Source: Clostridia bacterium (GTDB lineage: Bacteria > Bacillota > Clostridia > Peptostreptococcales > Anaerovoracaceae). Taken from it: a DNA stretch of 32,965 nucleotides. Under the pieces are notes generated by a model. That model had not been told where the DNA came from. It did not search any database and was given only the letters and a program-made list of their open reading frames with translations. The position numbers and the translations under genes are program-made. This document shows positions 1 to 32,965 of this stretch, one piece after another (the first letter of the stretch is position 1; each line of letters begins with the position of its first letter). The stretch lies in contig JAILDT010000064.1 in assembly GCA_024689085.1 (NCBI GenBank), positions 1 to 32,965 of the forward strand, in the 5' to 3' direction.

Positions 1-1
1 T

Positions 2-31
2 CCATGGACAGAGGAGGATCTGGAACAGTAG
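2..31 (+). CDS. C-terminal tail of an upstream gene (partial)
   Basis: Read from base 2, the window opens with a short open frame ending PWTEEDLEQ and a TAG stop at 29-31, 15 bases before the methyltransferase start. The acidic tail is plausible protein sequence and the spacing fits the same operon. Only about nine codons are visible, so the gene cannot be identified; mltG is often found upstream of this methyltransferase in Firmicutes, but nothing here proves that. Confidence 0.3.
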   Translation, partial: PWTEEDLEQ

Positions 32-46
32 AAGCTCATAACCTGC

Positions 47-721
47 ATGAACATTACCAATGAAATAATTTCATCGTACATTGACAACCTTTATGTTAAT
101 GAGAACAGAAGACTTGAGGAACTCCGGCAATTCGCCGAAGAGCATTATGTTCCAATCATTCTGAAGGACACGGAAAAACTCCTCAAAGTCATTATGCGGC
201 TGAAAGAGCCTGCTCGCGTGCTGGAAATCGGTACTGCAGTGGGCTATTCGTCGTGTGTATTTGCAGATTGCTGTGATTGCAGCGTACTGACCATCGAATC
301 GGATGAAGAGGCCGCAAAAGCAGCCCGCACCAACATCGATAACCTGGGGTTTGCGGATCGGGTGGAAGTTCTTGTTGGCGACGCACGTGAGGTTCTCATC
401 GGACTCGACACAGCAGAATCCTTTGATATTCTCTTCATCGACGCTGCCAAAAGCCACTACCGGGAATTCTGGGATCTGGCGATGCCTCTGATGAAAGATG
501 ACAGCATGATCATATGCGATAACGTTCTCATGAGAGGGATGACCGCGTCGGATGAATATGACAATAAAGGGAAACACAGGACGTCGATCAACCGCATGCG
601 GGAATTCATTGCATACATCAATGGTCTGGACTACGCAGATACTGCCGTACTGCCAGTTGGCGATGGCGTTTCTATCAGTTTGATCGATAAAACACAGATA
701 GAGAAAAATGAAGAAAGTTGA
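47..721 (+). CDS. trmR: TrmR-type SAM-dependent O-methyltransferase (tRNA 5-hydroxyuridine)
   Basis: A 224-residue class I methyltransferase of the small metal-dependent O-methyltransferase family (catechol/caffeoyl-CoA type). The SAM motif LEIGTAVGYSS spans about 59-69, an acidic residue E84 closes strand 2, and the metal-site positions are D132 (in FIDAAK), D158 and N159. In Bacillus subtilis the homolog YrrM/TrmR methylates 5-hydroxyuridine at tRNA position 34, and its gene sits next to the U32 hydroxylases, as here. The next gene overlaps by 14 bases, so the two are probably translationally coupled. The ATG at 47 has no good ribosome binding site, but an in-frame TAG at 29 rules out any much earlier start. 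The tRNA role is inferred from family and neighbour; a generic O-methyltransferase remains possible. Confidence 0.82.
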   Translation: MNITNEIISSYIDNLYVNENRRLEELRQFAEEHYVPIILKDTEKLLKVIMRLKEPARVLEIGTAVGYSSCVFADCCDCSVLTIESDEEAAKAARTNIDNLGFADRVEVLVGDAREVLIGLDTAESFDILFIDAAKSHYREFWDLAMPLMKDDSMIICDNVLMRGMTASDEYDNKGKHRTSINRMREFIAYINGLDYADTAVLPVGDGVSISLIDKTQIEKNEES

Positions 722-1931
722 GCTGCTGGCTCCGGCCGGCGACCTGGAAAAACTGAAAATTGCAGTGGAATACGGCGCTGATGCAGTCTACTTTGGCGGC
801 GAGATGTTTTCTCTGCGGGCAGGCGCGGGTAACATGACCGCGGACGAAATGCGGGAAGGGACCGCATACGCTCACAGCCGCGGCGTGCGGTGCCACCTGG
901 CGCTCAACGTCTACGCCCACAATGAGGACATCGCGCCTCTGCGCAGTTATCTAAAGGAGATCAGGGCGATCCCTGTGGACGCCTATATCGTTTCGGATCC
1001 CGCCGTGATGCAGCTTCTTCGTGCTGAGATTCCGGACGCGGAGATTCACCTCTCTACACAGGCCAATACGACCAACTATCTGACCGCCAATTACTGGAGA
1101 GAACAGGGCGTAAAACGTCTGGTTCTGGCCAGGGAGCTGAGTCTGGACGAGATCCGTGAGATCAGAGCCAATCTGCCGGAAGACACGGAACTGGAGGCTT
1201 TTGTACACGGTGCGATGTGCATTTCCTATTCGGGGAGATGCCTCCTGAGCAACTTTATGACGGGCCGGGACGCCAACAGAGGCGCCTGCGCTCATCCATG
1301 CAGATACAAATACAGAGTCGAGGAGGAAAAGCGGCCTGGCGAATACTGGCCGGTGGAAGAGGATGACCGCGGCACATACATTTTCAACAGCAAAGATCTG
1401 TGCATGCTGGAGCATCTGCCGGAACTCATCGAAGCCGGCATCGATTCCTTCAAGATCGAAGGGCGCATGAAGAGCATCTTCTATATCGCCCACGTCATCA
1501 AGGCCTACCGTACAGCTCTGGACGCCTATTATAAGGACCCGGAAGGCTATCGGTACGATCCGGCATGGGCGGAGGAGATGTGCAAGGCCAGCCATCGTGA
1601 CTTCACCACTGGTTTCTACTTCCGGAAACCGGACAGTGGCGCCCAGGAATACAGCAGCAGTTCCTACATCCGTGACTATGCCTTCACAGGACTGGTCAAA
1701 AACTATGATCCTGCGACAGGTATCGCTGTCGTGGAACAGCGGAACAAAATGGACATCGGCGATACCATCGAGGTCTTTGGACCGGATGGCGCCGCTTTCA
1801 CACAAAAACTTGATTACATGTCGGATGAGGAGGGAAACGCCGTTTCCTCGGCACCGCATCCGCAGCAGATTTTACAAATCAAAATGGCTCAGCCGGTGGC
1901 TGAGATGTACATGCTCAGAAAGGAGAAATAA
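708..1931 (+). CDS. U32 peptidase-family tRNA uridine hydroxylase (TrhP-like)
   Basis: A 407-residue member of the peptidase U32 family. It opens with the family signature LLAPAGDLEKLKIAV and then GADAVYFGG. Four cysteines have the spacing expected for the iron-sulfur cluster of U32 hydroxylases: C171, C178 (in HGAMCISYSGRC), C194 and C232 (in FNSKDLC); C198 is an extra nearby cysteine. Despite the family name, characterised members (TrhP, RlhA, UbiU) are prephenate- or oxygen-dependent hydroxylases rather than proteases. TrhP makes 5-hydroxyuridine at tRNA U34, the substrate of TrmR, and the upstream overlapping gene is TrmR-like. B. subtilis carries two U32 genes (trhP1, trhP2) here; this locus has one. 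The ATG overlaps the trmR end by 14 bases. Confidence 0.85.
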   Translation: MKKVELLAPAGDLEKLKIAVEYGADAVYFGGEMFSLRAGAGNMTADEMREGTAYAHSRGVRCHLALNVYAHNEDIAPLRSYLKEIRAIPVDAYIVSDPAVMQLLRAEIPDAEIHLSTQANTTNYLTANYWREQGVKRLVLARELSLDEIREIRANLPEDTELEAFVHGAMCISYSGRCLLSNFMTGRDANRGACAHPCRYKYRVEEEKRPGEYWPVEEDDRGTYIFNSKDLCMLEHLPELIEAGIDSFKIEGRMKSIFYIAHVIKAYRTALDAYYKDPEGYRYDPAWAEEMCKASHRDFTTGFYFRKPDSGAQEYSSSSYIRDYAFTGLVKNYDPATGIAVVEQRNKMDIGDTIEVFGPDGAAFTQKLDYMSDEEGNAVSSAPHPQQILQIKMAQPVAEMYMLRKEK

Positions 1932-1934
1932 CTG

Positions 1935-3272
1935 ATGTCAGAGGGTCCTTTGCTTCCCTTATGGGGCGTGATCATAGGCCTGGCGCTCATCATCATCAAC
2001 GCATGGTTCGCTGCAGCGCGCAAATCAATATCGGAATCCAACAAGACAAAGCTCAGGGAGCTGGCCGACGACGGCAATGGCAGAGCAAAAGCAGCACTCC
2101 CGGTTGTGGAAAACCCATCGGTTTATAAACTGTCGACCAGAGTGCTGAATGTCATCATCTACATGATTTACTGCCTGATCTGCATGGTTCTGATCGGCAT
2201 TCCGCTTTACGTAAAGTTCATGGCTATGTGGGAATCGGAGACGGCATCGATGATCGTCGCATTTCTCATCGTGTTCATCATTTCCCTGATCATACTCATG
2301 GCACTGGGAGAAATGCTGCCGAGAAGAATCGCCATGCAGCACGCGGAAGGAGTTCTCATGACCACAGCGGGCACCATTAAGGTGGTCAGCGTGATCCTGA
2401 AACCTGTCACCGCATGTATCGCAGGACTGGCGATCCTCTTCCTGAAACTATTCCGTCAGAGAGCGGATCTCAACGACAACGAGTACTCGGAAGAGGACAT
2501 CGTCGACATGCTGGAAGCAGGGCAGGAGAGCGGCGAACTGAAGGAAGAAGGCAAGAAGATGATCACTGGCGTATTTGCCTTCGACGATATCCTTGCCTAT
2601 GAAATCATGACGCCGCGGACGGATGTTTTTGCAATTGATATCAACGATCCGGCGGAAGAGTACATCGATGAGCTTATGAGCCTGAAGTACTCCCGTATCC
2701 CGGTTTATGAGGATGACAACGACAACATCATCGGCATTCTCAATATCAAAGACTATCTGATTCAGGCGAGACAGCAGGGTTTCGACAACGTTGACATCAG
2801 ATCCATTCTGAGGACGCCTTACTTCGTACCTGAAACGAAGAATATTGACTCGCTCTTCTTTGAACTGCAGAAGACGAAGCAGCAGATTGCCATTCTGATC
2901 GATGAGTACGGCGGATTCTGCGGTATCGTCACCATGGAAGATATCATCGAAGAGGTCATGGGAGAGATTGATGACGAATATGATGAAGAAGAGCAGGAAC
3001 TGACCAAGATCGGTGAGAATCTGTACCTCATCGAAGGAAGCATGTATCTGGACGATATCAACGAAGAACTGGGTACAAATCTGGAATCCGAAGACTCCGA
3101 AACCATCGGCGGATTCATCATCGATATGTTCGGCGAGATACCGGATGAAGACGATCTGGGCAAGAAAATGGAATGGGAGAATCTTGAATTTACCATCGAT
3201 TCCGTGAAAGACAGACGTATTGAGAAAGTCATTATGAAGATCAACGAAAAAGAAGATAAGGATAAGGAATAA
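1935..3272 (+). CDS. CorC/HlyC-family DUF21-CBS membrane protein
   Basis: A 445-residue protein with the CNNM/CorC layout: an N-terminal DUF21 membrane domain with hydrophobic segments at about 8-27, 64-88, 100-125 and 144-165, a CBS pair from about 225 to 345 starting with the hallmark MTPRTDVFAID, and a C-terminal CorC/HlyC transporter-associated domain from about 355. The family exports or regulates Mg2+ (sometimes Co2+) across the inner membrane. The DUF21 motif GEMLPRRIA (usually GE..PK.IA) is present, but the first helix reads WFAAARKSISES where most members have an ASETA-like sequence with a conserved Glu, so the membrane site may be altered. A GGAG site lies about 9 bases before the ATG. 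The stop codon overlaps the next ATG by one base (TAATG). Confidence 0.85.
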   Translation: MSEGPLLPLWGVIIGLALIIINAWFAAARKSISESNKTKLRELADDGNGRAKAALPVVENPSVYKLSTRVLNVIIYMIYCLICMVLIGIPLYVKFMAMWESETASMIVAFLIVFIISLIILMALGEMLPRRIAMQHAEGVLMTTAGTIKVVSVILKPVTACIAGLAILFLKLFRQRADLNDNEYSEEDIVDMLEAGQESGELKEEGKKMITGVFAFDDILAYEIMTPRTDVFAIDINDPAEEYIDELMSLKYSRIPVYEDDNDNIIGILNIKDYLIQARQQGFDNVDIRSILRTPYFVPETKNIDSLFFELQKTKQQIAILIDEYGGFCGIVTMEDIIEEVMGEIDDEYDEEEQELTKIGENLYLIEGSMYLDDINEELGTNLESEDSETIGGFIIDMFGEIPDEDDLGKKMEWENLEFTIDSVKDRRIEKVIMKINEKEDKDKE

Positions 3273-3661
3273 TGGCGGAGGATAAAGTTAAAGTTAAGGA
3301 CAAGGATAAAAAGGATAAAGATGAAGAAGTTTTAACGGTATCCGATGACGTGCTGGCGGTATGCGCCATCAATGCGACCCTGAAGACGGACGGTGTTGCG
3401 GAAATGGCCGGTGGTATTACAAATACGATCAGCAAGAGTATACGGGGTAAGGAACTGGTCGCCAAAGGTGCGAAAGTGACAAGGAACAACGATGAAATCG
3501 ATATCGATCTTCACGTGATTGTTTCCTATGGCTGCAAGATTCCGCAGACGGCCTGGGATATCCAGGAGAACGTGAAGAATGAAATCCGCAGCATGACAAA
3601 CATGAGACTCAACGCTGTGAATATCCATGTCGAGGGAGTGAAGAAAAATGACCAGAAATGA
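3272..3661 (+). CDS. Asp23/Gls24 family protein (YqhY-like)
   Basis: A 129-residue Asp23/Gls24-family protein. The N-terminal 20 residues are a highly charged Lys/Asp tail, followed by the conserved core with VLTVSDDVLAVCAINA, then GVAEMAGG and the C-terminal helix ending VNIHVEGV. No signal peptide or membrane segment is visible. In B. subtilis yqhY lies directly upstream of nusB, between accC and nusB, and is linked to control of fatty acid synthesis; the same pairing with nusB occurs here without acc genes. The protein is probably cytosolic, with a supportive or regulatory role in envelope or lipid metabolism. It overlaps the preceding stop by one base and nusB by 14 bases. Confidence 0.85.
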   Translation: MAEDKVKVKDKDKKDKDEEVLTVSDDVLAVCAINATLKTDGVAEMAGGITNTISKSIRGKELVAKGAKVTRNNDEIDIDLHVIVSYGCKIPQTAWDIQENVKNEIRSMTNMRLNAVNIHVEGVKKNDQK

Positions 3662-4052
3662 CGCGCGCGAAATCATGATGCAGATCCTCTACGAAATGGA
3701 TGCTCAGAAGTCACTGGATCAGGAGAAAGCCCAGCAACTGGCTTCTGAGAGGCTTCCGGGCGACCATGCTGTGAGAGGGGGGAATCTGCTTTCCGAGACT
3801 GTCACTCATCTTGAGGAAATCGATGCGGACATCAACAAATATGCGTCACGCTGGAAGACCAGCAGGATGCCAAAAGTTGATCTGGCCATCATGCGGCTTG
3901 CCTGTGGGGAAATCAGATACTGCGATGATATCCCTGAAGCTGTGACCATCAACGAAGCCATCAACATGGCGAAGAAATACAGTACGGACAACTCAGCGCG
4001 GTTTATCCATGGGGTCCTGGGCGCCATTACCAAGGGAAACAAAGATGACTGA
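3648..4052 (+). CDS. nusB: Transcription antitermination factor NusB
   Basis: A 134-residue all-helical protein of normal NusB length. The N-terminal RNA-binding stretch is TRNDAREIMMQILYEMD, and the C-terminal half carries the conserved VDLAIMRLACGEIRYCDDIPEAV and INEAINMAKKYSTDNSARFIHGVLG blocks. NusB pairs with NusE (ribosomal protein S10) on boxA RNA to support antitermination of rRNA operons. The gene overlaps the upstream Asp23 gene by 14 bases and the next gene by 8 bases, so expression is likely coupled. Confidence 0.95.
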   Translation: MTRNDAREIMMQILYEMDAQKSLDQEKAQQLASERLPGDHAVRGGNLLSETVTHLEEIDADINKYASRWKTSRMPKVDLAIMRLACGEIRYCDDIPEAVTINEAINMAKKYSTDNSARFIHGVLGAITKGNKDD

Positions 4053-5055
4053 GAAGTATGTCCTGGGACTGGATACGAGCAATTATAAAACCTCTGTCGC
4101 TATTGTCAGCGGCGGCAAAATTGTGGCTGATCTGCGCCGGTTCCTGACTGTGAAGGAAGGGCAGAGGGGTCTCCGTCAGTCGGAAGCGCTGTTCCAGCAC
4201 GTACAGAACCTTCCGGAACTGCTTGCGCTGCTCCGCCAGCGTTATGACGGCAGCATCGACGCGGTCGCCTATTCGACAAGACCGAGGGCTGTTGATGGCT
4301 CCTATATGCCGTGTTTTACAGCAGGTCGAAGCTGTGCCGTATCCATCGGATCGGCGCTCGATGTGCCGACCGTCGGCTTTTCTCATCAGGAAGGCCATAT
4401 GGAAGCGGTGCTTTCTGCTTTTGCAGAGAGACCGGAAGGAGAATTCGCCGCATGCCACTTCTCCGGAGGGACATGCGAATTATTGAAAATTACACAAAAG
4501 GAACATAAGCCAGGAGACTTCGCTTCATTCGAGGAACTCTGCGGCGAGCGTTCCTTCTACGAAATAGAGATTACAGGCGGGACGAAAGATATTTCCTATG
4601 GGCAGGTCCTGGACAGAGCCGGCGTCGCTATGGGATTGCCGTTTCCGTGCGGACAGGCTCTGGACGATATAGCGCTTTCTGCCGCATACAGCACAGATAT
4701 GCTGACCGGCATCAAAGTGACGGACGCAGCAATGCACCTATCCGGATTCGATACGCAGATCCGAAACAGAGTATCTGCTCTGCAGGAATCGGGAGAACCT
4801 GTCGAACCACTGATTCGAGAGGCCTTTGAGAAGATTTCAGAGTCCATGATCCGGATGATTCTTCAAGGCATGGAAAAGGCTGAAACGGACCGTATTTATA
4901 TGTCCGGCGGCGTTTCGTCCAGCCGTTTTATAAGAGAAACCATTACAGAAAGGCTGCGGGAAAAAGGAATCCGCGCATACTTTGCCGGCGGCGATCTGTC
5001 TTCGGACAACGCTATAGGCACAGCGCTTCTGGGCAGCAGATTATTATGGGACTGA
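4045..5055 (+). CDS. TsaD/Kae1-like M22 family paralog
   Basis: A 336-residue ASKHA-fold protein related to TsaD (tRNA t6A synthesis) but divergent. It opens LGLDTSNYKTSVAIV, and the metal-binding HxxxH is present as H114 and H118 (SHQEGHMEA). D321 in SSDNAIG matches the third metal ligand of TsaD, and a phosphate-binding MSGGVSSS loop is present, so the metal site looks intact. True TsaD is normally encoded elsewhere; a second M22 copy just before xseA is something I recall from clostridial genomes, often labelled O-sialoglycoprotein endopeptidase. Its own function is not established. I chose the ATG at 4045, which has an AAGGGA site and aligns with the family start, over an earlier in-frame ATG at 4009 that would overlap nusB by 44 bases. 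It overlaps xseA by 10 bases. Confidence 0.8.
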   Translation: MTEKYVLGLDTSNYKTSVAIVSGGKIVADLRRFLTVKEGQRGLRQSEALFQHVQNLPELLALLRQRYDGSIDAVAYSTRPRAVDGSYMPCFTAGRSCAVSIGSALDVPTVGFSHQEGHMEAVLSAFAERPEGEFAACHFSGGTCELLKITQKEHKPGDFASFEELCGERSFYEIEITGGTKDISYGQVLDRAGVAMGLPFPCGQALDDIALSAAYSTDMLTGIKVTDAAMHLSGFDTQIRNRVSALQESGEPVEPLIREAFEKISESMIRMILQGMEKAETDRIYMSGGVSSSRFIRETITERLREKGIRAYFAGGDLSSDNAIGTALLGSRLLWD

Positions 5056-6248
5056 AACCAATCCGTGTTGGACAGCTGAATAACTACATCGGACGGGTGC
5101 TGAAGACGGATCCTATTCTGGGCAACGTATCTGTGATTGGAGAAATCAGCAACCTGAAGTTTCACAGTTCAGGGCATGTGTATTTCTCCTTGAAAGACGA
5201 AACCAGCAAAGTGAACTGTTTTCTGGCTGCATCCAACCTGGAACGGATCACCTGTCCTATGGAAGAGGGCATGGAGATCATCGCGTCAGGATATATTTCC
5301 GTGTACGAACGGGGCGGATATTATTCCCTGAACATCCGTGATATCGAAGTGAACGGAGAGGGCCAGCTCGCCATCCAGTATGAAAAGCTGAAGGCAAAAC
5401 TGGAAAAGGAAGGTCTTTTCTCGGCGGAGCACAAGAAACCGCTTCCGGAATTTCCTGCGAAGATCGCAGTCGTGACTTCAGAAACCGGAGCGGCGGTGCG
5501 GGATATCATCCGGACCATCAAAAACAAAAACGATTATGTGGATATTCTCGTGTATCCTGTCCTCGTGCAGGGACCGGCTGCAGCACAGGATATCGCCAAC
5601 GCTCTCAAAGATATCAATGCGCATTACAAGGATATCGATGTGATCATCACAGGACGCGGCGGCGGATCCATGGAGGAACTGTGGGCATTTAATGAGGAAA
5701 TTGTCGCCCGCAGCATTTTCGTTTCGGAGATCCCGGTCATATCCGCTGTCGGCCATGAGACGGATTTCACGATTTCCGATTTCACAGCTGATTTCAGAGC
5801 GGCAACACCGACGGCTGCTGCAGAGATGGCAGTCCCTGACACTGGGGAACTGAGAGAGTATCTCAGAAGCAAGAAAGAGGAACTCGCGTCCAGCCTTATC
5901 GGTCAGATCGATTTGCGGAAGAACAGACTGTCCGCTCTGGATCCGAACGTTTTCTCAAAAGGCATTGCGACAAGAATTGCCTATGAGCAGATGAATGCGG
6001 ATCGGATCATTGAATCCATGGCAGACAGTTTGAAAAACAGAATCGCATCAGGAAGGGACCGCATCGAACTGCTGAAAGCCCTGCTGGAGGCCGCCGATCC
6101 GAAGGCCATACTCGCCAGAGGATACAGTGTGGTGACTGACGAGAAGGGAAGTGTGATCAGCAGAGCCGACAAACTGAAGGTCGGACAGAACGTTACGATT
6201 GAAACTGGCTCGGGCAGTGCCCGGGCGGAGATCACCAGTATAAACTGA
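5046..6248 (+). CDS. xseA: Exodeoxyribonuclease VII large subunit
   Basis: A 400-residue XseA of typical length. The N-terminal OB-fold (about 5-100) includes GEISNLKFHSSGHVYFSLKD. The catalytic core follows, with the signature GRGGGSMEELWAFN and then ISAVGHETDFTISDFTADFRAATPTAAAE. The C-terminal part is helical, ending with the LARGYSVV block. With XseB it forms exonuclease VII, which degrades single-stranded DNA into oligonucleotides during repair. The ATG overlaps the end of the upstream M22 gene by 10 bases, and the small subunit follows after 13 bases. Confidence 0.96.
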   Translation: MGLKPIRVGQLNNYIGRVLKTDPILGNVSVIGEISNLKFHSSGHVYFSLKDETSKVNCFLAASNLERITCPMEEGMEIIASGYISVYERGGYYSLNIRDIEVNGEGQLAIQYEKLKAKLEKEGLFSAEHKKPLPEFPAKIAVVTSETGAAVRDIIRTIKNKNDYVDILVYPVLVQGPAAAQDIANALKDINAHYKDIDVIITGRGGGSMEELWAFNEEIVARSIFVSEIPVISAVGHETDFTISDFTADFRAATPTAAAEMAVPDTGELREYLRSKKEELASSLIGQIDLRKNRLSALDPNVFSKGIATRIAYEQMNADRIIESMADSLKNRIASGRDRIELLKALLEAADPKAILARGYSVVTDEKGSVISRADKLKVGQNVTIETGSGSARAEITSIN

Positions 6249-6261
6249 GGAGGATCCGAAG

Positions 6262-6450
6262 ATGGCAGAAAAAAAATTGACGTTTGAACAGTCACTGAAA
6301 AAGCTGGAGGAAGCTTCTGAAAAACTGAAATCACAGGAGACTTCTCTGGAAGACGCCATTAAGAACTACGAAGAAGGACTTAAGGCTTACAAGGAATGCT
6401 CGAAGATTCTGGAAGAAGCCCAGCAGAAAGTGGAGGTACTTACGAAATGA
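6262..6450 (+). CDS. xseB: Exodeoxyribonuclease VII small subunit
   Basis: A 62-residue protein of normal XseB length, a helical hairpin with the family sequence LTFEQSLKKLEEASEKL and the following SLEDAIKNYEEGL. Several copies wrap the XseA C-terminal helices. A strong GAGGAGG site precedes the ATG, and the stop overlaps the ispA start as ATGA. Confidence 0.95.
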   Translation: MAEKKLTFEQSLKKLEEASEKLKSQETSLEDAIKNYEEGLKAYKECSKILEEAQQKVEVLTK

Positions 6451-7343
6451 TTGACAGGACTTTTGATGAGTACAAGGCGCTTATCGACGAACATCTCATG
6501 GATTTCATCCCGGATATTGATCAGAAGAGCATTACACTTTATGACTCCATGCGGTACAGTCTGAACGCGGGCGGTAAGAGAATCCGTCCGGTTCTGCTTC
6601 TGGCAGCATGTGAATTCTGCGGCGGAACTGCGGAGGAAGCGCTGCCGTACGCCTGCGCGCTCGAATATCTGCATACGTATTCCCTGATCCACGATGATCT
6701 GCCTTGCATGGACGACGATGAACTTCGCCGCGGACAGCCGACAAACCACATGGTCTATGGTGACGGTGTCGCCACACTTGCCGGTGACGGACTGCAGGCA
6801 GCGGCCTATGAGGCCATGCAGAGAGATATGCTGTTGTACTTCGACAACTTCGACGCACTTAAGAGCAGAATCAGAGCTGCCTATGAAATTGCGAAGGGTG
6901 CCGGTGTGACCGGTATGGTTGCAGGTCAGATCGCAGATGTGGAAGCAGAGAACAAAAAAAGTTCAAAAGAACTTCTGGACTACATACATTTAACAAAAAC
7001 GGCTGCTATGATCGTAGGAGCAGTGAGAGCCGGCGCAAGGCTGGGGAACTGCTCTAAAGAAGATCTGGACAACCTCACAACCTATGCAGAGAATCTGGGA
7101 CTCGCCTTTCAGGTATGCGACGATATCCTCGACGTGGAAGGGGACCAGAAACTCCTCGGTAAGGAAGTTGGTCATGATGAAGCCAACAGCAAGGCAACCT
7201 ATCCGGCGCTGTACGGACTGGACGAATCAAAAGCGAAACTCCGTCAGCTGACGGACGCCGCCAAAGAAGCCCTTGCGGAGTACTATGACAACGCTGAACT
7301 ATTCGTCGAACTGGCGGAAACACTATCATCCAGAGTTTATTGA
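6447..7343 (+). CDS. ispA: Polyprenyl (geranyl/farnesyl) diphosphate synthase
   Basis: A 298-residue trans-isoprenyl diphosphate synthase. The first Asp-rich motif is DDLPCMDDD at 83-91 followed by RRG; the second is DDILD in FQVCDDILDVEGD. The GGKRIRP substrate-binding block is at 42-48. It condenses DMAPP/GPP with IPP to make short-chain prenyl diphosphates, usually farnesyl-PP, in the cytosol. I placed the start at ATG 6447, which overlaps the xseB stop as ATGA and has GGAGG 11 bases upstream, instead of a longer frame starting inside xseB. It adjoins dxs, the first step of the MEP pathway, so this operon supplies and uses isoprenoid precursors. Exact chain length cannot be read from sequence alone. 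Confidence 0.93.
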   Translation: MIDRTFDEYKALIDEHLMDFIPDIDQKSITLYDSMRYSLNAGGKRIRPVLLLAACEFCGGTAEEALPYACALEYLHTYSLIHDDLPCMDDDELRRGQPTNHMVYGDGVATLAGDGLQAAAYEAMQRDMLLYFDNFDALKSRIRAAYEIAKGAGVTGMVAGQIADVEAENKKSSKELLDYIHLTKTAAMIVGAVRAGARLGNCSKEDLDNLTTYAENLGLAFQVCDDILDVEGDQKLLGKEVGHDEANSKATYPALYGLDESKAKLRQLTDAAKEALAEYYDNAELFVELAETLSSRVY

Positions 7344-7344
7344 C

Positions 7345-9198
7345 ATGAGCAAATATCTATCAGAACACAACTTTCCGGAAGATCTGAAGACGATGGACTT
7401 CGATCAGCTTGAGCTGCTGTCCTACGAACTCAGAGACTTCCTCATAGAATCCGTATCGAAGACGGGAGGCCATCTGGCCTCGAATCTGGGCATCGTGGAG
7501 CTCACCATCGCGCTGCATCGTTCTTTTGATACACCGAAGGACAAGATCATCTGGGACGTGGGGCACCAGTCCTACGTACACAAGATTCTGACGGGCAGAA
7601 TGGACAGCTTCGATTCCCTCCGCAAGTTCGGAGGCATCAGCGGTTTTCCGAAATCCTGCGAGAGCGAGTATGATGTTTTTGATACGGGCCACAGCAGTAC
7701 GTCCATATCCCTCGGTCTCGGTCTGGCGGCGGCAAGAGATCTCAGCGGCGATGAATACAGTGTTGTTTCTGTAATCGGTGATGGTGCCATGACAGGAGGT
7801 CTGGCTTACGAAGCTCTGAACAATGCGGGAAGCATGAACACGAATCTCATTGTCGTACTGAACGACAACGGTATGTCCATCTCCCAGAACACAGGCGGAC
7901 TGTCCCGCTCCCTTGGACGCATCACCAGTACGGAAAACTACGTGCACATGAAGACCAAGGTTAAGAAAGGGCTGAAGAAAGTGCCTGTTGTCGGTGAAAG
8001 CGTGATTTCAGGGATTCACAACGCCATGGAGGACATCAAGTACGCAGTCATCGACGGTATCCTCTTCGAGGAACTCGGTTTCAAGTATATCGGTCCTGTA
8101 GATGGTCACAATATCCGGGAACTGTGCGAGACATTGAACCGCGCCAAGAAACTGAGCGGTCCTGTGCTCGTCCATGCGGTCACACAGAAGGGAAAAGGCT
8201 ACTCAAAAGCTGAGAAGCGTCCAAACATATTCCACGGTATCGGCGCGTTCGATATCGAAACCGGCAAACCTATCGGCAAATCATCCGGCCGGTCCTATTC
8301 CGCTGTTTTCGGCGATAAACTGATTGATATGGCGGAGAAGGATGAGCGGGTCATCGGTCTCAGCGCCGCTATGACTGACGGCGTCGGACTGGAATGCTTT
8401 TGCAAGAAGTACCCGAAGCGGTTTTTCGATGTCGGTATCGCCGAAGGCCATTGTGTCACGTTTTCTGCAGGACTTGCAAAAGCAGGACAGCGACCGTACG
8501 TGGCGGTTTACTCATCGTTCCTGCAGCGGGCCTACGACCAGATTCTCGAAGACGTATGTCTGCAGAACCTGCCTGTTACGTTCTGTATCGACAGGGCCGG
8601 TGTGGTCGGCGCTGACGGGGAGACACATCATGGACTCTTTGACATGGTGTATCTGCGGTCGATGCCGGGTATGACAGTGCTGGCACCGAAGGATGGACCG
8701 GAACTGGAAGCCATGATGGAACTGTCACTGCACATCGACGGACCATGCGCCATCCGCTATCCGAGAGGAACTGCTGCGGATCTTCAGCTTTCTCCAGTCA
8801 ATCAGGTCGGAAAGGCACAGAGATTGAAGGAAGGGATCAACGCCGACATCTGGGCGGCTGGGAACATGGTTAAACCTGCTTTGGAGGCGGCTGCTCTTCT
8901 TGAGGAAGAAGGCATCTACGCGGGCGTCGTCAATATCGCCAGCATTTCGCCGTTTGATACAGAAGCTCTCAGAGAATCCTCGGAAATTGTTCCTCTGATT
9001 GTGACGACTGAAGACGGCATCGTCACCGGCGGCGTAGGCGAGTCGATCAGGGCGCTTACCGCTGACAGTGTGACAAAAGTGATCAATCTGGGATGGCCTG
9101 ACCGCTTCATCGAACACGGCAGTCAGGAGCAGCTCTATCAAAAGTACGGCTTGGACAAAGATGCGATCGCCGACGTGATCCGGCAGAATACCAGATGA
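7345..9198 (+). CDS. dxs: 1-deoxy-D-xylulose-5-phosphate synthase
   Basis: A 617-residue thiamine diphosphate enzyme that condenses pyruvate with glyceraldehyde 3-phosphate in the first step of the MEP isoprenoid pathway. Family features are the N-terminal SKTGGHLASNLGIVELTIALH, WDVGHQSYVHK (H74), the ThDP motif beginning GDGAMTGG at about 145, and the transketolase pyrimidine-binding part with GVVGADGETHHGLFDM. The start at 7345 gives the usual MSKYL...PEDLK opening; an upstream in-frame start would add 24 residues from within ispA. The ribosome binding site is poor, but the gene starts one base after the ispA stop, so coupling is likely. The tlyA ATG overlaps the stop (ATGA). Confidence 0.95.
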   Translation: MSKYLSEHNFPEDLKTMDFDQLELLSYELRDFLIESVSKTGGHLASNLGIVELTIALHRSFDTPKDKIIWDVGHQSYVHKILTGRMDSFDSLRKFGGISGFPKSCESEYDVFDTGHSSTSISLGLGLAAARDLSGDEYSVVSVIGDGAMTGGLAYEALNNAGSMNTNLIVVLNDNGMSISQNTGGLSRSLGRITSTENYVHMKTKVKKGLKKVPVVGESVISGIHNAMEDIKYAVIDGILFEELGFKYIGPVDGHNIRELCETLNRAKKLSGPVLVHAVTQKGKGYSKAEKRPNIFHGIGAFDIETGKPIGKSSGRSYSAVFGDKLIDMAEKDERVIGLSAAMTDGVGLECFCKKYPKRFFDVGIAEGHCVTFSAGLAKAGQRPYVAVYSSFLQRAYDQILEDVCLQNLPVTFCIDRAGVVGADGETHHGLFDMVYLRSMPGMTVLAPKDGPELEAMMELSLHIDGPCAIRYPRGTAADLQLSPVNQVGKAQRLKEGINADIWAAGNMVKPALEAAALLEEEGIYAGVVNIASISPFDTEALRESSEIVPLIVTTEDGIVTGGVGESIRALTADSVTKVINLGWPDRFIEHGSQEQLYQKYGLDKDAIADVIRQNTR

Positions 9199-9986
9199 AA
9201 AAGCGACTCGACGTAATGACAACAGAACGTGGACTCTTCCCATCCAGAGAGAAGGCAAGAGCATCCATCATGGCCGGATTGGTCTATGTGGACGACATGT
9301 TGTGCGATAAACCGGGCACACAGGTCGATGAGAGCGCCAGAATCGCCGTCAAAGAGGATTTATGCCCTTATGTGAGCCGTGGAGGGCTGAAACTGGAAAA
9401 AGCCCTGAAAACGTGGAATTTCGCCCTTGACGGCGCAAAAGCTGTGGACATAGGAGCCTCCACTGGCGGTTTCACCGACTGTATGCTGATGAACGGCGCC
9501 AGCAAGGTCTACTGCATTGATGTAGGCTACGGTCAGCTGGACTGGAAACTGCGAAACGATCCGCGCGTCGTGAATATGGAGAAATGCAACGTGCGGTACC
9601 TTGACGTTGATGAAATCGGCCGCGACGTTGACTTTATCAGCATCGACGTATCTTTTATTTCACTCAAACTGGTATTTCCGGTAGTTGCACAGTTGCTGCA
9701 GGAGGAAGGATGCCTTGTTTGTCTGGTCAAACCACAGTTCGAGGCAGGACGCGAGCAGGTCGGCAAGAAGGGAATCGTCCGGGATCCGGAAGTCCACAAA
9801 GAGGTCATCCGCAATGTCATGGATTACGGCGAAGAGAATGGCCTGTATGCCTGGGGACTGACGTATTCGCCAGTGACAGGAACCAAGGGAAATATCGAAT
9901 ATCTGCTTTTCATGAAGAGGCAAAAATGCGATAATGATATAGATGTGGAGTGCGTCGTTGCAGACTCCCACAGAGAATTGAGATAA
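9195..9986 (+). CDS. tlyA: TlyA-family rRNA 2'-O-methyltransferase
   Basis: A 263-residue protein with an N-terminal S4 RNA-binding domain (about 3-62: RLDVMTTERGLFPSREKAR) and a C-terminal FtsJ-like SAM methyltransferase with VDIGASTGGFTD at 84-95 and IDVSF at the catalytic region. TlyA proteins methylate ribose of cytidines in 23S rRNA, and in some species also 16S rRNA, affecting capreomycin sensitivity; some are mis-annotated as hemolysins. In many Firmicutes the next genes are nadK, argR and recN; here the operon appears to end with a hairpin and an aminotransferase follows. Confidence 0.93.
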   Translation: MKKRLDVMTTERGLFPSREKARASIMAGLVYVDDMLCDKPGTQVDESARIAVKEDLCPYVSRGGLKLEKALKTWNFALDGAKAVDIGASTGGFTDCMLMNGASKVYCIDVGYGQLDWKLRNDPRVVNMEKCNVRYLDVDEIGRDVDFISIDVSFISLKLVFPVVAQLLQEEGCLVCLVKPQFEAGREQVGKKGIVRDPEVHKEVIRNVMDYGEENGLYAWGLTYSPVTGTKGNIEYLLFMKRQKCDNDIDVECVVADSHRELR

Positions 9987-10002
9987 AGGCGCATGCCTTT
10001 AT
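9983..10002 (+). terminator. Hairpin at the tlyA end, possible weak terminator
   Basis: A perfect inverted repeat, ATAAAGGC / GCCTTTAT with a GCAT loop, starts at the tlyA stop codon. It is followed by an AT-rich tract but no clean T-run, so it may slow rather than stop transcription. Confidence 0.4.
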
Positions 10003-10050
10003 ATATAAAAACAATTATTTTCAATATGATAAACAAAGGAGACAGATGAT

Positions 10051-11250
10051 ATGGAAATTTCCAACAGAGTAGGAGTAATGCAGTTCTCACCGATCAGAAG
10101 ATTCAACAAGTACGGTTTTGAGGCTGAAGCAAACGGCAAGACGGTTTACCGTCTTAACATCGGACAGCCTGACGTTGAGACGCCGCCTTGTTTCAAAGAA
10201 GCGATCAACAACTTCGACAAGAAGGTTATCGCATATGCGGAATCTGGCGGAGTTACCGAACTTCTCGATGCTATGATCGACTACATGAGCATGTATGACA
10301 TGCACTACACCAGAGATAACATCCTCATCACCAACGGCGGATCGGAAGCACTGACACTCATCTTCACTGCTCTGCTGAACCCTGGCGAAGAAGCGATCAT
10401 CGCTGAACCGTTCTACACCAACTACAACACGTTCTGCAATCAGGTCAACGGCGTTCTCGTTCCGCTGACCACATCCGCAGACGATGGATATGCATGGGCC
10501 AAGAAGGACCTCATCGAAGCAGCAATCACGCCGAAGACGAGGGCAATCTGCTGCATCAGCCCAGGCAACCCGACAGGAAGAGTCCTGACTCTTGATGAGA
10601 TGAAGCTGATCGGCGAAATCGCCAAGGAACACGATTTGTGGATCATCTCCGATGAGGTTTACAGAGAATTTGCCTATGACGGCAGAGAGGTTACCTCCTT
10701 CGGCATGCTCGAAGATCTTGCTGACAGAGTCATTCTCGTCGACTCCGTATCCAAGAGATACTCCGCCTGCGGCGCAAGAGTCGGCGCGGTCATCTCCAAG
10801 AACGAAGATCTCATGAGTGGCATTCTGAAACTGGCGCAGGGCAGACTGTGCTGTCCGACGCTGGAGCAGGTCGGCGCAGCAGCGCTCTACAGACTGGACA
10901 AGTCCTACTATGATCAGGCCAGAGACGAGTACTGCGCAAGAAGAGACGCAGCTTACGAAGAGATCTCCAAGATTCCTGGCGTTGTCTGCCAGAAGCCTGG
11001 CGGCGCATTCTACATGACAGCGAGACTTCCGGTCGAAGACGTGGAAGACTTCCTCATGTTCATGCTGACGGAATTCGATGACAATGGTGAAACAGTGATG
11101 TTCACACCGGCAGGCGGATTCTATGCAACACCGGGACTTGGCAAAGACGAGATGCGTATCGCATACGTTCTCGCACCGGAGAAGATGAGAAGGGGAGCGG
11201 AGCTGATCAAGCTCGGCATCGAAGCTTACAATAAGAAGCTCGGCAAGTAA
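10051..11250 (+). CDS. Class I/II aminotransferase (aspartate aminotransferase-like)
   Basis: A 399-residue fold-type I PLP aminotransferase. Visible active-site residues are N173 (SPGNPTGR), D201 and Y204 (SDEVYREF), the Schiff-base lysine K235 (SVSKRYSACGARVG) and a C-terminal Arg-containing MRIAYVLAPEKMRRG. The group-I-beta-like layout suggests an aspartate or broad amino acid aminotransferase; the amino donor is not readable. A good AAAGGAG site (10035-10041) precedes the ATG. Codon choice is notably uniform (AGA, CTC, GGC favoured), unlike the neighbours, which suggests strong expression. It follows a 64-base AT-rich gap and precedes mutS by 10 bases. Confidence 0.88.
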   Translation: MEISNRVGVMQFSPIRRFNKYGFEAEANGKTVYRLNIGQPDVETPPCFKEAINNFDKKVIAYAESGGVTELLDAMIDYMSMYDMHYTRDNILITNGGSEALTLIFTALLNPGEEAIIAEPFYTNYNTFCNQVNGVLVPLTTSADDGYAWAKKDLIEAAITPKTRAICCISPGNPTGRVLTLDEMKLIGEIAKEHDLWIISDEVYREFAYDGREVTSFGMLEDLADRVILVDSVSKRYSACGARVGAVISKNEDLMSGILKLAQGRLCCPTLEQVGAAALYRLDKSYYDQARDEYCARRDAAYEEISKIPGVVCQKPGGAFYMTARLPVEDVEDFLMFMLTEFDDNGETVMFTPAGGFYATPGLGKDEMRIAYVLAPEKMRRGAELIKLGIEAYNKKLGK

Positions 11251-11260
11251 GGAGAGGAAA

Positions 11261-13852
11261 TTGGCAAAATCAAAGCTATCGCCCATGATGCAGCAATATC
11301 TTGATATCAAGGAAGAACACAAGGATGAGATCCTGTTCTTTAGGCTGGGCGATTTCTACGAAATGTTCTTTGATGACGCCATCACCGCTTCAAGAGAACT
11401 TGAGCTTACACTGACAGGTAAACAATGCGGTTTGGATGAAAGGGCTCCCATGTGCGGAGTCCCTTTCCATGCCGCGGATACCTACATCGCCCGCCTGATC
11501 GGCAAAGGCTACAAAGTCGCTATCTGCGAGCAGGTGGAGGATCCCGCCGCTGCGAAAGGCATCGTGAAGCGTGAAGTCATACAGATCGTCACGCCGGGCA
11601 CAGCCATGAACAGCACGATCCTTAACGATAAAGAAAACAACTACATCGCGTCGGTGTTCTCCGGAGGGGAGAGCATCGGGCTGTCATACTGCGATGTTTC
11701 AACAGGCGAGCTCTGTCTGACGTCTTTCTCCGGTTCCGGAGCCCGGCAGACGCTCATCAACGAACTGGTCAAAATCGGCGCCAGCGAGCTGATTCTGGAC
11801 GAGGGAACAGCCCTCGTGCTCGACGCGGAAGACCTAAAGACCGTAACGGATTCCTATATCAATGTCATTGGCGACAAATTCTACCGCACAGACGCCCTTC
11901 GTGATACGATCAAGCGTCACTTCAGTGTGTCCGCATCCAGAGGAATCGGCGTCGAAGAGGGGACCGATTCGGAAACGGCGCTCGGCGCGCTGCTTCTCTA
12001 TCTCTACGATACGCAGAAGAGCGATTTGTCCCACATCCGTACGCTGTCTGTCTACACAGTAGGACAGCACATGTCCCTCGACAAGGCCACCATCAAGAAC
12101 CTGGAACTGACCGAGACGCTCTTTGAGAAAAAGCTCCAGGGCTCACTTCTCGGTGTGCTCGATAAAACGCATACGGCCATGGGCTCCAGAACCATGAAGC
12201 ACTGGCTCAGACAACCTCTGAACAACGCGGACATGATCAACGCCAGGCTGGACGCGGTTGAGGTCCTCCTGGACGATGTGCTGACCAGAAACAACCTCAA
12301 GGAAAACCTGAAGAGGATTTACGATTTTGAGCGGCTGGCAGGAAGAATCGCCACCGGCAGGGCCAACGGTCTGGATCTGGTCGCGCTGGCCAACTCCTGC
12401 AGGGTGCTGCCGGAAATACGAATGGATCTGTCTTCTCTCGATTCCGCCCTGATTGCTGAGCTCAGAGAGGACATTTATCCCCTCGAAGACATCTGCGCCA
12501 TGATCGACGCAGGCATTGTCGACGAGCCTCCGTTCACCATCAAAGAGGGAGGACTCATCAAAGCAGGTTACTCCGAAGAACTGGACAATCTGAAATCTTC
12601 CATCGCAGACGCCCAGCATTGGATCGCGTCCCTGGAAACCACAGAAAAGGAGAGGACCGGCATCAAAAACCTCCGCGTGGGGTTCAACAAAGTCTTCGGA
12701 TACTACATCGAGGTCACCAAGTCCAACTACGATCTGGTACCTGATGATTACATAAGAAAACAGACCCTCGTCAACTGCGAGCGGTTCATCACGCCACAGC
12801 TGAAGGAGACAGAACGGCTTGTTCTCAATGCTGAGGCAGAAATCAACAAACTGGAATACGAGCTGTTCTGCAGCATGCGTGACAAGCTCAAGGACTACAT
12901 CGGAGAGATTCAGAGTACCTCACGCGCGGTCGCTGTACTGGACGTGCTTGCAGCTTTTGCGCAGACTGCGGAGAAGAACGATTACGTGAAGCCTCTCATC
13001 GACGATGGGGATGTCATCTCCATCGAACAGGGGCGCCATCCGGTCATCGAACAGACGGTGCGCGACAGTGTCTTCGTTTCCAACGACACTTATCTGGACA
13101 GGAAGAAGGCGAATCTGCTGATCATCACCGGTCCGAACATGTCCGGCAAGTCCACCTACATGCGTCAGACGGCGCTGATCGTACTGATGGCGCAGGCTGG
13201 ATGCTTCGTTCCGGCCGCGCGGGCACACATCGGTCTGTGCGACAGGATCTTCACGAGAATCGGCGCCTCAGACAATCTGGCGCAGGGCCAGAGCACCTTT
13301 TTCGTCGAGATGAGCGAACTGGCGTACATACTCAACTCAGCGACATCGAAGAGTCTGATCATCCTCGATGAGATCGGTCGCGGTACGAGCACCTATGACG
13401 GCCTTTCCATCGCATGGGCTACGGCGGAATTCGTCTGCAAACGGCACATCCGCACGCTCTTTGCCACCCATTACCATGAGATGACCGTTCTGGAGAACAC
13501 GCTGGAGGGCATCCGCAATCTGAACGTCGACGTCATCGAGGACAACGGGAACATCGTATTTCTCCACAAGATCGTAGAGGGATCCGCTTCACGGAGCTAC
13601 GGAATCCATGTAGCCCAGCTCGCCGGCGTGCCTGACGAACTGCTCACCAGCGCACGCAGCCATCTTGACAGCCTGGGCAGCGACATGGCGGACAATGTGG
13701 AGGTCGTCAGGGAAAACACCGGTGAGACCCAGCTCACATTCTTTGAAACGGTGCCTGACCCAATCAAAGAACGGCTGAAATCACTTGATTTAATGAATAC
13801 GACGCCTTCAGAGGCGCTGAAGATACTGGAAGATCTGAAGAAGAACCTTTAG
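11261..13852 (+). CDS. mutS: DNA mismatch repair ATPase MutS
   Basis: An 863-residue MutS of full length. The mismatch-reading Phe-x-Glu motif is at F32-Y33-E34 (GDFYEMFF). The Walker A motif GPNMSGKS is at 624-631, and Walker B (ILDEIGRGTSTYDG) has D703 and E704. MutS recognises mispairs and small loops and recruits MutL. The start codon is TTG at 11261, preceded by GGAGAGG; it gives the standard MAK...PMMQQYL opening, whereas the first ATG at 11285 would cut eight residues. MutL begins 17 bases after the stop. The aminotransferase ends only 10 bases upstream, so read-through is likely. Confidence 0.97.
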   Translation: MAKSKLSPMMQQYLDIKEEHKDEILFFRLGDFYEMFFDDAITASRELELTLTGKQCGLDERAPMCGVPFHAADTYIARLIGKGYKVAICEQVEDPAAAKGIVKREVIQIVTPGTAMNSTILNDKENNYIASVFSGGESIGLSYCDVSTGELCLTSFSGSGARQTLINELVKIGASELILDEGTALVLDAEDLKTVTDSYINVIGDKFYRTDALRDTIKRHFSVSASRGIGVEEGTDSETALGALLLYLYDTQKSDLSHIRTLSVYTVGQHMSLDKATIKNLELTETLFEKKLQGSLLGVLDKTHTAMGSRTMKHWLRQPLNNADMINARLDAVEVLLDDVLTRNNLKENLKRIYDFERLAGRIATGRANGLDLVALANSCRVLPEIRMDLSSLDSALIAELREDIYPLEDICAMIDAGIVDEPPFTIKEGGLIKAGYSEELDNLKSSIADAQHWIASLETTEKERTGIKNLRVGFNKVFGYYIEVTKSNYDLVPDDYIRKQTLVNCERFITPQLKETERLVLNAEAEINKLEYELFCSMRDKLKDYIGEIQSTSRAVAVLDVLAAFAQTAEKNDYVKPLIDDGDVISIEQGRHPVIEQTVRDSVFVSNDTYLDRKKANLLIITGPNMSGKSTYMRQTALIVLMAQAGCFVPAARAHIGLCDRIFTRIGASDNLAQGQSTFFVEMSELAYILNSATSKSLIILDEIGRGTSTYDGLSIAWATAEFVCKRHIRTLFATHYHEMTVLENTLEGIRNLNVDVIEDNGNIVFLHKIVEGSASRSYGIHVAQLAGVPDELLTSARSHLDSLGSDMADNVEVVRENTGETQLTFFETVPDPIKERLKSLDLMNTTPSEALKILEDLKKNL

Positions 13853-13869
13853 GAATGGGGGACCATCTG

Positions 13870-15666
13870 ATGATCAGGTTATTAGACAAAAGCATTGCTG
13901 ATAAAATCGCAGCCGGCGAGGTCATCGATCGGCCTGTTTCTATTGTCAAGGAACTGGTCGAAAACGCGGTTGACGCCGGCGCCACATCCATCACCGTCCA
14001 GATCAGAGACGGCGGAAGAACATATATTCGCGTAACCGACAACGGATGCGGTATCCCGGCCGAGGAGGCTGAAACCGCGTTCAGGCGCCACGCGACGAGC
14101 AAAATCACCGATGAGAAGGATCTGGACTGCATCGAGACCCTCGGCTTCCGCGGAGAGGCTTTGGCGAGTATATGCGCCGTTTCCAGAGTCGAGCTCATCA
14201 CCAAAACCGCCGATTCCAAATCCGGAAGAAAGGTGGTCGTCGAAAGTTCCCAGGTGCTGGAGAACACCGCCACCGGCTGTCCTGACGGAACGACGGTAAC
14301 CGTGCGCGATCTGTTCTTCAACGTTCCGGCCCGTTACAAATTCCTGGCCTCCGACGCTTCTGAGGCACGGAAGGTCATCGATTTCGTCTCCAGAATCGCG
14401 CTTTCCTACCCGGATATCCGCTTCAGCATGATCAATGGCAGCAGCACGGTGTTCACAACAGCGGGCAAAGGCAACATCCTCGCCGGAATCATCAATATTT
14501 ACGGCAAAGACATCGGAGAGGGGCTGATCCCGGTGGAACAGTCCGCCGGCGGTTTTACCTTAAAGGCCCACGTTTCCCCGCCGGACAAGACGCTGCCGTC
14601 CAGAAGCAGGCAGATTTTCTGCGTCAACGGCCGCATCATCGCCAGCTCGGTGCTCGAGAGGGCGCTGGACAGGGCGTATGCGGAGCGGATGTTCAAGGGA
14701 CGGTTTCCGATTGCGTTCCTGTTCCTGGCCATGCCTGCCGAAAAGCTGGACGTCAACATTCATCCCGCGAAACGGCAGATCCGGTTCGACGATAACAGCG
14801 AGGTGGAGGACTTTGTCACAGAAGCCATCCGCAGCGCGCTCATGGGGCAGCAGGCTGTCCCGGATGTGTCGAAAGACGTCTCAAAAGCGGAGATTCCGCC
14901 TGCACAGCCGCAAATACAGGAATTAAATGTGCGGGATGACGGGTTCAAATACGAATCCATAGCAACAGAGACCCCTCAGCAGCAAGTAGACATAAAATCC
15001 TTCCTGACAACTTTGCGTCAGGAGAAAAACGAGACTGCCGCAGAGCAGGAAAAACCTGATCCTGTCCCTGCAGCCGTCAACCAACCGTTTGATTTTGATG
15101 AATTAACAGTCATCGGCGCTGTTTTCAACACATATATTCTGGCTCAGGATGACAGCTGCTTCTACATGATCGACCAGCACGCCGCTCACGAAAGGGTATT
15201 CTACGAAAAGCTCATGAAGCAGTATCACGCTTCGGAGAAATACTCCCAGCAGATGCTCATGCCGCTTTCCTTCAGCGTATCCTCTGATGTTTCCACGACC
15301 GAGGATATGTGGATCAGCCAGGTGCGCGCCATGGGCTACGATATCGAATTCTTCGGCAATCAGACCTATCTGGTCCGCGAAATCCCTGCGTTCATGCAGA
15401 TCAATGAGGCGGAGGACTTTCTGAACGACCTGTTCAGCGCCTTCTCAGACAGACCGGATCTTTCCGATCAGCGGGTTTTGGACAAAATCATCACCAGATC
15501 CTGCAAGTCAGCCGTCAAAGGCGGCGACGTACTGGACAGCAGGGAGATTACCGCTCTGATCGACCAGCTCAAGGCGTGCGACAATCCGTTCTCCTGTCCG
15601 CACGGGAGACCGACCTTCGTCAAAATGACCCGCTATGAGCTGGAACGCATGTTCAAGCGCGCGTAG
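13870..15666 (+). CDS. mutL: DNA mismatch repair endonuclease MutL
   Basis: A 598-residue MutL. The GHKL ATPase motifs are all present: KELVENAVDAGA (E28, N32), DNGCGI (57-62), RHATSKI (73-79) and GFRGEAL (92-98). The C-terminal domain carries the endonuclease metal motif DQHA-x2-E-x4-E starting at D435, and CPHGRPTF with C576, so this is a nicking MutL as in species without MutH. The linker between about 340 and 415 is variable and Gln/Glu/Pro-rich. I chose the ATG at 13870, which follows a GGGGGA site by seven bases and gives the conserved MIRLLDK opening; an ATG at 13855 would add five residues. Confidence 0.96.
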   Translation: MIRLLDKSIADKIAAGEVIDRPVSIVKELVENAVDAGATSITVQIRDGGRTYIRVTDNGCGIPAEEAETAFRRHATSKITDEKDLDCIETLGFRGEALASICAVSRVELITKTADSKSGRKVVVESSQVLENTATGCPDGTTVTVRDLFFNVPARYKFLASDASEARKVIDFVSRIALSYPDIRFSMINGSSTVFTTAGKGNILAGIINIYGKDIGEGLIPVEQSAGGFTLKAHVSPPDKTLPSRSRQIFCVNGRIIASSVLERALDRAYAERMFKGRFPIAFLFLAMPAEKLDVNIHPAKRQIRFDDNSEVEDFVTEAIRSALMGQQAVPDVSKDVSKAEIPPAQPQIQELNVRDDGFKYESIATETPQQQVDIKSFLTTLRQEKNETAAEQEKPDPVPAAVNQPFDFDELTVIGAVFNTYILAQDDSCFYMIDQHAAHERVFYEKLMKQYHASEKYSQQMLMPLSFSVSSDVSTTEDMWISQVRAMGYDIEFFGNQTYLVREIPAFMQINEAEDFLNDLFSAFSDRPDLSDQRVLDKIITRSCKSAVKGGDVLDSREITALIDQLKACDNPFSCPHGRPTFVKMTRYELERMFKRA

Positions 15667-15678
15667 ACACCATATATC

Positions 15679-16614
15679 ATGAAAGACAGACGCATCCTAG
15701 TGATCGCCGGCCCAACGGCCGTCGGGAAAACAGAATACGCCATCGCAGCCGCCAAGGCATTCAATGGGGAAATCGTCTCCTGTGATTCCATGCAGCTCTA
15801 TCAGTACATGGACATCGGCAGCGCGAAGCCTACAGAAGCCGAACAGCAAGAAGCCGTGCATCATCTGATCGACTTTCTCGATCCGAGAGAACCGTTTTCG
15901 GTCGCGCGCTATCAGGAGCTGGCACGGTCGGCGATCGATGACATTCTGGCGAGGGGAAGACTTCCTATAATTACTGGAGGTACCGGATTGTACCTCAATT
16001 CTATCCTTTATGATATGGATTTTGCCGGTGCGGGCGAAGACTCCGATCTTCGTGATAAATTGAGGAACACGGCAGATTCAGAGGGACCTGAGGCGCTTCA
16101 CGAACAGCTGCGGAAGCTGGATCCTGAAGCTGCGGAGCGCATCCATCCCAACAACGTGAAAAAAGTGATTCGCGCGATCGAACGTCTGAAGGCAGGAGAG
16201 GGGGAAGTCCGTCCATTCGACGGCGGAATTCGTGTGAACGAAAGCTACAACCCTTTGCTGGTTTGCCTTACAAGGGACCGGGAGGAGCTTTATGAGAGAA
16301 TCAAGAGACGGGTGGATGCCCTGATCGAGGCAGGACTTGTCGACGAAGTACGATCTCTGATGGACATGGGACTGACCGCAGATGACATCTCTATGAAGGG
16401 AATCGGGTATAAGGAAATCATCGACTATCTCAACGGCGAAACGACCCTTGACGACGCTGTTGAAATAATTAAAAAAAATACAAGACATTATGCAAAAAGA
16501 CAGTTAACATGGTTCCGCAGATATGATACTATCTATATGTTGAATTTATCGGAATACTTGTGTGAGGAAGACGCGAAAAGGGGTTTGATCGATTGGCTGG
16601 AGAAAAGACTATAA
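15679..16614 (+). CDS. miaA: tRNA dimethylallyltransferase
   Basis: A 311-residue MiaA. The P-loop GPTAVGKT is at 11-18, followed by VSCDSMQLY with the catalytic D36, and GGTGLY at 100-105. The C-terminal half has MKGIGYKEI and a final NTRHYAKRQLTWFRR block. It transfers dimethylallyl from DMAPP to A37 of tRNAs reading U-initial codons, so it uses the product of the isoprenoid pathway encoded upstream. No clear ribosome binding site is visible in the 12-base gap after mutL. The next gene overlaps its end by 22 bases. The hfq gene, common at this position, is absent. Confidence 0.96.
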   Translation: MKDRRILVIAGPTAVGKTEYAIAAAKAFNGEIVSCDSMQLYQYMDIGSAKPTEAEQQEAVHHLIDFLDPREPFSVARYQELARSAIDDILARGRLPIITGGTGLYLNSILYDMDFAGAGEDSDLRDKLRNTADSEGPEALHEQLRKLDPEAAERIHPNNVKKVIRAIERLKAGEGEVRPFDGGIRVNESYNPLLVCLTRDREELYERIKRRVDALIEAGLVDEVRSLMDMGLTADDISMKGIGYKEIIDYLNGETTLDDAVEIIKKNTRHYAKRQLTWFRRYDTIYMLNLSEYLCEEDAKRGLIDWLEKRL

Positions 16615-17726
16615 AACTGCACAACAGAAGCGAGCGGCCGGATAACATCGTGCTTAGAGAACACGAGGTCACGTCTAAGTGCACGGACATCGAAAAAGAG
16701 CTCCCAACCTTTATGCGGGGCTTTTTTGCTTATCTCAAGGGCAATGTGCTGCCGATGACGAGACTGGCTTATCTGACGGATATCCGGTTCTTCTGTCAGT
16801 ATTTGATCGAGGAGACCGGGCTGACCACCGCGAAAACGCCGCGGGACATCACGAACAAAGAATTCAATGAGATCATGGCTGTCGATGTCAACATGTTCAT
16901 CGATTACTGCAGAAGCTACCGCATCGAGAAAGACAACGAAGTCATATTGTATGAGAATACCAACAAGACGCTGGCCAGGAAGAAATCATCGATTTCAGTG
17001 CTCTTCAAGCAGCTCTACAGAGACGGCCTCGTCGATAAGAACATTACGGACGGCTTCGACCCGATCCGCGTACCAAAGGCCAGCGAGCGGGAAATCAAGG
17101 CCCTGCAGGACGATGAGGTCATGGTCATGCTCGACGCGGTTTCAACCGGCGCCAATCTCACGGAAAAGGAGCATCAGTTCTGGGAGAAGACAAAGAAGCG
17201 TGACAAAGCCATTCTGCTTCTCTTCATCACTTATGGGCTCCGGCTCTTCGAGCTGCAGCAGCTCAACGTCTCTTCCTTTAATTTCAACAGAGGAGAGTTC
17301 AAAATCTACAGAAAGAGGGACAAAGAGGCCATCATGCCTTTGAATCAATCGGTCACAGAGGTCATCATCGATTATATTGAAAACGAGAGGGCTTCCGACG
17401 AGAGGATTCAGCAGGGGCACGAGGACGCCCTGTTCCTTTCCCTGCAGGGAAGACGCATGACGGAACGGGCCATCCGGGATCTGGTCAAAAAATACACATC
17501 CATCGGCTTGGCGACATCCAGAAAGGCCGGATACAGTCCGCACAAGCTCCGGGCTACCGCGGCAACCAGCCTGATCGGGCGGGGAAATTCGATCTTTGAT
17601 GTGCAGGCACTCCTGGATCACGAGCAGGTCACGACGACGCAGCTCTATGCGAATCACAGGATGAATGTTAAAAGGGATTTGGTAAAAGACATGGAATGGG
17701 AGCTAGAACGGAAAGAGAGAGATTAG
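16593..17726 (+). CDS. Tyrosine recombinase/integrase (XerC/D-like)
   Basis: A 377-residue tyrosine recombinase with an intact catalytic set: R217 (YGLRLFEL), a Lys in the beta-hairpin (K241 or K244), H317 and R320 (HKLR), H343 (LLDHEQ) and the nucleophile Y352 (TTTQLYANH). The N-terminal part (about 35-155) is a SAM-like core-binding domain. The start is TTG at 16593, with AAAGGGG about nine bases upstream, overlapping miaA by 22 bases. It lacks nearby phage genes, an excisionase or visible att sites, and it is embedded in a housekeeping operon. That argues for a resident XerC/D-type enzyme rather than a prophage integrase. Its DNA target is not visible in the window. Confidence 0.88.
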   Translation: MAGEKTIKLHNRSERPDNIVLREHEVTSKCTDIEKELPTFMRGFFAYLKGNVLPMTRLAYLTDIRFFCQYLIEETGLTTAKTPRDITNKEFNEIMAVDVNMFIDYCRSYRIEKDNEVILYENTNKTLARKKSSISVLFKQLYRDGLVDKNITDGFDPIRVPKASEREIKALQDDEVMVMLDAVSTGANLTEKEHQFWEKTKKRDKAILLLFITYGLRLFELQQLNVSSFNFNRGEFKIYRKRDKEAIMPLNQSVTEVIIDYIENERASDERIQQGHEDALFLSLQGRRMTERAIRDLVKKYTSIGLATSRKAGYSPHKLRATAATSLIGRGNSIFDVQALLDHEQVTTTQLYANHRMNVKRDLVKDMEWELERKERD

Positions 17727-17727
17727 G

Positions 17728-19287
17728 ATGAAATTCATTAGAATACTGGCGCTGACTGCGTTTTCAGTGATATTTTTCACAGGAAGCATGCTTCCTGTTT
17801 TTGCCGGCGGCATGGATGATGACGATGGCAATTACATGTACGATGATGACGGTAATTACATCGAATATGAAGAATATGATCCGAATGAGGATGTCGAAGA
17901 AGATGTCATCACATCCTCGTTCAGTACGTCCTGGTTCGACAATCACCGCCGCTCTAAAGAATATACGATTACAACGGCAATTCAGCTGCAGGGTCTAGCG
18001 GACCTGGTAAACGAAAGTCGTTATGATGACTACACAAACAGTGCCAACCATTATGAGAGTTTTGAAGGCAAAATCATAAAACTTGGGCGCGACATTACCG
18101 TCAGAGACAACTTCACCCCAATCGGATGGAGTGAGGATGTCTGTTTTAAAGGTGCTTTTGACGGAAACGGGCATACGATAAAAGGGCTTGATTTCAACGA
18201 AAACGGCGGCGATGCAGGTCTGTTCGGGTATCTTGACGGAACTGTCAGGAATCTGAAACTGCAGGGCACTGTTAAGTCCAGCGGTGGCGAATGCGGTGCT
18301 TTTGCCGGTTATCTGGGAAAAGACGGCGTTGTGCAGAACTGCAAATCCTATGTGACCGTGACCGGCAAGGCGATGACAGGCGGCATCGTGGGCCGCAATG
18401 ACGGAGGCACGATTACAGAATGTGTCAACCACGGTGACGTCACAGGAACCTTTAAGGTCGGCGGTATCGTTGGCGAGAACCGGGGCAAGGTCGCCAAATG
18501 CGGCAACCGCGGAGAAGTTGAATCCTCAGAGAGAGGCGCTACGACTTATGGAACGGGCGGTGTCTGCGGTCGGTCTGTCAGTGAACATTCTGTCATTGAA
18601 CGGTGTTTCAATACAGGTCTTGTTTCGTCCGGTACAGAAGGAACCGGCGGTATCTGCGGATATATGAACGCCAGAGGTTCGAAGATCATAAGCTGCTACA
18701 ACACAGGGCATCTGAAGGTCAGGAACAATGCTGTGATCCCGACAGACAACATCAGGGGATACGCCGGCGGCATTATTGGCATTGCAGGTATGAAAGGCCT
18801 CGTAATAAGCGACTGCTACAACACGGGGGACATTGATAATTCCGATATCTCCGGTGGAATCATCGGTGCTTATCTGGATGAATCAGAATCCACGGATGAC
18901 CCGTACATCAGGAACAACTACTATCTGAGTGCTTCCGGTGTCAAAGGCGTCGGCAGTGATTTCTCCGGAACCGCCAAGAACATCCGGGAAGGCACCCAGC
19001 GGATCGCGCAGGCGACGCTCATCAGCAGTGCTTCGAAACTGGGAAACGCATATATAGAAGATTCCCAGAACAACTACGGAGCGGACGGATATCCAGTCCT
19101 CAGATGGCAGAAAAAGCAGGGAAAAGTAAAGCGTTCGCGTCTCACATGTGTTTCCGCTGATATGCAGAAGAACTACGACCGCTTCCTCGCTAAAAATCCG
19201 GTTTCAGAACGTCCTGAGTGGCCGGTGATCATATTTTTTAACCACAGCGCATTTACAAGTCAGGCAATAGGAAATTTTCATGAATAA
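17728..19287 (+). CDS. Secreted GLUG-repeat protein
   Basis: A 519-residue exported protein. A clear signal peptide (Lys/Arg start, hydrophobic core, VFAGG cleavage region near 26-28) is followed by an acidic repeat tract with two near-identical units containing YDDDGNY-like sequence, then a domain with FKGAFDGNGHTIKGLDF and at least six GLUG-type repeats (patterns such as GGIVGRNDGG, GGIVGENRG, GGICGYMNARG, GGIIGIAGMKG, and NTG turns), about 150-400. Such repeats build beta-solenoids in surface and adhesin-like proteins. The segment after GYPVLRWQ (about 452 on) is a basic tail of unknown role. No LPXTG motif or membrane anchor is visible. It starts one base after the recombinase stop and overlaps the following PLP enzyme by eight bases, an odd pairing for a surface protein. 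Confidence 0.8.
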   Translation: MKFIRILALTAFSVIFFTGSMLPVFAGGMDDDDGNYMYDDDGNYIEYEEYDPNEDVEEDVITSSFSTSWFDNHRRSKEYTITTAIQLQGLADLVNESRYDDYTNSANHYESFEGKIIKLGRDITVRDNFTPIGWSEDVCFKGAFDGNGHTIKGLDFNENGGDAGLFGYLDGTVRNLKLQGTVKSSGGECGAFAGYLGKDGVVQNCKSYVTVTGKAMTGGIVGRNDGGTITECVNHGDVTGTFKVGGIVGENRGKVAKCGNRGEVESSERGATTYGTGGVCGRSVSEHSVIERCFNTGLVSSGTEGTGGICGYMNARGSKIISCYNTGHLKVRNNAVIPTDNIRGYAGGIIGIAGMKGLVISDCYNTGDIDNSDISGGIIGAYLDESESTDDPYIRNNYYLSASGVKGVGSDFSGTAKNIREGTQRIAQATLISSASKLGNAYIEDSQNNYGADGYPVLRWQKKQGKVKRSRLTCVSADMQKNYDRFLAKNPVSERPEWPVIIFFNHSAFTSQAIGNFHE

Positions 19288-20554
19288 TAACACAAACAAA
19301 CTATTAATTGAAGAATTTGGTATTTCAGAAAAGGTTCTCGAGCTGGTAGATTCCTGCGAACAGGAAATCAAGCCTTTGTTCGATGAACTGGATGATATCA
19401 TGGCCTATAACCAGTACAAAGTGCTGGACGCCTTCCAGAAGAACGGCATCAGCGACCGGCACTTCTCGTGGAATACAGGATACGGTTACGACGACGCCGG
19501 ACGTGACGCAATGGAACGTGTATATGCAGACGTATTTCACACAGAGGCGGCTCTTGTCAGACCGTTGATCGTAAATGGTACCCATGCGCTCAGCCTTGCT
19601 CTCACAGGTGTTCTGAGGCCCGACGACAAACTGATCTACAGTACCGGCGCTCCATACGATACACTGGAAGAGACAATTGGCATCCGCGGCAAAGGCAAAG
19701 GCACCCTGATGGACTTCGGCGTCACCTATGAACAGGTAGAGCTGACGCAGGATGGTGAAATCGATTTTGATGCGCTTGCCAAAGCGATCACACCGGACAC
19801 CAGAGTAGTCGGTCTGCAGAGAGCAACGGGCTACGGCTGGAGAAAAGCCATAACCATTGAACAGATCGAGGAGTGGGCCACATTTGTACACGGTATCGAT
19901 CCAAATCTCATCTGTTTCGTTGATAACTGTTACGGAGAGTTTCTGCACGTCAAGGAACCGACTGACGTAGGCGCGGATATCATGGCGGGATCTCTGATCA
20001 AGAATCCAGGCGGCGGACTGGCGCTGACCGGCGGATATGTAGCAGGCAAAGCAGATTTGATTGAAAACGTAAGCTACCGCCTTACGACACCCGGTACCGG
20101 CGGAGAATGCGGTCTGACATTCGGTCAGGCGCGTACGATGCTCCAGGGTCTCTTCATTGCGCCGAAGACCGTCAATGGCGCTGTCAAGGGTGCCATATTA
20201 TGTGCGAAGGTATTTGAGAAACTGGGGTATAAAGTTTGTCCGGGATCTTCAGATACCAGAAGTGATATCATACAGGCCGTGAAACTCGGCACACCGGAAA
20301 AAGTGCTCGCTTTCTGCCGAGGCATTCAGGAAGCCGCTCCGATCGATGCCCATGTTGCACCTGTTCCGGTCGACACGCCGGGATACGAGGATCCGGTTGT
20401 GATGGCTGCAGGCGCGTTTGTGCAGGGCTCCTCCATTGAATTATCCGCGGACGCTCCAATGAGAGAACCTTACGCCGTCTATTTCCAGGGCGGACTGACA
20501 TATGAACACTCCAAATTCGGTGTGATCAAGGCATTGCAGGAACTGAAGGACTGA
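19280..20554 (+). CDS. ynbB: Methionine gamma-lyase-related PLP enzyme (YnbB / aluminium-resistance family)
   Basis: A 424-residue fold-type I PLP enzyme of the family known as YnbB or 'aluminum resistance protein', related to Cys/Met metabolism lyases. Recognisable blocks are FSWNTGYGYDDAGRD, RPLIVNGTHALSLAL, FVDNCYGEF (D215) and the probable Schiff-base lysine K241 in MAGSLIKNPGGG. The family's reaction is not well established; C-S lyase activity on cysteine or methionine derivatives is the usual guess. In clostridia ynbB typically follows hfq and precedes lexA; here it follows a GLUG protein and precedes a VTT protein. The ATG lies inside the end of the GLUG gene (8-base overlap). Confidence 0.85.
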   Translation: MNNNTNKLLIEEFGISEKVLELVDSCEQEIKPLFDELDDIMAYNQYKVLDAFQKNGISDRHFSWNTGYGYDDAGRDAMERVYADVFHTEAALVRPLIVNGTHALSLALTGVLRPDDKLIYSTGAPYDTLEETIGIRGKGKGTLMDFGVTYEQVELTQDGEIDFDALAKAITPDTRVVGLQRATGYGWRKAITIEQIEEWATFVHGIDPNLICFVDNCYGEFLHVKEPTDVGADIMAGSLIKNPGGGLALTGGYVAGKADLIENVSYRLTTPGTGGECGLTFGQARTMLQGLFIAPKTVNGAVKGAILCAKVFEKLGYKVCPGSSDTRSDIIQAVKLGTPEKVLAFCRGIQEAAPIDAHVAPVPVDTPGYEDPVVMAAGAFVQGSSIELSADAPMREPYAVYFQGGLTYEHSKFGVIKALQELKD

Positions 20555-21288
20555 TGGATAAACAAGAGAAGAAAGAATACAGACAAAAAGTGAAAATCCT
20601 GTCCTCGGTTCTGAAGCTTGTATTGCTGCTGATGATCATCGTAGCAATCCCGCTCTATATTTATTTTTTCCATCATGAGCTCTTAGAGGACTTTTCCAAT
20701 ATCCGGGATGTTGAAACCTGGCTGCGGCAATACAAGGCCCAGAGTGCGCTTGTCTATATTGGCGCGCAGATTGCGCAGATTATTATATGTATCATCCCCG
20801 GACAGGCACTGCAGGTCGCAGCCGGATACCTGTACGGGTTCTGGCTTGCTTTTGCATTGTCTATTGTAGGCGCATTTCTTGGTTCCGTGATTGTATTCTA
20901 TCTGGCGCAATTTCTCGGTAAGGATGCCATGCACATCCTCTTCGGACAGCGGAAAATCACGGAGATGCTGGATCAGATCAACAGTAAGAAGGGGATGCTG
21001 ATTGTGTTTGTCATATTCCTGATCCCTGGCATCCCGAAGGATCTGTGCACTTATGCAGCCGGAATCTCCAAAATGCATATCAAACCATTTCTCATTCTGT
21101 CTCTGATCGGCAGATCACCAGGCATGATGTGCAGTATCGCGATAGGGAGGCAGGTCATGCACGGTAACTATCACAGCGCCATCATCATCGCTGTGATCGT
21201 CGTGATTCTCTTCATTGTCGGACTTCTGTTCAGAGACAAGGTCATTGCATTCTTCGATAAAGCATACGACAAGCTCATCGATATGTAA
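20554..21288 (+). CDS. VTT-domain (TVP38/TMEM64, DedA-like) membrane protein
   Basis: A 244-residue integral membrane protein. A basic N-terminus precedes a helix at about 18-39, then a VTT core with QIIICIIPGQALQVAAGYLYG, GAFLGSVIVFYLAQFLGKDA, the LIPGIPKDLCTYAAGISKM re-entrant motif and a final helix at about 208-230. VTT proteins (DedA, TVP38/TMEM64) are lipid-flipping or transport proteins of the cytoplasmic membrane; in Bacillota some DedA relatives move undecaprenyl phosphate. The specific substrate is unknown. It is coupled to the PLP gene by a TGATG overlap and ends the + strand unit; no clear terminator is seen before the next promoter. Confidence 0.85.
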   Translation: MDKQEKKEYRQKVKILSSVLKLVLLLMIIVAIPLYIYFFHHELLEDFSNIRDVETWLRQYKAQSALVYIGAQIAQIIICIIPGQALQVAAGYLYGFWLAFALSIVGAFLGSVIVFYLAQFLGKDAMHILFGQRKITEMLDQINSKKGMLIVFVIFLIPGIPKDLCTYAAGISKMHIKPFLILSLIGRSPGMMCSIAIGRQVMHGNYHSAIIIAVIVVILFIVGLLFRDKVIAFFDKAYDKLIDM

Positions 21289-21329
21289 TGCATCTATTCA
21301 TTCCTTATTTCTTCATTAATAAATATATA

Positions 21330-21341
21330 GAACAAAAGTTC
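21330..21341. promoter_or_regulatory. LexA (SOS) box 1
   Basis: GAACAAAAGTTC matches the Firmicutes LexA core GAAC-N4-GTTC perfectly. It sits 11 bases upstream of the -35 hexamer of the LysM gene promoter. Confidence 0.8.
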
Positions 21342-21352
21342 GTGAAATATTA

Positions 21353-21381
21353 TTGACAACGAACATACATTCTGCTATTCT
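21353..21381 (+). promoter_or_regulatory. SigA-type promoter of the LysM/YneA-like gene
   Basis: TTGACA (21353-21358), a 17-base spacer and TATTCT (21376-21381) form a near-consensus promoter. The expected start is near 21388, leaving a leader of about 48 bases. LexA-like sites lie before, inside and after it. Confidence 0.85.
21361..21372. promoter_or_regulatory. LexA (SOS) box 2 (one mismatch)
   Basis: GAACATACATTC matches GAAC-N4-GTTC except for one base in the right half. It lies between the -35 and -10 elements, where a bound repressor would block RNA polymerase. Its centre is 31 bases from box 1 and 36 from box 3. Confidence 0.65.
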
Positions 21382-21396
21382 CTAAACAACAGAAAA

Positions 21397-21408
21397 GAAC
21401 AAACGTTC
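21397..21408. promoter_or_regulatory. LexA (SOS) box 3
   Basis: GAACAAACGTTC is a perfect GAAC-N4-GTTC site just downstream of the predicted transcription start. Confidence 0.82.
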
Positions 21409-21435
21409 AAAAGGGCAGGAAAGGAGAATAGAGAG

Positions 21436-21750
21436 ATGAAAAAGACAACGAAGAAGTACAGGATCAAATCAAAGTTCAGATTCATCATGTTTGTTGTTAT
21501 TGTATTGGGACTTGCTGCAGGAACGTTCGGATATGTCACGGGAAATGATGTGTCTACAGCGCTGGAACAGCCAGGTGATCAGATTACGGTTGAAGTAACA
21601 GCCGGTGATACGGTATGGGATATCGCGAAACACTTCGCGGGTAATGATACAGATATCCGAAAAGCTGTATACGAGATCTGTGAGGCCAACGATCTCCAGG
21701 ATGCGCAGATTCACTCAGGAATGACACTGACGATACCAGAAAATCTGTAA
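21436..21750 (+). CDS. yneA: LysM protein, probable SOS cell-division suppressor (YneA-like)
   Basis: A 104-residue membrane-anchored LysM protein. A very basic N-terminus (KKTTKKYRIKSKFR) precedes one transmembrane helix at about 17-35, then an extracytoplasmic linker and a single LysM domain at about 49-101 (VTAGDTVWDIAKHFAG ... SGMTLTIPE). This is the size and layout of B. subtilis YneA, which is induced by DNA damage and delays septation. The promoter region carries three LexA-type boxes, which supports that role more strongly than the sequence alone, since LysM proteins are common. A good AAGGAG site lies nine bases before the ATG. In Bacillus yneA is divergent from lexA; no lexA is in this window. 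Terminator hairpins follow within 180 bases. Confidence 0.82.
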   Translation: MKKTTKKYRIKSKFRFIMFVVIVLGLAAGTFGYVTGNDVSTALEQPGDQITVEVTAGDTVWDIAKHFAGNDTDIRKAVYEICEANDLQDAQIHSGMTLTIPENL

Positions 21751-21861
21751 CATCGATCAGACTGATTTTCAAAGACGAAACACAAAGATATATATATCAA
21801 AAGGGGTTTAAAAAATCGCTTATATCGAAAAATAGAGCGTCGGTATTTCCGCCGAATAGAA

Positions 21862-21883
21862 TAAAAAAAGGGCTGAAGCCCTT
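21862..21883 (-). terminator. Rho-independent terminator for the minus-strand HD/DMT/larC unit
   Basis: Read on the minus strand, AAGGGC-TTCA-GCCCTT is followed by a run of seven T residues in total, a textbook intrinsic terminator downstream of the HD gene. Confidence 0.75.
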
Positions 21884-21888
21884 GGTAC

Positions 21889-21928
21889 AAGCGGGTTTGG
21901 CAAAATCAGCCATGCCCGCTTCTTTTCT
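21889..21928 (+). terminator. Rho-independent terminator for the LysM gene
   Basis: AAGCGGG pairs with CCCGCTT, with an inner TGGC/GCCA stem, followed by TTCTTTTCT on the + strand. It lies about 140 bases after the LysM stop. Confidence 0.65.
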
Positions 21929-21964
21929 GCAGTTTTGGGTCCATCTCTTCCCAAAATTATGATT

Positions 21965-21990
21965 ATCGGAAGAGTTGTTTCTCTTCCGAT
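21965..21990. terminator. Bidirectional hairpin between LysM and HD genes
   Basis: A perfect 10-base stem, ATCGGAAGAG / CTCTTCCGAT with a six-base loop, lies seven bases beyond the HD-gene stop. T-rich tracts flank it loosely on both sides, so it could act in either direction. Confidence 0.6.
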
Positions 21991-21996
21991 TTGGAT

Positions 21997-22881
21997 TTAG
22001 CTCTCTTCCTCTATCACATTCATGATCACTTTTTTCTGGGTGATCTCGTATGGTGTACGATGATCCACTACACTTCTGCAGTAATCCAGCGTCCGCTGCA
22101 GTTTGATTGCAAGATTGGAAACAGCTGCAAATACATCCTGTTCTTTTGTCTTTACATCCAGTTCTATCCTGTCCGGATAAATCGTCATTCTTTTAATTGC
22201 CCTGTGCTTCTCATTTTCCAGTCTCTGTTTTTCTGTACTGTATTTTCCTGGATTGAACAATATCTTAGAATTTCTGTCCTCTGCTACATGCACCTCATCG
22301 CCCATTCTGATGATCGCCGCCAGATAAGGCAGACAAGCCGTATTCCCGTTTTGAAATGACATGGTTGACGGGTACGCTTGTTCATCGTACAAATCCGCTT
22401 TTCTATGCCCTTTTGCCGTCTGCGCTATCGCAAACACATGTTCCTTTGTTGGGATGTCAAATAACTCGTGGTATTTCTCAATAAGACATGCCGAAAAATC
22501 ATTGTGAAAGGCGCGAATGACCTCTCTTTCATTTATGTTTTCGTGTGTCTCAAAATAGTCTCCAAAATCGATGTGTTCTAAAAACTCCTCGTAATCCTTT
22601 ACGAAAAGGCCCATTCCTATATCATGGAGATAACAGGCCATGAGAAGAACGTACAGCTCATCTGCATTCATCTTCATAATCTGCTTTTCGCCGATCAGAT
22701 TGTTGCAGTATTCGATGACTGCCATGGAATGAGTTTCCGCATGATCAGTATATTCCGGAAAATACAAAAGATATCGGGACAGAACATGACGCAGCGTAAA
22801 CAAGGAGTCTGTTACACGCCTGTGAAGACCCGGGTCGAGCTCCATAAGCCTTTTTTCCATGAGAAAGTCGTTACCCGTCAC
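21997..22881 (-). CDS. HD-domain metal-dependent phosphohydrolase-like protein
   Basis: A 294-residue protein with HD-superfamily metal ligands: H47 (DHAETHS), H86-D87 (CYLHDIGMG) and D195 (IIRMGDEVH), plus histidines H126 and H159 between them. The extra histidines and overall layout recall the HD-CE-like domains found at the N-terminus of some HSP90-like ATPases, but here the domain stands alone. No signal peptide or transmembrane segment is seen. The substrate is unknown; the fold is used for nucleotides and cyclic dinucleotides. The start is GTG at 22881, supported by AAAGGAG (22892-22898 on the opposite strand); an internal ATG at 22860 is a weaker choice. It is the last gene of the larC-DMT-HD unit, five bases after the DMT stop. 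Confidence 0.7.
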   Translation of the reverse strand: MTGNDFLMEKRLMELDPGLHRRVTDSLFTLRHVLSRYLLYFPEYTDHAETHSMAVIEYCNNLIGEKQIMKMNADELYVLLMACYLHDIGMGLFVKDYEEFLEHIDFGDYFETHENINEREVIRAFHNDFSACLIEKYHELFDIPTKEHVFAIAQTAKGHRKADLYDEQAYPSTMSFQNGNTACLPYLAAIIRMGDEVHVAEDRNSKILFNPGKYSTEKQRLENEKHRAIKRMTIYPDRIELDVKTKEQDVFAAVSNLAIKLQRTLDYCRSVVDHRTPYEITQKKVIMNVIEEES

Positions 22882-22886
22882 TTGAT

Positions 22887-23354
22887 TCAGTCTCCTTTTA
22901 TGGATAGCTTTACCAGAACTACGCCGGCAACCAGGAATACAATACCAAGAATTTTGATCCAGTTAATCGGTTCCTGCGTCAGTCCGAGCCATCCATAGTG
23001 TGCGGTTATGGTCGCCACAATCATCTGGACGGTCACCGTTAATGATGCTGTCAGCAATGGTCCGATTTTCGTCACACAGTAAACCGTAAACGCCAGAATC
23101 AGCACTCCGCAGATACCGGCCAGAATATAGTATTTCGGAATCTGCAATGCCCCGCCGCCCCGTAATGTCGCAAATCTATCATTGAGGAAGCAAATACACA
23201 ATACAATAGAAATCGATACAGATAAACTGCACAGAGCAGCATACCATACGCTTCCTGTAAACCGCAGAACGGTTGAATTAAAAATCGGCTGTATTGCCAG
23301 ACATGTACCTATGATGACCGTCAGAAAAATCGGTATCACATACTTCATTACCAT
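22887..23354 (-). CDS. DMT-superfamily transporter, YdcZ/DUF606 type
   Basis: A 155-residue hydrophobic protein with about five membrane helices (approximately 5-24, 35-57, 75-95, 98-118 and 132-151). The size and the openings PIFLTVIIGTCLAIQPIFNS and LTASLTVTVQMIVATI fit the DUF606/YdcZ branch of the drug/metabolite transporter superfamily, short proteins thought to act as dimers. The substrate is unknown. The ATG at 23354 is preceded by GGAAGG and overlaps the larC stop by seven bases, so larC and this gene are coupled. Its neighbourhood might suggest a nickel or cofactor link, but that is speculation. Confidence 0.75.
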   Translation of the reverse strand: MVMKYVIPIFLTVIIGTCLAIQPIFNSTVLRFTGSVWYAALCSLSVSISIVLCICFLNDRFATLRGGGALQIPKYYILAGICGVLILAFTVYCVTKIGPLLTASLTVTVQMIVATITAHYGWLGLTQEPINWIKILGIVFLVAGVVLVKLSIKGD

Positions 23355-24121
23355 GATTCGTTACCTTCCACTAGTTTGATTGTCATCGGCGGAAGCCCGG
23401 TATTCCGCTTTCCGCATCCTCTTCCAATGTTCCCTTCTGCTTCATTCCAGGCATCATCAAAAGCATCGTCTTCCGCAAATCTGTCCACGATACCAGCCAG
23501 AATCGCTGCGCCTGTAGGCGTCAGGAGTTCCTGTTCTATATCAGAGCGATAATGCGGAAGCTCCGTATTCTTCAGAATCGCAGCTGTGGCAGGAGCCGGA
23601 ACAGGCAAAGTTCCCCACGCGCATTCCACTGTTCCATACCCTGTCGGGACATGCCGGGAAACAATAGTATCGGCCTTGATGTATTCCAGACAAATTGCTG
23701 TTCCGACAATATCAACAATAGAATCCACAGCGCCCACTTCATGGAACTGTACTTTGTCGACGGGCACACCATGAGCTTCGGACTCTGCTTCAGCCTTGAT
23801 ATCAAAGATTTTTCGGCTGAGCTCTTTCGCATGCTCAGAAATATCGGAGCGGTGAATCATTTCTTTGATTTCACCATAATTGCGGTATTTCCCGCTGTAT
23901 GGATGGATCCATGCATGTTCTTTATTGTAAAGGACCACATCGACATCTGTCGCAGGCAGTCCATTGTATTCAGTCTCATGTACTGACAGTTCGAACTCGT
24001 TCAGTCCAAGACTCGCCAGGCCCTTCCTGAGCGTTTCCAAAGGAACACCGAGAGACAGCATGGCTCCCAGTGTCATATCCCCGCTCGCTCCGGAACGGCA
24101 GTCAAATAATAATGTTTTCAT
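23348..24121 (-). CDS. larC1: LarC N-terminal half (LarC1-like), nickel-pincer cofactor family
   Basis: A 257-residue protein matching the N-terminal half of LarC, the nickel chelatase that completes the nickel-pincer nucleotide cofactor of lactate racemase and relatives. Signatures are FDCRSGASGDMTLGAML at the start, FHEVGAVDSIVDIVG, PVPAPATAAIL and LLTPTGAAIL. It ends just after GRGCGKRNTGLPPMTIKLVEG, where complete LarC proteins continue for about 140 residues (LarC2), and a transporter gene follows immediately. In Lactobacillus plantarum LarC1 and LarC2 are joined by programmed frameshifting; no LarC2-like sequence is present downstream here. No larA, larB or larE is visible either. The ATG at 24121 has no good ribosome binding site. 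Confidence 0.8.
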   Translation of the reverse strand: MKTLLFDCRSGASGDMTLGAMLSLGVPLETLRKGLASLGLNEFELSVHETEYNGLPATDVDVVLYNKEHAWIHPYSGKYRNYGEIKEMIHRSDISEHAKELSRKIFDIKAEAESEAHGVPVDKVQFHEVGAVDSIVDIVGTAICLEYIKADTIVSRHVPTGYGTVECAWGTLPVPAPATAAILKNTELPHYRSDIEQELLTPTGAAILAGIVDRFAEDDAFDDAWNEAEGNIGRGCGKRNTGLPPMTIKLVEGNESW

Positions 24122-24213
24122 TCATTCAAAGAGAAGAAAAGTATTAACAATGTGCAGAAAAGGAGCATGGAAAATCCAAACGACTCCCCTGCCCCTCTTC
24201 ATATCCTGATTAT

Positions 24214-25155
24214 TTATAGTCTGTCCAGTGCTTTTGCAACTTTGATGAGCCCTTCTGTCAGGTTCTTTCTCGAAGCCGCAATTTCTTCTTCCGTCCACTC
24301 CTGGAAGCCCTTGCCCGTCTTAAATCCCAGATCACCCTTTTCTACTTTTTCTACGAGCATTTTAGAAGGTTCTGTTGAGTTTTCAATGTGCGGGAAGAGA
24401 TACTTGTGAATCGACAGTGTCAGATCTGTGCCAGCGTTGTCGATGACTTCCATTGGTGCCATCACGCCCAGGCGCATACCGAATCCATACTTGATGGCAT
24501 CGTCGACGTCCTTCGGATCAGCAATATCATTCTCGACGATAGAAATCGCCTCTCTGAACAATGCGTGCTGCAGTCTGTTTGCCAGGAATCCGGGCACGTC
24601 CTTCTTGACCAGCACAGGCTTCTTGCCTGCTCCTTCCAGAAGCTCGAACATCGCCTTTTCTGTTTCTTCAGAAACGTATTTTGTTCTGATCACCTCTACG
24701 AGCGGAATCAGATAAGCCGGATTCCAGTAATGGGTTCCAATAATTCTATCCTTATGCACTGATTTTTCAGCAATCTCAGTAATGCTGATCGCCGATGTAT
24801 TTGAAGCGAGGATTGTCGACGGCGGACAAAGTTCATCCAGCGTCTTGAAGTAATCCTGCTTGACGGCAAGATTCTCTACAATGCATTCGAAGATCACGTC
24901 AGCGAATTCCGCCGCTTCTTTCAGGTCTTCTGTAAAGCTGACGTTATTGATGGTTTCTTCAACCTGTGACTGATTGATCACACCCTGATCCACCAGCACC
25001 TGCAGATTGCCGCGCATGGTCTCAAGCGGTTTTGCTCTTACTTTATCATCGTAGACATAAATCAGCATAACTTTGTGGCCCTTTGAGGCAAAAAGCTGAG
25101 CAATCCCGGTTCCCATCATCCCTGCGCCTAAAACAGCAACATTTTTCTTTGCCAT
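24214..25155 (-). CDS. 3-hydroxyacyl-CoA dehydrogenase-family NAD-dependent enzyme
   Basis: A 313-residue two-domain dehydrogenase. The Rossmann motif GAGMMGTGIAQ starts at G10, and the catalytic pair is H142 (GTHYWNPAYLIPLVEV) and E154. The C-terminal dimerisation domain begins with DVPGFLANRLQHALFREA. Classical 3-hydroxybutyryl-CoA dehydrogenases have HFFNPA..MKLVE at the catalytic site; the HYWNP..LIPLVEV version and the following domain look more like the branch with carnitine and gulonate dehydrogenases. A free 3-hydroxy acid is therefore as likely a substrate as a CoA ester. A CGGAGAA site precedes the ATG. It has its own sigma-54-like promoter, divergent from the activator gene, and lies across that gene from the BKACE operon. 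Confidence 0.8.
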   Translation of the reverse strand: MAKKNVAVLGAGMMGTGIAQLFASKGHKVMLIYVYDDKVRAKPLETMRGNLQVLVDQGVINQSQVEETINNVSFTEDLKEAAEFADVIFECIVENLAVKQDYFKTLDELCPPSTILASNTSAISITEIAEKSVHKDRIIGTHYWNPAYLIPLVEVIRTKYVSEETEKAMFELLEGAGKKPVLVKKDVPGFLANRLQHALFREAISIVENDIADPKDVDDAIKYGFGMRLGVMAPMEVIDNAGTDLTLSIHKYLFPHIENSTEPSKMLVEKVEKGDLGFKTGKGFQEWTEEEIAASRKNLTEGLIKVAKALDRL

Positions 25156-25225
25156 AATAATTCTCCGTTTGGTTAATACTAAAGAATAACTATTTGTTGA
25201 AAATGAATTACCTGCTCATTATTAT

Positions 25226-25241
25226 AGCATATGTCATGCCA
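25226..25241 (-). promoter_or_regulatory. Candidate sigma-54 (-24/-12) promoter for the dehydrogenase
   Basis: On the minus strand TGGCAT-N5-ATGC keeps the invariant GG and GC at the exact spacing of TGGCAC-N5-TTGC, with one mismatch in the -12 box. Transcription would begin near 25215, about 60 bases before the ATG. The divergent neighbour encodes a sigma-54 activator, which makes this credible. A TATAAT on the same strand just downstream lacks a good -35 box. Confidence 0.6.
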
Positions 25242-25312
25242 ACCTGAAATAAGCCGATATGCCCTTCTATACAGCGATTCCTGTATCCTATTGCACCGAT
25301 TGAGCAGAACGC

Positions 25313-25341
25313 GCAACATTTTGTTGCTATTCTGCAACAAA
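25313..25341. promoter_or_regulatory. Nested inverted repeats, probable activator binding site
   Basis: Three half-sites alternate: GCAACA (25313-25318), TGTTGC (25322-25327) and GCAACA (25334-25339). They form GCAACA-N3-TGTTGC and TTTGTTGC-N6-GCAACAAA. The block lies 72-100 bases upstream of the sigma-54 -24 element, a usual distance for an upstream activator site, and overlaps the -35 box of the activator's own promoter. Confidence 0.6.
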
Positions 25342-25353
25342 GTCTGCTATAAT
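25324..25353 (+). promoter_or_regulatory. SigA-type promoter of the sigma-54 activator gene
   Basis: TTGCTA (25324-25329), an 18-base spacer and a perfect TATAAT (25348-25353) point toward the activator, 43 bases before its ATG. The -35 box lies within the inverted repeat, suggesting autorepression. Confidence 0.65.
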
Positions 25354-25396
25354 GTGAAGAAATCGAATGTATTGCGAGAAATACCAGGAGGATACT

Positions 25397-26962
25397 ATGG
25401 ATCAGGTACTCGCCATCAAACAGATTCAGGATAAGATCAATAAAGCGCTGGAACAGGAAAAAGCCAATCCTGCAGGAGACTCCAGCGCCCTTCTTCAGGA
25501 AATCGCATCCGACCTGGATGTGTTTCTTGCCAAAGGCATCGACTTCAAAATCATTGTGGACAGTCTCGACGACAGTGTCCTGATAACGGATCATGAAGGT
25601 CTTGTATTATATGTCAATCCTGCCTATGCGAGCAACACTGGCATTTCCTACGATGAAGTTGTGGGCAGAACGATTCAGGACATCCAATCGGAAGGCACTC
25701 TGTTTAAGGGAGGCTCCGCCATGGATGTGCTGAAACACAAGAAGCGCGCCTTCCGTCTTGCCACCACCTTTAAAGGTGATAAACCGCAGGTCGGGTTTAC
25801 TGTCGGCGTTCCCATCTTCGATGAAAACGGCGAGCTGCATCAGGTCGTCGTAAGCAGCAGACCGATCCACACCTTACGGGGACTGAAAAAGGATTTTCAG
25901 AGCTTTCTGGATGAAGCAAATGCAATCAAAGAAAACAAGGATAATATCAAGCTCTATGAGTCTGCGGACGACCCGATTCTTTCCGATAGCCTGATTGGTT
26001 CCTCCGCTTCCCTGCAAAATGTATGGGATATGATTCAGAAAGTCGCGCCGACTGACGCCAGCGTCATGATCAGTGGAGAATCCGGTGTTGGTAAGGAAAT
26101 CGTTGCCGACGAAATCTATAAGATGGGACCGAGAAAAGACAAGCCCTTCGTCAAGGTGAATTGTGCTTCGATTCCGGTAAATCTTCTGGAATCTGAGTTA
26201 TTCGGCTATGAGAAAGGCGCATTCACAGGAGCCAGCGCTTCCGGCAAAAAAGGTCTCTTTGAGATGGCCAACCACGGCACCCTGCTCCTCGACGAAATCG
26301 GAGATATGCCACTGGACCTTCAGGTCAAGCTTCTGAGAGCGATTCAAAACAAAGAAATCACCCGTGTTGGCGGTACGAAGCCAATACCATTGGATATCAG
26401 ATTTATTTCCTCCACCAACTCGGATCTCAAGAAGAAAATCGCGGAAGGAACCTTCCGCCGTGATCTCTTCTATCGCCTCAGCGTCATTCCGATCCACATC
26501 CCACCGCTCAGAGAACGTACAGACGACATTGAAGAACTCTGTAATCATTTCATCGACATATACGGAGAACATCACGGACGCAGGATCCATCTGCTCCCTG
26601 AGCAGTTGAATCTGATGAAAAAATACAACTGGCCGGGCAATATCAGAGAACTTGAGAACGTCATCGAATATCTGACGATTTGTACTTCCGGAACCAGTAA
26701 TGTCAACACATTGATGCTGCAGAATCTGTTGAACATCGATGATAACATGGATATGGGCATGGAGATGGGAATAGAAATGAATATGGAATACAATGAAGTT
26801 CCTCTGGCAGAATCTATGGAACAATATGAGAAAGCGCGTATCGAGAACGCTCTTGCAAACGCTCACAATCTGCGTGAAGCGGGTAAGATACTCGGCGTCA
26901 ACGCCTCCACGGTATCGCGCAAAATCAAACAATATGGGATTGATTATTCCAAAAGCAAATAA
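25397..26962 (+). CDS. Sigma-54-dependent transcriptional activator (PAS-AAA+-Fis)
   Basis: A 521-residue enhancer-binding protein. The PAS sensor is at about 48-160 (DSLDDSVLITDHEGLVLYVN). The AAA+ domain has Walker A GESGVGKE at 227-234, the sigma-54 contact loop GAFTGA at 274-279 and Walker B LLLDE at 296-300. A Fis/TyrR-like helix-turn-helix is at about 488-514 (REAGKILGVNASTVSRKIKQYGI). Between AAA+ and the DNA-binding domain lies a methionine-rich acidic linker (about 448-466). With an intact GAFTGA it should drive sigma-54 promoters, most directly the divergent dehydrogenase and perhaps the BKACE operon. I chose ATG 25397 because AGGAGG lies five bases upstream. No response-regulator receiver is present, so the signal is likely a small molecule bound by the PAS domain. 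Confidence 0.93.
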   Translation: MDQVLAIKQIQDKINKALEQEKANPAGDSSALLQEIASDLDVFLAKGIDFKIIVDSLDDSVLITDHEGLVLYVNPAYASNTGISYDEVVGRTIQDIQSEGTLFKGGSAMDVLKHKKRAFRLATTFKGDKPQVGFTVGVPIFDENGELHQVVVSSRPIHTLRGLKKDFQSFLDEANAIKENKDNIKLYESADDPILSDSLIGSSASLQNVWDMIQKVAPTDASVMISGESGVGKEIVADEIYKMGPRKDKPFVKVNCASIPVNLLESELFGYEKGAFTGASASGKKGLFEMANHGTLLLDEIGDMPLDLQVKLLRAIQNKEITRVGGTKPIPLDIRFISSTNSDLKKKIAEGTFRRDLFYRLSVIPIHIPPLRERTDDIEELCNHFIDIYGEHHGRRIHLLPEQLNLMKKYNWPGNIRELENVIEYLTICTSGTSNVNTLMLQNLLNIDDNMDMGMEMGIEMNMEYNEVPLAESMEQYEKARIENALANAHNLREAGKILGVNASTVSRKIKQYGIDYSKSK

Positions 26963-26979
26963 ATGAATCCGAATAGAAT

Positions 26980-27007
26980 AAAACCCCGCGATGAACGCGG
27001 GGTTTTT
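26980..27007. terminator. Strong bidirectional terminator
   Basis: An 11-base perfect stem, AAAACCCCGCG / CGCGGGGTTTT with an ATGAA loop, has T-runs on both strands. It lies between the convergent activator and cyclase genes and ends both transcripts. Confidence 0.93.
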
Positions 27008-27043
27008 CTTATACAGAAAGCAATGTATAAGGTGTGAAACGAA

Positions 27044-27961
27044 TTAATATACGCCGTATGGATATTCCTTATCCGGTACGCTTCTGTCGATTCTGTCGGA
27101 AGGAACAAATGCAACAGCTCTTACGATTGTTCCATCGCCCATGTACCAGCGAAGCGGGAATGCGCAGAACAGGAATCTCTGATTCTTGACCTTATCCAGG
27201 TCGCCGCCCAGGTTTTCAATGCCCATGACATTATGCGCAAGCAGGATATCGTGGCAAGGTTCCCACTCAGGAAAATCTTCTTCAACCGGATGTCCGGCCA
27301 TCTCTTCGTATTCTTCCACAATACGAGGAACGTAAGGTCCCGGACCGTGTTTGCCGCCGTAGGTGTAAAGGAAGTGGTCTATGGCCTGCATATCAAAACC
27401 AACACCCTTCACCTTATGCTCCACGAACCACCAGGCTCCTTCAATGGAGAGTCCAGGGGAGAAGCCGAAGTAGTCTTCGTTCTCGCCCCAGCGTCTGTGG
27501 GTGCCGGTATTCAGCAGTACCCAGTCGCCTTCTTTGATGCCGCCAGGCACTTTCTTTGCTGCTTCTTCGATTTCCTCGACCGTGATCATTTCCCATTTAC
27601 CCTTCGGGATATCCAGGCATACTGCCTCACCAAAGTAGTTCTCGATCGGCAGTTCATGCGTGAATGGACTCTCTGGGATAACATGTGACGGAGAGTCTGC
27701 ATGCGTTGAGTTATGCATATGGAAAGAATTGAATGTCTGCAGCAGTCTGTAGTGCATTGGCATATGCTGTACTCTGTCAATGTGGAAGTCTCCGTTGGAC
27801 GGCCAAAGCGGATTACCTCTTCCAAATGGATTGGAAAGGTCCAGCAGTTCAAACTTTCCACCTTTGAAGATATCAAAGATACTGGCGTCATAAGGCTTCT
27901 TCCAGTCGTAAGTATGAGCGTAGTTTTCTTCACGTGTATGTCTCTCATAAATTTCTGACAT
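27044..27961 (-). CDS. Cyclase-family (kynurenine formamidase-like) metal hydrolase
   Basis: A 305-residue member of the 'putative cyclase' family (PF04199). The metal-binding signature HxxTHxDxPxH is intact at H83, H87, D89 and H93 (HNSTHADSPSH). Members hydrolyse amide or ring bonds, for example in N-formylkynurenine, isatin or cyclic diketones. This protein is longer than kynurenine formamidase (about 210 residues), with an N-terminal extension of about 40 residues and a C-terminal region containing CHDILLAHNVMGIENLGGDL. It is the last gene of the minus-strand catabolic operon, before the strong terminator. The ATG at 27961 follows AAAGGAG by nine bases; a TTG 18 bases upstream is not needed. 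A ring- or amide-opening step feeding the beta-keto acid enzymes is plausible but unproven. Confidence 0.82.
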   Translation of the reverse strand: MSEIYERHTREENYAHTYDWKKPYDASIFDIFKGGKFELLDLSNPFGRGNPLWPSNGDFHIDRVQHMPMHYRLLQTFNSFHMHNSTHADSPSHVIPESPFTHELPIENYFGEAVCLDIPKGKWEMITVEEIEEAAKKVPGGIKEGDWVLLNTGTHRRWGENEDYFGFSPGLSIEGAWWFVEHKVKGVGFDMQAIDHFLYTYGGKHGPGPYVPRIVEEYEEMAGHPVEEDFPEWEPCHDILLAHNVMGIENLGGDLDKVKNQRFLFCAFPLRWYMGDGTIVRAVAFVPSDRIDRSVPDKEYPYGVY

Positions 27962-27990
27962 CGTTGTTTCTCCTTTCAAACTATTTCACT

Positions 27991-28512
27991 TCAGGCGCGA
28001 ATGATTCTGCCAGGTTTGCGTTCCGGCGCTTCCGGCAGGTCACCGTCTCTGTATCCCAGGATGCAGTTACCGATTCCTACATAGCTGTCACCGACGCCCC
28101 ATTTAGCCTTGAGGGCTTTTCCCTCTTCCGTATCAAAGACTTCCATGGCTCTGTGAACCCAGCAGGAATCTACACCCATTGAGAATGCGGCAAGCATCAT
28201 ATTGCCAATGATCAGACTACCATCCTCTACTGGTGTAGCCGTCTCTTCCGGATCTGCAAATACGATTACTACAGTCGGAGCACCGTAAAAAGGATCGATG
28301 TCCATGCCCATGACTTTGGCATTGAGACCGCTCATCATTGCTATGATTTCCGGATCCTGAACAGCTACGATCTTGGATGCCTGAAAGCCCATGCCGCTTG
28401 CAGCGTATTCGCCTGCCTCCAGTATGGCATTCAGTTCTTCATCCTTGACCTGCTCATTTTTGTAAGATCTGATGCTGCGTCTTTCTTTGATTGTTTTAAT
28501 CACATCGTTCAT
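27991..28512 (-). CDS. Nitroreductase-family FMN oxidoreductase
   Basis: A 173-residue small nitroreductase-fold protein. The N-terminal FMN phosphate-binding motif is KERRSIRSYKNEQV (R11-R15), followed by ILEAGEYAASGMGFQ and a C-terminal PERKPGRI segment. Such enzymes are dimeric, FMN-dependent, and reduce nitro groups, quinones, enones or flavins. In this operon it may reduce a double bond or supply electrons for the catabolic route; the substrate is not readable. The ATG at 28512 follows AAAGGTG by six bases; a GTG nine bases upstream is a weaker alternative. It lies between the BKACE and cyclase genes with gaps of 27 and 29 bases, consistent with one transcript. Confidence 0.87.
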   Translation of the reverse strand: MNDVIKTIKERRSIRSYKNEQVKDEELNAILEAGEYAASGMGFQASKIVAVQDPEIIAMMSGLNAKVMGMDIDPFYGAPTVVIVFADPEETATPVEDGSLIIGNMMLAAFSMGVDSCWVHRAMEVFDTEEGKALKAKWGVGDSYVGIGNCILGYRDGDLPEAPERKPGRIIRA

Positions 28513-28539
28513 AATAATCACCTTTCGCCCAAGCTGTCC

Positions 28540-29385
28540 TTATACTCCCAGAATCTCTCTGGCTTCATCCGGTGTAGCAGGTTCTTTGCCCATCTCTTTC
28601 GCGATGCGTACTACTCTGGCGATAAACTGTTCATTGGACTCTGCCAGAACACCCTTATTATAGTATACATTGTCTTCCAGACCGACACGAACATTTCCGC
28701 CCATTGCGATACCGGAAAGCAAAATCTCATTGGCTCCTCTGCCGATGCCGAATGTACTCCAGGTGCACTCTTCCGGAAGATGATTCACGAGGTAAACCAG
28801 GTTCTCCGTGGTGGCTTCCATGCCGCCAGGTGCGCCGAGACACAGCTGGAAGTGAGCCGGTCCCTTGATGATGCCCTTCTTTAGATAGTATTTAGCTGTG
28901 TTCAGCATGCCCATATCGAAGACTTCAATCTCAGGCTTGACATTCACTTCCTGCATGACCTCTCCGCACTTCTCAAGGAAACCCGGTTCATTCATGAATA
29001 CAACGGTGTGCAGCCAGTTCATGGTACCCGCGTCGAAGGATGCCATCTCAGGCTTCAGTTCCTTAAATGGCTTGATACGTTCATCCCAGCTGAATCCCTG
29101 TCCACCTGATGAGGTCAGATTGATGATAGCCGGGAAATTATCCTTGCGCAGCTTCGTGACGATCTCTTCGAAACGATCGTACCGCATGCTGGCGGTATCG
29201 TCCTCATTTCTGACATGGATATGTACACAGGCAGCGCCTGCCTCATAACACTTCCATGCGGATTCCACGATTTCATCCGGCTGCGTCGGCAGAGCCGGGT
29301 TGTCTTTCTTTGTGGTGACAGCGCCGGTCAGTGCCGCTGAAATAATAATTTTATCTTTGTGATTTAATCTTCTGCTATCGGACAT
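28540..29385 (-). CDS. Beta-keto acid cleavage enzyme (BKACE / Kce, DUF849)
   Basis: A 281-residue TIM-barrel enzyme of the DUF849/BKACE family. Zinc ligands are visible as H55 and H57 (CVHIHVRNED) and E237 in GLEDNVYYNKG. The family cleaves a beta-keto acid with acetyl-CoA to give acetoacetate and a new acyl-CoA; the founding member Kce acts on 3-keto-5-aminohexanoate in lysine fermentation, and others act on dehydrocarnitine and various keto acids. The lysine-fermentation partners (aminomutases, Kdd, Kal) are absent here, so a different substrate is likely. Other blocks present are INLTSSGGQGFSWDER and SFDAGTMNW. It lies between the thiolase and nitroreductase genes, with an AAAGGA site before the ATG. 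Confidence 0.92.
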   Translation of the reverse strand: MSDSRRLNHKDKIIISAALTGAVTTKKDNPALPTQPDEIVESAWKCYEAGAACVHIHVRNEDDTASMRYDRFEEIVTKLRKDNFPAIINLTSSGGQGFSWDERIKPFKELKPEMASFDAGTMNWLHTVVFMNEPGFLEKCGEVMQEVNVKPEIEVFDMGMLNTAKYYLKKGIIKGPAHFQLCLGAPGGMEATTENLVYLVNHLPEECTWSTFGIGRGANEILLSGIAMGGNVRVGLEDNVYYNKGVLAESNEQFIARVVRIAKEMGKEPATPDEAREILGV

Positions 29386-29419
29386 TGTTGTGTTCCTTTC
29401 TGAAAGCTTTTGCTCCCGC

Positions 29420-30598
29420 CTAAACCATTTCGACCAATACTGCTACGCCCATTCCGCCGCCGGCACACAGGGTCGCAATACCATACTTCTGCTTTCTCTT
29501 CGCAAGCTCGTGGACCAGTGTAACAACCAGTCTGGCGCCGGTAGCACCTACCGGATGGCCGATGGAGATGCCTCCACCGTTTACGTTCAGCTTGTCGATA
29601 TCGATGCCGAGATCTCTCTGGCAGGCAAGACATTGTGCAGCAAAGGCTTCATTCATCTCCCAAAGGTCGATGTCTTCCACTGTCAGGCCGGCTTTTTCCA
29701 GAACTTTTCTTGAGGCGCCGATAGGACCAAGACCCATGTAGTCAGGGTCCAGGCCGACAGCGCCGACTGAAAGGACGCGCGCAATAATCGGAACACCTAG
29801 TTCCTTCGCTTTGTCTTCATCCATGAGAAGTACACCTGAAGCAGCGTCGTTCATTCCGGAAGAATTTCCTGCTGTTACCTTGCCGTCTTCTTTGAATGTC
29901 GCCTTCAGCTTGGCTAGTTTCTCAAGCGAAGTGTCTCTTCTTGGGAATTCGTCAGTATCACAGACGATGTCGCCTTTCTTGTTCTTGATAGTAATCGGAA
30001 CAATTTCATCCTTAAATTTTCCCGCGTCGATTGCAGCAACGGCACGCTGATGGCTCTGAAGAGCATATGCATCCATTTCTTCTCTTGTGATACCATAGCG
30101 CTCTGCTACGTTTTCAGCAGTGATTCCCATTGCAGGCCCGACACCAAGATTGGTGAAGGAATCCCACATGGAGTCACGCATTTCCATATGTCCGTATTTC
30201 TTGCCATAGCGGGCATCGAAGACCATGTGCGGCGCGGTGCTCATGCTGTCTGCGCCGCCGGCCATGATGCAGTCAGCCTCACCAGATTTGATCTGGTAAT
30301 AGCCAAACTGAATCGAAGATAATGAAGACGTGCAGTTCCGATGAATTGTAATACCGGGAACGCTCTCCGGCAGGCCTGCCTTGAAGGCAGCCACGCGGGC
30401 CAGATTGTTTTCCAAGTATGTTCTCTGGTAGTTGCAGCCCCAGATCACGTCTTCGATGATCTCAGGGTCGATGCCGGATCTCTTAATCAGTTCCTGCATG
30501 ATTGGGATAGACAGGTCCAATGATGTGATGGTTTTGTACATGCCGCCCAGAGAGCCGACAGCCGTTCTGCATGCTGCTACGATTACTACATTACCCAT
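29420..30598 (-). CDS. Thiolase (acetyl-CoA C-acyltransferase)
   Basis: A 392-residue type II thiolase with an intact active site: nucleophile C89 (HRNCTSSLSS), NEAFAAQ, H348 (GGGISIGHPVGATG) and C378 (LCAGGGMG). It reversibly splits beta-ketoacyl-CoA with CoA. The sequence around C89 (NCTSSLSS) differs from the common NxxCaSGlqA, which may reflect a different acyl substrate. In this operon it could cleave acetoacetyl-CoA made from the BKACE product. No CoA transferase to activate acetoacetate is visible in the window. It lies 27 bases after the transporter gene, with an AGGAAGG site. Confidence 0.92.
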   Translation of the reverse strand: MGNVVIVAACRTAVGSLGGMYKTITSLDLSIPIMQELIKRSGIDPEIIEDVIWGCNYQRTYLENNLARVAAFKAGLPESVPGITIHRNCTSSLSSIQFGYYQIKSGEADCIMAGGADSMSTAPHMVFDARYGKKYGHMEMRDSMWDSFTNLGVGPAMGITAENVAERYGITREEMDAYALQSHQRAVAAIDAGKFKDEIVPITIKNKKGDIVCDTDEFPRRDTSLEKLAKLKATFKEDGKVTAGNSSGMNDAASGVLLMDEDKAKELGVPIIARVLSVGAVGLDPDYMGLGPIGASRKVLEKAGLTVEDIDLWEMNEAFAAQCLACQRDLGIDIDKLNVNGGGISIGHPVGATGARLVVTLVHELAKRKQKYGIATLCAGGGMGVAVLVEMV

Positions 30599-30625
30599 AA
30601 TGTATATCCTTCCTGTGTAATTAGA

Positions 30626-31969
30626 TTAACCTTCGTGATGTTCACCTGTAATCTCATCTTCCTTCGCATAGTCAAGATTGTACTTTCTGGTATTCAGGAC
30701 AGAGATGAGTATGAAGTTTACGATCAGCAGTCCGATGAATACAACATATGCGCCTCTGAGTGAGCCTGTAACTCTCAGTGCAGTAGCATTGACGATGTAA
30801 TTCAGCATCAGAACAACCTGCATGATTGGGAAGTAAATGGAATATACAACGTCAAAACTGTGACGTCCGAATACGGATGCAGGCAGCGAGGTCATGAAGT
30901 TTGCTGCAGCGCCGATGGCTACGCCGATCATAGCTACGCAGATGTAACCGCCTGTCATATTGTTGAACAGTACGTTAACAGCAAGTGCTACCATGTACCA
31001 GAGCAGGAATGCTCTAACCGCTGTCTTAACGCCCAGTTTCTGGTCAATCATACCAAACGCAAAGGATCCACCGAGACCGATCAGTGCGCAGACGGTCATC
31101 AGAGCAATCGCCTTTTCCGGAGCGAAACCGAGTTCGATATTTCTAGGAACGAGCTGTGACATAACACCGGTTGTAACCATTTGATTGATACCGATGATCA
31201 GAGCAACAATCCACATTTCCTTAGTCTTCAGAAGATCTTTTACAGTCCATCTTGCTTCGCCGTCTTCTGACAGGTTAGCATACTCTGCATCATATACATC
31301 CTGTGTAACATTATCAGGCAGCTGTCCCATTTCCTGCGGCGTATTTTTGATGACGAAGATTGCGATAAACGCAATGACAATGGCTGCAATACCGGTGATT
31401 GTCATGCCCTTGCCCATGCCGTAAGCACCGATCAGGAAAGCGATAAGCGGTACGTACAGAGCAGAACCAAGGTTGTGACCCATGGTCGTAAATCCGTTTG
31501 CGAGGCCCTTCTTCTTAGGCATCCACTGGGTAATCAGATTTCCGCCGCCAAGATATCCTGCAGCATTGATGAAGATTGTTACGAGTGTCAGCCCTACGAA
31601 GTAAGTTCCCAGTGTTGTTGCGTGTCCGTAGAAAATGTAGGATGCGCCGGCCAGTGCCAGACATACGACTGACAGCCACTTTGCGCCGATCTTCGTCAGT
31701 ACACGTCCAATGATGAAGTAGGAAATTACGCCGATGAATCCAGCCCACATGGCCAGCTCAAGCAGCTGTGCGTGCAGCATTGTCGGATCTGAATATCCCA
31801 ACTTATCTGCATACGCCTCAACGAATCTGTCGATGACGATGTTCTGTCCGTCGATTGAGAAACCGATCAGGAACCAGAACATGATCATGCTGTAAAAGAT
31901 GATGATCCAGCCTTTGCCAAAGTTCATTTTGGCGTTTTCCGACTGGAGCTGTGGTCCATTATTTGCCAT
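30626..31969 (-). CDS. MFS transporter, OFA (oxalate/formate antiporter)-like
   Basis: A 447-residue membrane protein with about 12 helices in two halves and a large cytoplasmic loop around 210-245 (NVTQDVYDAEYANLSEDGEARW). The first half has GRVLTKIGAKW, a form of the MFS loop 2-3 motif, and GYLGGGNLITQWMPKKKGLANGFTTMGHNLGSAL, typical of the OFA branch that carries small carboxylates. It probably imports the substrate of the operon, or exchanges it for a product. The ATG is preceded by TAGGAG. The C-terminus is acidic and His-containing (DEITGEHHEG). Substrate assignment is not possible from sequence alone. Confidence 0.87.
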   Translation of the reverse strand: MANNGPQLQSENAKMNFGKGWIIIFYSMIMFWFLIGFSIDGQNIVIDRFVEAYADKLGYSDPTMLHAQLLELAMWAGFIGVISYFIIGRVLTKIGAKWLSVVCLALAGASYIFYGHATTLGTYFVGLTLVTIFINAAGYLGGGNLITQWMPKKKGLANGFTTMGHNLGSALYVPLIAFLIGAYGMGKGMTITGIAAIVIAFIAIFVIKNTPQEMGQLPDNVTQDVYDAEYANLSEDGEARWTVKDLLKTKEMWIVALIIGINQMVTTGVMSQLVPRNIELGFAPEKAIALMTVCALIGLGGSFAFGMIDQKLGVKTAVRAFLLWYMVALAVNVLFNNMTGGYICVAMIGVAIGAAANFMTSLPASVFGRHSFDVVYSIYFPIMQVVLMLNYIVNATALRVTGSLRGAYVVFIGLLIVNFILISVLNTRKYNLDYAKEDEITGEHHEG

Positions 31970-31984
31970 TATTTTTTCTCCTAT

Positions 31985-32012
31985 ACTTTTATTGACAATG
32001 ATAACTTTTATT
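31985..32012. repeat. Nine-base direct repeat upstream of the MFS gene
   Basis: ACTTTTATT occurs at 31985-31993 and 32004-32012 with a 19-base period (AATAAAAGT on the coding strand), between the unknown small gene and the MFS transporter. It may be a regulatory or RNA-processing element, or chance in AT-rich sequence. Confidence 0.35.
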
Positions 32013-32268
32013 CAAAGGCTTCGTCCGTCGCCGCCCTGACCATGTCGTCCCAGCTCTCATATTCCGTACTCTCTTTGACAAAGTTGTCGAATATCGTCTT
32101 GGAATATACGAGTCTCGGAGAATCCCATGATGCCATGACTGCGCTGGAATAGCGGAAACCTTCAAAATTCTTGAAATTGGTATGCTTCTGCATAAACTCA
32201 TCGCTGAATATTCTGTTCAGAAGATCTTTCAGCTCCTGAGTGTAGTTAATGGAAACATAATCGGTCAT
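32008..32268 (-). CDS. Small protein of unknown function (86 residues)
   Basis: I do not recognise this family. It is soluble-looking, with no cysteines, signal peptide or membrane segment, and is rich in aromatic residues (several Phe, Tyr and Trp). The pattern suggests alpha-helices at about 8-28 and 57-84, with a possible strand around FRYSSAVMASWDS. Its ATG overlaps the stop of the upstream DUF362 gene (TAATG), and the MFS gene follows after 38 bases, so it is translated within the operon. The tight coupling to the DUF362 gene suggests a subunit or partner of that protein. Confidence 0.7.
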   Translation of the reverse strand: MTDYVSINYTQELKDLLNRIFSDEFMQKHTNFKNFEGFRYSSAVMASWDSPRLVYSKTIFDNFVKESTEYESWDDMVRAATDEAFE

Positions 32269-32965
32269 TATTTGCTCTCCGGATGTTCTTTGAAGTACTC
32301 TTCAGCTTTTGCAAATACGTAATCATGCCATACCTGAGCATCTCTCGCCATGCATGGTCTGATGATTTCGTCTTCCTGATCGCCCATTCCGTTGATGGTC
32401 TCTTTTCTCTGAACTGTCAGGTAAAGAGCCGGTTCGTTTGGAGGGCATCCCAGGATCCAGAATGCATTTGGATGATCCTTCAGATACTTCTTGGTGCAGT
32501 TGCCGTGGAGAACGATTCTTTCGTCCGGAATGTCCTTAGGGACTTCGTTCTTAGGGCCAACTACGATGGTCATGCCTGCGTTCTTGTCATACTCGTCAAC
32601 AGCTTTCAGCTCTTCCATGTTGATAGCAAGCAGAGCCTGGCAGCTTGAGCATGCGCCGTCGCATCTTACGTCATATTCCGGCCATCTTGTGCTCATGTCG
32701 CCGATGTAAGGAATCCACATCTTCTTGAAGCAGTCTTCTACGGAATCACCGATTACTTCGATGTCTTCCAGATCATACTTACCAAGACCTACTTCCTTAG
32801 CAACCTTGAAGTAGTCAACCTGGGAAGTATCGATTCCGGTAACTTCGCAAGCGATTCTGTCGATAGCTACAGGGTCCTTGGAACCCAGAACCATGTTGGA
32901 TTCGATTGGAACAGGCATGTGTGGGCTGTAACCGCTGGCTGCTCTCATAGCGTCCATGATGTTCA
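32268..32965 (-). CDS. DUF362-family protein, partial at the window edge
   Basis: The C-terminal 232 residues or so of a protein whose frame runs off the right edge. The visible part begins in a DUF362 domain (MPVPIESNMVLGSKDPVAIDRIACEVTGID). It then has a cysteine-bearing segment (CDGACSSC), a GNCTKKYL stretch and WILGCPPNEPALYL, suggesting a metal or iron-sulfur site. DUF362 proteins are often fused to ferredoxin domains and their activity is not established; none of the visible part is a classical ferredoxin. It is the first visible gene of the catabolic operon. The true start and promoter lie beyond the window. Confidence 0.78.
   Translation of the reverse strand, partial: NIMDAMRAASGYSPHMPVPIESNMVLGSKDPVAIDRIACEVTGIDTSQVDYFKVAKEVGLGKYDLEDIEVIGDSVEDCFKKMWIPYIGDMSTRWPEYDVRCDGACSSCQALLAINMEELKAVDEYDKNAGMTIVVGPKNEVPKDIPDERIVLHGNCTKKYLKDHPNAFWILGCPPNEPALYLTVQRKETINGMGDQEDEIIRPCMARDAQVWHDYVFAKAEEYFKEHPESK

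Follow-up and report, generated by a model that had tools for sequence, protein, structure and literature searches.

A DUF362-containing regulon related to phloroglucinol degradation, probably directed at another cyclic compound

Which compound is broken down by a clostridial operon that combines a BKACE enzyme, a thiolase and a cyclase-family hydrolase with a DUF362 protein and an unfamiliar 86-residue protein, and what would the latter two contribute? We analyzed this for a 32,965-nucleotide stretch from the genome of an Anaerovoracaceae gut bacterium (hereafter “the window”). Our preferred reading, at a probability of roughly 0.6 for the explanation as a whole, is a sigma-54-controlled regulon, related to the phloroglucinol pathway, whose substrate is an imported cyclic polyhydroxy or oxo compound other than phloroglucinol.

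An operon within a larger regulon

The window is an entire contig (G000:C130, G000 being the window's genome). Seven ORFs lie on its minus strand at 27044–32963, with gaps of 11–38 bases that vary with the choice of start codon; ORF calls and Pfam matches confirm the initial annotation of seven co-directional genes with gaps <40 bases. They encode a DUF362 protein (32268–32963; PF04015, E 3.1e-5, matching only the model's C-terminal part), represented by its C-terminal 231 residues because the window is a whole contig whose end truncates the gene on the 5′ side; an 86-residue protein (32008–32268), whose gene overlaps that of DUF362 by 1 base and is its partner by co-occurrence; an MFS importer (30626–31969; PF07690, MFS_1); a thiolase, i.e., acetyl-CoA C-acyltransferase (29420–30598; PF00108/PF02803; TIGR01930, 475 bits, over the cut-off); a BKACE enzyme (28540–29385; PF05853, E 8.7e-105); an accessory nitroreductase-family protein (27991–28521, ATG at 28512; PF00881, E 7.6e-21); and a cyclase-family hydrolase, the probable ring opener (27044–27961 from an ATG at 27961, the ORF running from a TTG at 27979; PF04199, E 3.9e-32). 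The identities first given to the DUF362, thiolase, BKACE, nitroreductase and cyclase-family proteins are each borne out by these matches. The importer had been called carboxylate-type: its MFS membership holds, but the substrate class is only suggestive, since the best NCBIfam model, an L-lactate transporter, reached 106 bits where its cut-off is 320.

These seven genes are real, but the operon had been drawn too short: the contig end truncates it, and it forms part of a larger regulon extending beyond 27044–32965. A 3HCDH-family 3-hydroxy acid dehydrogenase (24214–25155, minus strand; PF02737/PF00725), a divergent sigma-54-dependent activator with a PAS domain (25397–26962, plus strand; PF00158; ORF from 25367, start set by relatives) and a LarC-like gene of LarC1 length, predicted to act in nickel-pincer biosynthesis (23348–24121, minus strand; 257 aa; PF01969; TIGR00299 over the cut-off), recur with the operon in relatives. 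The dehydrogenase is the oxidizing enzyme that the initial annotation needed and had missed. The recurrence of the gene set on numerous other contigs speaks against coincidence.

The activator is best matched by the NCBIfam model PrdR, at 384 bits against a cut-off of 795. Its likely sites are two overlapping inverted repeats at 25313–25339, GCAACA-N3-TGTTGC (25313–25327) and TGTTGC-N6-GCAACA (25322–25339), the same palindrome being found in relatives (counts over loci cover TGTTGC-N5..8-GCAACA only). A promoter motif search placed a sigma-54-type promoter with two mismatches, TGGCATGACATATGC, before the dehydrogenase gene (25227–25241, minus strand), and this promoter type is common to the regions upstream of DUF362, cyclase, LarC, Fe-ADH, dehydrogenase and BKACE genes and enriched relative to control loci. 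In genome G184, no full palindrome occurred outside the cluster in the 1.13 Mb searched (some 1.12 Mb of it unique, or around 70% of 1.6 Mb); two perfect sigma-54 sites lay outside the cluster, one of them preceding a Kal-like gene.

Kinship with phloroglucinol degradation

Anaerobic phloroglucinol degradation in Clostridium scatologenes, published in 2023, relies on PGR, DPGC, TfD and TAL (PMC10470551). The window and most of its relatives encode a cyclase, a 3HCDH-family dehydrogenase, a BKACE and a thiolase together; the nearest cyclases found belong to phloroglucinol-type loci (up to 47–49%), the dehydrogenase reaches 43–53% to those of most such loci, and relatives of the MFS importer (29–43%) occur there too. 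We regard a relationship between the gene set and the phloroglucinol pathway as very probable. The earlier statement that no described pathway has this exact set stands insofar as our literature search found none in print, but the core enzymes match the pathway of 2023.

Searching other genomes, as had been proposed, we found that cyclase (22/23), BKACE (22/23), dehydrogenase (20/23), thiolase (20/23) and MFS (19/23) genes travel together in most of 23 window-type loci, a sample that includes near-copies (L044, L045, L079, L121, L122) and loci cut by contig ends (L033, L036, L040, L079, L122). L041, L046, L051 and L052 were excluded despite a window-clade BKACE, owing to contig-end cuts or the lack of a cyclase, as were L119 and L125, repeats of L049 and L048. 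DUF362 is present in 19 of the 23 loci and the 86-residue protein in the same 19; both are absent from 20 phloroglucinol-type loci. A LarC match is found in 20/23 window-type vs. 0/20 phloroglucinol-type loci. Because the latter were picked for joint cyclase, BKACE and reductase, the reductase is present in 20/20 by construction, while the 0/20 for LarC, DUF362 and the 86-residue protein is not. The nitroreductase, to which the initial annotation had given a central step, was rejected as a core gene, being restricted among the window-type loci searched to seven same-genus loci (L031–L037) and Emergencia timonensis (33% identity); a YdcZ exporter, confined to same-genus loci, was likewise rejected. 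Several Trp-type BKACE loci lack the pair of cyclase and reductase, i.e., L130 (cyclase 27%, no reductase), L128, L131, L069, L071–L073 and L077, some of them short contigs.

The phloroglucinol reductase, an SDR, is missing from all 23 window-type loci. Genome-wide, 19 of the 21 cluster-carrying genomes had no reductase match >36%, and the other two, E. timonensis and F. plautii, had one at 56–57%; the best SDR of the window's genome reached 28% to a clostridial reductase. With the usual first enzyme missing and a protein of predicted LarA fold in its place, these loci probably follow a new route to degrade another ring compound, and on the whole evidence we consider it likely that the substrate is not phloroglucinol.

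A DUF362 protein with a predicted LarA fold

Full-length DUF362 orthologues have ~428 residues. No solved relative was found by sequence (best E 0.72), and DUF362 and LarA belong to the same Pfam clan (PMC11770544). An hhalign comparison aligned the two families at E 4.2e-6. The AlphaFold model of the L032 orthologue (pLDDT 90.6) is predicted to have the LarA fold: all 19 Foldseek matches in the PDB at E ≤ 0.001 were LarA-type (judged by title, and for 4nar by our own reading), with TM-scores of only 0.29–0.43. Lys163 aligns with Lys187 of the LarA in L136 and is invariant in both alignments; from its spacing and published work (PMC12611868), it would be the cofactor-tethering lysine. His153 aligns with one LarA catalytic histidine, and the other catalytic position has no histidine, leaving LarA His108 without an equivalent; LarA homologues with a single histidine are known, but in those it is the other histidine that is missing (PMC12611868). 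His178 lies 15 residues past Lys163 (16 in LarA), beyond the aligned block. The aligned Lys and His are kept in every, or almost every, DUF362 row, including those outside the pathway, and are thus not specific evidence. For the 86-residue protein, a confident structure model was obtained; the protein matched no Pfam family and no fold in the PDB at E ≤ 0.001, nor any NCBIfam model, in line with its description as unknown.

LarB occurs in all 21 cluster genomes, and LarC is mostly of the short LarC1-like form in these loci. LarA over the cut-off is absent from 12/21 cluster genomes and present in 9/21, including the window's own. A general DUF362–LarB linkage was looked for and not found: among 60 LarB loci, LarA was nearby in none and DUF362 in two (within about 9 kb), in a set hand-picked from the highest-scoring entries of a ranked list (217 LarB-positive of 398 genomes, some entries skipped) and thus not a random draw. 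Given that LarB usually has no LarA or DUF362 nearby elsewhere, and that LarA is present in 9/21 genomes, the Lar genes may have a different purpose. Overall, the chance that DUF362 carries a nickel-pincer cofactor seems to us slightly below even.

Proposed route, alternatives and known systems

We infer the substrate, cofactor use and reaction order. The LarA-fold DUF362 protein, with the 86-residue protein and a LarC-dependent nickel-pincer nucleotide, may carry out a hydride transfer that reduces or isomerizes the ring, taking the place of phloroglucinol reductase. Homology predicts hydrolytic ring opening by the cyclase-family enzyme, giving a 3-hydroxy acid from which the 3HCDH-family enzyme would make a beta-keto acid by oxidation. 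BKACE would use acetyl-CoA to turn this product into acetoacetate and a new acyl-CoA, and a CoA-transferase with the thiolase would regenerate acetyl-CoA. The import, opening, oxidation and BKACE cleavage of a cyclic compound, as first suggested, are thus predicted by the phloroglucinol-pathway homology, while the nitroreductase step drops out. The acyl part may end as 4-hydroxybutyryl-CoA, which a dehydratase could convert to crotonyl-CoA and on to butyrate: a 4-hydroxybutyryl-CoA dehydratase (928 bits to 1u8v) is embedded in 12/23 window-type operons, in three different orders, vs. 0/20 phloroglucinol-type loci, and Fe-ADH occurs in 13/23 window-type loci. In the window's genus, the cluster carries no dehydratase gene; both the window's genome and Fusibacter encode the enzyme at separate loci of the GABA type. 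This product is plausible at a little less than even odds. The 6-oxygenated hexanoate required for 4-hydroxybutyryl-CoA would not arise if a 1,3-dione were simply opened by a retro-Claisen reaction. Substrates weighed on paper were 1,2,3,5-tetrahydroxybenzene, hydroxyhydroquinone, pyrogallol, inositol-type cyclitols, lactones and lactams; reduced pyrogallol or resorcinol, once opened, would yield no 3-hydroxy acid. The most specific version, in which DUF362 and its partner form a nickel-pincer-nucleotide enzyme class outside the LarA family, performing hydride transfer on a polyhydroxylated ring in a pathway to 4-hydroxybutyryl-CoA and butyrate, is tentative and rather doubtful as a whole.

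Could the substrate be phloroglucinol itself, reduced by DUF362 or another enzyme replacing the SDR? The shared core enzymes, the homologous MFS and a PF00860 permease in both cluster kinds would fit, but E. timonensis carries a complete canonical phloroglucinol-type cluster and a window-type one on a single contig, so that their substrates probably differ, and, of the two locus types, only the window type includes the dehydratase. Substrate-pocket positions also differ consistently: at the published specificity position, Trp16 of CsTAL, the window's BKACE has Val (matched via the Kce alignment), and where the phloroglucinol-pathway cyclase has Trp20 and Tyr22, the window's reads WPS, with Trp kept and Ser for Tyr (matched by motif), with WPS in 21/21 window-type rows vs. 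WPY in the 15/15 other rows with residues there. We find this reading quite improbable. An ordinary amino-acid or carnitine route, with BKACE as Kce or a dehydrocarnitine-cleaving enzyme, is very remote. The best NCBIfam match of BKACE is indeed Kce, and carnitine dehydrogenase models match the 3HCDH protein, but all score below their curated cut-offs (321.2 bits vs. an equivalog cut-off of 382 for Kce; NF005471, 124/414; NF005716, 142/592), Val takes the place of Kce Glu14, and the window BKACE clade joins a Trp-type clade (support 98/92), apart from the 14-row Glu-type clade; the classical Kce role had rightly been called unlikely. Within this tree, the Trp clade includes two Val rows (Bacillus L055, L056), and four Trp rows, L013, L016 (E. 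timonensis-like), L017 and L011, have no firm placement. The closest solved structure to BKACE by sequence is 2y7d. Neither the lysine-fermentation nor the carnitine route is known to involve a cyclase-family hydrolase, LarC or DUF362.

The remaining alternative, which we consider unlikely, makes the cyclase-family enzyme a lactonase or amidase on a 3-hydroxy acid lactone or lactam, and gives DUF362 and LarC roles without a nickel-pincer nucleotide. Solved family relatives hydrolyze amides (isatin hydrolase, kynurenine formamidase), and a 3,6-substituted hexanoate lactone or lactam would lead directly to 4-hydroxybutyryl-CoA, unlike a 1,3-dione; in addition, the control genome Bacteroides ihuae has DUF362 and no LarB. 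Against this, the closest cyclases found come from phloroglucinol-type loci and isatin hydrolase matches weakly in the PDB (E 5.5e-6), while a regulon-type sigma-54 promoter precedes LarC in nine loci and LarB, LarC and LarE adjoin DUF362 in L047 and L120.

Taken together, the phloroglucinol-related regulon that we favor suggests that gut Clostridia may have, alongside the phloroglucinol pathway, another route by which rings are opened and fermented to butyrate. For genomes with nickel-pincer biosynthesis but no LarA, the LarA-fold DUF362 protein, adjoining LarC or having the same promoter type, is a candidate user, and the function-unknown DUF362 family would gain a genetic setting, a promoter signature and residues for mutation.

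Compared with known systems, window-type loci have in common with the phloroglucinol pathway (PMC10470551) a homologous cyclase-family hydrolase, 3HCDH-family dehydrogenase, BKACE, thiolase, MFS and regulator, and differ in altered pocket positions of BKACE and cyclase and in having, instead of the SDR reductase, DUF362, the 86-residue protein, LarC and often 4-hydroxybutyryl-CoA dehydratase. Kce belongs to the same BKACE family, from which the window protein is set apart by Val for Glu14, its separate clade and its sub-cut-off score. The Clostridium aminobutyricum-type 4-hydroxybutyrate/GABA fermentation has the same dehydratase by sequence, and also Fe-ADH, but here the dehydratase follows dehydrogenase, cyclase or BKACE within one operon. 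Finally, the LarA superfamily (lactate racemase and other nickel-pincer-nucleotide enzymes) shares with DUF362 the clan, profile alignment, Foldseek fold and aligned Lys and one His, while DUF362, a separate Pfam family with a putative cofactor, lacks the His108 equivalent and has a C-terminal part with four invariant cysteines (C302, C305, C353, C370).

Operon extent and recurrence across genomes

The window is one entire contig (G000:C130) of a 1.94-Mb draft genome in 160 contigs, and its closest named relatives are uncultured Clostridia, several of them of goat or roe-deer gut origin. At 27044-32963, seven minus-strand genes are spaced by 11-38 bases, depending on start codon choice, with one 1-base overlap. 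A family search confirmed the assignments proposed for all seven in the initial annotation, i.e., DUF362, an 86-aa protein, an MFS transporter, a thiolase, a BKACE enzyme, a nitroreductase, and a cyclase-family hydrolase. The DUF362 gene is truncated by the contig end (orthologue length ~428 aa), while the 86-aa protein (32008-32268) has a confidently predicted structure (pLDDT 93) with no fold match to the PDB at E ≤ 0.001. Three more genes recur with the operon: a 3HCDH-family dehydrogenase (24214-25155), a divergent sigma-54 activator (25397-26962), and a LarC-like gene (23348-24121). Elsewhere in the window, miaA-like and methionine gamma-lyase-like genes flank a phage-integrase-family gene (16593-17726) and the gene for a GLUG-motif protein (17728-19287).

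A single scan of named genomes, with the window's BKACE as query, yielded 58 loci, which were then searched with the window's proteins; we compared 23 window-type loci with 20 phloroglucinol-type loci chosen for carrying cyclase, BKACE, and reductase together. Cyclase and BKACE were each found in 22/23 window-type loci, dehydrogenase, thiolase, and LarC in 20/23, MFS, DUF362, and the 86-aa protein in 19/23, an iron-dependent alcohol dehydrogenase (Fe-ADH) in 13/23, a 4-hydroxybutyryl-CoA dehydratase in 12/23, and LarB and LarE in 3/23 each, counts that include near-copies among the loci and absences partly explained by contig ends. Among the window-type loci searched, the nitroreductase was limited to the same-genus loci L031-L037 and, at 33% identity, Emergencia timonensis. 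The layout is compact and forms a single arrangement in Emergencia sp. 1XD21-10 (L039): Fe-ADH, DUF362, the 86-aa protein, MFS, thiolase, and a xanthine/uracil-type permease on one side, then, after an opposite-strand activator, LarC, BKACE, cyclase, dehydrogenase, and 4-hydroxybutyryl-CoA dehydratase. This permease (PF00860) occurs in both window-type and phloroglucinol-type clusters (L039 6029-7450; L207 6541-7860; L126 8641-9942), hinting that the substrates of both are planar ring compounds. In one same-genus genome (L124, G004:C8 8157-9370), a DUF362 fragment (~116 codons, 96% identical) adjoins LarC and YdcZ, and the other cluster queries had no match in this 18-kb stretch; there, the operon looks to have been lost by deletion.

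A shared sigma-54 promoter and palindrome

A palindrome, TGTTGC-N5..8-GCAACA, lies 70-157 bases upstream of many sigma-54 promoters (TGGCAY-N5-TTGC) in these clusters. When 24 sources including the window were scanned with ≤1 mismatch, such promoters preceded DUF362 (16), cyclase (10), LarC (9), Fe-ADH (9), dehydrogenase (5), and BKACE (4). The 23 window-type loci (405 kb) held 26 palindromes and 59 promoters, as against 2 and 3 in 60 control LarB loci (1.05 Mb) and 0 and 6 in the 20 phloroglucinol-type loci (336 kb). Across ~1.12 Mb scanned in genome G184, the palindrome was confined to this cluster. In L047, the scans showed neither palindrome nor promoter. In the window, the palindrome is at 25322-25339 and the promoter, with two mismatches, at 25241-25227 upstream of the dehydrogenase. 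Since LarC has its own promoter of this type in nine loci, its tie to the pathway goes further than mere neighbourhood. A perfect sigma-54 promoter is also found at position 648 of L258 (G184:C4), upstream of a 131-codon gene which we take, by eye, to resemble the lysine-fermentation gene kal.

DUF362 and a proposed nickel-pincer nucleotide cofactor

Among the open-licence PMC papers listed in our searches, none assigns a function to DUF362, judging by title and abstract. An excerpt of PMC11770544 places DUF362 in one Pfam clan with the lactate racemase LarA, an enzyme of the nickel-pincer nucleotide (NPN) cofactor, and a profile comparison of 32 DUF362 with 8 LarA rows gave a probability of 87% (E 4.2e-6). 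DUF362 His153/Lys163 align with His177/Lys187 of the LarA from the window's genome, each invariant in its alignment, and by motif and spacing we take them to correspond to His174 and the lysine tethering the cofactor in LarA, residues whose roles are covered in passages of PMC12611868 and PMC7583248. His178, present in ≥90% of DUF362 rows, follows Lys163 by 15 residues, where the LarA nickel ligand follows by 16; an equivalent of LarA His108 was absent from DUF362 in the profile alignment. When the AlphaFold model of a full-length same-genus orthologue (L032; mean pLDDT 90.6) was compared with the PDB by Foldseek, 19 matches reached E ≤ 0.001, led by 8ezf (1.8e-8). They comprise lactate/malate racemases, LarA-like enzymes, and 4nar, titled only as a Thermotoga maritima protein. 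TM-scores of 0.29-0.43 against LarA indicate that the domain arrangement or detail differs.

Among 21 cluster-carrying genomes tested, LarB was above cut-off in all 21. LarA was absent above cut-off in 12 of them, including G184 (98% complete), where LarC, LarB, and LarE adjoin the sole DUF362 match in the genome. Several findings caution against making too much of this: the other 9 genomes, including the window's own, do have LarA; in 60 other LarB loci, LarA was never nearby and DUF362 only twice, i.e., LarB without either is the rule; 6/14 control genomes had LarB and 2 had LarA above cut-off, and one had DUF362 without LarB. We regard the predicted use of the NPN cofactor by DUF362 as a supported hypothesis.

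Two further arrangements were observed. The genome of L044 encodes a second, different DUF362 (386 aa) ~3 kb from LarB and LarC (G102:C12 27154-32413), possibly another DUF362-NPN link outside the operon. Tandem pairs of short LarC1-like genes are present in several same-genus loci (L031 15307-16814), where the second gene is ~31% identical to that of the window; in L031, LarE is also nearby. Next to the window's own copy, nothing LarC2-like was seen.

Carbon fate and relation to the phloroglucinol pathway

The dehydratase-like product scored 928 bits against 1u8v, a solved gamma-aminobutyrate-metabolism dehydratase. Its gene immediately follows the dehydrogenase in nine loci (Emergencia type), the cyclase in L049 (Hornefia) and L120, and BKACE in L047, and adjacency in three orders suggests that some pathway product ends as 4-hydroxybutyryl-CoA. 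The gene is missing from the cluster in the window's genus and lies elsewhere in 15/17 same-genus genomes tested, including the window's, where it adjoins CoA-transferase-like and Fe-ADH genes; in Fusibacter, it belongs to a GABA-type locus on the opposite strand, a few kb away from the cluster. An aldehyde intermediate is suggested by the Fe-ADH, which shares the promoter type. A compound that would suit dehydrogenase, BKACE, Fe-ADH, and dehydratase alike is a 3-hydroxy-6-oxo- or 3,6-dihydroxyhexanoate, but opening a 1,3-dione by plain retro-Claisen chemistry would not yield it, which implies something unusual either in the ring or in what DUF362 does.

None of the open-licence PMC papers listed in our searches describes the set as a whole, judging by title and abstract. 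According to passages of PMC10470551, Clostridium scatologenes converts phloroglucinol to acetoacetate and acetoacetyl-CoA through phloroglucinol reductase (SDR), a cyclase-family cyclohydrolase, a 3HCDH-family dehydrogenase, and BKACE, alongside a thiolase homologue, an MFS transporter, and a regulator. Relatives of the window's cyclase, dehydrogenase, and BKACE occur in loci with a phloroglucinol-type reductase, including that of Rubrivivax gelatinosus, described in the same passages as a known degrader. DUF362, the 86-aa protein, and LarC were each found in 0/20 phloroglucinol-type loci, and the SDR reductase in 0/23 window-type loci. Genome-wide, a clostridial reductase query had a 56-57% match in just 2 of the 21 genomes with a cluster, those of E. 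timonensis and Flavonifractor plautii (best match in the window's genome, 28%). E. timonensis has both kinds of cluster on one contig, ~0.5 Mb apart: the window-type one and a complete canonical one that comprises BKACE with Trp, dehydrogenase, permease, cupin, reductase, cyclase with WPY, and MFS. These two paralogous sets suggest that window-type and canonical sets act on different substrates. F. plautii is a flavonoid degrader; in strain ATCC 29863, a contig end (L046 11-1924) encodes a dehydrogenase together with a Val-type BKACE that belongs to the window's clade, and a separate locus (L135) has a phloroglucinol-reductase gene with cupin.

Glu14 of Kce, the lysine-fermentation BKACE, corresponds to Trp16 of the C. 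scatologenes enzyme in the portion of PMC10470551 on these residues, and to Val in the window. In a BKACE tree of 84 rows, 28 (26 Val and 2 Ile) made up the window's clade (support 100/99), which joined a 25-row clade (23 Trp, 2 Val; support 98/92), while 14 Glu-type rows formed a separate group (100/98) and four further Trp rows, among them L016 with a complete phloroglucinol-type cluster, were loosely placed. When the published cyclase positions Trp20/Tyr22 were matched by motif, WPS was found in 21/21 window-type rows and WPY in 15/15 other rows with residues there. By homology, the lower half of the pathway would work like the phloroglucinol pathway, from which the window-type set departs at three defining points: the reductase, the BKACE position, and the cyclase position.
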